The notes under the pieces: generated by a model
The model's database searches: none
What the model was told of the DNA's origin: nothing
The model's input: only the letters and a program-made list of their open reading frames with translations
Source of the DNA: Novosphingobium sp. MW5
Lineage (GTDB): Bacteria > Pseudomonadota > Alphaproteobacteria > Sphingomonadales > Sphingomonadaceae
Length of the DNA: 64,000 nt
NCBI GenBank assembly: GCA_025938935.1
Contig: JAPCWB010000001.1
Coordinates: 1-64,000, forward strand
Direction of reading: 5' to 3'
Made by a program: the position numbers and the translations under genes
Shown here: positions 1 through 64,000 of the stretch, one piece after another
Numbering within the stretch: the stretch's first letter is position 1
How the letters are laid out: each line of letters opens with the position of its first letter

Positions 1-870
1 GGGATGAACGCGCTGCGCAGCGATGCGGAGAGCCTGCAGGCCAGCCTGTCGAGCGGGCAGAAGCTCGCCACCTCGGCCGACGATCCGGTTGCCTCCTCGC
101 GCCTACGCCAGCTTGCGCGCGGCTCCACGCTGTCCACCATCGACACGGCCAATGCCCAGCGCGCCTCTTCCGACCTGAACCTCGCCGACGGAGCGCTTTC
201 CTCGTTCGCGGGCTATGTCACGCGGGTGAAGGAACTGGCGGTGCAGGCCTCCACCGCCACGCTCACGCCCGCGCAGCGAGCCTCGATCGGGGCGGAAATC
301 AGCGCGATCCGGCAGAACGTGATCAGCCTTGCCAACAGCCGCGACGTGGCCGGGCATGCGCTGTTCGGCGGGGAAGCGGGCGGCTCTGCCTATGCCACCG
401 ATGCAGCGGGCAATGCGACCTATATCGGCACGGCGAGCGCGGGCGAACTGCCGCTGGGCGACGGCCAGACCGTGTCACGCGGGCTGACCGGGCCTGAGTT
501 CCTGAACTTCACTGTCGCCGGCGCGCCGACCGACCTGCTCGCCGTGATGAAGACGCTGGGCGATGCCTTGCAGGGCGGCAGCGCCGATCCGCAGGGCGCG
601 GCGCACAGCTCGCTCGACGCGCTCGACGCCGGGATCGAGAAAATCTCCACCGCGCAGTCGGTTGTCGGCTCGCGGCTGGCCTGGATCGAACTGACCAACG
701 ACCGCCGCGTCGACATGGGCGAAATGCGCAGCAGCGAGGAAGCCGATGTCGGCGGCACCGATATCGCCTCAACCGTGGCTAAATTGCAGCAGGCGATGAC
801 CGTTCTTGAAGCCAGCCAGGCAAGTTTTGCCCGGCTAGCCCAGCTTTCGCTGTTCGACGTCCTGCGCTGA
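1..870 (+). CDS. flgL: Flagellar hook-associated protein 3 (FlgL), 5' end cut off
   Basis: Hook-filament junction protein of the flagellin superfamily, linking FlgK to the filament outside the cell. The frame is open from base 1. The first visible Met (base 4) falls at the point where family members read MNALRSDAESLQ, so roughly the first 15 residues lie outside the window. The flagellin-like D0/D1 N-terminal helix is visible (SGQKLATSADDPVASSRL, matching the S-G-x-x-L-x-x-x-x-DDP motif). The C-terminal helix ends ASFARLAQLSLFDVLR, as in FlgL. The remaining 289 codons are about normal family length. motA follows 44 bases downstream on the same strand, and the expected upstream partner flgK would lie outside the window. 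Confidence 0.93.
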   Translation, partial: GMNALRSDAESLQASLSSGQKLATSADDPVASSRLRQLARGSTLSTIDTANAQRASSDLNLADGALSSFAGYVTRVKELAVQASTATLTPAQRASIGAEISAIRQNVISLANSRDVAGHALFGGEAGGSAYATDAAGNATYIGTASAGELPLGDGQTVSRGLTGPEFLNFTVAGAPTDLLAVMKTLGDALQGGSADPQGAAHSSLDALDAGIEKISTAQSVVGSRLAWIELTNDRRVDMGEMRSSEEADVGGTDIASTVAKLQQAMTVLEASQASFARLAQLSLFDVLR

Positions 871-914
871 ACCGAAGGCTGACCTGATTACCGGCCGAGG
901 GGGGCCAACGACCT

Positions 915-1778
915 ATGTACGCCATCATTGGCATAGTGATCCTGCTCGTCATGGTGTTCGGCGGCTTCGCCATCACCGGCGGCGCGCTCGGCCCCGTGAT
1001 GGAGGCCATTCCGCACGAAATGCTGATCATCGGCGGCGCGGCAATCGGCGCGACGGTGACGGGCAATTCACTGCACGAGCTCAAGCTGATCGGCGGCGCT
1101 TTCGGCAAGATCTTCAAGGGCCCCAAGCACAACAAGCAGGATCACATCGACGCGATCATCCTGACCACCAAGCTGATGAAGCTGCTGCGCTCGGAAGGCC
1201 CGGTGGCGCTCGAAAGCCATGTCACTGAGCCGAAGAACAGCGCGATCTTCGCCGAATTTCCGCGCCTGCTCGCCAACCACGCTCTGATCGACCTGATCTG
1301 CGACACGCTGACCCTGATCGTCGTGTCCTCGGGCACGCTGGAAGTCCACGCGGTCGAGGAGGTCATGGACAATGCGATGAAGACGCATTTCCACGAAATG
1401 CACGAACCGCAGCACGCGCTGCAGACGCTGGCCGACGCGCTTCCCGCACTCGGCATTGTTGCCGCCGTGCTTGGCGTGGTGAAGACCATGGGTTCGATCG
1501 ACAAGCCGCCCTCGATCCTGGGCGCAATGATCGGCTCGGCGCTGGTCGGCACCTTCATGGGCGTGCTGCTCGCCTATGGCATGGTCGCGCCGATGGCCGG
1601 CCGCCTGAAGCAGGTGATCGAGGCGGACGAGCAGATCTTCCACGCGGTCAAGCAGGTCGTCATCGCCTCGCTCCACGGCTATCCGCAGCCGCTGGTGGTC
1701 GAAGGCGCGCGCTCGGGCCTGTCCCACGCCTTCCGCCCCGGCCTGTCCGAGCTGCTCGACAGCCTGCGCGGCCGCTAA
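915..1778 (+). CDS. motA: Flagellar motor stator protein MotA
   Basis: Inner-membrane stator subunit that forms the proton channel with MotB and pushes on FliG. It has 287 residues and four membrane segments at about 2-20, 34-50, 172-192 and 201-222. Features expected of MotA are visible: the cytoplasmic charged pair R92 and E100, at the same spacing as E. coli R90/E98, and the channel prolines in ALPALG (P177) and APM (P226). The gene starts with ATG after a purine-rich GAGGGGGG stretch and is followed 15 bases later by motB, so the two form a stator operon just downstream of flgL. Confidence 0.96.
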   Translation: MYAIIGIVILLVMVFGGFAITGGALGPVMEAIPHEMLIIGGAAIGATVTGNSLHELKLIGGAFGKIFKGPKHNKQDHIDAIILTTKLMKLLRSEGPVALESHVTEPKNSAIFAEFPRLLANHALIDLICDTLTLIVVSSGTLEVHAVEEVMDNAMKTHFHEMHEPQHALQTLADALPALGIVAAVLGVVKTMGSIDKPPSILGAMIGSALVGTFMGVLLAYGMVAPMAGRLKQVIEADEQIFHAVKQVVIASLHGYPQPLVVEGARSGLSHAFRPGLSELLDSLRGR

Positions 1779-1793
1779 GGGAGCGCGCGCGCC

Positions 1794-2633
1794 ATGGCCA
1801 AGTCACCCCGCGGCAAGAACGAGCCGCCACCGCCGATCATCGTCAAGAAGGTCACCGTCGTCGCCGCCGGTCACCACGGCGGCGCGTGGAAGGTGGCCTA
1901 TGCCGACTTCGTGACCGCCATGATGGCCTTCTTCCTGCTGATGTGGCTGCTGGGCGCGACCACGGAAAAGCAGCGCAAGGGCATTGCCGACTATTTCACG
2001 CCGACCCTCGTCAAGATGCGACAGGAAAGCGCCGGGGCCAACGGCCTGCTGGGTGGCTCCTCGATCGTCGACGCCGACAATTACCCGCACCGCGCCGGAC
2101 AGACCGGCACCAAGGCGCTGACCATCCCGCGCGATACCGTGGGCGGGCCGAAGGAAGGCGCGGGCAAGATTCAGAAGATGAACCGCATGAAAGCGCAGCT
2201 GGCTCAGAAGCTCGACAAGAGCGAAGCGCTGCGCAAGCTGGCGCGGCAGGTGAAGATGGTCGACACGGCCGAAGGCATCCGCATCGACCTCGTCGACGAT
2301 GCCCAGTTCGCCATGTTCCAGCTAGGCACCACGGTGCTCACCCCGCAGGCGCGCGATCTGCTGAAGGCGATCACCGAGACGCTCAATCCCGAGCCCGGCA
2401 GCCTGTCGATCCGCGGCCATACCGATGCCCTGCCGTGGAAGCGCGGGCAGGTGGCGAACAACTGGTCGCTGTCTGCCGGCCGCGCCGAGGCGACGCGCCA
2501 GGCGCTTATGCTGGGCGGCATCGCCGAAAACCGCTTCAAGCGCATTGAAGGCGTGGCCGACCGCGAGCTGCTGGTACAGGACAACCCCCAGGACCCGCGC
2601 AACCGGCGCATATCGATCACCCTGGCGAATTGA
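1794..2633 (+). CDS. motB: Flagellar motor stator protein MotB
   Basis: Stator subunit anchored to peptidoglycan. The single N-terminal membrane segment (about residues 36-54) carries the proton-accepting Asp38 in AYADFVTAMMAFFLLMWLL. The C-terminal OmpA-like peptidoglycan-binding domain shows IRGHTDALPW and NWSLSAGRAEATR. At 279 residues it is about the usual length. It is co-directional with motA and very probably translated with it. The next gene, an NTF2-like protein, starts 55 bases after its stop. Confidence 0.96.
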   Translation: MAKSPRGKNEPPPPIIVKKVTVVAAGHHGGAWKVAYADFVTAMMAFFLLMWLLGATTEKQRKGIADYFTPTLVKMRQESAGANGLLGGSSIVDADNYPHRAGQTGTKALTIPRDTVGGPKEGAGKIQKMNRMKAQLAQKLDKSEALRKLARQVKMVDTAEGIRIDLVDDAQFAMFQLGTTVLTPQARDLLKAITETLNPEPGSLSIRGHTDALPWKRGQVANNWSLSAGRAEATRQALMLGGIAENRFKRIEGVADRELLVQDNPQDPRNRRISITLAN

Positions 2634-2688
2634 CCCGCTGGCACCGCGGCTGCATCCTCCCGCCAAACAAAGCGAGAGGATGCTGCCC

Positions 2689-3099
2689 ATGCCCTTCAAC
2701 GGCCCCATCGAAGACCGCATTGCCATCCGCGAACTGCTTGACAGCTACACCGATGCTGCAAGCCGAATGGACCGGGCCGACTGGCTCGCTTGCTGGCATG
2801 ACGACGCCAGCTGGTGGACCCACTACTTCGATGTCAGTGGCAAAGAGGCCATCGCGGCGACTTATGACGGCCTGATGGGCAATGTCGAAACCACCAGCTT
2901 CATCGGCCAGCTCGGCTCGTGCGAGATCGATGGCGACCGGGCAACCTGCCGGTCCTACGCGCAGGAACGCCTGGTCTTCAAGGAAGGCGCGGGCGGCCAT
3001 CGCTTGACGGGCCGCTATGAGGATGAGCTGCGAAAGGATGGCGGCCGCTGGCGCTTTGCCCGCCGCGTCTACAAGGTGATGATCGAGGAGATGGGATAA
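2689..3099 (+). CDS. SnoaL/NTF2-like domain protein
   Basis: A 136-residue single-domain protein of the NTF2/SnoaL-like fold, judged from the pattern IEDRIAIRELLDSYTDAASRMD, then WLACWHDDASW, and a C-terminal GRYEDELRKDGGRWRFARR. This is the usual layout of scytalone-dehydratase/limonene-hydrolase-like and ring-hydroxylating-dioxygenase beta-like folds. The start chosen is the second ATG, because GAGAGG lies 9 bases upstream of it. The ATG at 2680 directly abuts that RBS. The substrate is unknown. Its place between motB and a second orphan gene is odd for a flagellar operon, and it may be a passenger gene rather than a motility gene. Confidence 0.75.
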   Translation: MPFNGPIEDRIAIRELLDSYTDAASRMDRADWLACWHDDASWWTHYFDVSGKEAIAATYDGLMGNVETTSFIGQLGSCEIDGDRATCRSYAQERLVFKEGAGGHRLTGRYEDELRKDGGRWRFARRVYKVMIEEMG

Positions 3100-3219
3100 A
3101 CCCTCCGCTCCGGATGCGGTTTGGTGCGGTAACTCCAATTTGGACGCAACCCTGCTTTGCACCGAACCCGGTCAATGAGACTCTCCTGCGCAAGGGCAAT
3201 CGCAAGGGGGGATCCCGCG

Positions 3220-3975
3220 ATGCATACCGTGCGCAACCGCTCGGCCATCAGCCGCAAGTCGAAGGCTCCTGGCCGCCTGCCAAAAGTGCAGCCGCCATTC
3301 CTGCCTCCGGATAGCCGGGCCAGCGGGGCCCCGGCCTTTCCCGCCAGCGTCCTCGTCGCCCCGCCGCGCGGCGCGGTAATAAAGGCAGTGCCGCTCCCCG
3401 GGCTGGAAGCCGGGCCGAGAGTTGAGGCGGAGGCGCTGCTGATCCTGCCGGAGAGGCCTGCCAAGCAGGTCCGGCGTGCGCCCTCCACCAAAAAGGCCCC
3501 GGGCAAGGTGAAAGCGCGCAAGGCAAAAGTCCGCAAGCCCCGGGCCCTTCACAAGAAGCCAGCGAAAAAGCCTCGCGCCGCAGTGTTGTCCCCCGCGCCT
3601 GCGGCGCTTCCGCTGCCGCCAGTCGCTCCGCCATTGGCGCCCGCACCCCCGCCCAACAGCCGCGCCTTGGTGAAGACTGGCGGCAGCGGAATGGTCCAGA
3701 AGATCGTGCGCTGGCTCGACGCCCTCGGCTCCGCGCTGATCGGCCAGCCGCTCACCCGCAAGCGCCGCCGCGTGGTGCTGCCCAAGGCACGGCAAGCCCT
3801 CCAGCGCCGACCCCTCTCCGAGCGCGCACCAACATCGCGCCAGCCGATCGCCAACGGTTCCGCAGCGGGCGACGAACTCCACCTGCTCCGCCTCGAAAAC
3901 GACCGCCTCAACCGTGAGCTGCAATTGCTCAAGGCAGCGCTGCGCGATGCCGGATCGGCGCGCACGCCCGCCTGA
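3220..3975 (+). CDS. Lys/Ala/Pro-rich protein with C-terminal coiled coil, unknown function
   Basis: I do not recognise a family for this 251-residue protein. The start is ATG 3220, with AAGGGGGG close upstream; an in-frame ATG at 3157 has no RBS. The sequence falls into a disordered basic first half (many KK, KA and RK pairs, for example KKAPGKVKARKAKVRK), a proline-rich linker near residues 120-145, a short ordered stretch (MVQKIVRWLDALGSALIG), and a final leucine-heptad segment (ELHLLRLENDRLNRELQLLK) typical of a coiled coil. Composition suggests binding to nucleic acid or another acidic partner, but this is inference. It sits between motB/NTF2 and the flagellin gene and is transcribed toward fliC. 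Confidence 0.6.
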   Translation: MHTVRNRSAISRKSKAPGRLPKVQPPFLPPDSRASGAPAFPASVLVAPPRGAVIKAVPLPGLEAGPRVEAEALLILPERPAKQVRRAPSTKKAPGKVKARKAKVRKPRALHKKPAKKPRAAVLSPAPAALPLPPVAPPLAPAPPPNSRALVKTGGSGMVQKIVRWLDALGSALIGQPLTRKRRRVVLPKARQALQRRPLSERAPTSRQPIANGSAAGDELHLLRLENDRLNRELQLLKAALRDAGSARTPA

Positions 3976-3995
3976 TCCCACCGACTTCAGACGCC

Positions 3996-4029
3996 AAAAA
4001 GCCCGGCGGTCGGGGGGCGACCGCCGGGC
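3996..4029 (-). terminator. Rho-independent terminator of fliC
   Basis: A perfect 12-base-pair stem (4001-4012 against 4018-4029, GCCCGGCGGTCG) with a 5-base loop is followed on the minus strand by five T residues (3996-4000). It lies 64 bases past the fliC stop, so it terminates the flagellin transcript. There is no T-run on the plus-strand side, although the hairpin could also slow transcription coming from the gene ending at 3975. Confidence 0.88.
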
Positions 4030-4092
4030 ATGGCCTGCCTTTGCGGGCAGGAAGTCAGGCACCCGGAAGGGGACGGGTGCCCGGGCCTTTGC

Positions 4093-4917
4093 TTAACGCA
4101 GCAGCGACAGGACGTTCTGCTGGCTCTGGTTGGCCTGCGAAAGCATCGCGGTCGAAGCCTGGCTGAGGATCTGGGCCTTCGCCATCTGCGTGGTTTCGGT
4201 CGAATAGTCCGCGTCCATGATGCGGCTGCGGGCGTCCGACAGGTTGGTGGCGTTCGAGGTCAGGTTGTTGACCGCCGACTGCAGCTGCGATTCACCGGCA
4301 CCGAAGCCGGCGTTGGTGGCAGCGACTTCCGCCAGGGCCAGGTCGACGTTCGCCATCGTGGTGGTGGCGAGGGCAGCCGTGGTCACATCGAGCGCGGTGG
4401 CGTCGATATTGGTGCCGTCGATCGCGGTCGAGGTCAGCGTGATCACGTCGCTCGAGTTCGCACCGGCCTGGATGTCGAAGGTGATGTCCGTACCGGCGGT
4501 CGTGCTGAACAGCGCGTTGCCGTTGAACTTGGTGTCCGACAGGACCGAACCGATCTGGCTGGTGAGCGAGGTGACTTCTGCCTGCATGTTGGTGCGGCCA
4601 GCCGACTGATATGTGCCCGAAGCCGACTGCACGGCCAGTTCACGAACGCGCTGCAGCATGTTGGTGACTTCGTTGAGTGCACCTTCCGCCGTCTGGGCAA
4701 GGCTGATGCCGTCGTTGGCGTTGCGCACGCCCTGGTTCATGCCATTGATCTGTGCCGTCATCGAGGTGGAGATGGCGAGGCCGGCGGCATCGTCCTTGGC
4801 CGTGTTGATGCGCTTGCCGGTGGACAGGCGCTGCATTGCCGTGCCCAGCATGGCCGCAGCCTGGGTCGACGAATTGGCGGCGCGCATTGCGCCGATATTG
4901 GTGTTGATTACCGACAT
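4093..4917 (-). CDS. fliC: Flagellin
   Basis: Filament subunit exported through the flagellar type III system. At 274 residues it is a short flagellin with conserved D0/D1 ends (MSVINTNIGAMRAANSS, LSTGKRINTAKDDAAGLAIS, and C-terminal ASTAMLSQANQSQQNVLSLL). The variable middle part is only about 60 Thr/Asp-rich residues, so the outer D2/D3 domains are absent or minimal. It is the only flagellar gene on the minus strand here and stands alone between a terminator and a long divergent control region with CGGCAA repeats. This fits late-class, separately controlled expression. Confidence 0.97.
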   Translation of the reverse strand: MSVINTNIGAMRAANSSTQAAAMLGTAMQRLSTGKRINTAKDDAAGLAISTSMTAQINGMNQGVRNANDGISLAQTAEGALNEVTNMLQRVRELAVQSASGTYQSAGRTNMQAEVTSLTSQIGSVLSDTKFNGNALFSTTAGTDITFDIQAGANSSDVITLTSTAIDGTNIDATALDVTTAALATTTMANVDLALAEVAATNAGFGAGESQLQSAVNNLTSNATNLSDARSRIMDADYSTETTQMAKAQILSQASTAMLSQANQSQQNVLSLLR

Positions 4918-4987
4918 GGTGTACTCCCGTGTGAAGTCCCGAGTGGATCAGCGCACCAGACCGTCCGGCGGCGCTGCCAGCCAAAAG

Positions 4988-5119
4988 ACCGGCAAGCCAC
5001 CGGCAAGTTTAAGCCGCACCCGGCAAAGGCCTGCCGCCTGACCGGCAAAACCACGGGCAAATCCCTAGGGGTAAATTCGAGGACTTAAATTACCGGTCTC
5101 TTTGTCGTTCACGCGGCAA
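4988..5119. promoter_or_regulatory. CGGCAA repeat array in the fliC/activator intergenic region
   Basis: The motif (A)CCGGCAA occurs with GGCAA at 4991, 5002, 5022, 5044 and 5115, and a variant CGGGCAA at 5054-5060. The first five sit about 11, 20, 22 and 12 bases apart, close to whole DNA turns, so they would lie on one face of the helix. FlbD-type enhancer sites (ftr) of Caulobacter flagellar promoters contain similar CGGCAA half-sites. The neighbouring gene encodes a sigma-54 activator. Role as an enhancer for fliC and/or for the activator gene is inferred. Confidence 0.5.
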
Positions 5120-5130
5120 AAATGGCCCCG
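5115..5130 (-). promoter_or_regulatory. Possible sigma-54 -24/-12 element upstream of fliC
   Basis: Read on the minus strand the 16 bases are CGGGGCCATTTTTGCC. This gives GG and TTGC at the correct sigma-54 spacing (GG to GC 12 bases), but the bases between are only a partial match. It would start a transcript with a leader of about 185 bases before fliC, placing most CGGCAA sites downstream of the promoter. The call is tentative. Confidence 0.3.
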
Positions 5131-5160
5131 TCGAATGGTTAATGACGGGGTTTGACTTCG

Positions 5161-6450
5161 ATGACGGGAATGGAATTTTCTTCGGCTGCAAATGCGCTCC
5201 ACGCGCCGCTGCTGCACCGCGCGCAGGCCGTGCTGGGCATGAGCCCGGTGACGGCAAGCGGCGAATCGCTCGCCGTTTGCGACATCGAAGAGGGCCGCAG
5301 CGTTCCCGCCGGCCGCGCCGCGATCACCCTCGCCCGCGCCTCGCACCCCTCGCTCACCCGCCGCGAAGGCACCGGGCGCCACGTACTGGCCTATTCGGAC
5401 CCGGTCAGCGAAGCCTCGCTCGCCGCGTTTCTTGCCGCGGCCACGCCAGATGGCATGCCGATCGCGCTCGATGCCGAGAGCCTGTCGATCCTGGCGCTGG
5501 CCGAGCGCCTCGCCGCCAGCGAGATCCCCGTCCTCATCAACGGCCCCACCGGCACCGGCAAGGAAGTGCTGAGCCGCTTCATCCACGCCCGCAGCCCGCG
5601 CAAGGACAAGCCCTTCGTCGCGGTCAACTGCGCCGCCATGCCCGAAACCATGCTGGAAGCCATGCTGTTCGGCCACCAGAAGGGCGCCTTCACCGGTGCT
5701 ACCGGCGCAAGCGAAGGCTTCTTCCGCGCGGCCGACGGCGGCACGCTGCTGCTCGATGAAATCGCCGAGATGCCGCTGCAATTGCAGGCCAAGCTGCTGC
5801 GCGCACTGCAGGAAGGCGAAGTCGTGCCCATCGGCGCGACCCAGCCGATCAAGGTGGACGTTCGCGTCATCGCCTGCGCCAACCGCGACCTGCCGCTCGA
5901 AGTTCAGGAAGGTCGCTTCCGCGCCGACCTCTATTACCGCCTCAACGTTTTCCCCCTGGCGCTGAAGCCGCTGCGCGATCGGCCCGAGGACATCGCCCCG
6001 CTCGCCTTCGCCATGGTCCTGCGCCACTCGCCGCAGGGGCTCCCCGCCCCGTGGCTGTCGGACGCCGCCATCGCCATGCTGAAGCACCACGGCTGGGCCG
6101 GTAACGTGCGCGAGCTGGAAAACGTGGTGCGCCGCGCGCTGCTGCTCGCCCAGGGCACGGCCATGATCGGCCCCGAACACATTCACTTCGATTCGGCCGC
6201 ACGGCTGGTCGAAGCGGCACCGTCTGTCGCTGGCGGGGATATACCCGTCTCGATCCCCGCCAGCGGCGGACGCAAGCTGTCGAACATCGTCCAGATCCAC
6301 GAAGCCCGCGCGATCATGGAAGTGCTCTCCTCGGTCGGCGGCAGCCGGGTCGAAGCGGCGCGCCAGCTCGGCATTTCGGAGCGCACGCTGCGCTACCGCC
6401 TCGCCTCGTTCCGTGAGGCCGGCATTGCGGTGGCTGGAGGCCGTCGATGA
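5161..6450 (+). CDS. Sigma-54-dependent activator (FlbD/FleQ-like) without receiver domain
   Basis: AAA+ enhancer-binding protein that opens sigma-54 promoters. It shows Walker A GPTGTGKE (about 128-135), the sigma-54-contacting loop GAFTGA (about 175-180), Walker B GGTLLLDEI, and a Fis-type C-terminal helix-turn-helix (VEAARQLGISERTLRYRL). The N-terminal 110 residues do not resemble a receiver domain, unlike Caulobacter FlbD, so phosphorylation control is unlikely. ATG 5161 is preferred, with GGGG 10 bases upstream; a TTG at 5152 is also in frame. Divergent from fliC and overlapping fliE by ATGA, it is probably the master activator of this locus. Confidence 0.9.
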   Translation: MTGMEFSSAANALHAPLLHRAQAVLGMSPVTASGESLAVCDIEEGRSVPAGRAAITLARASHPSLTRREGTGRHVLAYSDPVSEASLAAFLAAATPDGMPIALDAESLSILALAERLAASEIPVLINGPTGTGKEVLSRFIHARSPRKDKPFVAVNCAAMPETMLEAMLFGHQKGAFTGATGASEGFFRAADGGTLLLDEIAEMPLQLQAKLLRALQEGEVVPIGATQPIKVDVRVIACANRDLPLEVQEGRFRADLYYRLNVFPLALKPLRDRPEDIAPLAFAMVLRHSPQGLPAPWLSDAAIAMLKHHGWAGNVRELENVVRRALLLAQGTAMIGPEHIHFDSAARLVEAAPSVAGGDIPVSIPASGGRKLSNIVQIHEARAIMEVLSSVGGSRVEAARQLGISERTLRYRLASFREAGIAVAGGRR

Positions 6451-6808
6451 GTATCGGGGGATCGGCGGCAGCGGGGGCGGCATCCAGTCGATCCTCGCCA
6501 TGCGCCAGCAAATCATCGAGAAGTCGAACCTGCTCCAGCAGGTCAAGACGCCCACCCCGACCGAGCAGCCGACCGGCACCGGCCCGGCCGAAGGCTTTAC
6601 CGGCGCGCTCAAGTCCGCGCTCGATTCGGTCAAGGAGACCCAAGCCAAGTCCGAAGCCATCACCGACGCCTACCAGCGCGGCGAGGTGACCGACGTGGCC
6701 AAGGTGATGCTCGCCCGTCAGGAAGCCTCGGTCGCTTTCGAAGCCACCCTGCAAACCCGCAACAAGCTGCTGTCCGCCTATCAGGACATCATGCGGATGG
6801 GAGTGTGA
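6447..6808 (+). CDS. fliE: Flagellar basal-body protein FliE, start region frame-disrupted
   Basis: FliE joins the MS ring to the rod. The C-terminal part is intact and typical (DVAKVMLARQEASVAFEATLQTRNKLL, ending IMRMGV). The natural start is ATG 6447, which overlaps the activator stop as ATGA. That frame gives MSIGG and then leaves the FliE frame at the G run 6456-6460. One extra G there would give MSIGGIGGSGGGIQSILAM, a normal FliE beginning. As written, the intact frame is reachable only from GTG 6413 or ATG 6500. A consensus error in the homopolymer is likely; true use of the GTG is the alternative. Confidence 0.8.
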
Positions 6809-6840
6809 TGGTCATGATGTTTCCCAACCGGAACTCTTCT

Positions 6841-6939
6841 GTCATCCCCGCGAAAGCGGGGACCCAGCGCACGAGCGATAGCCGTCGCCTTGCGACGACG
6901 TTCTTTTCTGGACTGGATCCCCGCCTTCGCGGGGATGAC
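6841..6939. repeat. Palindromic intergenic repeat, CATCCCCGC type
   Basis: Two inverted arms, 6841-6867 and 6913-6939, share the pattern GTCATCCCCGC, GCGGGG, C(C/T)CAG. Each arm is itself a small hairpin (CCCCGCGAAAGCGGGG; CCCCGCCTTCGCGGGG). This is the usual form of REP-like elements in sphingomonads. It sits in the only sizeable gap inside the fli operon, between fliE and fliF, and the transcript would fold into a double hairpin. Confidence 0.85.
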
Positions 6940-6965
6940 GATCAACTCGTTGATGGAGGCCGCCA

Positions 6966-8603
6966 ATGAGCGATCTCGCCCCCGCAGTCACGGCCCCCGC
7001 GCCGTCGCTCATCGCCCCGCTCACCGATCCGGCAGGTGGACCGGCGCTTACCCGGCTCAAGAGCTTCACCGCGCAGGGCCCGGTGCGCAAGATGCTGCCG
7101 TGGTTCGGCGGCATTGCCGGCATCGGCCTCGCGGCGCTGGCCTGGGCCACGCTTTCGCCCGCGCCCCAGCGGGTGCTTTATAGTGAGCTCAATGACGGCG
7201 AGCGGGCAAAGGTCGTCGCCGCGCTCGACAAGGCGCAGATCAAGTATGCCATCGACAACCAGACCGGCACGCTGACTGTCGGCGAGGACGACCTCTATAA
7301 GGCGCGCATGCTGGTGGCCGAGGACGGCGCGCTCGCCGCGCCGGCCGCCGCCGCGGTCGACAACCTGCCGATGGGCGCCAGCCGCACGATGGAAGGCGAG
7401 CACCTGCGCTCTGCCCGCGAACGCGAGCTGACGCTCTCGATCATGGAAATCGAAGGGGTGGAAGCCGTCCGCGTCCACCTCGCCCAGGCGGAAAAGTCCG
7501 TCTTCGTGCGCGACAATGTCGCCCCATCCGCTTCGGTCATGGTGCGCCTCGCGCGGGGTCGTACGCTAAGCGACAGCCAGGTGGCGGCCATCGTCAACCT
7601 CGTTGCCGGATCAGTCCCCGGCATGTCGGCGGATTCGGTCCGCCTTGTCGACCAGCACGGACGTCTGCTCACCTCCAAGGAGCAGGGCGGCAATGAGCGG
7701 CTGGAAATGCAGGGCCGGCTGGAAGACAAGCTGCGCGCCCAGCTCGATGCCCTGCTCACCCCGATGCTGGGCGAGGGCAATTTCTCCAACGAGGTCCAGG
7801 TCGAACTCGACATGGATCAGGTCACCACAGCGCGCGAGTCCTATGACAAGCAGGGCGTGCTGCGCAGCGAGACGCAGGCCGCATCGCAGAGCGCGGCGAG
7901 CCAGCCCGCCGTGGGCGTTCCCGGCGTCACCTCCAACACCCCGCCGCCCGCCGCCACCGCCACGCCCGCTCCACCCACCGGCACCCCATCACCTGCCGCC
8001 GCGCCGCAGACCAATGGCGAAAGCTCGGCCACGCGGACCTACGAACTGGGCCGCGAAGTGGCCGTGGCCAATGGCGCGCCCGGCAAGATCAAGCGATTGT
8101 CGGTGGCTGTTGCGCTCTCGGGCGCGGCCATGGCCAAGGCCAAGCAGGCCGATATCGACCAGATCAAGACGCTGGTCAGTGCCGCCGTCGGGGCCGATGC
8201 CCAGCGCGGCGACCAAGTGGCCGTGATGGTCCGCAGCTTCGATGCGGCGCAGGTGGAGGTGCCACCGTTCTACGAACAGGGCTGGTTCCTGACGCTGGTG
8301 CGCTATGGCGCGGCGCTCATAGGGGTGGTCCTCGTCCTCCTGCTCGGCGTGCGCCCGCTGGTCCGCGCGCTGAAGCGCGATCCCGCCCCGGCCCTGCCGC
8401 CGCCGGCAGAACAGTCGATCGAGCAGCAGGCCGAAGCCGCGACTCAGAAACTGAAAGACCCGGTCACCGGCGCAATCGATGCGGCGCTGCTCGGCCGGCA
8501 GGTGTCGATGGCGCAGTCGATCGTCGCCGAACGCCCCGATGAAGCAGTCGAGGCCTTGCGCGACATGCTGCGGCCCGCTGCGAGCGAGGAGGCTGCGGCA
8601 TGA
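6966..8603 (+). CDS. fliF: Flagellar MS-ring protein FliF
   Basis: Forms the MS ring in the inner membrane, around which the export gate and C ring assemble. The 545 residues have two membrane segments (about 44-63 and 442-465) bracketing the ring-building periplasmic region (VEAVRVHLAQAEKSVFVRD). There is a Pro/Ala/Thr-rich insertion near residues 315-345 and a short cytoplasmic C-terminal tail (DMLRPAASEEAAA) that should bind FliG. The stop overlaps the fliG start as ATGA, so the two are translationally coupled. Confidence 0.97.
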   Translation: MSDLAPAVTAPAPSLIAPLTDPAGGPALTRLKSFTAQGPVRKMLPWFGGIAGIGLAALAWATLSPAPQRVLYSELNDGERAKVVAALDKAQIKYAIDNQTGTLTVGEDDLYKARMLVAEDGALAAPAAAAVDNLPMGASRTMEGEHLRSARERELTLSIMEIEGVEAVRVHLAQAEKSVFVRDNVAPSASVMVRLARGRTLSDSQVAAIVNLVAGSVPGMSADSVRLVDQHGRLLTSKEQGGNERLEMQGRLEDKLRAQLDALLTPMLGEGNFSNEVQVELDMDQVTTARESYDKQGVLRSETQAASQSAASQPAVGVPGVTSNTPPPAATATPAPPTGTPSPAAAPQTNGESSATRTYELGREVAVANGAPGKIKRLSVAVALSGAAMAKAKQADIDQIKTLVSAAVGADAQRGDQVAVMVRSFDAAQVEVPPFYEQGWFLTLVRYGAALIGVVLVLLLGVRPLVRALKRDPAPALPPPAEQSIEQQAEAATQKLKDPVTGAIDAALLGRQVSMAQSIVAERPDEAVEALRDMLRPAASEEAAA

Positions 8604-9628
8604 GCGATGCGGCCACCCTCGACGCCCATGCCCTCGGCGATGCCGACCGCGCCGCGGTGATGATGATGGTGCTGGACGATGACCAGGCCGCCAGCCTGCT
8701 CTCGCGCCTCGAACCCGCCGAACTGCGCCTGCTGGGCGAAAAAATGTGCGCGCTGGGCGAAATCGGACCCGAAGTGATCGCCCATGCCATCACCAGCTTC
8801 GTCGCCCGCACCGAGAAGCTCGGCCTGACCGCGCATGACCGGCTTGGGCAGGTCAAGAACCTGATGACCCGCGCCGTGGGCGATGTGAAGGCCGACAATA
8901 TCATGGCCCGCATCGCGCCCGACATGCGCCCGCCGAGCCCGCTCGAGCTGGCCAAGTGGCTCACGCCCGACAGCCTCCTGCCATTGGTGCGCGAGGAGCA
9001 TCCGCAAGCCATTGCCGTGCTGCTCGTCCAGCTCGATCCCGAAGTCGCGGCAGAGGTCCTGTCCTCGCTCCCCGCCGCCGTCCAGCCCGAGGTCGTCCAC
9101 CGCATTGCCACGCTCGGCCCTGTCGCGCCCGATGCCCTGCAGATGCTCGAAGACCTGCTTTCCGCGCGGATCCGCGAACGCCATGGCTCCGCGCCGCTCA
9201 CCATGGGCGGCCCGCGCGAAGCGGCGGAACTGATCAACGCGTCCGGCAAGGCGGTCGAGAAACGCGTCATGCCGGAAATCGGCAAGCTCGACCGCGCGCT
9301 CGCCAAGGAGATCGAGAGCGAGATGTTCAAGTTCGAGCACCTCTTCGTGCTCGATCCGCAATCGATGGGCGCGCTGCTGCGCGATGTCGAAAGCGATACG
9401 CTGATCGACGCGCTGAAGGGTATCGACGAGGAACAACGCGGCGTCTTCTTCCGCGCCATGTCGAGCCGCGCCGCCGACGGCGTGAAGGACGAAATCGCCG
9501 GCCGGGGCCGCCTCAAGATGGCCGACGTGATCACCGCGCAGAAGGCGATCGTCGCCGTGGCGCGCCGCCTGGCCGCCGAGGGCACGATCGTATTCGGATC
9601 GAGCGGCGGCGACGACGAATATGTCTAG
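8600..9628 (+). CDS. fliG: Flagellar motor switch protein FliG
   Basis: C-ring component that takes torque from MotA. At 342 residues it has a normal domain order: an FliF-binding N-terminal domain, a middle domain with the EEHPQAIAVLLVQL signature (family EHPQ motif) near residue 133, and a C-terminal domain with the charged torque helix region (LLRDVESDTLIDALKGIDEE). The fliH ATG lies 8 bases inside its 3' end. Confidence 0.96.
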   Translation: MSDAATLDAHALGDADRAAVMMMVLDDDQAASLLSRLEPAELRLLGEKMCALGEIGPEVIAHAITSFVARTEKLGLTAHDRLGQVKNLMTRAVGDVKADNIMARIAPDMRPPSPLELAKWLTPDSLLPLVREEHPQAIAVLLVQLDPEVAAEVLSSLPAAVQPEVVHRIATLGPVAPDALQMLEDLLSARIRERHGSAPLTMGGPREAAELINASGKAVEKRVMPEIGKLDRALAKEIESEMFKFEHLFVLDPQSMGALLRDVESDTLIDALKGIDEEQRGVFFRAMSSRAADGVKDEIAGRGRLKMADVITAQKAIVAVARRLAAEGTIVFGSSGGDDEYV

Positions 9629-10214
9629 CCTCGCCGCGCTCTCCTCAGTAGCGCCGAGGACCGGCTTCCGCGAGGACGTGCGCTTTGGCGCCGCCGCGCA
9701 CGAGCCGCGCCCTGCGCCGCCGCCCGAACCGGTGGAAGCACCGCAGGATCCGGTCGAAGCGGCCTTCAACGAGGGCTTCAACGCCGGGGTCGATGCCACC
9801 CTGGCCGATGCTGCCGCGCGGATCGACGCGGATGTGGCGGCGCGCGAAAAGCTCGGCCTGTCGATGGCCCGTCTTGACGGCGACCTGGCCGAGGAGCTGC
9901 GCCAGCGCTTCATCGATACGGTCATGGCGCTGTGCGAGGCGACGCTGGTTCCCTTCGCGCTCGACATGGATGCGCTCGCCGCGCGGGTAACGCGCGCCGT
10001 CGCCATGCTCTCACGCGCCGATGACGAGCGGGTGATCCGGCTCAATCCCGAGGACCTGAAACTGGTCGCGGGCAAGCTTGACCAGCAATGGACGGTCAGC
10101 GCCGATCCTTCGCTGGCGCGCGGCGAACTGCGCGTGGAAACTGCCAATGGCGGGGTCGAGGACGGCCCGGCGCAGTGGCGGCGGGCGCTCGCCGAGGCGT
10201 TTGAATCGTGCTGA
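9621..10214 (+). CDS. fliH: Flagellar assembly protein FliH
   Basis: Regulatory partner of the FliI ATPase in flagellar type III export. The 197-residue protein has an acidic/proline-rich N-terminus (RPAPPPEPVEAPQDPVEAAF), an Ala-rich helical middle and a C-terminal FliH/HrpE-like domain (VIRLNPEDLKLVAGKL, then GELRVETANGGVEDG). It overlaps fliG by 8 bases and fliI by 7. Identity rests on its position and the C-terminal domain, since FliH proteins diverge quickly. Confidence 0.88.
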   Translation: MSSLAALSSVAPRTGFREDVRFGAAAHEPRPAPPPEPVEAPQDPVEAAFNEGFNAGVDATLADAAARIDADVAAREKLGLSMARLDGDLAEELRQRFIDTVMALCEATLVPFALDMDALAARVTRAVAMLSRADDERVIRLNPEDLKLVAGKLDQQWTVSADPSLARGELRVETANGGVEDGPAQWRRALAEAFESC

Positions 10215-11551
10215 CCGCACTCTCCCAGCTGCTCGACGGCATGGAAGCCGCGCAGCCCGATTTCACCCCGCACCGCTACGGCCTCGTCGCCGCCTGTGAT
10301 GGCGGGCTGATCGAGGTGACCGGCCTGTCCGTCCCCGTCGGCGCGCTGTGCCGGGTCAGCCACGGCCCCCGAAGCGAACTTCGCGGTGAGCCGCTGGCCG
10401 AGGTCATCGGCTTTCGCAACGGGCGCACGCTTGCCATGCTGCTGGGCGACACCGTCATGCTGCGCCCCGGCGCGCGGGTGCGGCCCGAGGGGCGGCCCGG
10501 GATGCTCCACGTTGGCGAGGCCTACCTCGGCCGCGCGGTCGATGGCGAGGGCCATCCGATCGACGGCCTCGGCCCGATCCATGTGCGCCACGAATGGCCA
10601 GCGGGCGGCGTGCGCGCCTCCGCGCTCGATCGTTCGCCGGTGCGCGAGACCTTCGATACCGGCGTGCGCGCATTGAATGCGCTCACCACCTTTGGCGTCG
10701 GCCAGCGCATCGGCGTGATGGCCGGATCGGGCGTCGGCAAGTCGGTCCTGCTCGACATGATCGCCACCGGGGCCGAGGCGGAGATCGTTATCGTCGGCCT
10801 GATCGGTGAACGCGCGCGTGAGGTTTCGGACTTCGTCGAGCACCACATGGCGGGCGAGAAGCGCGCGCGCACCGCCGTGATCGCCGTGCCCGCCGACCAC
10901 GCGCCTAACCTGCGCCTGCGCGGCGCGATGCTCGCCACCAGTCTTGCCGAACACTTCCGCGCGCAGGGGCGCAAGGTGCTGCTGATCCTCGACAGCCTGA
11001 CCCGCGTGGCCCACGCCGCGCGGGAAATTGCCCTGCTGCTCGGCGAACCCGGCGCGGCGCGCGGCTATCCGCCCTCGGCCCTCGCCACGATCACCAAGCT
11101 GGTCGAGCGCGCGGGCAATTCGGCGGCGAGCGGAGGCTCGATCACCGGGCTCTACACCGTGCTGGCCGACGGCGACAACCAGGACGACCCGGTGGTCGAC
11201 ACCGCACGATCCATCCTTGACGGCCATGTCGTGCTCAGCCGCGATCTGGCCCAGCGCGGGCAATATCCGGCGATCGACGTTGGCGCTTCGCTCAGCCGCG
11301 TCATGGCCGATATCGCCGCGCCGTCACACCAGCGCCACGCCCGCACCTTCCGCGCGCTGGCGGCAAGTTACGAGGCCAACCGCGACCTTGTCCTGATGGG
11401 CGCCTACCGTGCCGGGGCCGATGCCCTGCTCGACCGCGCCATCGCCATGCAGGACCGCCTGAGGGACTTCCTCTGCCAGGAACAGGGCGCTGTCGTGCCG
11501 CTCGACCAGTCGATAGCCACGCTGGAGGCCCTGCTTGGCGAAGGCGGCTGA
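10208..11551 (+). CDS. fliI: Flagellum-specific ATPase FliI
   Basis: Cytoplasmic hexameric ATPase that energises export of flagellar substrates, related to the F1 beta subunit. At 447 residues it shows Walker A AGSGVGKS near residue 175, Walker B VLLILDSLTR near 256, and the signature PPSALATITKLVERAG. The start is GTG 10208, inside the fliH 3' end. The fliJ start overlaps its last codons, so the H-I-J export subcomplex is made from one coupled stretch. Confidence 0.96.
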   Translation: MLTALSQLLDGMEAAQPDFTPHRYGLVAACDGGLIEVTGLSVPVGALCRVSHGPRSELRGEPLAEVIGFRNGRTLAMLLGDTVMLRPGARVRPEGRPGMLHVGEAYLGRAVDGEGHPIDGLGPIHVRHEWPAGGVRASALDRSPVRETFDTGVRALNALTTFGVGQRIGVMAGSGVGKSVLLDMIATGAEAEIVIVGLIGERAREVSDFVEHHMAGEKRARTAVIAVPADHAPNLRLRGAMLATSLAEHFRAQGRKVLLILDSLTRVAHAAREIALLLGEPGAARGYPPSALATITKLVERAGNSAASGGSITGLYTVLADGDNQDDPVVDTARSILDGHVVLSRDLAQRGQYPAIDVGASLSRVMADIAAPSHQRHARTFRALAASYEANRDLVLMGAYRAGADALLDRAIAMQDRLRDFLCQEQGAVVPLDQSIATLEALLGEGG

Positions 11552-11966
11552 ACAAGCGAAATTGCTGCGCCTGCGCCGGCTCGAAAAGGTCCGCGACATC
11601 GCCAAGCAAGCCGCCGCGCGCGAGGCGGCCGAGGCGGAGTCCACCCTTGCCCAGCTGGAGGCGCTTGCCGCGCGCACCGGCCAGCTGATCGGCGACTATG
11701 CCACCCGCATCGACGCGCCCGATGCGGCATCGCTGCGCCTGCTCACCTCGTTCCGCACCAGCCTTGCCGGCGTGGGCGAGGCAACCCGCACCGATGCCCT
11801 GCGCGCGAAGACCTTTGCCGATGCCAAGCTCGCCCACCTCGCCGCCGCCGAACGCAGCCGGCAGGCCGTGGAAGACCGCGCGCGCAGCACGGCAGAAGCC
11901 TTGGCCCAGGCCGCCACCCCCATGGCCCAGGGCGCCAGAAAGCAACTTGGCACGGCTCTTGAATAG
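11535..11966 (+). CDS. fliJ: Flagellar export protein FliJ
   Basis: Small coiled-coil stalk of the FliH-FliI-FliJ ATPase complex. The 143-residue protein is almost wholly helical and rich in Ala, Glu, Arg and Lys (LRLRRLEKVRDIAKQAAAREAAEAE), as expected. The start is TTG 11535 within fliI. No ATG is available near the beginning of the frame, so the TTG is accepted because of the coupled overlap. Identity comes from coiled-coil form and position between fliI and fliK. Confidence 0.85.
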   Translation: MAKAAEQAKLLRLRRLEKVRDIAKQAAAREAAEAESTLAQLEALAARTGQLIGDYATRIDAPDAASLRLLTSFRTSLAGVGEATRTDALRAKTFADAKLAHLAAAERSRQAVEDRARSTAEALAQAATPMAQGARKQLGTALE

Positions 11967-11997
11967 TTAACGCAGGAACCGAAGGGGGTAATTGCGA

Positions 11998-13560
11998 ATG
12001 TTCGATCCAGCCGCATCGCTGATGAAGTCGATGGGCCTTGCCATGCCGGCGGAAAGCGCGGGCAGCGTGATCCCGGCCGTTCCGGGCGAAGGCGTCGAAG
12101 CGGCAGGAAATGGCGGATTTGCGAACCTTCTGGCGATCAAGCTGGAAACTGCCGCGCCGAACCTGACGATCGACGCCGCCATGCAGCCTGCGCCCCAGCC
12201 AGCCGCCGAAACCTCCGCGCCCGCGCTTCTCGCGCCCGCTGCCACCGACCTCCCGGCAAAGGCGCTGCCGGCAACCGGCAAGATGTTGCCGCTTGACCTG
12301 CCGGTGGCCTTGCCGGTCGCGCCCACTGCCCCTGCGCCCCGGCTAGCCACCCCTGCAATTGCGCTGGCTTTGCCCACACCCGAACCGGTTACGGCTGCGA
12401 AGCCGGTGCCACTGGAGGCCGTGCAGGTACACGCGAAGGCAGCCACTCCCATCCAAGACCCGGCCGCTCCTGCTGAGGCAGTTCGCGCCGAGCCCGCCCT
12501 CGCGCCGCTGGCTGCCCGCGCGGCCGCACTCCCTGCGCAGCCTGCCGACGATGCAGCCATGGCTCCCGAAGCTGAAGCTGCCACCGAACCCCAGCCCGCC
12601 CACGCGCCGCTGCCCGTTCAGACCGTACCAGTGAAGACCCGCCCTGCCGTGCGCGCTGCCGAAGCGCGGCCCGCCGATCAGCCTGAGCACGCCGACGATC
12701 AGCCAGAGCTTTCGCAACCAGAGGAGCCGAAGGCCGAACAGCGGCAGCCTTTTCCGGTCCTTACCAACGCCAACCCGCTGGTCCCCGTCAGCCCTGCACC
12801 GGTCGAGACCACGCCCGGCGAGCTTCCCCGAAGCGCGCCGCGCGCCCGTGCTGCCGCGCCGCTGTCCGCGGTTGCGGCAACGACGCGCGAAGCTGGCCCC
12901 GAAGGCCCACGCGCCGATCTGGCCCAGCTGGCTCCGACTGTGCAGCAGCCCCAGCCGCAGGTCCCGCAAGCCACGATCCGCATTGCCGCCGCTCCGGCAG
13001 ATGCACGCCGCGAAGGCGAGCCCGTAACGGTCGCCGCCCGTGCCGGTGAGGCCGAGCCCGCAAGCGAAACCGCGCCCGCCACCGCCGCGCCCCGCACCGC
13101 GCAGCCATTTGCCATGCTCTCCCCCGCCATGCCCGCCCAGGCTCCGCTCACCCTTTCCGCCATGCCTGCAAGCGCCGTTCAGGCCCCGGCCGACTTCGCC
13201 CAGATCGTCGACCGGCTGGTCGCGGCGCGCGAGGCGGTGGCCCCGTCCGAAGTGCGCGTGACCATCGACCATGCGCAATTCGGCAAGGTCTCGGTTGGCT
13301 TCACTCCCGATAGCTCGGGGATGAGCGTGACGCTTGCCGCCGCCGACCCCGAATTCGCCCGCGCGGTGGAGGCAGCAGCCCCCTTCGCGCCGCCTTCCGT
13401 GACCACCGAAACGCAGCCGATCCCCGCCCCCGCTGCCGCGCGCGGTGCTGACCTGACCTCCGCCTTCACTGGCCAGCAGGGCCAGCAGGCGAGCCGCCAG
13501 GCGCCGCAGGACACACGCCCTTCCGGCCCCCAGAGCCAACCCTTCCGCCCGCACCTCTGA
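11998..13560 (+). CDS. fliK: Flagellar hook-length control protein FliK
   Basis: Secreted ruler that fixes hook length and switches export to filament substrates. The roughly 520 residues are mostly Ala/Pro-rich and low-complexity. The compact C-terminal domain is recognisable by SEVRVTIDHAQFGKVSVGF, the FliK signature region that touches FlhB. ATG 11998 has AAGGGGG 9 bases upstream and is preferred over TTG 11992. The tail is Gln/Arg-rich (GQQGQQASRQAPQDTRPSGP). Length and composition are normal for alphaproteobacterial FliK. Confidence 0.88.
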   Translation: MFDPAASLMKSMGLAMPAESAGSVIPAVPGEGVEAAGNGGFANLLAIKLETAAPNLTIDAAMQPAPQPAAETSAPALLAPAATDLPAKALPATGKMLPLDLPVALPVAPTAPAPRLATPAIALALPTPEPVTAAKPVPLEAVQVHAKAATPIQDPAAPAEAVRAEPALAPLAARAAALPAQPADDAAMAPEAEAATEPQPAHAPLPVQTVPVKTRPAVRAAEARPADQPEHADDQPELSQPEEPKAEQRQPFPVLTNANPLVPVSPAPVETTPGELPRSAPRARAAAPLSAVAATTREAGPEGPRADLAQLAPTVQQPQPQVPQATIRIAAAPADARREGEPVTVAARAGEAEPASETAPATAAPRTAQPFAMLSPAMPAQAPLTLSAMPASAVQAPADFAQIVDRLVAAREAVAPSEVRVTIDHAQFGKVSVGFTPDSSGMSVTLAAADPEFARAVEAAAPFAPPSVTTETQPIPAPAAARGADLTSAFTGQQGQQASRQAPQDTRPSGPQSQPFRPHL

Positions 13561-13629
13561 CAGCGATGAAAAGCCCGGCAAAGGCCGCGGCATTTTCGCC
13601 TGAACCGATCGACCCAAGGAACCTGACCG

Positions 13630-14220
13630 ATGAGCACTGAAGCCGAAGCCAAGCCCGCCAAGAAGAAGGGCGGCCTCGTCAAGAAACTGATCCTGCCGAT
13701 CGTCCTGCTCGGAGCGGGCGCGGGCGGTGTCTATGGCGCGATGCTGGCCGGAGTGATCGGCGGGCACGGCGAGGAAAAGAAGGAAGACAACAAGCCCAAG
13801 CTGATCAAGAAGGGCGAGGAGGATCCCTTTGCGCCCAAGAAGGAAGGCGAGAAGGAAGGCGAAGGCGGCGCGGCCGAGGTCGAAGGGGACGGCGGCAGCG
13901 AATACCGCACGAGCTACTACACCTTCTCCGAGGACTTCACCTCGAACCTCAGGAACTCAGAGGCATTGGTGCAGATGAGCGTCGCCTGCTCCACCCGCCG
14001 CGACGGCCGCGTACTGATGTGGCTGAAGAAGCACGAACTGGCGATCCGCAGCCGCATGCTGGAAGTGCTCGCCGATACGCCCGAGGAGGACGTCTATACG
14101 ATTGAGGGCAAGGACCGCCTGCAAAAGCGCCTGACCGCTGCGATCAACAAGGTTCTCACCGATACTGAAGGATTCGGCGGGGTCGATGCCGTCTACTTCC
14201 GCTCGATGCTGGTCCAGTGA
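13630..14220 (+). CDS. fliL: Flagellar basal-body-associated protein FliL
   Basis: Single-pass inner-membrane protein that surrounds the stator. The 196-residue protein has a short cytoplasmic Lys-rich start, a membrane segment near residues 18-40 (LILPIVLLGAGAGGVYGAML), a Lys/Glu-rich linker (KKGEEDPFAPKKEGEKEGEG), and the periplasmic FliL domain (YYTFSEDFTSNLRNSEALVQ through VYFRSMLVQ). The stop overlaps the fliM GTG as GTGA. Confidence 0.94.
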   Translation: MSTEAEAKPAKKKGGLVKKLILPIVLLGAGAGGVYGAMLAGVIGGHGEEKKEDNKPKLIKKGEEDPFAPKKEGEKEGEGGAAEVEGDGGSEYRTSYYTFSEDFTSNLRNSEALVQMSVACSTRRDGRVLMWLKKHELAIRSRMLEVLADTPEEDVYTIEGKDRLQKRLTAAINKVLTDTEGFGGVDAVYFRSMLVQ

Positions 14221-15113
14221 AACCAGAACGCGCCTTTGTTGCCGAGCGGGTAGCCGCCCAGCACTGCGCCGAGCTGCTGCGCGGCGTGGTCAAGCCTGAG
14301 GGCGACCTTATGCCCCGGCTCTCCGCCGTGGGCGAGGCCCTGGCCCGCACGCTCGGCGGCGCGCTCGCCCCGCTCTATGGCGGCGAGGCTCCGCGCGTGA
14401 AAGCCAATGCCGCCCACGCCGATGATGACCTGATGTTCGGGGCCGAGGTTGGCCCGCTCGCCGCCAATTCGCTGTTTGCCGTGGGGCACGGCGCCGTGCC
14501 CATGCTGGTTTCGGTCCAGGCGGCGGCCGTGCTCGGCCTCGTCGACCGAACCTTTGGCGGACGCGGCGACCTGCGCGGCGGCCTGCCTGAAAAGCTGCCG
14601 ATGTCGGCCGACCTGATGGTCCGCCGGATCGAAGCCGCGATCACCGCCTGCCCGGCCCCCGCGCTCGGCCTGCCAGTCGAGGCGCTCGAGGTGCTTCGCC
14701 GCGACGGTTCGCTCACCGAACTCGCCGCCTTCCCCGACGGCACACCGCTCGCCGCGATGAAGATCGAGGTCACGGAGGAAGGCCGCGAGGCATGGCCGAT
14801 CCACATCGCCTTGGCCGAGGCGCACTTGTCCGCGCTGTTCGACGAGAAAGCCGCCGCCCCGCCGCCGCCCGCACGCGGGCGTGCCGGTCCCGGCGACGAA
14901 CCCTTCGCCAGCCTGCCGCTCGATTGCACCGCCGTGCTGGTCGACATGCGCATGTCGATGGCGACGCTCGCCGCGCTCCAGCCGGGGCAGGTCCTGCCGG
15001 TCGCCGTGGCGCGGGCCGTGCCGCTGAAAGTCGCCGGCCGCACCGTCGCCACCGGCAGCGTGGGCGAAGCGGATGACCGCGTTGCCCTGCGCATCACCCA
15101 GATATTCTCCTGA
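14217..15113 (+). CDS. fliM: Flagellar motor switch protein FliM, lacking the CheY-binding N-terminus
   Basis: C-ring switch component. The C-terminal SpoA/FliN-like domain is clear (LDCTAVLVDMRMSMATLAAL, then AVPLKVAGRTVATGSVGEAD), and the position between fliL and fliN supports the call. At 298 residues it is shorter than the usual 320-350. It begins MKPERAFVAERVAAQHCAELL, without the N-terminal LSQxEIDALL peptide that binds CheY-P. The middle CheC-like domain is divergent. The GTG start is the only one coupled to fliL. Switching may therefore be CheY-independent or absent, which is an inference. Confidence 0.85.
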   Translation: MKPERAFVAERVAAQHCAELLRGVVKPEGDLMPRLSAVGEALARTLGGALAPLYGGEAPRVKANAAHADDDLMFGAEVGPLAANSLFAVGHGAVPMLVSVQAAAVLGLVDRTFGGRGDLRGGLPEKLPMSADLMVRRIEAAITACPAPALGLPVEALEVLRRDGSLTELAAFPDGTPLAAMKIEVTEEGREAWPIHIALAEAHLSALFDEKAAAPPPPARGRAGPGDEPFASLPLDCTAVLVDMRMSMATLAALQPGQVLPVAVARAVPLKVAGRTVATGSVGEADDRVALRITQIFS

Positions 15114-15132
15114 ACCAGAGGACTTGCACAAT

Positions 15133-15387
15133 ATGACAGCCCAGAACCGCAGTTTCGACCTTTTGAAAGACGTCGACGTGCGCCTTTCGGTCGAGCTGGG
15201 CCGCACCGAAATGAAGCTCAAGGACGTGCTTTCGCTTGGCGAGGAAAGCGTGGTCATGCTCGACCGGCTGACCGACGAGCTGCTCGACGTCATGGTCAAC
15301 GGCAAGCTGATCGCGCGCGGCGAGATCGTGGCGGAGAACAACCGATTCGGCCTGCGCATCGTCGAACTTCTTGGCTCGGAAGGCTGA
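15133..15387 (+). CDS. fliN: Flagellar motor switch protein FliN
   Basis: C-ring subunit of the SpoA family. The compact 84-residue form is almost entirely the SpoA domain (DVDVRLSVELGRTEMKLKDVLSLGEESVVML, then ELLDVMVNGKLIARGEI). ATG 15133 has an AGAGGA ribosome-binding site about 10 bases upstream. An in-frame start at 15073 lies inside fliM and is rejected. fliO starts 6 bases after its stop. Confidence 0.95.
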   Translation: MTAQNRSFDLLKDVDVRLSVELGRTEMKLKDVLSLGEESVVMLDRLTDELLDVMVNGKLIARGEIVAENNRFGLRIVELLGSEG

Positions 15388-15393
15388 CCTCTC

Positions 15394-15675
15394 ATGATCT
15401 GGTACGTGATCAAGCTGATCGTGCTGCTGCCGATCATCGGCGGTCTGATCTGGGGCAGCCTCAAGCTGATGCAGAAGATGCAGGCGAAGTACGGCGGCCA
15501 GCCGGGCAGCGCCAAATCGGTGCGCGTGATCGAAACGACCATGCTTTCGCCGACGCTCAAGCTGGCAGTGATCGAGTTCCACGGGCGCGAGATCCTCGTC
15601 TCGGCTTCGCGCGGCGGCCTCGTCCGGCTGGCAGAGGCTCCGGCGCGTGAGAAAACCGTGGAGACGGTACAGTGA
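15394..15675 (+). CDS. fliO: Flagellar biosynthetic protein FliO
   Basis: Small membrane protein that helps assemble the FliP export-gate ring. The 93-residue protein has one N-terminal membrane segment (VIKLIVLLPIIGGLIWGSL) followed by a short cytoplasmic FliO domain (VIETTMLSPTLKLAVIEFHGREILVSAS). It sits between fliN and fliP, with its stop overlapping the fliP start as TGATG. Confidence 0.88.
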   Translation: MIWYVIKLIVLLPIIGGLIWGSLKLMQKMQAKYGGQPGSAKSVRVIETTMLSPTLKLAVIEFHGREILVSASRGGLVRLAEAPAREKTVETVQ

Positions 15676-16403
15676 TGATCGTCGACCTTCTCGCGACTGC
15701 TGCCGCGCAGGCTCCAACAGCCATTCCGGGCGCGATCGACCGCGCTTTCACCTCGATCAACGGCGGCCAGCCCAGCGGCATGAGCTTGTCGCTCCAGCTG
15801 CTCCTGCTGATGGGCCTGCTGACCATCCTGCCCAGCCTGATCCTGATGATGACGAGCTTCACCCGCGTGCTCGTGGTCATGGGCATCCTGCGGCAGGCAC
15901 TCGGCCTGCAACAGAGCCCGCCGAACCAGGTGCTGGTCGGCCTGTCGCTGTTCCTCACCCTGTTCATCATGGCGCCGACGCTGGAAAAGGTGAATGCGAA
16001 CGCCATCGCGCCCTATTCCGCGGGCACGATCAACGCCGAACAGGCGATCAGCGCGGCGGGCGGCGAGTTCCGCGTCTTCATGCTCCGCCAGACCCGCGAG
16101 CGCGACCTTTCGATGTTTGCCGACATGGCCAAGGCCCCCAAGTTCGCCACGCCCAATGACGTGCCGTGGTCGATCCTGCTGCCAGCCTTCGTCACCAGCG
16201 AACTCAAGACCGCCTTCCAGATTGGCTTCATGCTGTTCCTGCCCTTCCTGGTGATCGACCTTGTCGTTTCATCCGTGCTGATGAGCCTGGGCATGATGAT
16301 GATGAGCCCCACCGTGGTCTCGCTGCCGTTCAAGCTGCTGCTCTTCGTGCTGGTCGATGGCTGGGCGCTGCTGATGGGCAGCCTTGCGGCGAGTTTCGGC
16401 TGA
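15675..16403 (+). CDS. fliP: Flagellar export-gate protein FliP
   Basis: Core inner-membrane subunit of the flagellar type III export gate. The 242-residue protein has an N-terminal hydrophobic leader. It carries the family signatures FTRVLVVMGILRQALGLQQSPPNQVL and, near the C-terminus, FVTSELKTAFQIGFMLFLPFLVIDLVVSSVLMSLGMMM, given here as positions about 58-83 and 176-213. ATG 15675 overlaps the fliO stop. The fliQ ATG shares its stop. Confidence 0.96.
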   Translation: MIVDLLATAAAQAPTAIPGAIDRAFTSINGGQPSGMSLSLQLLLLMGLLTILPSLILMMTSFTRVLVVMGILRQALGLQQSPPNQVLVGLSLFLTLFIMAPTLEKVNANAIAPYSAGTINAEQAISAAGGEFRVFMLRQTRERDLSMFADMAKAPKFATPNDVPWSILLPAFVTSELKTAFQIGFMLFLPFLVIDLVVSSVLMSLGMMMMSPTVVSLPFKLLLFVLVDGWALLMGSLAASFG

Positions 16404-16676
16404 TGGAAGCCGACGCCTCGCTCTTTGCCCTTGCCGACCGGATGCTGTGGGTTACCGCGCTGGTCGCCGCCCCGGTGCTACTCGCGAGCCTTGCCGTCGG
16501 CCTGGTCATCGGCATCATCCAGTGCGGCGACCTCGGTGTCCGAACAGACGCTGACTTTCGTCCCCAAGCTGATCGTCATCGCGCTCGTCCTCGTGATCAT
16601 GGGCGCATCGATGATGGGGCTGGTGGCCGATTTCACCACGCAGATCTTCGACGAGATCGCAGGGCTGGGGCGATGA
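16403..16676 (+). pseudogene. fliQ: Flagellar export-gate protein FliQ, frame broken by one extra base
   Basis: FliQ is a two-helix export-gate subunit of about 90 residues. The first part reads MEADASLFALADRMLWVTAL and continues to IGIIQ. The rest (AATSVSEQTLTFVPKLIVIA to IFDEIAGLGR) is in another frame. Removing one base near 16517-16523 (for example the T in CCAGTGCGGCG) restores IIQAATSVSEQTL, the conserved FliQ core. The total span of 274 bases is 3n+1, as expected for one insertion. FliQ is essential for flagellar export, so either the flagellum is dead or the base is a consensus error. The latter seems likelier because all neighbours are intact. Confidence 0.85.
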
Positions 16677-17455
16677 TGCAGCTGACCTTCGGGCTCGGCG
16701 CGGTCGAGGCCGATTTCTGGCGCTGGGTTTTCGTCATGACGCGGATCGGCGCGGCGCTGATGGCGGCGCCTTTCTTCGGGGCGAACAGCGTGCCGGTGCA
16801 GGTCCGCGTGATCGTAACCGGCGCGGTGGGCGTGCTGGTGTGCAACTGGCTGCCGGTGCAGGCCCCCGCGGGCCTGCTTTCGCTGGCAGGCATGCTGGCG
16901 GTCGCGGGCGAGGTGCTGGTCGGACTGACGCTCGGCATGGTGCTGCAGATCGCCTTCGCCGCGCCGGTCATCGCCGCCGAGCTGGTTGGCGCGGGCATGG
17001 GCATGTCGATCGCCACCGCCGCCGATCCCAACACCGGCGCGCACAGCCCGGCGCTGGGGCAGTATTATTCGGTCGTACTTACGCTGGTGTTCCTCGCGCT
17101 CGGCGGCCACCTGCTGTTCATCGACCTCGTGCTCAAGAGCTATGACACCTTCCCGCCGGGGCAGACCTGGCTGGGCGCGGGACGGATGGAAATGGTTGCC
17201 GGCTATGCCTCGACCATGCTGCTCACCGCGCTCGCCATTTCGCTGCCGGTGACTGTGATCCTGCTGCTGGTCCAGTTCGCTGCCGGAATGCTGAGCCGCT
17301 CTGCGCCATCGCTCAACCTCTTCGCGCTGGGCCTGCCCGCGGGCGTGCTCGCCGGGATTGCCGGCCTGATCATATCCGCGCCGATGCTGCCCGATGCCAT
17401 GTCGGCCCTCACTGCCGATGCCCTCGCGCATGCCACGGAGGTCGTGACGCGATGA
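16673..17455 (+). CDS. fliR: Flagellar export-gate protein FliR
   Basis: Inner-membrane export-gate subunit. The 260-residue protein has about six hydrophobic segments and the FliR pattern FMTRIGAALMAAPFFGANSVP-like start (residues 18-38) and ELVGAGMGMSIATAADPNTG in the middle. ATG 16673 overlaps the fliQ stop. An upstream in-frame open stretch belongs to the broken fliQ and to an out-of-frame reading of fliP and is not part of FliR. Its stop overlaps flhB as ATGA. Confidence 0.95.
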   Translation: MMQLTFGLGAVEADFWRWVFVMTRIGAALMAAPFFGANSVPVQVRVIVTGAVGVLVCNWLPVQAPAGLLSLAGMLAVAGEVLVGLTLGMVLQIAFAAPVIAAELVGAGMGMSIATAADPNTGAHSPALGQYYSVVLTLVFLALGGHLLFIDLVLKSYDTFPPGQTWLGAGRMEMVAGYASTMLLTALAISLPVTVILLLVQFAAGMLSRSAPSLNLFALGLPAGVLAGIAGLIISAPMLPDAMSALTADALAHATEVVTR

Positions 17456-18582
17456 GCGAGAGCGAGGGCGAGAAGAAACATGCCCCCAGTCAGAAGCGCA
17501 AACGCGAGGCCGCCCAGAAGGGCGACGTCCTTCGTTCCAAAGACCTGTCGACCGCAGTCGCCGCACTCGCAGGCGCGGCATGGCTGGCGATGGCCGGGCC
17601 ATGGATGCTGGCCAAGCTGACCGAGGGGCTGACATCTGGCCTGACCTTCTCGAAAGGCGACATCGACGATTTCACACCGGGCAAGCGGCTGCTGGAATTG
17701 ACGCTCGCCGTAGCGCCGCCGGTCCTGGTGCTCGGCGTGCTGGTGCTGGTCGCCGCCGTCGCCTCGCAGCTTGGCTTTGGCGAAGGACGCTGGGTGGGCG
17801 GCAATGCCGGGCCGAAATGGTCGCGCATCAATCCCATGAATGGCCTGAAACGCATGTTTGGCATGCAGGCGCTGGTCGAGCTGGGCAAGTCGATGGCCAA
17901 GGCCGGGCTGCTCGGCGCAATCACCTGGTACTGGGCGCGCGCGCACTGGGACCTGATCCGGGGCCTTCCGAACCTCTCGCTCCACGGCAAGCTGGCCGAG
18001 GGCTGGGATGCGCTCACCTCGCTGCTCTTCGCGCTGTCCGCAGGCCTTGTCGTCATTGCCCTGATCGACTTTCCGATTCAGCTGATCCGCCGCCTTGGCC
18101 GCCTGAAAATGAGCGACCAGGACATGCGCGACGAGCACAAGGAGCAGGAAGGCAGCCCTGAAAAGAAGGCCGCCATCCGCAACAAGCAGCGCCAGCTGGC
18201 GCGCGGCGGCGTGGCCAAGGCGATGCGCGAGGCGCAGTTCGTGGTGACCAACCCGACGCATTTCTCGGTTGCCATGGCCTATGACCCGGAGAAAGCGTCG
18301 GCTCCCATCGTGCTCGCCAAGGGGCGCGGGGAAAAGGCGCTGGCGATCAGGGAGCTCGCCGCCGAGCTCGAAGTCCCGTGTCTCGAAATCCCGGCGCTTG
18401 CCCGCTCGGTCTATTTCACCACGCGCGAGAACCAGGTGATCCGCGAGGAATTGTACGGCGCGGTCGCCTCGGTGCTCGCCTTCGTCTTTGCCCTGCGGCG
18501 CGGGGAAAAGCCGCACCTGCCGGCGATCGAAGTGCCGGTCGCGCTGCGCTTCGATGCGGATGGCAAGCTCTCTGTCGCTTGA
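17452..18582 (+). CDS. flhB: Flagellar export switch protein FlhB
   Basis: Membrane protein that switches substrate specificity from hook to filament. The 376-residue protein has a basic N-terminus (KKHAPSQKRKREAAQKG), four membrane segments, and a cytoplasmic C-terminal domain carrying the self-cleaving NPTH motif (VVTNPTHFSVAMAY, about residue 266). A long linker helix (QDMRDEHKEQEGSPEKKAA) precedes the cleavage domain as usual. flhA, its common partner, is not in the window. Confidence 0.96.
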   Translation: MSESEGEKKHAPSQKRKREAAQKGDVLRSKDLSTAVAALAGAAWLAMAGPWMLAKLTEGLTSGLTFSKGDIDDFTPGKRLLELTLAVAPPVLVLGVLVLVAAVASQLGFGEGRWVGGNAGPKWSRINPMNGLKRMFGMQALVELGKSMAKAGLLGAITWYWARAHWDLIRGLPNLSLHGKLAEGWDALTSLLFALSAGLVVIALIDFPIQLIRRLGRLKMSDQDMRDEHKEQEGSPEKKAAIRNKQRQLARGGVAKAMREAQFVVTNPTHFSVAMAYDPEKASAPIVLAKGRGEKALAIRELAAELEVPCLEIPALARSVYFTTRENQVIREELYGAVASVLAFVFALRRGEKPHLPAIEVPVALRFDADGKLSVA

Positions 18583-18641
18583 TCCGGAAAAAGCCCTAAG
18601 TCTCCCCTTAAGGCCGCACAGGTTTCGCCGTTCTGACTGTC

Positions 18642-20075
18642 ATGGCGACGACAAGCTCCACCTCTTCGGCCACCAGCCAGCTGGTCACCGCGCTTGGCGG
18701 CGGGACCGGCGTGGACATGGTTGCGCTCGCGGAAAACCTTGCCGCCGCGCAGTTTGCCGCCAAGACTGACCGGCTCGCCAGCCAATCGACCAAGCTCGAA
18801 GCCAATATCTCTGCCGCATCCTCGCTCAAGTCGATGCTGGTCAACCTATCCGCCTCGCTGGGGGACCGGGTGCGCAATGGCGACCTTTCGCCGCAGCCGA
18901 CACTGGCGAACAGCGCCGTCGCCAAGGCATCGCTGTCAGGTGCGGCGCGCCCGCGCGGGACCTATTCGCTTGAGGTAACCAAGCTCGCCACCTCGCAGAC
19001 GCTGGCCAGCCCGGGCTTTGCCGCCAGCACAACGCCGGTCGGTTCCGGCAGCCTGACGCTGCGCTTCGGCACCATCGCGGGAACCGGATTTACCGAGGAC
19101 ACGGCCCACGCCGCCGTCACCGTCAACATCGCCAGCGGCGCAACGCTGGCCGACGTAGCGAGCGCCATCAATGGCGCGAACGCAGGCGTCACCGCCTATA
19201 TCGCCCAGACCACCAGCGGCGCGCAGCTCGTGCTGAAAGGGCAGGAAGGCGCGGCCAATGGCTTCGTGCTGGAAGCGTCCGAAACGCCGGGAGAGGAAGG
19301 CCTCGCCGCACTCGCCTGGACGCCCGCCGGCGATGCCTCGCGGCTGAAAGCCAGCGCCGGCGATGCTGCCTTCAAGATCGACGGCCTGTCGATGACCGCG
19401 CCGTCGAACGCGGTCAGCAACGCCATCCCCGGCCTCGACCTCAAGCTGGCCGCGACCAACACCGGCAGCCCGACACAGATCAGCTTTGCCGATCCGGCGG
19501 CGGCCATCACCTCGGCCATGCAGGAACTGGTCTCGGCCTTCAACGAGGTCGTCACTGCGCTTAACCAGGCGACGAACCCGCAGACCGGCGAGCTTTCGCA
19601 GGACATCGGCGCGCGCGGCCTGAAGCGGTCGCTGGCGCAGTTCGGCACCCAGATCATCATGCCGAACGCGACCGGCACCGAGCCAAAGACGCTGGCTGAA
19701 CTGGGCCTTTCGACCCAGCGCGATGGGTCGTTCAAGCTGGATGGCTCGCGCCTCACCGCCGTGCTCAAGGCCGATCCGCAGGGCGTCGCCGCCATGTTCA
19801 CCAACGGGCTCTACGGCGTCTTCGCCAGCTTCGACGCGCTGGCCCGCAAGGCCTCGTCCACTTCGGACCCCGGCTCACTTGGCGGCTCGATCACCCGCTA
19901 CACCGCGCAGGCGACCAAGGTGAAGGCCGACCAGTCCACGCTCACCGCCAAGCAGGAGGAGCTGCGCAGCCAGCTCGTCACCCGCTTCGCCAAGATGAAC
20001 GCCAATGTCGGCGTGTCGAAATCGACGCTCTCGTTCCTCAAGAACCAGATCGATGCCTGGAACAGCAAGAACTGA
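18642..20075 (+). CDS. fliD: Flagellar filament cap protein FliD
   Basis: Hook-associated protein 2, which caps the growing filament. The 477-residue protein has the FliD N-terminal domain (SQLVTALGGGTGVDMVALAENLAAAQFAAKTDRL, about residues 11-44) and the FliD C-terminal domain with a coiled-coil end (TRYTAQATKVKADQSTLTAKQEELRSQL). It follows flhB after 59 bases containing CCCTAAG and CTTAAGG sequences that might include a promoter. It overlaps fliS by one base. Confidence 0.95.
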   Translation: MATTSSTSSATSQLVTALGGGTGVDMVALAENLAAAQFAAKTDRLASQSTKLEANISAASSLKSMLVNLSASLGDRVRNGDLSPQPTLANSAVAKASLSGAARPRGTYSLEVTKLATSQTLASPGFAASTTPVGSGSLTLRFGTIAGTGFTEDTAHAAVTVNIASGATLADVASAINGANAGVTAYIAQTTSGAQLVLKGQEGAANGFVLEASETPGEEGLAALAWTPAGDASRLKASAGDAAFKIDGLSMTAPSNAVSNAIPGLDLKLAATNTGSPTQISFADPAAAITSAMQELVSAFNEVVTALNQATNPQTGELSQDIGARGLKRSLAQFGTQIIMPNATGTEPKTLAELGLSTQRDGSFKLDGSRLTAVLKADPQGVAAMFTNGLYGVFASFDALARKASSTSDPGSLGGSITRYTAQATKVKADQSTLTAKQEELRSQLVTRFAKMNANVGVSKSTLSFLKNQIDAWNSKN

Positions 20076-20461
20076 TGACCCTTCTCGCCCGCAATACGCC
20101 CAATGACGTCTATCGCCGCGTCGAGCTCGAAGCCCGCATTGGCGGATCAGACCCGCGCCAGCTGGTGACGCTGTGCTATGAACAGCTGATCGGCGCGCTG
20201 GGATCGGCGCTTCACGCAGCCGAGCGCGGTGACAACAACAAGAAGAGCGAGAGCCTGACGCGCGCGCTCTCCTCCGTCACCGCATTGCAGCTGGGCGTTT
20301 CGGGCAGCGACGACATCGCCGGGGCGTTACGTCACCTTTACGAGGCGACGCGAAAAGCTGTGCTCGACAGCGTGATCACCTTCGATGCCGCCGCCATCGC
20401 CACGATGCGGCAGGACTATGTCGACATCCTGCGCGCCATGCACGGCGAGGCAACTCATTGA
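20075..20461 (+). CDS. fliS: Flagellin export chaperone FliS
   Basis: Cytoplasmic chaperone that keeps flagellin unpolymerised before export. The 128-residue helical protein contains the family core DPRQLVTLCYEQLIGALGSA and LRHLYEATRKAVLDSVIT. Its one-base overlap with fliD is the usual fliD-fliS arrangement. The partner flagellin is fliC at 4093-4917. Confidence 0.93.
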   Translation: MTLLARNTPNDVYRRVELEARIGGSDPRQLVTLCYEQLIGALGSALHAAERGDNNKKSESLTRALSSVTALQLGVSGSDDIAGALRHLYEATRKAVLDSVITFDAAAIATMRQDYVDILRAMHGEATH

Positions 20462-20650
20462 CGAATTTGGTTAACACACAAGCCGCGGCTGGGACGCCAG
20501 CGCGGGATCGCTGCATCAATCTACGGGCGAATACCTACGAATAAACATATGAATTTTGGTTCTATTTATCGTCAATTTGGACATAGTTTGGGGCCAAAAC
20601 GGTTGCGTCTCAGGCTTAATCCCTAAGCGCAAACCGGTAAGAAATTTCCC

Positions 20651-21253
20651 ATGAGCACACGCACCAGCATCCTCCTTGTCGATGGCGATTTTCGCCGTCG
20701 CGCGGCCATCTCCCACTGCCTCACCGGCAGCGCGCTTCACGTCGAACCGTTCGAGGATGCAGGCGAGTTCATTGCCCGCGGCCCGCGTGAAGGGGTGGCC
20801 CTGGTCCATGATGACGGTCGCGGGATTACCCCCCTACTCGACTACATGAGCGCCAGCGGCAACTGGCTGCCGATCATCGCCTTCGCCGAAAACCCGGAAC
20901 CGCGCACCATCGTGGAATCGGTCCTGGCCGGTGCGGTCGATTACCTTGGCTGGCCGTTCGATGCCGAAACCATCCAGCAGAGCGTCCTGCTCGCCGAAAA
21001 CCGTGCCGCCGCCAATGCCGGATCTCGGCTGCGCGAAGCCGTGGCCCGCAGCCGGATCGAGCGCCTGACCCGCCGCGAACGCGAAGTGCTCGCCGGGGTG
21101 GCTGACGGCCTGTCGAACCGCCTGATCGGCGAAAAACTCGCCATCTCGCCGCGCACGGTGGAAATCCACCGCGCCAACATGCTCAACAAGATGGGCGCAA
21201 CTCACACCAGCGAAGCAATCCGCATCGCGATCGAGGCGTCGCTCATCAATTGA
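20651..21253 (+). CDS. FixJ/LuxR-type response regulator with atypical receiver
   Basis: Transcription regulator of 200 residues: a receiver-like domain (about 1-115) and a LuxR/FixJ helix-turn-helix (RLTRREREVLAGVADGLSNR to RTVEIHRANMLNKMG, about 137-180). The receiver keeps an acidic pair (D11, D13) and a candidate phospho-acceptor D54 in LVHDDG. The conserved Lys of the usual DYLxKPF motif is replaced by Trp (DYLGWPFD). No histidine kinase is nearby. It follows fliS after a 190-base AT-richer gap and probably has its own promoter there. A role as a phosphorylation-independent regulator of the flagellar genes is inferred from position. Confidence 0.85.
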   Translation: MSTRTSILLVDGDFRRRAAISHCLTGSALHVEPFEDAGEFIARGPREGVALVHDDGRGITPLLDYMSASGNWLPIIAFAENPEPRTIVESVLAGAVDYLGWPFDAETIQQSVLLAENRAAANAGSRLREAVARSRIERLTRREREVLAGVADGLSNRLIGEKLAISPRTVEIHRANMLNKMGATHTSEAIRIAIEASLIN

Positions 21254-21272
21254 TGCTTGCGGATTGATCGGG

Positions 21273-21363
21273 CGTCGTCCCGGACTTGATCCGGGACCGC
21301 TGGCGAACAAACCTTACGTGGGCCCGAGAAGGCCAGCGGTCCCGGGTCAAGCCCGGGACGACG
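21273..21363. repeat. Palindromic repeat, CGTCGTCCCGG type (copy 1)
   Basis: Inverted arms begin CGTCGTCCCGGACTTGATCC and end with the complementary TCAAGCCCGGGACGACG, with CCGCTGG/CCAGCGG as inner arm ends. The same element recurs at 23831-23921 and 32696-32786. It lies between the FixJ-like gene and the 3' end of the CaiB-type gene, where it may act as a bidirectional transcription stop. Confidence 0.85.
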
Positions 21364-21367
21364 AGGG

Positions 21368-22519
21368 TCAGTCCAGCCCCAGTTCCTTGCGCAATTCGGC
21401 ATTATGCTCACCCAGCCGGGGGCGGGGCCGCGCACCTTGCCGGGCTGCTGCCAAACCAGGTCGGCACGCCGGGATATGTCAGGCGCCCGTAATCGCTCTC
21501 GATTTCCTCGAAAAAGCCGATCGCGTTGAGGTGTTCGTTGTCGAACAGTTCATCGGTTGAGCGCAGCGGTGAGGCAGGGATGTTGAGCTCGCGCAGCAGG
21601 TCTAGCCAGTCCTGCGTGGTGCGCGTCTGGAAGGTTTCCCCAAGCAGGCCGTAAACCCGCCCGATCTGCTTCGCGCGCAATTCCAGCGTCGCGAATTCGG
21701 GCGAGTTCCATTCGGGCTGCACCCGTTCGACAAAGGCGTTCCAGTGCCGGTCGTTATAGACCATCGCGGCGATGTGGCCGTCCTTCGTCTTATATGGCCG
21801 CCGGTTACGCTCCACCGCGCGGTGATAATGCGCCGGGCCGAGCGGCGGATTGAACAGCTTGCCGTTGGCGTGTTCGACCAGCATGAACGAGGCGAGCGCC
21901 TCGAACATGGTGACTTCCACCTCCTGCCCCTCACCCGTGCGTTCGCGGTGGAACAGCGCCATCATCGTCGCATAGAGCGCGTGGAGCCCGGCCACCTTGT
22001 CCGCCATGATCGTACCGACAAAACCCGGCTCGCCATTGAGCAAGTTCTGCACGTGGGTGATGCCGCTTTCAGCCTGGATAGTATCGTCATAGGCCGGCTG
22101 GTCCGCCTCGGGACCGCGGCGTGAATAGCCATAGCAGTTGACGTAGACGACATCGGGCCGGATTGCTTTCACCGCCGCATAGTCGAAGCCCAGCTTCGCA
22201 ATCGCCTTGCCGCGCATCGAATGGATGAAGACATCTGCCGTGGCCACCAGCCGCCGCAGCACCTCGCGGTCGTCCTCCTCGCGCAGGTTGAGCACCAGGC
22301 TGCGCTTGCCGCGGTTGACGTTGACGTGGATGCCGCCCATCCCCGTTTCGGGACCGGCCGAAATCCAGCGGGTATTGTCCCCTTCCGGCCCTTCGATCTT
22401 GATCACGTCGGCGCCCATGTCGGCCATGACCTGCGTGGCATAGGGGCCGAAGACGACGCTGGTCAGGTCGACCACGCGCAGGCCTGCCAGGGGCCGGGCT
22501 TTTCTGAAGCTTCGCTCAT
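21368..22519 (-). pseudogene. CaiB/BaiF-type CoA-transferase, disrupted by three 1-base deletions
   Basis: Class III CoA-transferase. The main open frame runs 22475-21408 and contains VVDLTSVVFGPYATQVMADMGADVIKIEGP and the catalytic Asp region. Both ends run out of frame. ATG 22519 gives MSEASEKP, then needs one C near 22491-22499 to continue RPLAGLRVVDLT. At the 3' end, one C near 21439-21444 and one near 21415-21423 restore SPGKVRGPAPRLGEHNAEL and the natural stop at 21368. With three added bases the gene is exactly 385 codons. All three losses are in CCCGGC contexts on the coding strand. It is divergent from the acyl-CoA dehydrogenase gene and is probably functional if these are consensus errors. 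Confidence 0.85.
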
Positions 22520-22658
22520 CATGCCCCCGCGATTAGGCGAAAGCGCCGCGCAAATCCATTCGCCGGGCCGATATGGAGGATCAGGGCAGTTGTCCCCCCG
22601 GTGCAGCACTGCTAGCCGCTCTGGTCATAGACACGCACGCCCAGATGGAGCCCGCGCC

Positions 22659-23825
22659 TTGGATTTTACATTCACCGAAGACCAGCAGACGATCCGCGAA
22701 GCCGTGCTGCAGCACTGTTCGCAGTTCGGCGACGAATACTGGCTGGAGCACGACCGTTCAGGAGAGTTCCCCGAAGAGTTCTACAAGGCCATGGCCGAAG
22801 CCGGCTGGCTGGGCATTGCCATGCCCGAAAGCTGCGGCGGCGCGGGGCTCGGCATCCTTGAGGCGAGCATCATGATGCAGGCCGTGGCCGAAAGCGGCGG
22901 CGGCATGACGGCAGCCTCGGCCATCCACGGCCCGGTCTTCGGCCTTGAACCGGTGATCCTTTACGGCACCGATGAACAGAAGCACCGCATGATCCCACCG
23001 GTCATCGCCGGCAAGGACAAGATGTGCTTCGCCGTGACCGAGCCGAATACCGGGCTCGACACCACCAGCCTCAAGACCCGGGCCGAGAAGGTTGACGGGG
23101 GCTACCGCGTCAATGGCGAGAAGATCTGGATCACCAACGCCCATGTGGCCGACAAGATGCTGATCATCGCCCGCACCACGGCGCTGGAGGATGTGAAGAA
23201 AAAGACCGAGGGGCTGACCCTGTTCTACACCACGCTCGACCGGTCCAAGATCGAGACGCGGATCATCCCCAAGATGGGCCGCCATGCCGTGGGATCGAAC
23301 ATGGTCTTCATCTCCGACCTGTACATTCCCGAAGAAGACCGCATCGGGGCCGAGGGCCGGGGCTTCAAGATCCTGCTCGGCGGGCTCAACCCCGAGCGCT
23401 GCCTGCTCGCCGCGGAGGCGACCGGACTAGGCCGCGTCGCCATCCAGCGCGCAGCGAAATTCGCGCAGGAACGCGTCGTCTTCGGCCGCCCAATCGGCCA
23501 GAACCAAGGCATCCAGCACCCGCTCGCCAAGGCGCAGATGCAGGTCGAGGCCGCCGCGCTGATGGTGTGGAAGGCCGCCTCGATGTTCGACAAGGGGCTG
23601 GACTGCGGGGTCGAGGCCAACACCGCCAAGTACCTCGCCGCCGAGGCCGGCTTCGAAGCCTGCCAGACCGCGATGATGTCGATGGGCGGAATGGGCTATG
23701 CCCGGGAATACCATGTCGAACGCTACCTGCGCGAAGTGCTGATCCCGCGCATCGCGCCGGTCAGCCAGCACCAGATCATGAACTACATCGCCGAGCGCGT
23801 GCTCGAACTGCCGAAGAGCTATTGA
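22659..23825 (+). CDS. Acyl-CoA dehydrogenase family protein
   Basis: FAD-dependent acyl-CoA alpha,beta-dehydrogenation. The 388-residue protein has the usual domain order: N-terminal helices (FTFTEDQQTIREAVLQHCSQ), a beta domain with FAVTEPNTGLDTTSLKTRAE and VNGEKIWITNAHVADKM, and a C-terminal helical domain (MSMGGMGYAREYHVERYLRE). The start is TTG 22659, with GGAG 8 bases upstream; the longer open frame upstream has no good start. Where medium-chain enzymes have the catalytic Glu (YEGT), this protein reads APVS, so the base must lie elsewhere or the activity differs. Divergent from CaiB and followed by CitE-like and CoA-transferase genes, it belongs to a CoA-thioester pathway. Confidence 0.9.
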   Translation: MDFTFTEDQQTIREAVLQHCSQFGDEYWLEHDRSGEFPEEFYKAMAEAGWLGIAMPESCGGAGLGILEASIMMQAVAESGGGMTAASAIHGPVFGLEPVILYGTDEQKHRMIPPVIAGKDKMCFAVTEPNTGLDTTSLKTRAEKVDGGYRVNGEKIWITNAHVADKMLIIARTTALEDVKKKTEGLTLFYTTLDRSKIETRIIPKMGRHAVGSNMVFISDLYIPEEDRIGAEGRGFKILLGGLNPERCLLAAEATGLGRVAIQRAAKFAQERVVFGRPIGQNQGIQHPLAKAQMQVEAAALMVWKAASMFDKGLDCGVEANTAKYLAAEAGFEACQTAMMSMGGMGYAREYHVERYLREVLIPRIAPVSQHQIMNYIAERVLELPKSY

Positions 23826-23830
23826 AATGC

Positions 23831-23921
23831 CGTCGTCCCGGGCTTGACCCGGGACCGCTGGCTTCCTGAAGAGAGGCCGCGCCGACGAGGCCACCGGTCC
23901 CGGATCAAGTCCGGGACGACG
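23831..23921. repeat. Palindromic repeat, CGTCGTCCCGG type (copy 2)
   Basis: Arms CGTCGTCCCGGGCTTGACCC and ATCAAGTCCGGGACGACG form a large inverted repeat almost identical to 21273-21363. It fills the gap between the acyl-CoA dehydrogenase stop and the CitE-like gene. Confidence 0.85.
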
Positions 23922-23938
23922 ATATGAGGAAGAAGCGA

Positions 23939-24823
23939 ATGCACCATGCCCCCGCCACCGCCCGTTCCTGGCTGTTCGCTCCCGGCGACAGCGAGAAGAA
24001 GATGACCAAGGCGATGGAGGGCAGCGCCGACATCGTCCTGATCGACCTTGAGGATGCCGTCGCGCCGGAAAGCAAGGCGGCGGCGCGGCCGATGGTGCAC
24101 GACTTCATCAAGGCCAATCCGTCGCAGAGCCACCGCCTGTGGGTGCGGATCAACCCGTTCGATGGTCCTTATACTTTGCTCGACCTTGCCGCCGTAATGC
24201 CAGCCAATCCCGGCGGCATCATGCTGCCCAAGGTCTATGGCCGGCAGGACGTAGAAAAGCTCGACCACTGTCTCTCCGCGCTCGAAGTGGCAAACGGCAT
24301 CGAGGAAGGCTCGACCCCGGTCATCGTCCTCATCACCGAAACCGCAGAGGCCATGTTCCACACCGGTGACTACAAGGGCGCCCCGCGCGTCGTGGCGCTG
24401 ACCTGGGGGGCCGAAGACCTGGCCGATTCCATCGGTGCCCAGTCCAACAAGGATGAGAGCGGGGCCTATACCTTCACCTACGAACTTGCCCGCAGCATGA
24501 CGGTTCTCGGCGCGGCCACCGCCGGTGTCACCGCGATCGAGACAATCAGCGCCGACTTCCGCGACCTCGATGCCCTGCGCGCCCGCGCCACCCGCGTGCG
24601 CCGTGACGGCTTCAAGGGCATGATGGCGATCCACCCGGCGCAGGTTGACGTGATCAACGAGGCCTTCACCCCAAGCGAGGCGGAAATCGCCGAAGCGCAG
24701 GAGATCGTCGACATTTTCGCCGCCAACCCCGGCGTCGGCGCGATCGGCTTCAAGGGCGCGATGCTGGATCGGCCTTACCTCAGCCGGGCGCAGCAATTGT
24801 TGCGGCAGGTGGGGAAGCTGTGA
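23939..24823 (+). CDS. HpcH/HpaI aldolase / CitE-like CoA-ester lyase
   Basis: Member of the citrate-lyase-beta/malyl-CoA-lyase family, Mg-dependent enzymes that cleave or form 3-hydroxyacid CoA esters. The 294-residue protein shows RSWLFAPGDSEKKMTKAMEG, DIVLIDLEDAVAPESK (metal/acid motif), VRINPFD, and IHPAQVDVINEAF, all typical. ATG 23939 is preferred because AGGAAGAAG precedes it; the ATG at 23924 is the alternative. Being single rather than part of citF/citD genes, it resembles stand-alone citramalyl- or malyl-CoA lyases. Its stop overlaps the next gene's GTG as GTGA. Confidence 0.88.
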   Translation: MHHAPATARSWLFAPGDSEKKMTKAMEGSADIVLIDLEDAVAPESKAAARPMVHDFIKANPSQSHRLWVRINPFDGPYTLLDLAAVMPANPGGIMLPKVYGRQDVEKLDHCLSALEVANGIEEGSTPVIVLITETAEAMFHTGDYKGAPRVVALTWGAEDLADSIGAQSNKDESGAYTFTYELARSMTVLGAATAGVTAIETISADFRDLDALRARATRVRRDGFKGMMAIHPAQVDVINEAFTPSEAEIAEAQEIVDIFAANPGVGAIGFKGAMLDRPYLSRAQQLLRQVGKL

Positions 24824-26092
24824 CGCTTCAGGTTACACCGGAGGGCCTCGACCTCCGCCAGTTCCTCCAACCCGGCGACCACATCGTCTTCGGCCAGGCC
24901 TGCGGCGAGCCGACCACTCTGGTCGAAGCGCTGATCGAGCAGGGGGCCTCGATCAGCGGCCTCAGCGCCTTCATCGCCACCAGCTTTTCCGGCCTGTTCA
25001 CGCCTGAAACGGTGGCAAGCTTCCGCCTGCAATCGATGGGCGCGATCGGCGCGCTGCGCTCCATGACCAAGGCCAATGCGCTCGACGTGATTCCCGTCCA
25101 TGTCAGCCGGGTCGCCCCGCTGATCGCCAGCGGCGCGATGCGCTGCGACGTCGCGATGATCCGAGGTGAGCCCGGCGAATGCCGAGGGCAACCATTCCTG
25201 CGGCCTGATCTCCGACTATGTCCGCGCCGCCGTAAACAAGGCCCGCGTGGTGATTGCCGAGGTGAACGAGGCCGTGCCCTTCACACATGGCGAGACCATT
25301 CCGGTAAGCGCCATCGACGTCGCCGTGAAGGTCGCCCGCGCGCCGGTGGAAGTGCCGCCCGCCAAGATCGGCGAAACCGATGAAGCGATCGCCCGCCACT
25401 GCGCGAACTATATCGGCGACGGATCGGTAATCCAGACCGGCGTCGGCGCGGTGCCCGATGCGGTGCTGCGCCTGCTCCACGACCGCAGGGACCTGGGCGT
25501 CCATTCGGGAATGCTGGGCGATGGCCTGGTCGACCTGATCGAGGCGGGCGTCGTCACCAATGCGCGTAAGGAGATCGATCCGGGCGTCACCATCAACGGC
25601 GCGCTGATCGGCACGCGGCGGCTTTACGATTTCTGCAACCGCAACCCGGCCGTCCGCATGACGCCGACCAGCTATACCCACGACGCCGGGGTGCTGGGGC
25701 AATTGTCGCGCCTCGTCACGCTCAATTCCGCGCTTGAGGTGGACCTGACAGGACAGGTCAATGCCGAGGCCAGCGGCGCGAGCTACATGGGCGGCACCGG
25801 CGGTCAGGTCGATTTCGTCCGTGCCGGCGCGCGCTCACCCGGCGGGGCCTCGCTGATGGTCCTCGCCGCCAGCGCCAAGGGCGGGACGATCAGCAAGATC
25901 GTGCCCGCGCTCTCCGGCCCGGTGACAACGGCGCGCAGCGAGGTTGACGTGGTCGTCACCGAATACGGCGCGGCTGAGCTCAAGGGCCAGTCGCTGGCCG
26001 AACGGGCGCGGCGCCTCACCGCCATTGCCCATCCCGATTTCCGCGAAGATCTGGACCGCCAATCCTTCGACATTGCCAAACGGGGTTTCTGA
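24820..26092 (+). pseudogene. Acetyl-CoA hydrolase/CoA-transferase family protein, one-base insertion
   Basis: Two frames together give a complete protein. The first begins MTLQVTPEGLDLRQFLQPGD and runs to CDVAMI. The second continues VSPANAEGNHSCGLISDYVR to the end, with the family regions QTGVGAVPDAVL, LGVHSGMLGDGLVDL and TEYGAAELKGQS. The break is at 25158-25166 (GATCCGAGG). Removing one base gives MIEVSPANAEG, or MIQVSPANAEG if the G is dropped. The span of 1273 bases is 3n+1, consistent with one insertion. Family members move CoA between short acids (acetate, 4-hydroxybutyrate, succinate). Coupled to the CitE-like and enoyl-CoA hydratase genes. Probably functional in the real genome. Confidence 0.85.
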
Positions 26093-26093
26093 A

Positions 26094-26861
26094 ATGACCG
26101 ATGCCGTCCTTTACGAGATCGCCGAACCGGGCGTCGCGGTGATCACCATCAACCGGCCCGAGCAGCGCAACTGCCTCTCCGCCGAGGTGCGCGAGAGCCT
26201 GCGCGCAGCGTGGGAGCGGTTCGAGGCAGACGACAGCGCGCGCATCGCCATCCTGACCGGCGCGGGCGACAAGGCCTTCTGTGCGGGCGGCGATCTCAAG
26301 GAGATGGTCGAGACCGGCATGAAGGTCCCGCCGCGCGATTTCATTCCATCGCCCTATGAAAACATGCGCCTGTCCAAGCCGACCATTGCGGCAGTGAACG
26401 GCGCGGCATTTGCCGGCGGCTGGCTGATCGCGCAGAACTGCGACCTCTGCGTTGCCGCGACCAGTGCCAAATTCGCCATCACCGAGGTCAAGGTCGGCCG
26501 CGGCAGCCCTTGGGCGGCGCCGCTGATCCACATGATCCCGCAGCGCATCTACATGGAGATCGTGCTGACCGGGAAGCCGATCACCGCGAGCCGCGCCTAC
26601 GAGATCGGCCTCGTCAACCGCCTCGCCGAGCCCGAAGCGCTGATGGCCTGCGCGCTGGAACTGGCGCGCGAAGTAATCGAGGGCGCGCCGCTCTCGGTCG
26701 AGGCAGCGCGCAACACGGTCATGCTGAGCACCGAAATGGGCCGCGCCGATGCCATCGACGCCGCCTATGCCGCGCATGAGAAGTGCTACAATTCAGACGA
26801 CGCGCAGGAAGGCCCGCGCGCTTTTTCGGAAAAGCGCAAGCCGGTGTGGACGGGCAAATAG
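26094..26861 (+). CDS. Enoyl-CoA hydratase/isomerase family protein
   Basis: Crotonase-fold enzyme of 255 residues. It shows the oxyanion-hole motifs AFCAGGDLKEM (about 60-70) and VNGAAFAGGWLIAQNCDLCVA (about 101-121). In the second motif the usual catalytic Glu positions of true hydratases are not clearly present, with AITEVKVGRGSPWAAP instead of the common GxxP/ExxxG form. It may therefore be a hydratase-like isomerase or lyase. ATG 26094 lies two bases after the CoA-hydrolase stop, so it is the last gene of the 23.9-26.9 kb operon. Confidence 0.88.
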   Translation: MTDAVLYEIAEPGVAVITINRPEQRNCLSAEVRESLRAAWERFEADDSARIAILTGAGDKAFCAGGDLKEMVETGMKVPPRDFIPSPYENMRLSKPTIAAVNGAAFAGGWLIAQNCDLCVAATSAKFAITEVKVGRGSPWAAPLIHMIPQRIYMEIVLTGKPITASRAYEIGLVNRLAEPEALMACALELAREVIEGAPLSVEAARNTVMLSTEMGRADAIDAAYAAHEKCYNSDDAQEGPRAFSEKRKPVWTGK

Positions 26862-26881
26862 ACTGGACGGTTTATTTTAGA

Positions 26882-26894
26882 TTGGTATGACCAA
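26882..26894. promoter_or_regulatory. Candidate GntR (FadR-subfamily) operator
   Basis: TTGGTATGACCAA is a perfect 5-3-5 inverted repeat. It matches the TTGGTNNNACCAA form bound by FadR-subfamily GntR repressors such as PdhR/LldR. It lies just upstream of the ribosome-binding site (GGGAGAGAG) of the nucleoside hydrolase gene. No GntR gene is in the window, so the regulator would act from elsewhere. Confidence 0.5.
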
Positions 26895-26915
26895 CCCTGA
26901 AATAGGGAGAGAGCC

Positions 26916-27965
26916 ATGCCAATCAATCGCCGCAACCTGATTGGCGGAGCCGCCGCGCTGGCCTCTGGGGCTGTTGCCAGCCCGGTGCTGGGCAAGGCCA
27001 AGCCTTTCAGCCCGCAGTTCGGTCCGCGTTCGCGCGTGGTCTATGTCAACGATCTTGCCGGCGACATCGACGGCCTGTTCGCCACGGCGCACATGGCGCT
27101 TTCCCAAACCTCGGAGCTGCGCACAATTATCGGTTCGGGCTTTATGGGCCCTCATGAGAGCGCCGATAGCGCCACGAAATTGGGCCGCGAGATGATGGGG
27201 CTCATGGGTCTCAAGGTGCCCGTTGTGGCAGGAAGCCCCAAGGCCATCGGCAAGGACAGGGTTCCCCAGCATTCGCCCGGTGTCCAGGCGATCATTGACG
27301 AAGCCATGCGGACTGACACGACCCTTCCGCTTTACGTCGCGGTGGGCGGCGGGCTGACCGAGGTGGCCAGCGCCATCCTGATCGAACCGAAGATCGCCGA
27401 GCGCATGACCCTGATCTGGATCGGCGGCGGGTCCATGCCGGATGGCGTCAAGCATGAGGCCAATTTCAACATCGATCCCGATGCGGCCCGCTTCATTTTC
27501 AACGAGGCCAAGGTGCCGATGTGGACGGTTCCGCAGGCCGTCTATTCCATGTGCATGGTCTCTGCCACCGAGCTTCAGGCCCGGGTCGCCCCGCACGGCA
27601 AGATCGGCAAATGGCTTTATGAAAAGCTGGCCAACGCGTCAGCTGATATGTCGCGCAACTTGCCACCCAGCATCAGCTTCAAGTTCAACACCGGCGAAAC
27701 CTGGATCCTCGGTGACAGCCCGCTTGTCGTGCTCACTTCGCTGACTGACTGGGTGCCGAATTTCGACTTCGCAACCCGCAAGGTAAGCTGGGACAAGACG
27801 AGTGCGGGCCGTTACGACGAGGTGCCCTGTCCGCTGATGAACGCCGACGGCACGTTTACCCCCCGCAGCGATGGTCGCAAGGTGCGCATCTACAAGGACA
27901 TCGACACGCGGCTGATGTTCGGCGATTTCTTCGCCAAGCTGGAGCTGAACTATCCGTCGCGGTAG
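26916..27965 (+). CDS. Exported inosine/uridine-type nucleoside hydrolase
   Basis: A 349-residue protein that begins with a Tat-style signal (NRRNLIGGAAALASGAVA) and continues into a nucleoside-hydrolase-like domain. The calcium-binding Asp cluster typical of the family (DTDPGIDD) appears as VNDLAGDIDGLFA, a variant. VAVGGGLTEVASAIL and LIWIGGGSMPDG match the family's G-x-x-T and G-G motifs. Substrate is uncertain: it may cleave nucleosides in the periplasm, or be one of the divergent bacterial homologues of unknown substrate. A GGGAGAGAG ribosome-binding site and an inverted repeat precede it. Confidence 0.75.
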   Translation: MPINRRNLIGGAAALASGAVASPVLGKAKPFSPQFGPRSRVVYVNDLAGDIDGLFATAHMALSQTSELRTIIGSGFMGPHESADSATKLGREMMGLMGLKVPVVAGSPKAIGKDRVPQHSPGVQAIIDEAMRTDTTLPLYVAVGGGLTEVASAILIEPKIAERMTLIWIGGGSMPDGVKHEANFNIDPDAARFIFNEAKVPMWTVPQAVYSMCMVSATELQARVAPHGKIGKWLYEKLANASADMSRNLPPSISFKFNTGETWILGDSPLVVLTSLTDWVPNFDFATRKVSWDKTSAGRYDEVPCPLMNADGTFTPRSDGRKVRIYKDIDTRLMFGDFFAKLELNYPSR

Positions 27966-27968
27966 GGT

Positions 27969-28874
27969 TCAACCCTCCGCGCCCTTGGCCATGCCGAACG
28001 AATAGACGAGGTGATCCACGTGGCCATGCAGGCCGAAGATCTTAGGGTCAACCTTGTCGCGGATCTGGCCGATTTTTGCGTCGACATCGTCAACCGTCCA
28101 TGCGGGCTGGTAAGTGCCCCTGGTCTCGGCGATGTACATTTCGGTCATGCGGCCCGCGACGGCGGCATAGACTTCGCCGGAGACCGAGCAGTTCTCATGC
28201 GCCAGCCAACCGACCATCGGCGCGACCAGTTCCGGTCCCATCGGCGGGTACTGCGAGGTATCGAGACCGTCGGCCATGCGGGTCACGGCAGCGGGCACGA
28301 TGACGTTCGACTTGACGTTGAACTCCTCGCCCTCAAGCGCGATCACATTGTTGAGGCCGATCATGCCCGACTTGGCCATGGCGTAGTTCACGCAGCGGCT
28401 GTTGCCATAAACGCCGCCGATCGAACTGGTCAGCACCACGCGGCCATAACCGGCATCGCACATCGGCCCCATTGCCGCGCGGACCACGTGGAACGCGCCC
28501 TTGAGGTGGACGTCGAGCACGGCGTTCAGGTCCTCGTCGGAAAGCTCGCGGATCGTGCCGTAACGCACATTGCCGGCATTGTGGATCAGCACGTCGATCC
28601 GGCCCCAGGTGTCGAGCGCCGCCTGCACGATGGCGCGGCCGCCTGCGGGAGTGGCGACGCTTTCGGTGCAGGCAATTGCCTCGCCCCCGGCGGCGCGGAT
28701 GGCATCGACAACCTCTTGCGCCGGGTACTCGTCCGAGCCCTCGCCGCGGATCACCGAGCCATTGTCGTTGACCACGACCTTGCAGCCAAGACCGCCGAGC
28801 AGCTCCGCATAGGCCCGCCCCAGCCCGCGCCCTGCCCCGGTAATCACCGCCACGCGGCCGTCAAAACGAAGCAT
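27969..28874 (-). CDS. SDR-family 3-hydroxyacyl-CoA-type dehydrogenase
   Basis: Classical short-chain dehydrogenase of 301 residues, with NAD-binding TGAGRGLG, the NAG motif in VLIHNAGNVRYG, and the active site S...Y-A-M-A-K (LTSSIGGVYGNSRCVNYAMAK). Its length and the VVVNDNGSVIRGEGSD insertion resemble the dehydrogenase domain of peroxisomal multifunctional enzyme 2 (17-beta-HSD4 type), which works on 3-hydroxyacyl-CoAs. It is convergent with the nucleoside hydrolase and leaves only 3 bases between stops. Confidence 0.88.
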   Translation of the reverse strand: MLRFDGRVAVITGAGRGLGRAYAELLGGLGCKVVVNDNGSVIRGEGSDEYPAQEVVDAIRAAGGEAIACTESVATPAGGRAIVQAALDTWGRIDVLIHNAGNVRYGTIRELSDEDLNAVLDVHLKGAFHVVRAAMGPMCDAGYGRVVLTSSIGGVYGNSRCVNYAMAKSGMIGLNNVIALEGEEFNVKSNVIVPAAVTRMADGLDTSQYPPMGPELVAPMVGWLAHENCSVSGEVYAAVAGRMTEMYIAETRGTYQPAWTVDDVDAKIGQIRDKVDPKIFGLHGHVDHLVYSFGMAKGAEG

Positions 28875-28893
28875 TCGGCACCCCTCCTTTTTT

Positions 28894-28979
28894 CGTCATT
28901 GCGAGGAGCGAAGCGACGAAGCAATCCAGTGAGGTTGCGCGCAGACGCTCTGGATTGCTTCGCTACGCTCGCAATGACG
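28894..28979. repeat. Palindromic repeat, CGTCATTGCGAG type
   Basis: Arms CGTCATTGCGAGGAGCGAAG and complementary GCTTCGCTACGCTCGCAATG, with GAAGCAATCCAG / CTGGATTGCTTC at the inner ends, form a long inverted repeat. It is a different sequence class from the CCCGG elements but has the same overall design. It separates the SDR gene from the TetR gene. Confidence 0.85.
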
Positions 28980-29014
28980 GGCGCGGAAGGCAAATTTTCG
29001 TCAATCAGCAGCGC

Positions 29015-29680
29015 TCACGCGATGACCGCCCTGCTACAGAATTCCCACAGCTCGTCCGCCAGCGCCATCCGCCGCGCACGGTCCGGGATGCCGCTTTCCT
29101 CGGCCAGCAGTTCGGTATGCACCGTGGTCGAGACGAGGTTGTAAACGAGCAGCGCCAGCCGATCGGCATCGCTGCGGCGCACCGAACCATCGGCCATGCC
29201 GTCCGACAGATAGCCCGCCATTACCCCCAGCAACGGGGCCAGCGCCTGCGCCAGCTGCGCGGGATGGCTTTCCGCCAGCCGCATATGTTCGCGGCTGAGC
29301 GCTGCGCCGCGCAGGTCCCGCGCGCCGGCGGGGGTTTCTTCAAGGCCGAACTGGCCGAGCACGATCGACTGGACGATGAACTGGAGCCGTTCGAGCGGCG
29401 TCGGCTTTTCGTCCGCCCAGCTGCCGAGTTGGCGTGCCGCAGCATGGAGCGTCTGGGCAAAGACGGCGAGGACAAGATCGTCCTTGCCGCCGAAATTGTC
29501 GTAGAAGGCCCGGCGGGCCAGACCCGTGCGGGCCAGCACGGCGCGGATGGTCAGGCCTTCCAGTCCGCCCTCCGCCAAGAGGTCATAGGCTGCGGCCACC
29601 AGCGCCTGCGCACGAGGATCCGTAGGCCCTTCGCGGCCCGGCAACGCCCCGGCGGCGGCGAGTTCGATTGACTTTGGCAC
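29015..29680 (-). CDS. TetR-family transcriptional repressor
   Basis: A 221-residue protein with an N-terminal TetR helix-turn-helix (LLAEGGLEGLTIRAVLARTG, then LARRAFYDNFGGKDDLVLAV, about residues 35-75) and a helical ligand domain. It is divergent from the ferredoxin-P450 genes. A perfect 17-base palindrome lies 19 bases upstream of its start and 32 bases upstream of the ferredoxin start, so it very probably represses both itself and that operon. The inducer is unknown but is likely the P450 substrate or a product. Confidence 0.93.
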   Translation of the reverse strand: MPKSIELAAAGALPGREGPTDPRAQALVAAAYDLLAEGGLEGLTIRAVLARTGLARRAFYDNFGGKDDLVLAVFAQTLHAAARQLGSWADEKPTPLERLQFIVQSIVLGQFGLEETPAGARDLRGAALSREHMRLAESHPAQLAQALAPLLGVMAGYLSDGMADGSVRRSDADRLALLVYNLVSTTVHTELLAEESGIPDRARRMALADELWEFCSRAVIA

Positions 29681-29698
29681 CCTGCTCGCCTATCTAAT

Positions 29699-29715
29699 TG
29701 AGAACGCCGTTCTCA
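29699..29715. promoter_or_regulatory. TetR operator palindrome
   Basis: TGAGAACGCCGTTCTCA is a perfect 17-base palindrome around a central C. It lies between the divergent tetR and ferredoxin genes, where a TetR dimer would block both promoters. It is the only clear palindrome in that 66-base gap. Confidence 0.8.
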
Positions 29716-29746
29716 TGTGCGGCTATTCCTCGGGAGAGTCAAGTCG

Positions 29747-30073
29747 ATGCCGAACGTCACCTATATCGAATCGAACGGCGCAAGCCATGTGATTGATGTG
29801 CCAGAAGGCGAAAACGTGATGCGCGGCGCGCTCTACAACAATGTCGACGGCATCGTTGGCGAGTGCGGCGGCGGCCTCTCCTGCGCGACATGCCATTGCT
29901 ATGTCGATGACGCCTGGGCGAACAAGGTGGGTACCCCGACCAGCCAGGACGAGCGCGACTTGCTCGAAGGCGTCAGCGCCGAACGCAAGGCAACCAGCCG
30001 CCTGTCCTGCCAGATCGTGATGGACGCCACCCTCGATGGCCTCGTCGTCCACCTGCCCGAATCCCAGTACTGA
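29747..30073 (+). CDS. [2Fe-2S] ferredoxin, adrenodoxin/putidaredoxin type
   Basis: Electron carrier of 108 residues. The cluster ligands are C40, C46, C49 and C88, giving the C-x5-C-x2-C-x38-C spacing of adrenodoxin/putidaredoxin-type ferredoxins that serve P450s (GECGGGLSCATCHCY and RLSCQI). ATG 29747 is preferred over 29717 because GGGAGAG precedes it and the family begins MPxVTYI. The P450 gene follows 16 bases downstream; a ferredoxin reductase is not in the window. Confidence 0.95.
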   Translation: MPNVTYIESNGASHVIDVPEGENVMRGALYNNVDGIVGECGGGLSCATCHCYVDDAWANKVGTPTSQDERDLLEGVSAERKATSRLSCQIVMDATLDGLVVHLPESQY

Positions 30074-30089
30074 AGCGCGGAGAGAGAAC

Positions 30090-31338
30090 ATGCCGATCGA
30101 CGCCGCCAATCCCAAGCCCCCCACCTATCCGCGCCGCGTTGGCATGGACCAAGTGCCGCCGCACGTTTCGCCCGACCTGATCCGCTCGGTCGGCATCACC
30201 TTCGCGCCGGACTTCCTTGCCAATCCGCAGCAGTTCTTCATCGACCTGCAGACCAAGCAGCCGCCGCTGTTCTATGACGTCGGCCCGATGGGCAATGCCT
30301 GGCAGGCGACCAAGCACGCCGATGCGCTGCACATCCTGCGCCATCCGGAGATCTTCTCGAACGAGGGTGCCACCCCCTTTCCGCGCGATCCCAACGATTA
30401 CTTCTACTTCATCCCGCAGGAAATCGATCCGCCCGAGCACCGCAAGTACCGCAACATCGTCGATCCGGTGTTCAGCCCGCAGGGCGTGCTCAAGCTGGAA
30501 GGCAAGATCCGCGCGCTGGCGAACGAGCTGATCGACCAGTTCATCGATGACGGAAAGGTCGAGTTTACCGAGGCCTTCGGCCGCCCGCTGCCGGTCATGG
30601 TGTTCCTTGACATCATGGGCCTACCGCAATCGATGCGCGACACCTTCGTCGAATGGGCGATGGACCTGCTCCATTCGAACAGCCGCGAGATCATGGGCGA
30701 GGCGATGGCCAAGATCACCGCCTACCTGAAGAGCGCGATTGCCGAGAAGAAGGCGAACCCGGACGACGGCGTGGTCAGCCTGATCGCCCATGCCGAAGTG
30801 GATGGCCGCCCGCTGTCCGACAAGGAAGTGTTCGGCTTTGTCTGCTTCCTGTTCATCGGCGGGCTCGATACGGTCTTCGCCACGCTCAATAACGTCTGGC
30901 TCTACCTCGCGCGCAATCCGCAGATCGTCGAGGAGATGAAGGCCGATCCGGACAATATCAACGCGCAGGTCGAGGAGCTGCTGCGGCTGTGGTCGGTCAC
31001 GTTCTCGGGCCGCGTGGTGATCCGAGGATACCGAACTGCGCGGCGTGCAGCTCAAGAAGGATGATCGCATCACCTGCGTGCTGCCTTCGTGCAATTTCGA
31101 TCCCGAGGTGTTCCCGAACCCGACCGAGTGCAATTTCCACCGCCCGCGCAAGACCGTGCTGGCCTTCACCGTCGGCGCGCATTCGTGCATGGGCGCGCAC
31201 CTTGCCCGGCTGGAAATCAAGATCGCGCTGCAGGAATGGCTGAAGCGCATCCCGACCTTCTCGGTCGCGCCGGACTTCAAGGCCGAATACCGGCCGGGCG
31301 GCGTGGTCGGGCCTGAGGAAGTGCCGCTCACCTGGTAA
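30090..31338 (+). pseudogene. Cytochrome P450, one-base insertion
   Basis: Heme monooxygenase of about 415 residues split over two frames. The first part (from ATG 30090, preceded by GGAGAGAG) contains the I-helix oxygen-binding region FLFIGGLDTVFAT and the K-helix E-x-x-R in EELLRLW. The second part contains the heme ligand loop FTVGAHSCMGAH and the C-terminus. The break is at GTGATCCGAGG (31016-31026). Dropping one C gives VVIEDTELRGVQL, a normal P450 continuation. The span of 1249 bases is 3n+1. Partner ferredoxin is immediately upstream and TetR control is likely. The substrate cannot be read from sequence. Confidence 0.87.
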
Positions 31339-31392
31339 TGCGGTATCACCCGGGCGGCTTGCACGGCAGGCCGCCCGTGCCATGCTGCGCGG

Positions 31393-32689
31393 GTGGAAGG
31401 GACCGGCGATCACCTCACTGCATTTGACCGCCGCGAGGTGATCGGCGGGGCGCTCGGCGCCGCGCTGGCGGTAGGCCTGCCCCTTCCCGCCACTGGCTGG
31501 AGTGGCGCGCATGGACCCCGAGATCAACCCCGACATCCTGCATTACCTTGCGGACCTGCACGGCGCGGTCGATAACCTCAAGGACACCTGGCACCCCGAG
31601 GACCCGGCCTATCGCGCCGACCTCTATCGCCAGACGATGACCAGCTTGTCCTATGCCTATTTCATGTACTTCCACGCCGATGCCGAGCACCCGGACTGGG
31701 CGCCGCTGTGGAACCCGGTCTATACGCTCCAACCCAACCCGGATGACATCTACGTCCAGTCGCCCATCCGCGGCGACCTGACCTATCGCGTCTCCGGCAA
31801 TCGCGGGACGTGCAAGATCCTGTCGTTCACTACGCAGGCGGCACTGTCCGGAACGGTGGACCAGATGCCGGTGCCCAACGGGCATAACGAGCTCGATACC
31901 AATGACATCGGCATCGGCCTTGGCGAAGATTTCGAGATCATTTTCAGCGAGAAGCGCCCCGAGGGGTACACCGGCCACTGGGCTCCGCTGCACCCCTCGG
32001 CGCGTGGTATGTACCTGCGCTACCGCATGTACGACTGGGAGAACGAGCGCGATCCGCAGCTGTCGATCGAATGCCTCAGTCCCGTCAGTCCCAAGCCGCG
32101 CCTGACGCCCGAACAAATCCTCGAACGCATTGTCCAGATGGCGAAGTTCCCGGCCCGCAAGACCAAGCTCTACAACGCCATGCAGAATGCGGTGAAGCAG
32201 AGCGTGGGCTTCAACGTGTTCCAGCCGGTGCGCTATCCCGGCGCGCTGGTGAAGCAGGTCTACTGGCCCGCCTGCTTCCAGTTCGCTGCCGACGAAGCGC
32301 TGATTATCGAGACCGAGATCCCGAAACGCGCGCCATACTGGAACATCCAGCTCAACGATCCGATGTTCAACGCGCTGGAGTATGTTTACCGCCTGAGCAG
32401 CACCAATGGCGCGATGGCCAAGCTGTCCAGTGACGGCAAATACCGCGCGGTGATTGCGCTGGAGGACCCCGGGGTACCCAACTGGCTCGACCCGGCGGGC
32501 TACACCGAAGGCGGCATCTATGGCCGCTGGTATGATTGCGATTCAGAGCCGGTGCCGACGATCAAACGCGTCAAGCTGAAGGACCTGCGCGCCAACCTGC
32601 CGTCCGATACTCCGGTGGTCACGCCCGAGCAGCGCCGCGAGGAACTGGCGCGGAGAGTGCGCGCTTGCCAGCGGCGGCGGCGGTGGTGA
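31393..32689 (+). CDS. DUF1214-type protein with Tat-like leader in a shifted frame
   Basis: The main frame (GTG 31502 or ATG 31511 to 32689, about 392 residues) reads MDPEINPDILHYLADLHGAV and then a long conserved region (NPDDIYVQSPIRGDLTYRVSG; YWNIQLNDPMFNALEYVYRL) matching DUF1214-domain proteins, whose activity is unknown. Directly upstream, in the frame starting GTG 31393, is a leader FDRREVIGGALGAALAVGL with twin arginines and a hydrophobic stretch. It would join the main frame if one base in GGCGCGCATGG (31504-31513) were removed. The combined length is 3n+1. So it is either an exported protein with an indel or a shorter cytoplasmic one. It follows the P450 by about 55 bases. Confidence 0.7.
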
Positions 32690-32695
32690 TCCCAT

Positions 32696-32786
32696 CGTCG
32701 TCCCGGACTTGATCCGGGACCGCGGGCCTGATCACCGCAGCCTTGCGTCAGGCCGCCAGCCGTCCCGGGTCATGCCCGGGACGACG
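32696..32786. repeat. Palindromic repeat, CGTCGTCCCGG type (copy 3)
   Basis: Arms CGTCGTCCCGGACTTGATCC and TCATGCCCGGGACGACG form the third copy of the element seen at 21273 and 23831. Its right arm overlaps the last codons and stop of the minus-strand SDR gene ending at 32770. It separates two convergent genes. Confidence 0.85.
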
Positions 32787-33606
32787 CGACCAGCTTTTCA
32801 CTCAGCGCCCACAACCGCTCCCCATTCGCCGGATCATGCGCGATCGGGTTCGGCACACGAGGGGCGCGGCAGTAGTAATAGCCGCCGTTTTCCAGCACCT
32901 CGGCAGGCTGAGAGTTCAGCCACAGCAGCGTTTCCGCGCCCTTCTCCGGCGTGATCTTCTCCAGCGCGTCGGTGTGCGCTCGCGTGGTATCGGGGACGTG
33001 GGAAAAGAAGTTCGATGCCACGGTTCCCGGATGGAACGAGTATGCCAGCAAGCCCTGCCCGCCGAACCGCCGCGCCAGTTCGGCCGCGAAGATCACATTG
33101 GCGAGCTTGCCGCTGCAATAGGCCGCGCCCGGCGAATTCGCGAGCGGGTCCTGCAGGTTGTCCCAGTTGAGGCCGGGAATCATCTCACTGCCGTCCGAAC
33201 TGGTGTTGATCACGCGCGGCTGCGATGCGGCCAGCAGCAAGGGCAGCAGCCGCGTGGTCAGAACGAAGGGACCGAGGTGATTGCCGGCGAAGCTCTCTTC
33301 CAGGCCCTCGGACGTCACCCTCGGCTCGGAGATCATACCGCCGGCGTTGTTGGCCAGCAGGTCGATCCGGTCCGTGAGCGCGGCAATTTCGTCCGCCAGC
33401 CGCGCGGCATCGGTCATCAACGACAAGTCGCCGCGCAGCATGGTAATGTCCGCACACGGGGCGGCGGCGCGCAGGTCTGCCTCGGCCTCCGCGCAACGCT
33501 GCGCATTGCGCCCGACGGCAATCACCCGCCAGCCGTCGCTCGCCAGAGCCCTCGCTGCCGCCAGCCCCACGCCCGCGCTGGCCCCCGTAATGACGGCTGT
33601 TGGCAT
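32770..33606 (-). CDS. SDR-family oxidoreductase (retinol-dehydrogenase-like)
   Basis: Short-chain dehydrogenase of 278 residues with TGASAGVG, LLANNAGGM, TSSDG and the active site YCSGK. The long loop after the NAG motif and PGTVASNFF resemble the WWOX/retinol-dehydrogenase-like subgroup of SDRs. It overlaps the upstream SDR gene (TGATG), so both are made from one message. The C-terminal residues VASSRA and the stop are encoded by the palindromic repeat copy 3. Confidence 0.88.
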   Translation of the reverse strand: MPTAVITGASAGVGLAAARALASDGWRVIAVGRNAQRCAEAEADLRAAAPCADITMLRGDLSLMTDAARLADEIAALTDRIDLLANNAGGMISEPRVTSEGLEESFAGNHLGPFVLTTRLLPLLLAASQPRVINTSSDGSEMIPGLNWDNLQDPLANSPGAAYCSGKLANVIFAAELARRFGGQGLLAYSFHPGTVASNFFSHVPDTTRAHTDALEKITPEKGAETLLWLNSQPAEVLENGGYYYCRAPRVPNPIAHDPANGERLWALSEKLVASSRA

Positions 33607-34361
33607 CAGCTGACCACGCGGCCGCCGTTCACGCCGATGGTCTGGCCGTTCACGTAGCCTGAGTCCTCATGGCACAACCAGGCGCAGGCATTGGCGATGT
33701 CGTTCGGTTCGCCCAGGCGGCGCACCGGAATGGCTTGCAGCAGCATTTCGGTGGGGATCTGGAACTTGTCGCGGTTCGCCTCGGACATGATCGTGCCCAT
33801 CACCGATCCCGGCGGAATATTGTTCACCGTGATACCCAGCGGGCCAAGCTCCTGCGCCATCGAGCGGGTCAGCGTGATCACCGCGCCCTTGGAGCTCGAA
33901 TAGGTGCACATGCCCACCGCGCCCGTCTGCCCGCTTGATGAGGAGATGTTGACGATGCGGCCCCAGCCCTTCGCCTTCATGTCCGCCAGCACTTCCTGCG
34001 CGACGATGATCTGGCCGAGGACATTGATCTTGTAGACCACTTCCCAGCGCGCTTCGGTGATCTCCTCGAAGGGTACGAAGTCGGTCACGCCGGCATTGTT
34101 GACGAGGATCGTGACGGGTCCGAAGCGCTCGCGCAATTTGGCGACCGCCGCCTTGACCTGCGCCCGGTCGGAAATGTCGGCCCCTAGCGCAATCGCCTCG
34201 CCGCCAGCCGCCTTGATCGCGGCGACCGTATCGGCGCAGAGTTCCTCTTTCAGATCAAGCACGCCGATCGCCACGCCGTCCTTAGCCAGCCGCTTGGCAC
34301 AGGCCGCGCCGATGCCTGCCTGTCCGCCCGTGACGAGTGCCACCTTGTTTGCCATTTCCAT
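33606..34361 (-). CDS. SDR-family oxidoreductase (FabG-like)
   Basis: Short-chain dehydrogenase of 251 residues with cofactor motif TGGQAGIG, NNAGVTDFV, and active site SSSSGQTGAVGMCTYSSSK. The C-terminus YVNGQTIGVNGGRVV is typical of FabG-like 3-oxoacyl reductases and secondary-alcohol dehydrogenases. It lies 81 bases downstream of hyuA on the same strand, so hyuB-hyuA-SDR-SDR may form one operon. Confidence 0.92.
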   Translation of the reverse strand: MEMANKVALVTGGQAGIGAACAKRLAKDGVAIGVLDLKEELCADTVAAIKAAGGEAIALGADISDRAQVKAAVAKLRERFGPVTILVNNAGVTDFVPFEEITEARWEVVYKINVLGQIIVAQEVLADMKAKGWGRIVNISSSSGQTGAVGMCTYSSSKGAVITLTRSMAQELGPLGITVNNIPPGSVMGTIMSEANRDKFQIPTEMLLQAIPVRRLGEPNDIANACAWLCHEDSGYVNGQTIGVNGGRVVS

Positions 34362-34442
34362 CGTCCTCTCAATCAGGAGGCGGACGCTATGCCGCCCGCC
34401 CAGCGAAAGGAAGCAGGCCGCGCGGCATATCGTGGAGGCGGA

Positions 34443-36518
34443 TCAGGCCTTGATCAGTTCATAATCGCCCGAGGCATCGACCAGCGCCTGCCAGCCCGGA
34501 TAGACCACGATGGTGGTGAAGGTCTCCTCGATGATTGCCGGCGATGGCACCGTGTGACCTGGCTGGAGATCGCGGCCGAGGTAGACCGGAACGTCGCCGA
34601 AGCCCTGCCCAAGGTTGGCGCGGCGGGTCTTGGCCGGAACGGGAGCACTTGCCGCGCTGGCCGAACCGCCCGCCGCCGATGGGCTGGGCGTGACGACATG
34701 GCTGGCGAGGCGGACGCCGGTTACTTCGGGCACTTCATGGTCGCGCACGTGGTTGTATTCCGCCATGTGGCGCGCATTGAAGGCGGCGATGGCGCGGTCG
34801 CCGAGGCCTTCGTCGACAAAGCTCAGATCGCCGAGCGCGCCTTCGGGGGCGATGTCAAAGGTGAGCGAGAAGTTCTGGCCCGGGTAGCGCATGTTGATTC
34901 GGTAGTTCGCCTTGACCTGATCCCGGCTGAAGCCAGCGCTGGTGAAATACCGTTCAGCACGGGCAACAAGCTCGCTCCAAAGGTCGCGCAGCTTGCCAAG
35001 ATCGAGCGCATTGGCGGGTGCGATCAGCGAGCGTTCCTCGTCGATGGCCGGATCGGCAACCAAAGTGCCGAGCGCCGAGAAAGTCGGCGATGCCTTGGGC
35101 ACCAGCACACGGGAAATGCCCAGATCCTCGGCCTGGATCGCGGCGAAGGCGGGGCCATTGCCGCCATAGGCTAGCATAACGAGGTCCTTGGGATCGATGC
35201 CCTTGCCCGCCGTGGTGCGGCGCACGCCCTGGCTCATGTTGGCATTGACCACGCGCCAGCAATCGAAGGCGGCCTGTTCTGCATCGCCGTGACCCATCTG
35301 GTCGGCGATACCTTGGAACGCCTCGGCGACACCCGCCTTGGTCAGCGTGAAGCTGCCACCGGCAAAGCCCTCGTCGGTCGAGAGGATGCCGAGCATGACC
35401 AAAGCGTCAGTCACCGTCGGTTCGGTCCCGCCGCGGCCATAGGCCATCGGCCCCGGCTCCGACCCGGCGGAGCGCGGACCGACTTGCAGCGCGCCCGCGT
35501 GGACGTGGCAGATCGAGCCGCCGCCCGCGCCCAGCGTCTCCACCTTCACCATCGGCACGCCGATCAGGTAGCGGTGGTGCATGTTCCACCCGGCCTCAGC
35601 CGGTGCCTCGCCATCGATGACGAGGCTCATGTCATAGCTGGTGCCGCCCATGTCGACGCAGAGCAGGTTCGGACAGCCCTTGGCGCGGCCGGCATGGGCC
35701 GAGCCGATCACCCCGCCCGCCGGCCCGGAAGCCAGTACGCGGATGGGTGAGCCTTCGATGTAGTCGACGCTCATCACCCCGCCCGATGCCTGCATGACCA
35801 TCAGCTGGCCCGGATAGCCGCCGTCCTTCAGGCGGCTCACCAGCCGGTCGAGGTAGTGCCGCACGCGCGGCGCGACGAAGGCGTTGACCACGGTGGTGCT
35901 GGTACGATCGTATTCAGGCGCGCGCGGCAGAACTTCGTGGCTGAGCGAGACGGCAACACCGGGCAGTTCCTCGGCCGCGATCTCGGCAATCCGCTTCTCA
36001 TGCGCACTGTTCACGTGAGCGAAGAGCAGCGACACGGCGAGCGATTCCACGCCCTGCTTCTTGAGCTGGCGGCAGGCATGGCGGACGCTGTCGTCGTCGA
36101 GCGGCTTGTGCACCGTACCATCGTGCAGCACGCGCTCGGCCACGGTGAGGCGGCGGCGGCGCGGGGTTATCTGCTTGGGCGGGGCGAGGCGGACGTCCCA
36201 GATGTCCTCCTTGTAGCCGCGGCGGTATTCGATCTCGTCACGGAATCCTTCGGTGGTGATAAGGCCGGTCAGCGCGCCGTTCATTTCGATCAGCGTGTTG
36301 TCCGCAACCGTCGTGCCGTGGACGATGGCATCGCATTTTGCGAGGAAGTCGCCGAGCGGCAGCCCTTCCTTGCCGGCCAGCGTTTCCAGCCCCTGCATCA
36401 CGCCCAGCGAGCGATCCTCCGGTGTCGAGAGGTTCTTGTGGAGGACGACCGCGCCGTCCTTCAGCATGGCGAAGTCAGTAAACGTGCCGCCGATGTCGAT
36501 GCCGATGCGATAGGTCAT
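34443..36518 (-). CDS. hyuA: Hydantoinase/oxoprolinase A-type subunit
   Basis: ATP-dependent amidohydrolase/carboxylase subunit of the HyuA family (N-methylhydantoinase, oxoprolinase and acetone/acetophenone carboxylase relatives). The 691-residue protein shows the N-terminal IGIDIGGTFTDFAML phosphate-binding motif, CDAIVHGTTVADNTLIE, and the central VDMGGTSYDMSLV and LGAGGGSI regions of the actin-like ATPase core. It overlaps hyuB by 4 bases. With two SDR genes downstream, a route of ketone or lactam breakdown is possible. The substrate is not visible. Confidence 0.93.
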   Translation of the reverse strand: MTYRIGIDIGGTFTDFAMLKDGAVVLHKNLSTPEDRSLGVMQGLETLAGKEGLPLGDFLAKCDAIVHGTTVADNTLIEMNGALTGLITTEGFRDEIEYRRGYKEDIWDVRLAPPKQITPRRRRLTVAERVLHDGTVHKPLDDDSVRHACRQLKKQGVESLAVSLLFAHVNSAHEKRIAEIAAEELPGVAVSLSHEVLPRAPEYDRTSTTVVNAFVAPRVRHYLDRLVSRLKDGGYPGQLMVMQASGGVMSVDYIEGSPIRVLASGPAGGVIGSAHAGRAKGCPNLLCVDMGGTSYDMSLVIDGEAPAEAGWNMHHRYLIGVPMVKVETLGAGGGSICHVHAGALQVGPRSAGSEPGPMAYGRGGTEPTVTDALVMLGILSTDEGFAGGSFTLTKAGVAEAFQGIADQMGHGDAEQAAFDCWRVVNANMSQGVRRTTAGKGIDPKDLVMLAYGGNGPAFAAIQAEDLGISRVLVPKASPTFSALGTLVADPAIDEERSLIAPANALDLGKLRDLWSELVARAERYFTSAGFSRDQVKANYRINMRYPGQNFSLTFDIAPEGALGDLSFVDEGLGDRAIAAFNARHMAEYNHVRDHEVPEVTGVRLASHVVTPSPSAAGGSASAASAPVPAKTRRANLGQGFGDVPVYLGRDLQPGHTVPSPAIIEETFTTIVVYPGWQALVDASGDYELIKA

Positions 36519-38314
36519 GCGGCCATCTCCCGACGAAGCGCTTCAGTCGCAGCATGGTCCACTTCAAGCGTGTAATCCTCAAGGCTGCCGGTCAGCACCA
36601 CGCCATACTTTGCGCGCGCGGCCTCAAGCGAAACGTACTCATCGAGCACGTCCTCCTTCACCGCCTCCGGATCCCGCGCCAGGGCCGGGCCGAAGCCCGC
36701 GCCGCCGCCGTGCTGGTAGGCGATCACGGCATTGGCGGGCAGCTGTGCCTGCGCCGTGCGCTCGATCTTGTACTGACCCGGAGATCCCCATTCGAAATGG
36801 TTGGTATAGGGAATGGCATCATCGCCGCCGCACATGCCGCGCAAGGGGTGATCGGCGCTGACCATCCAGGCCATCGCCATCGTCGGGCCGAGCACCTGCT
36901 TGACGTTGAGGCTGCCCGGAGACCCGCGCCACTGGCCCGCGCCGCCGCCATCCGTGGTCATCTCACGGCTGATGTTGAGGATCGGAAAGCGCGCCTCCGC
37001 GTCCTCCGCTTCAGACAGGAGCAGGTTCCCAAGGCTGACCGGACAGGAGCCCCAGCCGTCGATGCCCTTCACGGCCGAGGAGTCCATAGAGCGGCAGTCG
37101 ACGCCCTGATCCATCCACATGCCGTGCTCATTGAAGCCGATCACCGCATTGGGCATACCGATCTTGTAAAGCTGCGGCTGGGCGCGTTCGGGCACGACGG
37201 CGGACAGCGCGAGGCACACCGCCTCAGTAATCTCACAGGCGGGGTGGAAGCTCCCGAGCGCCGCGGGCTTGTTGGGTGGCGGCTGAGCGATGCAGCCTTC
37301 GGGAATGACGATGTCGACCGCGTCGAAGCAGCCCTCGTTCTTCACGATCGTCGGATCGACCATCGCCACGACCTGCGTCATCACATAGCTGCGCGAATTG
37401 GCGAAGGTGTTCCAAACGCCGACAAGGTCCTGCCGGTCATCGGTGCCGGTGAGGTCGACCGTCAGGCTGTCTCCCTTGATCGTGCAGGTCACATGGACCT
37501 TCACGTCCTTGGTGCCCATCGTATCGGCATCGATCAGCACGGTCGCTTCATAGGCACCGTCAGGCCATGCGGCGAATTCGGCGCGCATCCGGCGTTCGGT
37601 GTGGGATATCGAGTGGTTGATCGCCGCCTTGATCACCTCGCCGCCATGCCGCGCGATCAGCGCCTCCAGCCGCTTCACCCCCTGCTGCACGCCGCCGATC
37701 ATCGCCGCGAGATCGCCGGCGATGGTGGCGAAGCGGTTGTTGCGGACGACCATGTCGAACACGTCCTTGCGGCGCTGGCCCCGGTGGACCAGCTTGACGC
37801 AGGGGAACTGCACGCCTTCGGTGAACACGTCCGTCGCCTCTAGCGTGAAGCCGCCCGGATCCTTGCCGCCGGTATCGCCCTGATGGGCCTGGAGCGTGAT
37901 GAACAGGATCAGCTCTCCCTCGGGCGAATAGACCGGCGAATAGACGCAGTAATCGGGCAAGTGCCCGCCGCCGTGATCGGGATCGTTGGACAGCAGCACG
38001 TCGCCCGGGCCGATATCGTAGTCCTCCATGTTCATCAGCGCCCAGCGGACCATCATCTGGTTGACGAAAGTCAGCTGCGGCGTCCCGATCGCGCCCATGG
38101 CCAGCCGCCCGTGGGCATCGACAATGGCGGCATTGCGCTCGTTCGATGAATTGATGATTGGCGATGAAGCCGCCCGGCCAAGGTGCGTCGCGCTTTCGAA
38201 GCAGACGGTTTCAAAGGCGCCGCGAATTATGTCGGCAGTAACCGGATCGATTGTGGCGGCAGTCGGCAACGGTTCCCGCCGGGCGGCGAGCTTGCGGTTC
38301 AGTTCGAAGGACAT
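36515..38314 (-). CDS. hyuB: Hydantoinase/oxoprolinase B-type subunit
   Basis: Partner of HyuA. The 599-residue protein has typical HyuB segments: TADIIRGAFETVCFE near the start, GDVLLSNDPDHGGGHLPDYC (metal-ligand His/Asp cluster), and a C-terminal GGGGAGFGPALARDPE-like stretch at about residues 540-558. It is upstream of and overlaps hyuA, the usual A/B pairing. No gamma subunit (as in acetone carboxylase) is visible, which argues against the acetone carboxylase subtype. Confidence 0.93.
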   Translation of the reverse strand: MSFELNRKLAARREPLPTAATIDPVTADIIRGAFETVCFESATHLGRAASSPIINSSNERNAAIVDAHGRLAMGAIGTPQLTFVNQMMVRWALMNMEDYDIGPGDVLLSNDPDHGGGHLPDYCVYSPVYSPEGELILFITLQAHQGDTGGKDPGGFTLEATDVFTEGVQFPCVKLVHRGQRRKDVFDMVVRNNRFATIAGDLAAMIGGVQQGVKRLEALIARHGGEVIKAAINHSISHTERRMRAEFAAWPDGAYEATVLIDADTMGTKDVKVHVTCTIKGDSLTVDLTGTDDRQDLVGVWNTFANSRSYVMTQVVAMVDPTIVKNEGCFDAVDIVIPEGCIAQPPPNKPAALGSFHPACEITEAVCLALSAVVPERAQPQLYKIGMPNAVIGFNEHGMWMDQGVDCRSMDSSAVKGIDGWGSCPVSLGNLLLSEAEDAEARFPILNISREMTTDGGGAGQWRGSPGSLNVKQVLGPTMAMAWMVSADHPLRGMCGGDDAIPYTNHFEWGSPGQYKIERTAQAQLPANAVIAYQHGGGAGFGPALARDPEAVKEDVLDEYVSLEAARAKYGVVLTGSLEDYTLEVDHAATEALRREMAA

Positions 38315-38412
38315 TGCGCCTTCCCTCTCCCAATCGTTTCGGGAAGAGTTAGGCGGCAGCGCCCGCCAGCCGCTCTACAGCGAGCGCCAGATCATATGCA
38401 GCAGGCGAAGGC

Positions 38413-39036
38413 TTAGCTGAGGACTGTCTTCAGACCGTCGACCACGTATTGTGCGGCCAATGCCGCGAGCAGCACGCCAAGCAGGCGGGTGATCACCGCC
38501 TCCACGTGCTTGCCGAGCAGCTTCATCAGCGGCGCGGCGGCGATCAGCGCCACCAGCGTCAGCAGCACGACAGCCAGCATGGCACCGAGGATGACCAGCG
38601 TCTCTTCGGTCCCCTGCGCCCGCGCGGTGAGCAGCATGATCGTGGCGATCGAGCCCGGCCCGGCGATCATCGGCATGGCCATGGGGAAGACCGAAACGTC
38701 CTCCACTTCCGGCGTGCCGCGCAGTTCCTCGGCGCGCTTTTCGCGGCGTTCAGTGCGCTTTTCGAAGACCATGTCCATCGCGATGAAGAACAGCATGATG
38801 CCGCCCGCGATGCGGAACGAGTTGAGCTCGATATGCAGCGCGCCCAGCAACTGTTCACCAAACAGTGCAAAGACCAGCAGGATCACTGCCGCGATCAGGC
38901 AGGCCCGCGCGGCCATTGTCACGGCCTGCTTGCGGCTCGCGCCCGAAGACAGCCCCGCATAGATCGGCGCGCAGCCGGGCGGGTCGATCACGACGAAAAG
39001 GGTGACGAAGGCAGAGAGGAAAAGGTCGAGCAACAA
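38413..39036 (-). CDS. MarC-family integral membrane protein
   Basis: Inner-membrane protein of 207 residues with six hydrophobic segments and the family motifs VIDPPGCAPIYAGL and AMPMIAGPGSIATIML. The MarC/UPF0056 family has no settled function. It begins a minus-strand run of genes spaced only a few bases apart (next upstream gene ends at 39041). Confidence 0.9.
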   Translation of the reverse strand: MLLDLFLSAFVTLFVVIDPPGCAPIYAGLSSGASRKQAVTMAARACLIAAVILLVFALFGEQLLGALHIELNSFRIAGGIMLFFIAMDMVFEKRTERREKRAEELRGTPEVEDVSVFPMAMPMIAGPGSIATIMLLTARAQGTEETLVILGAMLAVVLLTLVALIAAAPLMKLLGKHVEAVITRLLGVLLAALAAQYVVDGLKTVLS

Positions 39037-39040
39037 AGCC

Positions 39041-39757
39041 TCAGTTCTTCACCGGCGCATCGACCGATTCGATCAGCACCGGGCTTTCCGCGCCGTCCTT
39101 CTTCCACGAGACGGAAAGGTTGCGCGCGCCGCTGGGATCGACCGTCACGTCCCACCACAGCGTGCCGTCAAGCGACTTGCCAGAACGCTGCGCCGGGTCG
39201 AGCGGAGCAAGGTCCTTTGCCTTCACTTCCTTGAATTTGGGCGGTGGTCCAGCCGGACGCTTGCCTCGGTCCGGGCAGTCGGCAATCTGGCCGGAGAGCA
39301 TTTCCGGGGCCAGAAGCGGCTCTTTCAGCTCGTCGCCATGATCGAGCACCCATTTGTACTTGCCGTCCTTCTGGCGCTGCCAGATCGTGGTGAAATAGCC
39401 GTTCATGTCCTTGGCACCCTGCCAGGCACCATGGCTGACCATCAACGAACCGTCGCAGCTCGACCAGACGATGTGCGGCTGCCATTTGACCGATTGCGGC
39501 GGGTTGGCGCGGCCCTTCAGCCAGGCTTGTGCATAGGTCATCTGCGGCACGAACATCACCGCATCTGCGGCTGCATTGGCGGCAAAGGCGGTCCACTGGC
39601 CTTTTTCCTGCGCCAGCTTGGCGAAGGCAATTTCTGCCGCGATCACGGCGGACGGGTTGGCGTAGGAATTGCGCATGTTGCGCTGCTGCTGGCGATCCTG
39701 CGCCGAGGCACCTGAGGCCAGCGCGAGCAGCGCAAGAGCGAGCGCGGCGCGCCTCAC
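39041..39757 (-). CDS. Exported NTF2-like protein of unknown function
   Basis: A 238-residue protein with a signal peptide ([20 protein letters not shown]). The middle region ([19 protein letters not shown]-type helix, then [20 protein letters not shown] and [11 protein letters not shown]) has the layout of a SnoaL/DUF4440-type NTF2 fold. It overlaps folD by 4 bases (ATGA), and MarC follows closely. Function is not evident. Confidence 0.8.
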
Positions 39758-40653
39758 AGCACGGCCTCATCGAATTCGATGCCGGCATTGCGATGCGCGG
39801 CAACCAGCGTGTTGCGCAGCAGAACGGCGATGGTCATGGGGCCTACTCCTCCGGGAACCGGCGTAATGGCGCCGGCCACCTGAACTGCCGATGCATAGTC
39901 GACATCGCCGACCAGCTTGCCCTTGGGCGAGGTTTCGCTGGGAGGCAGGCGGTTGATGCCGACGTCGATCACGGTCGCGCCCGGCTTGATCCAGTCACCC
40001 TTGACCATTTCGGCGCGGCCCACGGCGGCAACGACGATATCGGCGCGGCGGACGACTTCGGGCAGATCCTTGGTGCGGCTGTGCGCCACCGTCACCGTGC
40101 AGCTTTCCGCCAGCAGGAGCTGCGCCATCGGCTTGCCGACGATGTTCGAACGGCCGATCACGACGGCATCGAGGCCTGAAAGCGAACCCATCCTGTCCTT
40201 CAGCAGCATCAGGCAGCCCAGCGGCGTGCAGGGCACGAAGCCCGGCAGCCCCACCGACAGCCGGCCCGAATTGACCACGTGAAACCCGTCGACATCCTTG
40301 TCCGGGCTGATCGTGGAGATGACCTTCTGCTCGTCGATATGGGCCGGCAGCGGCAATTGCACGAGGATGCCGTCGACCGCCGGATCGGCGTTCAGCCGCT
40401 CGACAAGGTCAAGCAGCGCGCCTTCGTCGGTGTTCTCGTCGAGCTTGTGCTCGAACGAATTCATCCCGCATTCGACCGTCTGCTTGCCCTTGCTGCGGAC
40501 ATAGACCTGGCTGGCGGGGTCCTCGCCCACCAGCACGACTGCGAGGCCTGCCTTGCGGCCGGCGTGCACCTCGAACTGGGCTGCGGCTACCGCGATGCGG
40601 GCGCGCAGGCTTTCGGCAAAGGCTTTGCCGTCGATGATGGAAGCCGTGCTCAC
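39754..40653 (-). CDS. folD: Bifunctional methylenetetrahydrofolate dehydrogenase/cyclohydrolase
   Basis: Cytoplasmic one-carbon enzyme that converts 5,10-methylene-THF to 10-formyl-THF with NADP. The 299-residue protein contains the family signatures [14 protein letters not shown]-type active-site Tyr/Lys segment (about 50-63), [29 protein letters not shown], and [15 protein letters not shown]. It overlaps yggT upstream and the exported NTF2-like gene downstream by 4 bases each. Confidence 0.97.
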
Positions 40654-40949
40654 AGGTAGGTCATCGCATAGCGGATCAGCGCCCGGCGGATCAGTTCGAG
40701 CGCGAAGAGCAGGACCAGCGGCGAAAAGTCCATGCCGCCGGTATCGGGCAGCAGCCGCCGGATCGGGTTGAGGATCGGATCGAGCAGGCGGTTGATGCCC
40801 TGATAGACGCTGAGCAGAAAGGTATTCTGCCCGTTGATCACGTTGAACGAGAACAGCAGGCTGAGGATGACCATGACGATGATCAGACCCTGAAGGATCT
40901 GGCTGACCAGATCGAATACGTCGAACAAGATACCGAAAAGCACCGGCAA
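40650..40949 (-). CDS. YggT-family membrane protein
   Basis: A 99-residue two-segment membrane protein with the YggT core ([21 protein letters not shown], and a final helix [15 protein letters not shown]). Family function is poorly defined and linked to osmotic or envelope processes. It is coupled to folD by an ATGA overlap. Confidence 0.9.
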
Positions 40950-41017
40950 CCCCTTACGCTGAATGATTGCCCCGCCTGATAGCGGCAGTGCGCGGCGCTG
41001 TCACCCGCGCTGGTCGA

Positions 41018-41494
41018 TCAGCGTGGCGCTTCGGCAGGTTTGAGGTCCGACATCTCGACATGCCACAGCCGGTCTTCCGGTGTCGAACCGGGAACGTCGT
41101 TGCTGCGGCGGAGGCCCACGCGGCCGGTTTCCACGACACGGCCGGCATCCCGAACCACGACGGGGGCGATGTAGATCAGCGATCCCGCCGCGCCTTCGAC
41201 GCGCGACGGATCGAACTCCAGCGACAAGGCCGAATACTTTCCGAAATGCGCACGCAGGCTGCCGGGGCTGGTTTCGGGGAAATTGCCCCAGGCGGCGTCG
41301 GCGGCCTCCCAGTCATGCGCGGCCAGCGCCGAGCCGTAGTAGGCCAGTACCCGCGCAGGGTCCTCGACCTGGGTCAGGGCGGCCCGGTCCAGCTGCACCT
41401 TGGCGCGCGCAGGCTCGCTTGGTGCCGGAGCAGGCGCGCCGTCGCAGGCCGCGAGAAGCAGCAACGCAATCATCGGGATCATTCGTCTGATCAT
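41018..41494 (-). CDS. Putative lipoprotein
   Basis: A 158-residue protein whose best start is ATG 41494, giving a lipoprotein signal MIRRMIPMIALLLLAACDG with lipobox LLAAC. The longer frame to 41629 runs into the argB 3' region and is rejected. The mature part has two NTF2-like looking segments (VLAYYGSALAAHDWEAADAA; HVEMSDLKPAE). Function unknown. It lies between argB and yggT on the same strand. Confidence 0.75.
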   Translation of the reverse strand: MIRRMIPMIALLLLAACDGAPAPAPSEPARAKVQLDRAALTQVEDPARVLAYYGSALAAHDWEAADAAWGNFPETSPGSLRAHFGKYSALSLEFDPSRVEGAAGSLIYIAPVVVRDAGRVVETGRVGLRRSNDVPGSTPEDRLWHVEMSDLKPAEAPR

Positions 41495-41532
41495 GCCGGG
41501 AACTACGCGCGAAGGCCGCGCGTGTTCCCGCA

Positions 41533-42429
41533 TCAGGCGCGGATCAGGGTTCCGGCGCCCTTTTCGGTAAACATTTCGAGCAGCATCGCGTGGCTGACGC
41601 GGCCATCGAGCACGACAGCCGCCTCGCACCCGGCCTCCACCGCGTGGACACAGGTTTCAAGCTTGGGGATCATGCCGCCGCTGATCGTGCCGTCCTGCTG
41701 CAAACCGGCAATGTCGGCCGGGGTCAGGTCGGTGAGGAGCTGGCCCTGCTTGTCGAGCACGCCCGAAACGTCCGTCAGCAGGAACAGCCGCGCTGCGCCG
41801 AGCGCGCCGGCAATCGCCCCGGCCATGGTATCGGCATTGACGTTATAGGTCTCGCCATCCTCACCCACGGCGATCGGCGCGATCACCGGGATCATGCCGG
41901 CAGCGCAGATGGCGTCGATGATGGTCGTGTCGATCGTGGTCGGGTCGCCGACGAAGCCGAGGTCGATCACCTTTTCGATCTGGCTGTCCGGATCGCGCGT
42001 GGTGCGCTGCGCCTTGGTGGCGGTGACCAGGCCGCCGTCCTTGCCGGAAATGCCCACGGCCTTGCCGCCGGCCCCGGCAATCCAGCTGACGATCTGCTTG
42101 TTGATCGCGCCCGAGAGGACCATCTCGGCAATGTCGGCAGTTGCCTTGTCGGTCACCCGCAGGCCGTCGATCCGCTGGCTGGTAACGCCAAGCTTGGCCA
42201 GCATCGAATCGATCTGCGGCCCGCCACCGTGGACCACCACCGGGTTGATCCCCACCGCGCGCAGCAGGACAACGTCTTCGGCAAAGTCATGCGCCAGGTC
42301 GGGGTTGCCCATGGCATGGCCGCCGTACTTCACCACAAAGGTGCGGCCTTCATAGCGGCGCAGGTAGGGCAGCGCCTCGACGAGGGTTTCGGCCTTGGCC
42401 AGCATTGCGGGATCGTGCGGATTTGCCAT
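41533..42429 (-). CDS. argB: Acetylglutamate kinase
   Basis: Second step of arginine synthesis, phosphorylating N-acetylglutamate. The 298-residue protein shows [11 protein letters not shown] (phosphate-binding Lys), [30 protein letters not shown] and the C-terminal [17 protein letters not shown], all canonical. The GHAMG loop and length agree with arginine-feedback-type enzymes. It precedes the lipoprotein gene and is preceded by the queuosine transporter. Confidence 0.97.
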
Positions 42430-42454
42430 GTCCCGGCCCTTTAGTGCGTTTTCG

Positions 42455-43087
42455 TTACGCGTCCACCCGCTTTGCCAGCTTGACCGCTGCCCAGATAATA
42501 ACCGGCACCAGCACGGCGGAGAGCACGACCTTGGCGATCATCTGCCCGACCATCAGGTTCAGGATCGGCCGTTCCCCAAGGAAAGAGACCGAGATGAAGA
42601 TCAGCGTATCGACGATTTGCGAAAGCGCCGCGGCAATGAAGCCGCGCACCCCGGCATTGCCGGCCGCGCCGCGCAGGCGGTCGAAGATCCAGATGTTGAG
42701 CGTAACGGAGATACCATAGGCAAGGATGCCCGCCGCCATCATCCGCCATGACTGGCCAAGGATGATCGGGAAGGCTTCCTTCGCGGGCGGGTACATGTCC
42801 GGGTCGGTGGGCAGCGTCAGCACGAACAGGCTGAGCAGGATCGCGCCGACCAGCGGGGCAAATCCGAAGCGCACGAAACGGTCCGCCATTGCCTTGCCGT
42901 GCATCTGCGCCACGGCGCTGGAAATGCCGACGAGGATCAGGAAGGGAAATATCCCGGCTTCCACCGCCAGCGGCCCGATGGCCACCTGCTTGGCGCCGAG
43001 CACCCCGGCGATGGTCACCATGCCCCCATAGAACAGGGCGAGGAACAGGAGCGAAAGCGGCAAAGCGCGCGGGTTCGTTTCGGTCAT
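42455..43087 (-). CDS. yhhQ: Queuosine precursor transporter (VUT/YhhQ family)
   Basis: Inner-membrane transporter of the VUT family (PF02592) that takes up queuine precursors. The 210-residue protein has six hydrophobic segments with [35 protein letters not shown] and [14 protein letters not shown]. The open frame continues far upstream against the nucleoside transporter, but ATG 43087 ([15 protein letters not shown]) is the natural start. Confidence 0.88.
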
Positions 43088-43207
43088 GGGAGCGGAGTCT
43101 AGCGAGGATGCCCCGGCTGGGGAAGGGTGTGCCGCAGGGGCTATCCACCGCGCAATGCAGGCGTTAGTCTCAGCCGTAACCGATCTCCCGGGGGAGCCGA
43201 AATCCTT

Positions 43208-44458
43208 ATGAACATCCTCAAGAGCCTGGCTGGCATGGCGCTGATCCTGCTTGTGGCCTACCTGCTTTCCTCCAACCGCAAGGCGATCAAGCTGCGCGTG
43301 GTTGGCGCGGCCTTCGCGCTTCAGGCCGGCTTTGCCGCACTCGTGCTGGCAACCCCGTGGGGCCGCGCGGTGATCGGGGCGATGTCTCACGGTGTCGTAA
43401 GCCTGCTCGGCTATGCCCAGGCGGGGATCGACTTCCTGTTCGGCAACCTGGCCAAGCCGGAACTCGGTGGCTTCAGCTTCGCCATTTCGGCGCTGCCGGT
43501 GATCATCTTCTTCGCCGCGATCGTTTCGATCCTCTATTACATCGGGCTGATGCAGCTGATCGTGCGCTGGCTGGGCGGCGCGATCCAGTGGATCACGGGT
43601 ATTTCGAAAGTGGAATCGCTCGCCTCTGCCGCCAACATCTTCGTCGGCCAGAGCGAGGCGCCGCTGGTGGTGCGCCCCTACCTCGCTGACCTGCGCCCAG
43701 CACAGATCTTCACGATCATGTCGGTGGGCATGGCCGGCGTCGCAGGCACGATCCTGCTCGCCTATGCGGCGATGTTTGGCGACCAGAAGGACTTCTACCT
43801 GCCCTACCTCCTCGCGGCGAGCTTCATGTCCGCGCCGGGCGGCATCCTGATGGCCAAGATCATCATGCCCGATGACGAGGGCGAACTCGGCAAGGACCCC
43901 GAACTCGAGGGCGAGGTTACCTTTGGCGAGGAAAAGCCCGCCAACGTCATCATGGCCGCGGCGGAAGGCGCGCAGACCGGCGTCAAGCTGGCAGTCGCCG
44001 TCGGCGCTATGGTGCTTGCCTTCGTGGCGCTGGTGGCGCTCGCCAACGGCATCCTTGGCGGCATCGGCGGCTGGATTGGACGGCCCGACCTCTCCTTCCA
44101 GCTGATTCTCGGCACCATCTTCGCCCCCGTCTTCTGGCTGCTCGGCGCGCCCGATTGGGCGGAATCGCTGCGCGCCGGCGGATTTTTCGGCACCAAAGTG
44201 GTGCTCAACGAATTCGTCAGCTTCATCGAGCTGGGCAAGGATGCGAGCATCTCCGACCAGACCAAGGCGATCGTCACTTTCGCGCTGTGCGGCTTTGCCA
44301 ATTTCAGCTCGATCGCCATCCAGATGGCGGTCACCGGCGGCCTTGCGCCCAACCAGCGCCCGGTGATCGCACGGCTCGGCATGAAGGCACTGGCGGCGGG
44401 GAGCCTTTCCAACCTGATGAGCGCGGCGCTGGCCGGACTGTTCCTCAGCCTGCTGTAA
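43208..44458 (+). CDS. NupC-family concentrative nucleoside transporter
   Basis: Cation-coupled nucleoside importer of the CNT family. The 416-residue protein has about ten membrane segments and the CNT signature regions SAANIFVGQSEAPLVVRPYL, FMSAPGGILMAKII, and GGFFGTKVVLNEFVSFIEL. ATG 43208 follows GGGGAGCC. It would supply nucleosides, possibly complementing the exported nucleoside hydrolase at 27 kb, although the two are not linked. Confidence 0.95.
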   Translation: MNILKSLAGMALILLVAYLLSSNRKAIKLRVVGAAFALQAGFAALVLATPWGRAVIGAMSHGVVSLLGYAQAGIDFLFGNLAKPELGGFSFAISALPVIIFFAAIVSILYYIGLMQLIVRWLGGAIQWITGISKVESLASAANIFVGQSEAPLVVRPYLADLRPAQIFTIMSVGMAGVAGTILLAYAAMFGDQKDFYLPYLLAASFMSAPGGILMAKIIMPDDEGELGKDPELEGEVTFGEEKPANVIMAAAEGAQTGVKLAVAVGAMVLAFVALVALANGILGGIGGWIGRPDLSFQLILGTIFAPVFWLLGAPDWAESLRAGGFFGTKVVLNEFVSFIELGKDASISDQTKAIVTFALCGFANFSSIAIQMAVTGGLAPNQRPVIARLGMKALAAGSLSNLMSAALAGLFLSLL

Positions 44459-44516
44459 ACGGCGGATTTGCAGGGGTGATTGCTCCAATCCGGAGGTAAA
44501 CCCGGTACAATCTCGG

Positions 44517-44924
44517 ATGGCGCGGCAGGGCGTTCGCGCGTTGTTGCCCTGGGCCATGGCCCTAGCAACTCTCGCCGCCGCCCTCTTCGCCCTCTGCGCA
44601 GACGGCCCCCGCAACACCTGCGTCGTCGATGGCGACACCTTCTGGCTGCAAGGCGAGAAGATCCGCATCGCCGATATCAACGCCCCCGAAACGCACGGCG
44701 CGCGCTGCCCGGACGAACGCCAGCGCGGCGACCGGGCGACCCTGCGCCTTGCCGAGCTGCTCAATGCCGGCCGTTTCGAGCTGGTCAGCGGTGCGCGCAC
44801 ACATGACCGCTATGGCCGCCGCCTCGTCACCGTGATGCGCGGCGGCAGGTCGCTGGGCCAGACGCTGGTCAGCGAAGGCCTCGCCGAGACATGGAAAGGC
44901 CGCCGCTCAGACTGGTGCGCGTGA
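44517..44924 (+). CDS. Exported staphylococcal-nuclease-like protein
   Basis: Small thermonuclease-fold protein of 135 residues with an N-terminal hydrophobic signal/anchor (ALLPWAMALATLAAALFA). SNase motifs DGDTFWLQGEKIRIADINAPET-like region (about 38-59) and DRYGRRLVTV are visible, including the Arg/Asp residues that form the nuclease site. It is shorter than free-standing staphylococcal nuclease but typical of alphaproteobacterial family members. Confidence 0.87.
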   Translation: MARQGVRALLPWAMALATLAAALFALCADGPRNTCVVDGDTFWLQGEKIRIADINAPETHGARCPDERQRGDRATLRLAELLNAGRFELVSGARTHDRYGRRLVTVMRGGRSLGQTLVSEGLAETWKGRRSDWCA

Positions 44925-44938
44925 TCGCGTGAATTTTG

Positions 44939-44985
44939 GCCTCCCCCTCCGTCTGATGCTGCGTGCGGGAATCGGAGGGGGAGGC
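44939..44985. repeat. Hairpin-forming inverted repeat after the nuclease gene
   Basis: GCCTCCCCCTCCG (44939-44951) and CGGAGGGGGAGGC (44973-44985) are perfect 13-base inverted arms around a 21-base loop. There is no T-run on either side, so it is not a classical terminator, though it could stop or stabilise the nuclease message. Confidence 0.7.
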
Positions 44986-45021
44986 GGCGCGGTCTAGTGC
45001 GACCCGAACCGCGCGGGGAAG

Positions 45022-45252
45022 CTATGCTGGCCTGTGCACGCGCCGCTTGCCGACGCAGGCCTCGTTCATTGGGTCACCAGCCATCAGGACCAGCCCGGGT
45101 TGGGCTTGGCGGGACGCTTCGACTTGCGCCGGACACGTGCCGCCAAGCCCCCGTGACGCGGCCATGCCGGCCAGCGCCAGCGCCACGAAGGCGCCGGTAA
45201 CGGCAAGGCTGCGGCGACGGGATACCGGGTTGAGGATGGAGAGCGACTTCAC
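45022..45252 (-). CDS. Small exported protein, unknown
   Basis: A 76-residue frame that starts MKSLSILNPVSRRRSLAVTG and then a hydrophobic AFVALALAGMAA, resembling a signal sequence with an RRR motif. The short mature part has two cysteines. No homologue is recognised. Codon use is not strongly diagnostic, so this is a possible rather than certain gene. Confidence 0.4.
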   Translation of the reverse strand: MKSLSILNPVSRRRSLAVTGAFVALALAGMAASRGLGGTCPAQVEASRQAQPGLVLMAGDPMNEACVGKRRVHRPA

Positions 45253-45449
45253 GGGGCACAGATTCGCCGCCGTGGGTTAGCATGGGGTTGCGACACGCGG
45301 TCAGCGCGAATGGTTTCCCGCGTTAAGCCTGTTTGTTCGGCATGTAGCCGGATGCGCCGCTCCCTTGGCCGCGTAAGCTTAGGGTGCCGTCCGGGCGTCT
45401 GGAGTGGGTGAGGCAAGGCCTCGCGCCATGCCTCAGCCTGGGGGCCCGC

Positions 45450-45659
45450 CTATTGCGCCGCCAGATCGGTCAGGGCCAAATTTCTTACCCGCAGACCGGC
45501 TTCGCGGCCCTTCTGAACTTCGAGGGCCTGGTTCGCCATGCTCCGCCATGCCAGTTCCGAGCGGTGAGCGCGTTCGCGCACATTCTCCAGCACTGCCCCG
45601 GCGGCCTCAAGCGACGCCTGTTCGGCGCGTTCGATCAGGAATTCATAAGTCAGTGCCAT
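45450..45659 (-). CDS. Small helical protein (69 aa), member of a local small-gene group
   Basis: Short, strongly helical protein beginning MALTYEFLIERAEQASLEAA, with many Glu, Arg and Ala and no signal. GGAG lies 9 bases before the ATG. Its layout (Y-E-F/Y start, A-rich helix, E..R...R.S..A.R) resembles the 66-residue protein at 45735-45935, suggesting paralogy. Function unknown. Confidence 0.6.
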   Translation of the reverse strand: MALTYEFLIERAEQASLEAAGAVLENVRERAHRSELAWRSMANQALEVQKGREAGLRVRNLALTDLAAQ

Positions 45660-45734
45660 CAGCTTTCACTCCAGACTTGTGGAAGGGTATAGCAAGCCAC
45701 CGGCAGCCTGTTCGGGATTGCCGGCGCGGTCATG

Positions 45735-45935
45735 TCAGGCGGGCCGGAATGCCGAAAGCTCGGCCCTGTTCCATGCAGAGGCACTCGCGGCACCCAGTCC
45801 GCGTTGGAACCTGCTGATCCGGCCGGCGATGGAGGAAGCTCGTGTCAGTTGCACGATCCTTTCACCCTCGCAGGCGGCGCGGTCGGCACGCATCATGGCG
45901 TGCTGGTGAGCCGCATATTCTTGGTTGATGTCCAT
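45735..45935 (-). CDS. Small helical protein (66 aa), member of a local small-gene group
   Basis: Reads MDINQEYAAHQHAMMRADRA, then ACEGERIVQLTRASSIAGRI. The ATG is preceded by GGAG. The same frame is open far upstream (to 46352), but the upstream part overlaps a different, better-coded small gene, so the MDINQEY start is preferred. It shares a spacing pattern with the 69-residue protein next to it. Confidence 0.55.
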   Translation of the reverse strand: MDINQEYAAHQHAMMRADRAACEGERIVQLTRASSIAGRISRFQRGLGAASASAWNRAELSAFRPA

Positions 45936-45997
45936 GTCTTCAATCTCCAGTTTTGGAGCGGACTTGCCTCCTGGCACAGCCGCAAACCCTATCCAGT

Positions 45998-46174
45998 TCA
46001 GTCGACCATCGCCGCGACGAGGCGCTTCAATTCGATGGTCGAAAGCATGGCGGACTGGGTCGAGTGCCGTGCCATTGGGGTATTGCTCGCCGAGCATTTG
46101 CGGGGCGAGGTCGTGTGGCGCTTGGCAGCGCCAATATTGTAGCAATTCATCTGTTCCTTGCGGGCAGCGGTCAT
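45998..46174 (-). CDS. Small basic protein (58 aa), unknown
   Basis: Starts MTAARKEQMNCYNIGAAKRH after AAAGGTGG and ends with ELKRLVAAMVD. Third codon positions are mostly G or C (about three quarters), higher than in the overlapping frame, which supports it as the real gene here. Rich in Lys, Arg, Ser and Thr. No family recognised. Confidence 0.5.
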   Translation of the reverse strand: MTAARKEQMNCYNIGAAKRHTTSPRKCSASNTPMARHSTQSAMLSTIELKRLVAAMVD

Positions 46175-46352
46175 GCTGCCACCTTTCAAAATCGGGTCGA
46201 CGCCCGTTGCATCGCTTGGGGATGGCGCCTGGCTTTCTGGCCAGGGATCCCTGCGCGATCGAAAATCCGCCCTTGGCGGGATCTTCAGGCGTCATTTCCT
46301 CGTGTACGTGGTCCCAAAAGACCCGGGCAGACTGGGTGACGGCGGTTTTCAT
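46175..46352 (-). CDS. Possible small CDS with strong ribosome-binding site, end unresolved
   Basis: ATG 46352 is preceded by GGAGGGCCG, the strongest ribosome-binding site of this stretch. It reads MKTAVTQSARVFWDHVHEEM, then TPEDPAKGGFSIAQGSLARK. The frame stays open to 45735, but beyond about 46175 it overlaps the better-supported 58-residue gene, so an indel or an early stop is suspected. Only the first roughly 59 codons look plausible. Confidence 0.3.
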
Positions 46353-46725
46353 CGGCCCTCCGGGCGCTGATTGAATGCTCGTTTCCCGGGGTTACGCCGA
46401 AGCGTCCGTCCGGCAGGATTTTGTCGATCCCGCCTTCGGCCCGGAAGAGCTGTGCCGCCGCCAATCCCTGTCCACGCGTACAAAAATCTTCCGCGCACGG
46501 GCACATCCCGTGGCAGAGCCATGCAGCATGAAAAGGAAAAGGGGGGCCGCCAAAGCGGCTATCAAATTTCCGTCGCAAACGACGTCTAGGCGCAGACACA
46601 CATAGCAGCGTTTCGAAAAATTGCAAGCAGCTCGCGCCGACACACCCCGCCACCTTCAATCACGGTCGTGGGCAGACAGAATGGCGTGATGCCGAAGCAG
46701 CCAGAAGCATCGCGATGTAAGGTAA
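46353..46725. other. Intergenic stretch between small genes and tRNA-Thr
   Basis: About 370 bases with no convincing gene and lower GC than the surroundings. On the minus strand there is a small hairpin, GCCGCTTTGGCGGC, followed by CCCCCCTTTTCCTTTT (about 46527-46557), which may end the tRNA transcript. A loose promoter-like TTGCAA with TATGTG 16 bases on (about 46600-46627, minus strand) could drive the small genes. Confidence 0.35.
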
Positions 46726-46801
46726 TGGTGCCGCTTACGTGACTCGAACACGTGACCCCATCATTACGAATGATGTGCTCTACCAACTGAGCTAAAGCGG
46801 C
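46726..46801 (-). tRNA. tRNA-Thr (anticodon CGT)
   Basis: A 76-base cloverleaf with the 3' CCA encoded. The acceptor stem is GCCGCTT against AAGCGGC. The D-arm is AGCTCAGTTGGTAGAGC. The anticodon stem CATCA/TGATG holds the loop TTCGTAA, so the anticodon is CGT, reading ACG (Thr). The T-arm loop is TTCGAGTC. The 5' end is at 46801. Confidence 0.97.
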
Positions 46802-46930
46802 ATGCCGGTGCGAGGCTAGGCCTTCGCGGGCAGGTCAGGCCCCTTAGCCGCCGTTTTCGGGTGTTGCAATCGGGTTTGTGCGCGATGGGACGGATAGCCG
46901 CCCCGGCGCGGGCGTGGCATAGGGACTCGC

Positions 46931-47752
46931 ATGGATTGTCCGAATGATCCCCTGCCGGCCGGCGCACGCATCTATGCGGCATTGCGTAGCGACTATGGCA
47001 GCGCGCATGAGCGAGCTTCGCGGGCGATTCCGGTCGAGATGCCGGTGGCGATCGAGCTGAATGGCATTGCCTATGCGGTGATGATGGCCAGCCCTTGCGA
47101 CCTTGAGGATTTCGTCACGGGCTTCCTGCTGTCCGAGGGCTTGGCCGAGGCGGGCGAGATTGGTGAGATCGTGCTGCATCCGGCGGAAGGCGGTGCGGGG
47201 ATCGTCGCGCGGACCAACCTGCCACCGCATCGGCTGGAGCCGGTAATGGAGCGGGCACGGCGGCGGCTGGGAGATTCGTCCTGCGGGATCTGCGGGCTGG
47301 AAAGCATCGATTTGGCCCTGCGGCCACTGCCCGCGCTGGCGCCTTCTCCCCTGCCCGAACCCCAGGCGGTGCAGCGCGCGCTGGCGGCAATGCGCGGGGC
47401 GCAGGTGCTGGGTGATGCGACTGGCGCCACGCACGCGGCGGCTTTCTGTGCGCCCGATGGATCGCTGATAGCCCTGAGGGAGGACGTGGGGCGGCACAAT
47501 GCGCTCGACAAGGTGATCGGCGCGCTGGCGCGGGCCGGGCGGGATGCTTCGGACGGCTTCCTCGTCGTAACCTCGCGCGCGTCCTATGAGCTCGTCGAGA
47601 AGGCGGTGCGGGCTGCCTGCCCCCTGCTGGTGGCGATTTCCGCGCCGACTTCGCTCGCGGTGGAGCGGGCACGCGCGGCGGGGCTGGCGCTCGCCGTGCT
47701 TGCCCGGGACGATTCGATGCTGTGGATCAGCGGGCCGATGCTGGAGGACTAG
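46931..47752 (+). CDS. fdhD: Formate dehydrogenase accessory sulfurtransferase FdhD
   Basis: Transfers sulfur from IscS to the molybdenum cofactor of formate dehydrogenase. The 273-residue protein carries the CxxC sulfur-transfer motif in SSCGICGLESI (C118 and C121) and DVGRHNALDKVIGALARAG, the family signature, with VVTSRASYELVEKA. No fdh structural genes are in the window. Its stop overlaps the stop of the convergent GH43 gene by 4 bases. Confidence 0.95.
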   Translation: MDCPNDPLPAGARIYAALRSDYGSAHERASRAIPVEMPVAIELNGIAYAVMMASPCDLEDFVTGFLLSEGLAEAGEIGEIVLHPAEGGAGIVARTNLPPHRLEPVMERARRRLGDSSCGICGLESIDLALRPLPALAPSPLPEPQAVQRALAAMRGAQVLGDATGATHAAAFCAPDGSLIALREDVGRHNALDKVIGALARAGRDASDGFLVVTSRASYELVEKAVRAACPLLVAISAPTSLAVERARAAGLALAVLARDDSMLWISGPMLED

Positions 47753-49341
47753 TCCGGCAGCGCCTCGAACCGGAAATCACGGAACTTGGCCTCGCCCGGT
47801 CCGGCAGAATAGAGCCCCGGACGCAGCATCAGGAAGCCGCCGCGCACATTGTGGTGATAGCCCGACACTTCCATGCCCCGATCGAAGCGCTGCCATGTCT
47901 GCCCGCCATCGCCGCTGGTGTGGAAAGAGACGATGTGCTGGCGGTTGGTCACGCGCATGCGCATCCGCCGCCCATGCGGATTGGCCGGGCGGCCGCGTTC
48001 GATGCCGTACTGGTGGGTGACGAAGCGCTTTTCGTCAAAGCCGAGGCCGCAGTAGAGCTTGTCGTCATAGAACAGGATCAGGCCGGCCGTGCCGCCGGGG
48101 GCGATTTCGATGTCACATTCGAAGCGATAGGAGGTGTCTCCGGCGATCAGCAGCAGCGGCGAGCCAGTGGAGGGCGCGAGGCCCTTTCCGGCGAGGTGCA
48201 GCGCGCCGTCCGCCACGCGAATGCGGCTGGCCTCGTCGGGCGCGGGGCGGAAGAAGGACCATTTCGAGCCGAGCGCCAGCGGGGCGGAGAAATTGTCCGA
48301 CAGCGGCATCCCGTGCGGCAATGCCTGCCCGCCGCGGGGGCTTCGGATCGGGCGCGAAAGATCGCCGCCGGTCATGTGAAACCAGCCGTCCTTCGTCCAA
48401 GTTACCGGATCGAGCAGGCACTGGCGGCCCAGTGTCCAGTAGCCGTTTTCGAACCCGTGGTAGAGCGACCACCAGCTGCCGTCAGGCGCTTCCACGAGGC
48501 TGGCATGGCCGCGCGACCACCATGCCTCGCCCACGCTTTTCGTGCGGACCAGCGGATTGCCGGGGTGCTGCTCCCACGGGCCGTGGATCGAGCGCGACCG
48601 TGCGGCAATGACCATGTGGCCCGTAGGCGGACCCGCCGTGCCGCCGACCGCGGTGATCATGTAGAACCAGCCGCCGTGGCGGTGGATCTTGGGACCTTCG
48701 GGGCTGAAGCCTTCGACGTCCCAGGTGTCCGGATAGCGCCAGGGATCGTAGACGTGCTCGACCTTGCCTGCCAGGCTGAGTCCGTCCTCGGACAAGCGCA
48801 CCCTGTCTCCGCCGGACAGGAACAGCCAGCGCGAACCGTCCTCTCCTACCGCGTGGCAGGGGTCGATATGGGCATGGAGGCCGAGCGGAACGGGATCGCT
48901 CCACGGGCCGTCGATATGGTCCGCCCAGATGACGTAGATGTCGTTCTGCGGGCTGGCCTTGACGGGGATGTAGAGGAAGTAGCGGTCCTGGTGCTTCTCA
49001 AGGCTGACCGCCCAGACCGAGCCGATATTGCGGGTAAGCGCGGCCTTGCGCGGCTGCCAGTTGATCAGGTCACGGCTGTGCCAGATCGTCAGCCCCGGAT
49101 AGGAATCGAAGCTGGAGAAGGTCAGGTAATAGTCCGTGCCGTCCTTCAGGATTGCCGGATCGGGGCGGTCTCCGGCGATCACCGGGTTGCGGAAAGTTCC
49201 GTTGCCCAGGTCGGGCTTGCGCTGGTTTTCGAAGGTACGGCCCCACTTGTCGCGCGGGGCAGCGGCTAGTGCGGGCGCGGCGTTGAGGGCGAGCGCGCCA
49301 AGCCCTCCCAGCTTCATCGCGTCGCGGCGATCGAGGCTCAT
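47749..49341 (-). CDS. Glycoside hydrolase family 43 enzyme with C-terminal beta-sandwich
   Basis: Exported exo-acting enzyme on arabinose/xylose/galactose side chains. The chosen start ATG 49341 gives a Tat-type leader LDRRDAMKLGGLGALALNAA. The five-blade GH43 domain shows the catalytic base in GDRPDPAILKDGTDYYLTF, the pKa-tuning Asp in HIDPCHAVGEDG, and the acid Glu in FSPEGPKI. A C-terminal domain (residues about 345-530) looks like the DUF1349/GH43 C-terminal sandwich. It is the last gene of the minus-strand part of the sugar locus, overlapping the esterase gene by 4 bases. Confidence 0.92.
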   Translation of the reverse strand: MSLDRRDAMKLGGLGALALNAAPALAAAPRDKWGRTFENQRKPDLGNGTFRNPVIAGDRPDPAILKDGTDYYLTFSSFDSYPGLTIWHSRDLINWQPRKAALTRNIGSVWAVSLEKHQDRYFLYIPVKASPQNDIYVIWADHIDGPWSDPVPLGLHAHIDPCHAVGEDGSRWLFLSGGDRVRLSEDGLSLAGKVEHVYDPWRYPDTWDVEGFSPEGPKIHRHGGWFYMITAVGGTAGPPTGHMVIAARSRSIHGPWEQHPGNPLVRTKSVGEAWWSRGHASLVEAPDGSWWSLYHGFENGYWTLGRQCLLDPVTWTKDGWFHMTGGDLSRPIRSPRGGQALPHGMPLSDNFSAPLALGSKWSFFRPAPDEASRIRVADGALHLAGKGLAPSTGSPLLLIAGDTSYRFECDIEIAPGGTAGLILFYDDKLYCGLGFDEKRFVTHQYGIERGRPANPHGRRMRMRVTNRQHIVSFHTSGDGGQTWQRFDRGMEVSGYHHNVRGGFLMLRPGLYSAGPGEAKFRDFRFEALPD

Positions 49342-50354
49342 CCCAGCACCGTGGTGCGAGCCCATGCGCGCCACAGATCGGGCCAGGCCTCAACCGGCTT
49401 GCCCACCGCCTTGCGCAGGCCGAAGCCGTGGCCGCCATGCGTGAACAGGTGCATTTCCACCGGCACCTTGCGGGCACGCAGCGCCGCGTGGAGGCGCAGC
49501 GTGTTTTCCACCGGGACGGCGTCATCGTCCTCGGCATGCAGCAGGAAATGCGGCGGGGCGTCGGCGGGGACGGTCTGGTCGGGCGACCAGGCCATCTCCT
49601 GCCCCGGCGATGGCTTGGGCCCCAGCAGCAGCGCGCGCGAGCCGGCGTGGGCGATCGCCGGGTCCATCGATATCACCGGATAGAGCGGTGCGGCACAGGC
49701 GGGCTTCGCCGAAAGCTTGTCCGCAGCATCGACCGGCTGGTAAACCGGCACGGCAAAGCGGGTGGAAAGGCTGGCGCAGACGTGGCCGCCGGCGGAAAAG
49801 CCCATGGCGGCAACGCGCTCCGGGTCCACGGCAAAGTCCCCGGCGCGGTGGCGGATCAGGCGCATCGCGCGCTGGGCATCGATCAGCGGAGTGTCGGGAC
49901 CGCTGCCCCAGCCCTCGCCCGGCAGGCGGTAGAACAGGACGAAGGCGGTGAAGCCGCGCGCGGTCAGCCAGCGCGCCATCTCATAGCCTTCCTTGTCCAC
50001 CACCACCCATTTGTAGCCGCCGCCCGGCATGATCAGCACGGCGGCACCATTCGGCCGGTCAGGCCGGAACACGGCCATGCGCGGGCGGCTGATGCCGAAG
50101 ACCGCGCGGTCGGTGACGAGCGCGTCGGTGGAGCGTTCGTTGACCGTTTCGACCAGAGCCTTCGCGGGCGCATCAGGTGCGCCCCTGAGCCAGAGATCGA
50201 TGGTTTCCACCGGCTGCGGCAGACCAGGTGACACGCCACCAGAAGCGGCGGGTGGAGGCGTTTGCGCAGCTGCCATCCCGGACAGCAGGCCCGCGGCAAG
50301 GCTTCCTCCCACCACCAGCCGGCGGCTTACCTTTACTTCGTCAGGTCCGGCCAT
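49338..50354 (-). CDS. Exported alpha/beta-hydrolase esterase (carbohydrate acetylesterase-like)
   Basis: A 338-residue hydrolase with a leader containing twin arginines (VSRRLVVGGSLAAGLLSGMA). Catalytic parts visible: nucleophile Ser in GFSAGG (about residue 183), oxyanion GGGYKW, acid in AEDDDAVP, and His in GGHGFG (about 306). It is like the esterases that remove acetyl groups from xylan or pectin. GGAGGAA precedes the ATG. The gene overlaps the pectate-lyase gene upstream by 22 bases. Confidence 0.87.
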   Translation of the reverse strand: MAGPDEVKVSRRLVVGGSLAAGLLSGMAAAQTPPPAASGGVSPGLPQPVETIDLWLRGAPDAPAKALVETVNERSTDALVTDRAVFGISRPRMAVFRPDRPNGAAVLIMPGGGYKWVVVDKEGYEMARWLTARGFTAFVLFYRLPGEGWGSGPDTPLIDAQRAMRLIRHRAGDFAVDPERVAAMGFSAGGHVCASLSTRFAVPVYQPVDAADKLSAKPACAAPLYPVISMDPAIAHAGSRALLLGPKPSPGQEMAWSPDQTVPADAPPHFLLHAEDDDAVPVENTLRLHAALRARKVPVEMHLFTHGGHGFGLRKAVGKPVEAWPDLWRAWARTTVLG

Positions 50355-51529
50355 CCGCCCACTTCCTCCTGGCTATCGATAATGTGCCCGCTTCGCCCCT
50401 GTACTGAGGCGACGACGCGGGCGTCCACGGCATCGCGCGGTCCTGCACCGGCCTTGGCAAGGACAGCCGCGCACCCGCCGGGTGCCGGATCCGCGCGGAC
50501 CGGCGCAATGTCTGGCGCGGCCGCCAGCGGATTCCAGAAGCCCGCAACCAGCACCTTCTGCTCTGCCGGAATCGTGCCGTCCAGACTGTTGCCGGCGAAC
50601 CAGCTGCGCGCCTGCGGGTTCTCCTCTCGAAAGATCGCCCTGCCTTTGCTGTCCGGTCCGCTGACATAGCAATTGTCGATGAAGGCGTAGGTCGCCGCGC
50701 TGTCCTTGTCGGCATTGTAGCCCGAGGCATTGCCGCCCCAGTTGTAGAACACGTTCGAGCGGAACTCGATCATGGCGCCCTGCGGATCACGCTCGGCAGG
50801 GGTGTAGTTGCCCGGGCGCGGCATGCGCTGCACGTGGTGCGCCCATAGGTTGTGGTGGAATGAAAAGCGCGATCCCTTTCCGCCACGGATCAGGCTGCCA
50901 TATCCGTGATCGCCCTTTGCGTGCCCGGCTTTGCGCAGCGATTCCGAGATGATCGACCACTGCACCGTCAGGTCGAAGATGCCCGGTTCCTTCTCGTAAT
51001 TCGCGGAGGCCGACAGCGTTTCATCGACCGACCAGCTGGCCGAGACATGGTCGAGGATGATGCGGCGTCCGCTGGAGATCGAAATGGCATCGCCCTGCCC
51101 GCCGCCGAGGTTGCCAAGGCGCGATCGGATGTGGCGGATGATGACGTCGTCCGCTTTCACCACCAAGCCGTGATCGGCAATGGCCACTCCGCCCGCGGGC
51201 GCGCCCGAACCGTCGATGGTGATGCGCGGAGCACGAATGACAAGATCGCTTTTCAGGCGGATGGTGCCGGCAACGCGAAAGCGGACGATGCGCGGCCCCT
51301 CGGCCTCGACCGCGGCGCGCAGGCTGCCGGGGCCGGAATCCTCCAGCGTCGTGACATATAGCACCTTTCCGCCTCTCCCGCCGGCGGCAAAGCGGCCTGC
51401 CCCTTCGGCTCCCGCAAAGGCAAGCGGGGGCTGCGACGCGGAACGGGGCGAGGATGCTTGCGCCCCCGCCCCGTTCATCATTGCCAGCAAGACAAGGGCA
51501 GCGACATGGGTTTCAAAACGAAGCTTCAT
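50333..51529 (-). CDS. Pectate-lyase-like protein (right-handed beta-helix)
   Basis: Secreted polysaccharide lyase family-1-like protein of 398 residues. It has a signal peptide (MKLRFETHVAALVLLAMMNG) and the family start FAGAEGAGRFAAGGRGGKVL, followed by beta-helix repeats (VTTLEDSGPGSLRAAV; ILDHVSASWSVDETLSAS; FHHNLWAHHVQRMPRPGN). Conserved Asp/Arg positions of the active site lie in these repeats. It probably cleaves de-esterified homogalacturonan or related pectin. It sits just downstream of the TonB receptor, 20 bases apart. Confidence 0.9.
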   Translation of the reverse strand: MKLRFETHVAALVLLAMMNGAGAQASSPRSASQPPLAFAGAEGAGRFAAGGRGGKVLYVTTLEDSGPGSLRAAVEAEGPRIVRFRVAGTIRLKSDLVIRAPRITIDGSGAPAGGVAIADHGLVVKADDVIIRHIRSRLGNLGGGQGDAISISSGRRIILDHVSASWSVDETLSASANYEKEPGIFDLTVQWSIISESLRKAGHAKGDHGYGSLIRGGKGSRFSFHHNLWAHHVQRMPRPGNYTPAERDPQGAMIEFRSNVFYNWGGNASGYNADKDSAATYAFIDNCYVSGPDSKGRAIFREENPQARSWFAGNSLDGTIPAEQKVLVAGFWNPLAAAPDIAPVRADPAPGGCAAVLAKAGAGPRDAVDARVVASVQGRSGHIIDSQEEVGGWPDLTK

Positions 51530-51549
51530 ATCGCTGCCGGATCCTCAGG

Positions 51550-54393
51550 TTACATCTTGAACCGCGCACCGAACAGGATGGTGCGGCCGAAGTGGTTGTT
51601 CTCGTAATTGCGATCCGTGTCGAAGTCGGTGAAACGGTAGCGGTAGGTGTCGAGCAGGTTGGTGCCTTCGACCGAGACTTCCACCCAGTCGGTCAGCTTG
51701 TAGCGAACCGATGCGTCGAGGTTGGTGGTTGCGCCGTAACCTTCAAGCAGGTTGCCGGTGCCGCTGGCACCTTCGTGATAGCGGCCACGGTAGCTGACCA
51801 TGACACGGGCGCTGAACTTGCCATCATCATAGTACAGGGTGCCGTTGTAAGCTTCCTTCGACACGTTCGACAGGGTGTTGGTGACCGACACGTTCTGCAG
51901 CGCGCCGCCTGGTGTGATTGCCGGTCCCTGCAGGTTGAAGTTCGCGTCGGACTTGATGAAGGTTGCATTGGCGATCACGCCGAAGTTGCCGAGGAAGCCG
52001 TCGGCAAAGGCCTTGAACGGAACCTGCGCGGCAAGCTCCCAACCCTTCAGCGTCGCGCCCGAACCGTTGACCGTGGTCACCAGCGTCCAGATCGGCTGGC
52101 TCTGGAGCGCGGGATTGAGCGCCGCAGGCGAGCTGGCGAGCAGGACCGATGAGGGCAGGCCCGTCTGGGCAAAGGTAGCACCCGTCACCGATGCCGACTG
52201 GGTGAAGGTGTGGACCTTCTTGTTGAACCAGGCGACCGAGAGCACCGCACCCGGGGCGAAGTACCATTCGGCGGCAAGGTCGTAATTGGTGGCGCGGTAG
52301 GGTTCGAGGAACGGGTTGCCGCTGGTCACGCGGAAGTTGAAGCCGTCTGCCGATCCGCCCGGGGTCAGCGAGCCGAGCGAGGGACGCGTCATCACGTCGG
52401 CCACGGCGGCGCGCAGGATGATGTCATCGGTCGGGAACAGGGCAAGGTTGACCGAAGGCAGCCAGTCATCATAGCTGCGGGTGACCGTGGCATTGACGCC
52501 GCTGACCAGGCCGTAGGACGATTGTTCGGTCTTGGCATAACGAACGCCGGCGTTGAGCGCATATTTCAGGCCTGCCAGTTCACCATCGGCATCGACCTGG
52601 AAGTATGCGCCCTTGGTGGTTTCCTGGACGCCGCGGTTATTGCCTGCGTCAAGCACCAGCGGGCGGCTGTAAAGCCCGGTGAAGGCCGCCGCCGCGGGGA
52701 TGTTCGGGATCAGCCACTGGTTGGTGTTGCCCGCCGGCTGGCCTGCGCTGCCCATGGTGAACAGCTGTGACAGTGCCGGGGTTACCGGGAAGCCATAGAC
52801 TGCGGTGGGACCGAACAGGCTGGAGGCTGAACAGGTGATGGTGCCATTGGCGCCGGTGACAAGGCTGGTGCCGCCATTGCCGCAGACCGCCGTGTCGCGA
52901 GTGAAGGAGACGACGTCGTAATTGTAACGCCGCCAGACCGCGCCCAGCTTCAGCTTGAAGCCTTCGGTCACGTCGAATTCGGTGCGCAGCTGCACCGTCT
53001 TGAACTTGTTGTCGACGCTGGAGGGGCGATCGCGGATTTCGGCGAGCTGGAAGTTGGCCGGATCGGTCACCGAAGTGCCGAAGGTCAGCTTCGGATAGGC
53101 CATGTCGGTATAGTCATACGAATAGCCCTGAGCATCGCGGTCATCGAAGATGATCGTGGTTTCCACCGGGATATCCGCGCTCGACTTCGAAAATCCGCCC
53201 AGCAGGGTGAAGCGGAAGCGGTCGCCGATTTCCTGGTCCCAGGTCGCGCCCACCTGATAGAATTCGGTCGAGCTTTCGCGGCGATAGGCTTCGGTACGGA
53301 CCCAGGCGTCGTTCAGCGTCGCCTTGATCATGTTGTTGTTGGCATCGTAAACCGGATTGACCACGTTGATCGAACGCTCGTTCGAACGCAGCAGAACTTC
53401 GCCCCACGATTCTGCGCGGATCGCATCGTACTTCGAATAGAGCCCGTCGATCGAGAACTTGGTCGCCTCGGTCGGGGCGAACTGGACCGAGCCGGTCAGG
53501 CCAAGGCGTTCGCGGTCATGCGCCACCTGGCCATAGCGCGGGATGCGCGGGTGAAAGGCGAGCGCCGCCTTGTCGCAGGCCGCGCTGGCGACATAGGAGC
53601 CGCCCGAATTGGGCGTGGTGAAGCAGTTGGTTGCATCGACCCCGTCAAAACGCGCCTGCGCCCAGCGCACGGTGTTGTTGCCCAGTTCGAGCGTCTTGGT
53701 CTTTGAATAGGCCGCCGAAACTGCCACGCCGAAGGTTCCGGCATCGTTGCGCCAGCTGAGCATGCCGGCCGCGCGCGGTCCGATGGTGTCGGACAGGTCG
53801 TTGTAGGATCCGACCAGCGAAAGCGCGCCGCTGATGCCTGCCTTGCCCTTGAGCGGGTTGCCCGTGTTCAGATCGACCACTGCGCCGAGCGAACCTTCAT
53901 CGAGGCTGGCTTCGGCGGTCTTGTGCACGACGAGGCTGGAGAACAGTTCCGAGGCGAAGACGTTGAAGTCGAAAGCACGGTCGCGGTTGGCGCTCGCACC
54001 GTCGACCGAAGTGGCGATCGTTTCCATGCCGTTGACGCGAACGCGGGTGAACTGGCTGGACAGGCCGCGTACGGTGATCGAGCGGCCCTCACCGCCATCA
54101 CGCGTGATCGAGATGCCGGGAATGCGCTGCAGCGATTCGGCCAGGTTCTGGTCCGGGAACTTGGCGATGTCCTCGGCCACGATGGCGTCAACCGCGCCGA
54201 CCGAGGTCTTCTTGACGTTGAGCGCGGCCTCAAGGCTTGCCCGGAAGCCGGTGACGACGATCACATCGCCCTCGGGTTCCTCTGCGGCCTGCGGCTGTTC
54301 CGCCTGGGCATGGGCAACCTGCGGCATGGCAAGGGCCGTGCCGAGGGCAAGCGCCAGCCTGAACAGGCCGACCGATGAAGTGGAATTTCGCAT
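51550..54393 (-). CDS. TonB-dependent receptor for oligosaccharides (1)
   Basis: Outer-membrane importer of 947 residues with signal peptide (LFRLALALGTALAMPQVAHA), the TonB-box/plug start DVIVVTGFRASLEAALNVKK, and plug motifs AEDIAKFPDQNLAESLQRIP and GRSITVRGL. The long beta-barrel ends GRTILFGARFKM with the terminal aromatic pattern. It belongs to the large receptor class associated with polysaccharide use in this order. It is divergent from a second receptor across a 342-base region with three operator copies, and it heads an operon with pectate lyase, esterase and GH43. Confidence 0.95.
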   Translation of the reverse strand: MRNSTSSVGLFRLALALGTALAMPQVAHAQAEQPQAAEEPEGDVIVVTGFRASLEAALNVKKTSVGAVDAIVAEDIAKFPDQNLAESLQRIPGISITRDGGEGRSITVRGLSSQFTRVRVNGMETIATSVDGASANRDRAFDFNVFASELFSSLVVHKTAEASLDEGSLGAVVDLNTGNPLKGKAGISGALSLVGSYNDLSDTIGPRAAGMLSWRNDAGTFGVAVSAAYSKTKTLELGNNTVRWAQARFDGVDATNCFTTPNSGGSYVASAACDKAALAFHPRIPRYGQVAHDRERLGLTGSVQFAPTEATKFSIDGLYSKYDAIRAESWGEVLLRSNERSINVVNPVYDANNNMIKATLNDAWVRTEAYRRESSTEFYQVGATWDQEIGDRFRFTLLGGFSKSSADIPVETTIIFDDRDAQGYSYDYTDMAYPKLTFGTSVTDPANFQLAEIRDRPSSVDNKFKTVQLRTEFDVTEGFKLKLGAVWRRYNYDVVSFTRDTAVCGNGGTSLVTGANGTITCSASSLFGPTAVYGFPVTPALSQLFTMGSAGQPAGNTNQWLIPNIPAAAAFTGLYSRPLVLDAGNNRGVQETTKGAYFQVDADGELAGLKYALNAGVRYAKTEQSSYGLVSGVNATVTRSYDDWLPSVNLALFPTDDIILRAAVADVMTRPSLGSLTPGGSADGFNFRVTSGNPFLEPYRATNYDLAAEWYFAPGAVLSVAWFNKKVHTFTQSASVTGATFAQTGLPSSVLLASSPAALNPALQSQPIWTLVTTVNGSGATLKGWELAAQVPFKAFADGFLGNFGVIANATFIKSDANFNLQGPAITPGGALQNVSVTNTLSNVSKEAYNGTLYYDDGKFSARVMVSYRGRYHEGASGTGNLLEGYGATTNLDASVRYKLTDWVEVSVEGTNLLDTYRYRFTDFDTDRNYENNHFGRTILFGARFKM

Positions 54394-54429
54394 GACTCTC
54401 TCCCTTTAACCGCCTTGCGGCAATATTCC

Positions 54430-54443
54430 TGTCACCGGTGTCA
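54430..54443. promoter_or_regulatory. Operator copy 1, TGTCACCGGTGTCA
   Basis: Near-palindromic 14-mer centred on ACCGGT. It is nearest to the start of receptor 1 (36 bases upstream of its ATG). One half differs from the copy at 54691 (TGTCACC instead of TGACACC). Confidence 0.65.
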
Positions 54444-54553
54444 AAGAGTCGGGACCGGCATGAGCCCTCAGGTCTGCCAAATCCCGCCTTGCCTCTGACC
54501 ACCTGCCCAAATGGGTAATCAACAGCCGAGTCGCCTCCTCGCAAACCCGCCAT

Positions 54554-54567
54554 GGTAACCGGTGTCA
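54554..54567. promoter_or_regulatory. Operator copy 2, GGTAACCGGTGTCA
   Basis: Same ACCGGTGTCA right half, with a degenerate left half. It lies between the two other copies, 124 bases from copy 1. Confidence 0.55.
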
Positions 54568-54690
54568 TTTTTCTATTGCGCCAAGGCCGCTGCTCTGTCA
54601 AGTATGGTCGGCAAGCTAGTCCGGGCTGATCCGCTGTGCCGTTTTACCGCACACCGGGGCACTAACGATCCTCGATGGCTTGCGAGGAAT

Positions 54691-54704
54691 TGACACCGGT
54701 GTCT
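54691..54704. promoter_or_regulatory. Operator copy 3, TGACACCGGTGTCT
   Basis: Best palindrome of the three (GACACCGGTGTC is perfect over 12 bases). It is placed 32 bases upstream of the receptor 2 ATG. The form is typical of LacI-family operators with a central CG. Confidence 0.7.
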
Positions 54705-54735
54705 AAAAGCGGCGGTCTACTAGGGGGGATTTTCA

Positions 54736-57700
54736 ATGCGCAGGGCAAACACGACGCGCCGTTTCCTGATCGGAAGTTCGGCAACCGCGATCCTTTGGAC
54801 ATCGATCGCAGCGCCGGCCTTTGCCCAGCAAGCTTCGGCTCCCGCCAGCAGCGAAGCCGCGGCTGAGGAAGACCTTCCCGCCGACGCGATCGTCGTCACC
54901 GGCTTCCGCGCCGTGCTGCGCAACGCGATCAACGAAAAGCGCGAGATCTGTCACCCAGATCGACGCGATCACGGCTGAGGACATCGCCGACTTCCCGGAC
55001 AGCAACCTTGCGGAATCGCTGCAGCGCCTGCCCGGCGTTTCGATCGACCGTGACAATGGCGATGGACGCGGCATCACCGTGCGCGGTCTGGGCGGTGATT
55101 TCAACCGCACCCGCCTGAACGGACTTGAAGCGCTGGCAACCGCCGGTTCGAACGATTCCGGCTCGACCCCCAACCGCAGCCGCTCGTTCGACTACAACAC
55201 CTTTGCTTCCGAACTGTTCAGCTCGCTGAAGGTGCAGAAGACCCCTTCGGCGTCGACCGACGAGGGCTCGCTCGGCGCGACGATCGACCTGCAGACCGGC
55301 CGCCCGTTCGATTACAAAAAGCGCGCGCTCGCGCTCTCGGCCGAGGGTTCCTATGGCGAGAATTCCAAGAAGTGGAATCCGCGCCTTGCCGGGCTCGTTT
55401 CGACCCGCTTCCTTGATGACCGCATGGGCCTGCTCGTTTCGGCGGCCTGGTCGACGACCGACAATTCGATCGATCAGTACCGCCGTCAGGCCGGGCAGTC
55501 GGACTATCTCTATCGCTCGTCGGACTTCACCGGAAACGAGAACCCCCAGCGCGGCGGCTTTGCTGCGCCGACTGGCACGACCTTTGGCACGGCAATCACC
55601 AATTCGCAGGTGATCGACCTGCTGACCGGGTCCGACCCGGCGGCTTATGCCAAGCTCTATCCCGGCGCGCCTTACAACACGCCGGGCCGCTTCGATAACT
55701 CGCTGGTCCGCATTCCCGCGCTGGCCAATATCGAACAGCAGGACGTCCACAGCGAGCGCCTTGGCATCACCGCCAGCTACCAGTGGCAGATCGGCGACAA
55801 GACCCGCCTGAGCATCGACGGCGTCTATTCGAAGTTCGAAAACGAAAGCGCCTATAACCAGCTGCAGACTGTCGGTCTCAACCGCAACAACACCAACGCC
55901 ACGCTGAACACGGCCAGCAACACGCTGACCCCGGTCGCGGCACGCGCGCTTTATCCGGGCCTGTGCACGCCCAACGCCGGATCGGACATCATTCCCCCGC
56001 AGGATTGCGGCCAGTCGCTTTACGGCACCACCCCCGCTTTCGCGACCGCGCTCAGCTCCGCCAACGTCTCGACCGCATCGATCCTTGGCGCGGCCGCAGT
56101 GGTTCCGGGTGGCACGACGCCGAGCAACGCCAACATCTTCTCGGTCAATCCGAACAACCTTGATCCCTATGATTACTACAACAATCCGGGTTCGGTGGGT
56201 TACATCCCCAGCACCAACCGCCTTGCCTTTCGCGGGGCGCTGATCGGCCGCCCGGCGGTGGAAGTGCTCGATGCCAATGTCACCAACGGCCTGGCAGACT
56301 ACCTCAAGCTGCGCGGCGTCGACTGGCGCTCGGCGGTCGACTATTCGTCCTATGTCACGAAGTTCAAGCAGGCCTCTGGCCAGCTCGATCACGAATTCAG
56401 CGACAACCTGAAGATGACGATCATTGGCGGCCTTTCGGAATCGCGGAACGATTCGGTGGGCAAGCTGGTCGAATTCAACCGGATGGATACGCCTGAAGTC
56501 TTCACCTACGACGAGCGCGGCAACGGCGGGATGCCGGTCTATGACCTTGGCTTCGACGCGACCGACCCGACCAAATGGGAAGTCGTGAAGGGCTTTTCCG
56601 GCATTCGCTATTTCAAGCGCAACGTCACCAACAAGTACCGCCAGGTGAAGGGCGACATGAGCTGGAAGGTCAACGACCAGTTTACGCTGAATTTTGGCGC
56701 CAACTGGAAGAAGTTCTCCTTCGCCACCAGCTTCTTTGAACGCAACAACGACCTGCTCAACCCGACGCTGAAGGAACTGGGCGTTACGACCGCCTCGGTC
56801 GCCAGGACTATCCAGTTCGGCCAGGGCATCAACGTGCCCGCAGGCGGCACCACCGCGTTCATCGTGCCTGACCTGCAGAAGTTCGAAACGCTCTACGGCT
56901 TCACCTGCAACTGCATCAACAAGTACGGCGACTGGCGGATCACCAACAAGCGCAACGGCGGCGCGCAGAACTATTCGGTCGATGAAGAGGATCTGGGAAT
57001 GTACTTCCAGATCGATTTCAACTTCGACCTGCTGGGCCGCCCGGTGCGCGGCAATATCGGCGAGCGCTATGTCGAAACGTCGGTAACCTCGATCGGCAAC
57101 TCCACGGCGGGCCGTCCCTTATTCGGCAGCAACAAGTATTCCGACTGGCTGCCGTCGATGAACCTGACCTACGAGCCGATGGATGGCCTGATCACCCGCT
57201 TCGCCATTTCCAAGGTCATGGCGCGGCCGCTGCTGGGCAACCTTTCGCCCACGATTTCGGCGATCAGCGTGCCTTCGTTCACCGGCACCACCACCGGCGG
57301 CACGATGACCATCGGCAATCCGAAGCTGAGCCCGTTCCGCGCCACCAATATCGACGCGAGCGTCGAATGGTACTTCGCGCCGGGCGGCCTGTTCAGCCTG
57401 GCCTTCTTCGACAAGCAGATCGACAGCTTCCCGCAGACCGTCATCTTCGACGGCCAGATTTCGGAATTCCTCGACACGGCGGCCGTCGATGCGCTCAAGC
57501 TGCAGCTGACCCCGCAGCAGATCCAGTACATCGACGCGGGCGGCATCTTCTCTGCCCGCCAGTTCCGCGATGCGCCGGGCGGCTATGTGCGCGGCATCGA
57601 AGCCTCGTTCCAGATGGACTTCACCTTCCTGCCGGGCTTCCTCAAGAACTTCGGTGTCCAGGCGAACTACACGCGCATCTGGTCAGAGCTGAACTACATC

Positions 57701-58171
57701 CTCGATCCCGGCGCGGCAGCCACGTCAACGGCGGCGGCCATTCCGGCCACCTTCGGCAAGGCCCCGTTCCTCAACGTCTCACCGCAGGCCTTCAACGCCA
57801 CGCTGTACTATGAAACCAAGAAGTTCCGCGCCCGCGTTTCTGCGGCACAGCGCAAGGGCTATTCGACCACCTATCCGATCGCGGCAGGGGCGTGCAGCCC
57901 GGGCCTGACCAACTCGCCTGCCGACCCATCGGTCGCCGGCGTGCTGTGCAACGCCCCGCTGGTGAACGATTTTGCCTACAACCGCTCCACGCTCAACGTC
58001 GACGCTTCGATGAGCTGGAACTTCCTGCCCTTCGCGACGCTGACCTTGGAAGGCCTGAACCTGACCAACCAGAAGACCGAGCGCTATGCCTATCAGGGCC
58101 AGGAAGCGGTCACGAACTATGCCAGCACCGGGCGCATTCTGCGCGCCGGCGTGAAGCTGAAGTTCAAGTAA
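54736..58171 (+). pseudogene. TonB-dependent receptor for oligosaccharides (2), one-base insertion
   Basis: Outer-membrane receptor of about 1144 residues split over two frames. The first 75 codons have the signal peptide (RFLIGSSATAILWTSIAAPA) and plug start DAIVVTGFRAVLRNAINEKR. The rest continues VTQIDAITAEDIADFPDSNLAESLQRLPG and GRGITVRGLGGDFNRTRLNG to the barrel end ILRAGVKLKFK. The break is at GAGATCTGTC (54943-54952). Removing one base gives KREIVTQIDAI, a normal plug. The span of 3436 bases is 3n+1. It heads a plus-strand unit with pectate lyase and cupin. Probably intact in life. Confidence 0.9.
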
Positions 58172-58292
58172 CCTTGTTGCAAGATGCCGGCCGCTGCATG
58201 AGGGCGGCGACCGGTATCTTGCCGCTGAACACATTCACCGGCAGCATGAGTGCCGGCCGCTCCGACTGCCGGAGCATGGGAGAATTGCGCGC

Positions 58293-59660
58293 ATGAAACG
58301 GTTGCTTGTCCTGGCCTCTGTCGCCGCTCTGTCACTCGCAGCGCCGCTTGCTCCTGCGATTGCCCAGACGGCGGCTATCAGCCATCCGGCCGATCCCACG
58401 CGCGGCGGGGCGGGCGGCCGCATCATCCGCGTCACCTCGCTGGCCAAGCAGGGCCCCGGCACGCTGGCCGAGGCGGTTAATGCCAAGGGCCCCCGCATCG
58501 TGGTGTTCGAGGTATCGGGCGCGATCGACCTTGGCCGCGACACGCTGGAGATCAAGGAACCTTTCCTGACGATCGCCGGCCAGACCGCGCCCAGCCCCGG
58601 CGTGACGATCATCCGCGGCGGCATCGATCTCAAGACCCACGACGTCATCATCAGCCACATGCGGGTGATGACCGGCGCCGATGGCCAGCCCAAGCGATCG
58701 GGCTGGGAAGCCGACGCCTTCTCCACCGTCGCGGCCCATAACGTGGTGGTTGAGAACAACACGTTCATGTGGGCGCTGGACGAAAACATGTCCGCATCCG
58801 GCCCGCGCTTCAACGGCAACGGCGTGGCGGAATGGCGCAAGAACACCAGCCACCACATCGTCTTCCGCCAGAATCTCGCCGCAGAGGGCCTTGCCGATTC
58901 CAGCCATCCCAAGGGAGAGCATTCGAAAGGCTCGCTGATCCATGACAATGCGACGGCCATCGTGTTCTACCGCAATGTCTGGGCGCACAATGTCGAGCGC
59001 GCGCCGCTGCTGAAGGGCGGGGTGCAGGCGCTGATGATCAATAACCTGATCTACAACCCGCAGCACCGCGCGGTTCACTATAACCTGATGAATCTCGAGT
59101 GGACCGGCCAGCCCTATGTGACCGGCGAATTGACCGCCGTGGGCAACGTGATGCGCGGCGGCAATGACACCGACGAGGGCCTGCCGTTCCTGATGCTCGG
59201 CGGCGATGGCGACCTGGCCTATTACGGGCGCGATAACCGCGCGGTCGATCGCCACGGAAAGGCGCTCCCGCAATTCGGCCGCTATGGCGAGACCAAGGCG
59301 AAGATGATCCCCGCCAAGACGCCGCTGACATCGTTGGCCGGCTATGGCGTCCTGCCTTCGGGCGATGTCGAGACCAGCGTCCTGCAAACCGCAGGCGCCC
59401 GCCCGTGGGACCGCGCGCCCGATGATATCCGCGTGTTGTTCTTCATCGCCGAAGGCCGCGGCGAAGTGATCGACGACGAACACGAGGTTGGCCCCGGTTA
59501 TCCCACGATCAAGGAAGTGCGCGCACCCTTCGTCGAAGCCGACTGGGACCTTGCCACCATGACGCCGAAATCGGGCCGCTATCCCGGCCAGAAGGAAGGC
59601 GCGCAGGAGAAGCTGAGCCCGCGAGACATCAGTTCGCGGCAAGGGACTCCGGGCAAGTGA
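58293..59660 (+). CDS. Secreted pectate-lyase-like beta-helix protein
   Basis: A 455-residue protein with a signal peptide (RLLVLASVAALSLAAPLAPA) and beta-helix repeats: RVTSLAKQGPGTLAEAVNAK, RIVVFEVSGAIDLGRDTLEI, VVVENNTFMWALDENMSAS, and IVFYRNVWAHNVERAPLLKG. The same design is found in the 50333-51529 protein, though with low identity, so it may cleave another pectic linkage. The stop overlaps the cupin GTG. Confidence 0.87.
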   Translation: MKRLLVLASVAALSLAAPLAPAIAQTAAISHPADPTRGGAGGRIIRVTSLAKQGPGTLAEAVNAKGPRIVVFEVSGAIDLGRDTLEIKEPFLTIAGQTAPSPGVTIIRGGIDLKTHDVIISHMRVMTGADGQPKRSGWEADAFSTVAAHNVVVENNTFMWALDENMSASGPRFNGNGVAEWRKNTSHHIVFRQNLAAEGLADSSHPKGEHSKGSLIHDNATAIVFYRNVWAHNVERAPLLKGGVQALMINNLIYNPQHRAVHYNLMNLEWTGQPYVTGELTAVGNVMRGGNDTDEGLPFLMLGGDGDLAYYGRDNRAVDRHGKALPQFGRYGETKAKMIPAKTPLTSLAGYGVLPSGDVETSVLQTAGARPWDRAPDDIRVLFFIAEGRGEVIDDEHEVGPGYPTIKEVRAPFVEADWDLATMTPKSGRYPGQKEGAQEKLSPRDISSRQGTPGK

Positions 59661-60049
59661 GCTTCGCCGCCGCGCTCGTCCTGCTGGCCGCCGCGCCGCC
59701 GATGGTTGTGGTTGACGAGAAGACCACCCGGCGTGAGGAAGCCCCACCGCACGGCGCAATCGGCATGAGCACCGCCTATCGCATTTCCGATGCCGTCCCT
59801 GCCCCCCGCGCCATGGAATTCCGCCGCCGCGTGCTGCACAAGGGCGCGGCCATTGGCGAGCATCCCATCGACCATGACGAGGTCTATTACGTCCTCTCGG
59901 GCGAAGGCGAAGTTCTGTCCGATGGGGTGCGGCGCAAGCTGACCGCAGGAATGGCGGCCTACCTTTACAAGGGCGCGAGCGTAGGCATCTGGCAGAGGGG
60001 CAAAAAGCCGCTGTCGCTGATCATTTCCTACCCCAACCCGCCGCGATAG
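59657..60049 (+). CDS. Exported cupin-domain protein
   Basis: Small 130-residue beta-barrel protein. It has an N-terminal hydrophobic leader (MSFAAALVLLAAAPPMVVV) and then the cupin core (RRVLHKGAAIGEHPIDHDEV, YYVLSGEGEVLSDG, KLTAGMAAYLYKG). The His/Glu metal ligands are in GEHPIDHDEVYYVL. In such loci cupins may act on uronates or as lyase partners (KdgF-like removal of unsaturated uronic acid is one possibility). That role is inference. GTG 59657 overlaps the lyase stop. Confidence 0.8.
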   Translation: MSFAAALVLLAAAPPMVVVDEKTTRREEAPPHGAIGMSTAYRISDAVPAPRAMEFRRRVLHKGAAIGEHPIDHDEVYYVLSGEGEVLSDGVRRKLTAGMAAYLYKGASVGIWQRGKKPLSLIISYPNPPR

Positions 60050-60055
60050 GCGGCC

Positions 60056-61678
60056 TCAGGCCCCGGCAGCGATCCCTTCGCCCTCGATCCGCAGCACCGG
60101 AACAAAGGCGCCCTTGGCACTTTCCGGGAGCGTGACCAAGAGCCCTGACCCGTCCTGCGTGAACGGCACTTGCCCACCGCCCAGCAGGCTGACCCGCCGG
60201 ACCTGCACCGGCGATGCCCCGGCCGCCAGCGAGGCGATCCGCAGCGGATCCTTCGGCCAGACCATGACAGCCGCATAGAGCTTACCCTCGCGCACCGTAA
60301 ACCGCAGGTCCTGCGCTGTGAAAGCGCTGGTCCTGGCCTCGTTCATCATGCCTTCCACCGGGCGGACAGGGCCTTCGCCATAGCGCGCCCAAGGCCGGCT
60401 GGCGAAAACCGCCTCGCCATTGACCGCGATCCACGCGGTCATGCCGGCAAGCATTTTCTCCTCCTCGGCATCGATCGATCCGTCGCCGCGCTGCGGGACC
60501 GAGAGCAACAGGTTGCCATTCTTGGACACCACATCACACAACCGCTGGATGACCTGTTCGGCGGTCTTGTAGGACTTGCTGTCGAAAATCTTCCGGTCAT
60601 AGTGCCAGTCACCGATGCAGGTGCAGGTCTGCCACGGCTGGGGGCGGATGTCGGCGGACCAGCCGCGCTCGACGTCCTCGGTGATCGCCCTGCGCTGGCC
60701 ATCCGACAGCTTCTTGCCGGTCAGCACGCCCTCCAGTCGCCCATGCCGTGCAATCGAATGGTTGTAATAATGCGCGGCGGCCTCCAGCCCGAAATTGTCC
60801 AGCGGCAGGCCTTCATTGTCGAAATAGACGAGATCGGGATCGTAGCGCCGCACCAGATCGATCTGCCGGGCCAGCCAGTTTCGGGAAAACCCGGGATTGC
60901 TGGCCGGTGCAGCCTCGGTCCACTTGCGGTCATTGGCGAGGTGCCATTCGTCCATTTTCGCAATTGTCGAAATGCCGTCAGGAACCACCATCGAAGGGCC
61001 GGTATAGAGCGCCTGCGGATCAAGCCCCTGCCAGTACTTTCCGCGCCCGTCCGCCTTGCGCAGGCGGAACGCGTCATAGCGCTGGCCCCGGCGCGGTCCT
61101 TCGGGATCATAGCCATAAGCGGCCTGCAACCAGTGCCAGGCATGGGCGGCATGGTTCGACACGCCAAAGCGCAAGCCCTCTGCCCGCGCCACCTTGGCCC
61201 AGGTCCCGACAATGTCGCAGCGCGGGCCGACGCGGGTGGAATTCCAGGAATGGAACCGGCTGGCGAAATTGTCGAAATTGTCGTGGTGGTTGGCCATCGA
61301 CACGAGATAACGCGCACCAGCGGCCTTGAACTTGGCCGCCAGCACTTCCGGTTGCCACTTGTCGGCACGCCACCGGCCGATGATTTCGATGAAGCCGGTG
61401 TTCGCCGGATGGCCGTAGGTCTTCAGGTGATGATCGTAAAACGGGGTGCCCTGAACATACATCTTGCGGGCGTACCAATCGCCCCATTCGGGCACGCATT
61501 GCGGCCCCCAGTGCGACCAGATGCCCAATTTGGCATCGCGAAACCAGTCAGGCGTGCGGAAGTGGTCGGAGAGCGATTCCCAGTCGGCCTCCACCGGTGC
61601 CGGCGCACGGGCGGCAAGCGGCGCTGATCCTAGCAGCGTGCCCGCCCCCAGAAGCCCGCGCCGCGTCATCAAAGTCAT
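60056..61678 (-). CDS. Alpha-L-fucosidase-type glycoside hydrolase, family 29
   Basis: Exported exo-glycosidase of 540 residues with leader TRRGLLGAGTLLGSAPLA. The GH29 TIM barrel is visible through WFRDAKLGIWSHWGPQCVPE, YLVSMANHHDNFDNFASRFH, and the nucleophile segment DLVYFDNEGLPLDN (first Asp after YF). NGNLLLSVPQRGDGSID completes the barrel. It overlaps the CE12 gene by ATGA. It likely removes fucose or a related 6-deoxy sugar from pectin side chains. Confidence 0.93.
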   Translation of the reverse strand: MTLMTRRGLLGAGTLLGSAPLAARAPAPVEADWESLSDHFRTPDWFRDAKLGIWSHWGPQCVPEWGDWYARKMYVQGTPFYDHHLKTYGHPANTGFIEIIGRWRADKWQPEVLAAKFKAAGARYLVSMANHHDNFDNFASRFHSWNSTRVGPRCDIVGTWAKVARAEGLRFGVSNHAAHAWHWLQAAYGYDPEGPRRGQRYDAFRLRKADGRGKYWQGLDPQALYTGPSMVVPDGISTIAKMDEWHLANDRKWTEAAPASNPGFSRNWLARQIDLVRRYDPDLVYFDNEGLPLDNFGLEAAAHYYNHSIARHGRLEGVLTGKKLSDGQRRAITEDVERGWSADIRPQPWQTCTCIGDWHYDRKIFDSKSYKTAEQVIQRLCDVVSKNGNLLLSVPQRGDGSIDAEEEKMLAGMTAWIAVNGEAVFASRPWARYGEGPVRPVEGMMNEARTSAFTAQDLRFTVREGKLYAAVMVWPKDPLRIASLAAGASPVQVRRVSLLGGGQVPFTQDGSGLLVTLPESAKGAFVPVLRIEGEGIAAGA

Positions 61679-62511
61679 GGAAGGATCGATCCGCGGATCT
61701 CCGGCACGGCGCGCGCCAATTCATCGGCGATGACTGCAGCGAACAGCGAGGCGCCGGCCGGGCCGAGATGGGTGTAATCGAACGGCCGGTTCATCTTGCC
61801 GGTGCGCGGGGCGATGCCGCTGTTGGTGGCCGTGGGCGCACCGGTCGAGCTGGGCAGCGAGACGCGGTCCAGTGACGCGGCAGAGGCGACCTCGGCAGGG
61901 GGTGGCACTTCGGCGGTCAGGTTTGCCACCGACGGCCCCATGGCTTCGACAATAGCGGAAGAGCGCGCGTTCAGGTCGATCAGCGGAGTCTTGGTCTCTG
62001 CCGCCACCTTGCGCACGGCGGCAGCCCGGGGATCCAGATCGCGGTCCAGATTGCCGTCCTTCCACATGCGCCGGGTCAGCGGCGTAATTAGCACCGGCAA
62101 TGCGCCCGCCGCCCGCGCCTCAGCCACATAGCGGGTCAGATTGGCGGGGAATTCGGTGGCGAGGTCAGTCGAGCGACCGGGCTTGCCCGGCTGGTCGTTG
62201 TGGCCGAACTGGATAAGGATCACCGTGCGCCGATATCCGGGCACCTTTGCCTCGCCCGGGGCCAGCGCCCACGATCCTTCGGCGCGGTAGGAACTGCTTG
62301 AACGCCCACCGCGCGCGAGGTTGAGGCAGGCAAGTCCCTGCGTCACTCGCTCGGCGCAGAAAGCCGAGCCCCAGCCCGAACCAACTGCCGTGGTTGAATC
62401 GCCGACGAGGATGATCTTGCTGGCGCTGACCGGTTGGGCGGCTTCGGTGCGGATGACGTCAGCTGCGGGTGCGGCAGGCGCTGCCGCGGCGAGCAGGGCT
62501 AAGGCAAGCAT
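61675..62511 (-). CDS. Rhamnogalacturonan acetylesterase-like SGNH hydrolase (CE12)
   Basis: Secreted SGNH esterase of 278 residues. The four SGNH blocks are visible: block I IILVGDSTTAVGSGW (catalytic Ser), block II Gly in LARGGRSSSSY, block III QFGHNDQPG (Asn), and block V in FDYTHLGPAGASLF (catalytic His in THLG). The leader is LALALLAAAAPAAPAADVIR. CE12 enzymes deacetylate rhamnogalacturonan I, fitting the pectin theme. It lies 3 bases after the carboxylesterase gene. Confidence 0.92.
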   Translation of the reverse strand: MLALALLAAAAPAAPAADVIRTEAAQPVSASKIILVGDSTTAVGSGWGSAFCAERVTQGLACLNLARGGRSSSSYRAEGSWALAPGEAKVPGYRRTVILIQFGHNDQPGKPGRSTDLATEFPANLTRYVAEARAAGALPVLITPLTRRMWKDGNLDRDLDPRAAAVRKVAAETKTPLIDLNARSSAIVEAMGPSVANLTAEVPPPAEVASAASLDRVSLPSSTGAPTATNSGIAPRTGKMNRPFDYTHLGPAGASLFAAVIADELARAVPEIRGSILP

Positions 62512-62514
62512 CGG

Positions 62515-63924
62515 TCAGCTCCCGGGCTGGATGTAAGGCACGCGGGCGAACAACTCGCGCTCCCAGCCGCGCGGATTGCTGACCACGCGGCTGACGGTGT
62601 CGAACACCATCGTCTTGCGGGCCTTGAGATCATAGGGCGCCCAGCCGGGATCGCCGGTGCGGGCGAAGCGGATGAAGGCGTCCATTACGGTGTCGCTCAT
62701 CGCCTGCCGCGCCGGGGTCATATCAGGCGATGTGCCGAACGACAGGCCGATATCGTCGGTGTGCTTGGCCTGTTCGAAATCGAGCTGGTAGACGAAGGCT
62801 GGATGCCCGGCCCTCGCCCGCGCTTCCGCCTCTTCCACTTGGCCGCGCCACGAACGCGCGGCGGTGACGATGCGGTGGAACTGTTCGAGCGGATCGGCCT
62901 TGGGATAGCGCGCGCGGAACTGTTCGACGACCCAGCGGGGATCAATGTCCACCTTCATTTCGGACGCGATCCGCAGCGCAAGGTTCGACCAGTCCAGCCC
63001 CTTCAGCACCGGGCTTTCGGGCGAGAAGAATGCGCGGGTTTCCATCACGCAATTGCCCAGCATCATCGGAATGGCATTGCCCTGGGGCGCGGCATGGGGC
63101 CAGAACGGGTGGCGATGGAGGTGCCTCATGTCGAGCACTGGTCCCATGTAAACCTGCCCCGGCATGATCGGGTCCCCGGCAGACAGCGCCTCCACCAGCC
63201 GCTCGACCGGCGCGGTTGCGGCCTCCTCCGGGTTCAGTCCCAGCTTGTCGAGATAGGCCTGCGCGCGCTTGCGGGCGTTGAGTGGGCCGGAGGCGGTGAC
63301 CTGCTGGCCGCTCATGGTGATCGCCTTGTGGAACAGGCCCTTCGCCTCGGGCATGGCCATGAGCGTCGCGATCTTCGCCCCGCCGCCGGACTGGCCGAAC
63401 AGGGTGACGTTGCCCGGATCGCCGCCGAACGCCGCGATGTTGCGCTGGATCCATTGGAGCGCGCAGATCAAGTCAAGCTGGCCGTTGTTGCCGCTGCTCG
63501 GGAAGCGGTCGGGCAGGTAGAGATAGCCCAGCGCGTTGAGCCTGTGGTTGACCGTGACCACCACGACATCTCCGCGCGCCGCCAGCTTTGCCCCGTCGTT
63601 CAGCGGATCGGTGACCGAGCCGGTCGAATAGGCACCGCCGTGGATGTAGACCATGACGGGGCGGCGTGTGCGTGGGTCGAGTTCCGACCGGGCGATCCGG
63701 TCGTATCGGCTCGGTGCCCAGACGTTCAGGTAGAGGCAATCCTCGGATTGAGGACTGTAACGGCCCTGCTGGGGGCACACCGGACCGAACCGCTCGGTGG
63801 ACACCTCCCCCGGACGCAGCATGAATGGGACAGGGGCTTCGAAGCGCGCGGCCGTAGCATAGCGGATGCCGAGAAACCGCGCGACGGGCGCCGAAGCATA
63901 TTGCTCACTTGCCCACGCTCCCAC
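62515..63924 (-). CDS. Type-B carboxylesterase, N-terminus unresolved
   Basis: Alpha/beta-hydrolase of the carboxylesterase type-B family (469 residues as annotated). It shows the nucleophile elbow FGQSGGGAK (Ser), the SEDCLYLNVWAP signature, VMVYIHGGAYSTG oxyanion loop, and a likely catalytic His in AKHTDDIGL. The frame starts at GTG 63924. The family-like sequence continues upstream (PVANAGGSRFVGAWASEQ) to an in-frame stop near 63980, while a neighbouring frame ends like a signal peptide (PVAARADA). Another one-base indel around 63950-63975 or an unseen start beyond the window is likely. It may act on feruloyl or methyl esters of pectin. Confidence 0.85.
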   Translation of the reverse strand: MGAWASEQYASAPVARFLGIRYATAARFEAPVPFMLRPGEVSTERFGPVCPQQGRYSPQSEDCLYLNVWAPSRYDRIARSELDPRTRRPVMVYIHGGAYSTGSVTDPLNDGAKLAARGDVVVVTVNHRLNALGYLYLPDRFPSSGNNGQLDLICALQWIQRNIAAFGGDPGNVTLFGQSGGGAKIATLMAMPEAKGLFHKAITMSGQQVTASGPLNARKRAQAYLDKLGLNPEEAATAPVERLVEALSAGDPIMPGQVYMGPVLDMRHLHRHPFWPHAAPQGNAIPMMLGNCVMETRAFFSPESPVLKGLDWSNLALRIASEMKVDIDPRWVVEQFRARYPKADPLEQFHRIVTAARSWRGQVEEAEARARAGHPAFVYQLDFEQAKHTDDIGLSFGTSPDMTPARQAMSDTVMDAFIRFARTGDPGWAPYDLKARKTMVFDTVSRVVSNPRGWERELFARVPYIQPGS

Positions 63925-64000
63925 AAAACGCGACCCGCCCGCGTTGGCAACCGGTTCCGGGGTAAAAGATGAACTGCGTCAGCACGAGCGGCCACGGGAA

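Follow-up and report, generated by a model that had tools for sequence, protein, structure and literature searches.

A putative operator of an FlbD-like sigma54 activator at the sigma28-type fliC promoter of Novosphingobium sp. MW5

Introduction

Caulobacter flagellin genes carry an enhancer and a sigma54 promoter, and in systems governed by FlrC, FleR or FlgR the late flagellar genes are under FliA. The Caulobacter protein FlbD, a flagellar sigma54 activator, is described as repressing fliF at ftr4 and activating middle and late genes (PMC3930126; also PMC3096577). FlrC, FleR and FlgR, likewise sigma54 activators of rod and hook genes, are presented as two-component response regulators (PMC7064773). 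The enteric scheme, in which flagellin is controlled by FliA and FlgM, is outlined in a 2025 paper according to which no flagellum-specific sigma factor is known for the alphaproteobacteria (PMC12826043). Among the sphingomonads, the cluster of Sphingopyxis granuli is reported to hold a putative sigma54 activator, fliA, flgM and flagellins, which are jointly repressed in anoxia (PMC6472365). In the account given for Sphingomonas sp. WG, by contrast, both FlbD and FliX are reported and the flagellar clusters yielded no fliA (PMC8921679), so that sphingomonads differ among themselves. A search of titles and abstracts, covering part of the literature, gave no earlier report of FlbD-type sites at a FliA promoter in this group.

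Here we describe the region between fliC and a divergent gene for an FlbD-like sigma54 activator in a 64,000-nucleotide stretch of Novosphingobium sp. MW5 DNA, referred to as the window. The activator resembles Caulobacter FlbD in being a flagellar sigma54 activator, and the dual action proposed below, activation of some flagellar promoters and repression of another, has a precedent because Caulobacter FlbD is described as doing both. The protein, however, scores far below the cut-off of the FlbD model, no FliX was found in the genome, and what would be its second target is a flagellin promoter of the sigma28 type. It also lacks a Pfam receiver match, unlike the response regulators of the FlrC/FleR/FlgR kind. 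The locus shares with the FliA/FlgM scheme a FliA-like sigma factor, FlgM and a sigma28-type fliC promoter, but has in addition putative sigma54-activator palindromes on or beside that promoter. The site system would be a variant of FlbD-type flagellar control and not a new kind of control.

Results

Setting of the locus and comparison set

The window forms the start of contig C1 of a 4.02 Mb genome in seven contigs, estimated to be ~97% complete and 6.5% contaminated. The flagellar cluster continues at the other end of C1 (locus L111) with genes for a FliA-like sigma factor, FlhA, SLT (lytic-transglycosylase-like), FlgM, FlgA, a MotA-like protein and FlgB, and with flgN, recognized by a sub-threshold Pfam match; RpoN is also present in the genome. 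Among 80 related loci the closest named relative was a Sphingomonadaceae MAG, whose activator is 79% and whose flagellin 88% identical, the others being mostly Novosphingobium. The window region and 75 related fliC/activator intergenic regions made up a set of 76, after L020, L028, L053, L064 and L068 had been dropped for want of a divergent fliC start within 700 bp. The promoter was not anchored in L054 and L085, which were left out of the slot counts. Some genomes occur in two of the sets used below (G068/L078 and G030/L045), so these sets are not independent. The features of the window are collected in Table 1.

Table 1. Positions of the genes, promoter elements and candidate binding sites in the window
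Feature	Position	Strand	Remarks
fliC, flagellin	4093..4917	-	Pfam Flagellin_N and Flagellin_C
-10 element GCCGGTCT of the fliC promoter	4986..4993	-	
CGGCAA half-site overlapping the -10 element	4990..4995	+	the one half of slot -12 that this genome retains well
Imperfect palindrome	5001..5016		2 mismatches; spans the -35 element and includes the CGGCAA at 5001
-35 element CTTAAA of the sigma28-type fliC promoter	5008..5013	-	
Full palindrome CGGCAAAGGCCTGCCG, slot -43	5021..5036		proposed operator
Lone half-site CGGCAA	5043..5048	+	22 bp away from where the full palindrome begins
Sigma28-like CTTAA-N15-GTCGTT, activator side	5084..5109	+	
ATGGTTAA, conserved word upstream of the activator start	5135..5142	+	56/76 regions; 0.0 in shuffles
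FlbD-like sigma54 activator, proposed binder	5164..6450	+	Pfam Sigma54_activat, HTH_8
Sigma54-like promoter TGGCACGGCTCTTGAA, upstream of the fliK-position gene	11948..11963	+	
Full palindrome inside the fliK-position gene	12276..12291		proposed downstream enhancer

A sigma28-type promoter upstream of fliC

The sequence CTTAAA-N14-GCCG[GC]TCT, read in the fliC direction, scored at least 12 of 14 in 75 of the 76 regions as against 4 of 380 shuffles, a score that is partly circular because the consensus was first read by eye from these same sequences. Its spacing and place are not circular: a spacing of 14, one base shorter than the N15 of enteric sigma28 promoters, was picked in 72 of the 76 regions with 13-16 permitted, and the -10 element ended 60-104 nt upstream of the ATG in 74 of them. 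Judged by its sequence against the sigma28 consensus, the fliC promoter is of the sigma28 (FliA) type (window 5013-4986, minus strand), with a predicted transcription start near 4978. The genome encodes a FliA-like sigma factor, whose best family match, FliA_WhiG, reaches 179 bits where the cut-off is 189.6, and FlgM is present as well.

An earlier note on this DNA had placed the cluster of CGGCAA words possibly downstream of the fliC promoter and had seen in it a densely packed platform for activator binding. Because the sigma28 core occupies 4986-5013, the cluster (4990-5060) lies instead on and upstream of the fliC promoter. No sigma54 promoter was found within one mismatch on either strand of the 76 regions, which speaks against a simple platform serving a sigma54 promoter close by, and at two mismatches only two regions on one strand and one on the other matched, as expected by chance; a sigma54 promoter in the fliC/activator region was therefore rejected.

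A 16 bp palindrome in preferred slots

Exact CGGCAA words start on the plus strand of the window's intergenic region at 4990, 5001, 5021, 5043 and 5114, with a GGGCAA variant at 5055..5060; a recount confirmed GGCAA starts at 4991, 5002, 5022, 5044, 5056 and 5115 and spacings of 11, 20, 22 and 12, as first listed. A lone copy means little because the word is common in the window (162 copies against a mean of 65.7 in shuffles). The 76 intergenic regions together held 97 copies, five of them in the window's own intergenic region, against 12.7 in dinucleotide shuffles, and a search of the 4.02 Mb genome for CGGCAA triplets with gaps of 3-26 gave 14 matches at ~11 places, the reversed-pattern control giving none. 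The words had been treated as sites of equal kind, which they are not: one (4990-4995) overlaps the -10 element at 4986-4993, another is half of a full palindrome, and the rest are lone half-sites. Both the overlap and the inverted half-site at 5031-5036, which completes the perfect 16-bp palindrome at 5021-5036, had been missed.

The unit is the 16-bp inverted repeat CGGCAR-N4-YTGCCG. Exact copies numbered 29, in 23 of the 74 anchored fliC regions (16 of 61 non-redundant ones), with 0.02 expected, and inverted CGGCAR/YTGCCG pairs at other spacers from 0 to 12 were absent from these 74 regions. When the 5' end of the palindrome is numbered from the base at which the -10 element begins, nine copies lay at -12, 11 at -44 to -42 (slot -43), five at -56 to -53 and four elsewhere. 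The arms are what is kept, because the central four bases differ, with seven distinct sequences among the nine copies at -12 and nine among the 11 at -43. Slot -12 spans the -10 element and the spacer, GCCG being common to palindrome and -10, and slot -43 sits just upstream of the -35 element, abutting it and leaving both -35 and -10 free. The slot offsets of ~31 and ~11 bases fit one face of the helix, a fit that is only suggestive because there are just three slots. Half-sites were likewise in excess, with 30 in the promoter spacer against 2.4 expected and 71 upstream of the -35 element against 4.1 expected. In the window the full palindrome fills slot -43, and slot -12 (16 bp, 4990-5005) is degenerate, with three mismatches to the palindrome and one half-site only.

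The conservation to which the earlier note had tied its proposal held in part. A palindrome with at most one mismatch lay within 60 bp upstream of the fliC -10 element in 34 of the 76 regions, 22 of these being exact, but none was found at fliC in 26 further loci that keep the activator, among which the most distant had a weak promoter anchor and L199 a fliC too far away for its promoter to be read. Elsewhere in these 26 stretches a one-mismatch palindrome occurred in five and an exact one in none. The fliC sites are, on this comparison of sequences, lineage-specific. On an activator tree of 102 rows, their presence required at least 12 changes as against 28.7 when shuffled, at least six of them forced by well-supported branches; slot -12 taken singly needed five changes and slot -43 seven. 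This was a quick tree with long branches, on which gains are not separable from losses. The fliC sites look like a later addition that was repeatedly changed, later because the flgB site described below is more widespread.

On the activator side, a sigma28-like element of the form CTTAA-N15-GNCGTT was found in 46 of the 76 regions (0.0 in shuffles), and the conserved word ATGGTTAA resembles a CtrA half-site; the activator operon may be under CtrA and/or FliA. The CGGCAA at 5114 sits at this promoter, where CGGCAR occurred in only 4 of the 46 regions with the element.

The palindrome at putative sigma54 promoters of hook and basal-body genes

The genome contains 13 exact palindromes, seven of them in or beside the flagellar cluster. 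At flgB an exact sigma54 promoter (L111 12064-12079) is accompanied by a palindrome at 12005-12020, and at SLT a one-mismatch sigma54 promoter (L111 9613-9628) by palindromes at 9890 and 9920 within flgN; a third sigma54-like promoter precedes the fliK-position gene, so named for its place between fliI/fliJ and fliL, as it has no Pfam or NCBIfam match. All three promoters were recovered with at most one mismatch in eight of eight genomes, with a palindrome near each, that at flgB being exact in seven and having one mismatch in the other. In a wider survey of 30 flgA loci, six had no flgB-side sigma54 match (partly owing to the locus end) and one had no SLT-side match. Of 24 flgB-side sigma54 promoters, 23 had an exact palindrome no more than 260 bp upstream (control 0/24), and at the SLT-side promoter the same was seen, at 100-420 bp, in 11 of 29 (control 0/29). 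The flgB-side palindromes were often paired, 18-21 bp apart, and their distances clustered near 59, 69, 79, 89 and 99. Not one of 5000 random sets reached this periodicity, a figure that is not a clean probability because the genomes are related. With steps of roughly one turn of the helix, the palindrome at flgB has the appearance of a sigma54 enhancer. Helical phasing, which had been proposed for the words at fliC, is seen for the same palindrome at flgB and is plausible at fliC; a palindrome phased to a -24/-12 promoter was found at the former and not at the latter, where there is no sigma54 promoter.

Two of these arrangements place sites within genes. The flgN coding sequence (L111 9890-9935) carries two exact palindromes 30 bp apart, an exact pair that recurs in six of seven other genomes; they are apparently enhancers within the gene, some ~270-370 bp upstream of the sigma54 promoter. 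At the fliK-position gene, TTGAA or TTGAT replaces TTGCW in the sigma54-like promoter and an exact palindrome lies 173-328 bp downstream of it, in coding sequence, both in eight of eight genomes.

A sigma28 form like that of fliC is also found upstream of flgM in this genome, where sites lie at -41 (1 mismatch) and -65 (exact). G117 has flgM sites at the same slots (-41/-65), G110 at -12/-43 with one mismatch each, G260 at -44, and G264 and G316 at -62 (1 mismatch each); several loci with a flgM sigma28 match, for example L152, L155, L157 and L160, had no flgM palindrome. These sites back the slots defined at fliC in part.

The neighbouring activator as candidate binder

The activator contains a sigma54-activating AAA+ domain (PF00158, 221.9 bits) and a Fis-type helix-turn-helix (PF02954, 41.7 bits), and the FTG of its GAFTGA loop is invariant in 24 relatives. 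Its best NCBIfam match is the FlbD model NF050807, at 339.9 bits and thus below the cut-off of 750; at E <= 1e-150 this model had no match in the genome and was present in 71 of 142 alphaproteobacterial genomes. The activator had previously been taken to be without a receiver domain, and no Pfam receiver match was indeed obtained. Modelled alone, the N-terminal domain of ~100 residues gave a confident fold (pLDDT 87.5), and fold searches with it returned best matches of Z up to 6.0, within noise, some of them receiver-like chains. A PDB sequence search gave nothing below E 0.48; the fold searches used the model of the domain, that of the whole activator being poor over the AAA+ part (mean pLDDT 69.3). 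The earlier note had suggested that protein level alone may set occupancy; going by the modelled fold, the N-terminal domain could take a signal. FliX (PF10768) had no match in this ~97% complete assembly, whereas the Caulobacter vibrioides control matched.

The description of CGGCAA as an FlbD-type half-site was well founded, the same arms being found around the flbD genes of 16 other alphaproteobacteria, 15 of which have a protein over the FlbD cut-off and one (G254) just under it. In these 16 stretches CGGCA-N5-TGCCG occurred 10 times against 0.33 in shuffles, a reading of N5 that is good but not clean because N10 (9), N9 (6) and N7 (6) also exceeded shuffles. The window clade differs in the spacing of these five-base arms, with 41 copies at N6 and two at N5.

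Wherever a close activator was combined with a readable flgB promoter, the flgB palindrome was present, in 22 of 22 genomes: 21 with an activator relative at E <= 2.8e-91 and the genome of the window. Two readable flgB loci had no close activator: G059 was without the palindrome, and G291 (L159) had palindromes at flgB and in flgN with no close activator relative in its whole genome. One guessed 20-kb stretch of G291 held none of the queried flagellar genes. Several other sigma54 activators occur in each genome. This promoter-anchored test was used in place of the genome-wide number of palindromes, which proved uninformative (among 35 family genomes, the 20 with the activator, taken as a best E below 1e-90, had a mean of 10.2 and the other 15 a mean of 8.6). 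The neighbouring FlbD-like activator probably reads the palindrome.

Discussion

The data suggest that a hook-stage regulator also controls flagellin. We lean slightly towards the array being an operator of the neighbouring FlbD-like sigma54 activator, on or beside the sigma28 promoter of fliC. The activator would recognize CGGCAR-N4-YTGCCG; at the flgB operon, SLT and the fliK-position gene the site would serve as an enhancer from which it drives sigma54 RNA polymerase, whereas at fliC a protein in slot -12 would cover the -10 element and spacer and one in slot -43 would abut the -35 element. Bound there, it would stand in the way of FliA RNA polymerase or compete with it, so that while the hook is being built a single protein would switch on the hook genes and restrain flagellin. 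That the effect at fliC is repression has, in our estimate, a little better than an even chance; this sign is natural for slot -12 because a protein lying across the -10 element cannot help FliA polymerase. The window has its palindrome in slot -43, which is compatible with either sign. Against this reading stand the absence of fliC palindromes in over half of the relatives, the degenerate slot -12 of the window and the failure of genome-wide palindrome numbers to separate family genomes with and without the activator, and the flgM sites count against the scheme because repressing the anti-sigma gene too would partly work against it; the palindromes of G291, a genome without a close activator, speak against the neighbouring activator as binder.

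If the activator acted from slot -43 as an ordinary upstream activator, it would stimulate the sigma28 promoter of fliC, and that of flgM, rather than repress it. The slot at -44 to -42 is indeed the commonest exact one (11/29) and leaves -35 and -10 free, and the flgM sites of this genome at -41 and -65 would suit such a role, but an activator in slot -12, which overlaps the -10 element and spacer, would be in the path of polymerase and block it, and spacer half-sites are as much in excess as noted (30 against 2.4). We know of no sigma54 activator that works on sigma28 polymerase, and consider stimulation of this kind unlikely. Enhancers that serve sigma54-dependent transcription of fliC or the activator operon would be in keeping with the apparent sigma54 enhancer that the same palindrome forms at flgB; with a sigma54 promoter at one mismatch or fewer in 0 of the 76 regions and two-mismatch matches at chance, this is very improbable.

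The palindrome might also be read by a protein other than the neighbouring activator. G291, which keeps palindromes without a close activator, and the several further sigma54 activators of each genome would allow this, but the activator gene lies in the flagellar cluster and adjoins fliC, the palindrome is found in 22 of 22 genomes with the activator and a readable flgB promoter, and the half-sites are those of genuine flbD loci; another reader seems to us distinctly unlikely. Scarcely credible, finally, is the view that no regulator binds and that the words are a by-product of local composition and the -10 element. One CGGCAA does overlap the -10 element, the word is frequent in the window, and over half of the relatives have no fliC palindrome, yet 71 half-sites lie upstream of the -35 element, where 4.1 are expected, and 29 palindromes with a unique spacer stand against 0.02.

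Returning to the operator of the FlbD-like activator, it is a tentative suggestion, which we hold at somewhat below even chances, that on the Novosphingobium side of the family a sigma54 activator came to repress FliA polymerase directly where it transcribes flagellin, with repeated gain, shift or loss of its palindrome over the -10 element and spacer or next to the -35 element. If this is true, two layers of flagellar control that are usually separate, that of the hook under sigma54 and that of the filament under sigma28, would meet at one DNA site, and one protein would set both 'hook on' and 'filament off', a checkpoint beyond FlgM export that would work without a classical receiver or FliX. 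The 16-bp palindrome offers a concrete, mutable site with natural variants (present, moved, absent) in dozens of species. The locus is also a documented alphaproteobacterial case of FliA and FlgM combined with an FlbD-like activator, fliA and flgM having already been noted in Sphingopyxis granuli (PMC6472365).

Further promoters and palindromes were seen in the flagellar clusters. Upstream of fliD, identified by Pfam FliD_N and FliD_C, a sigma28-like CTTAAG-N14-GCCGTT (window 18607-18632) ends 9 nt before the ATG and has no palindrome beside it. An exact palindrome at 20857-20872 lies in a LuxR-type regulator gene at the end of the flagellar cluster, and a copy with the same bases occurs on the opposite strand near the cluster of G117. 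A sigma54 promoter precedes flgA in several relatives (L123, L125, L127 and L131), and not in the genome of the window or in G117. In G260, three tandem sigma54-like promoters, 21 bp apart, are found upstream of flgB (L150 3343-3400).
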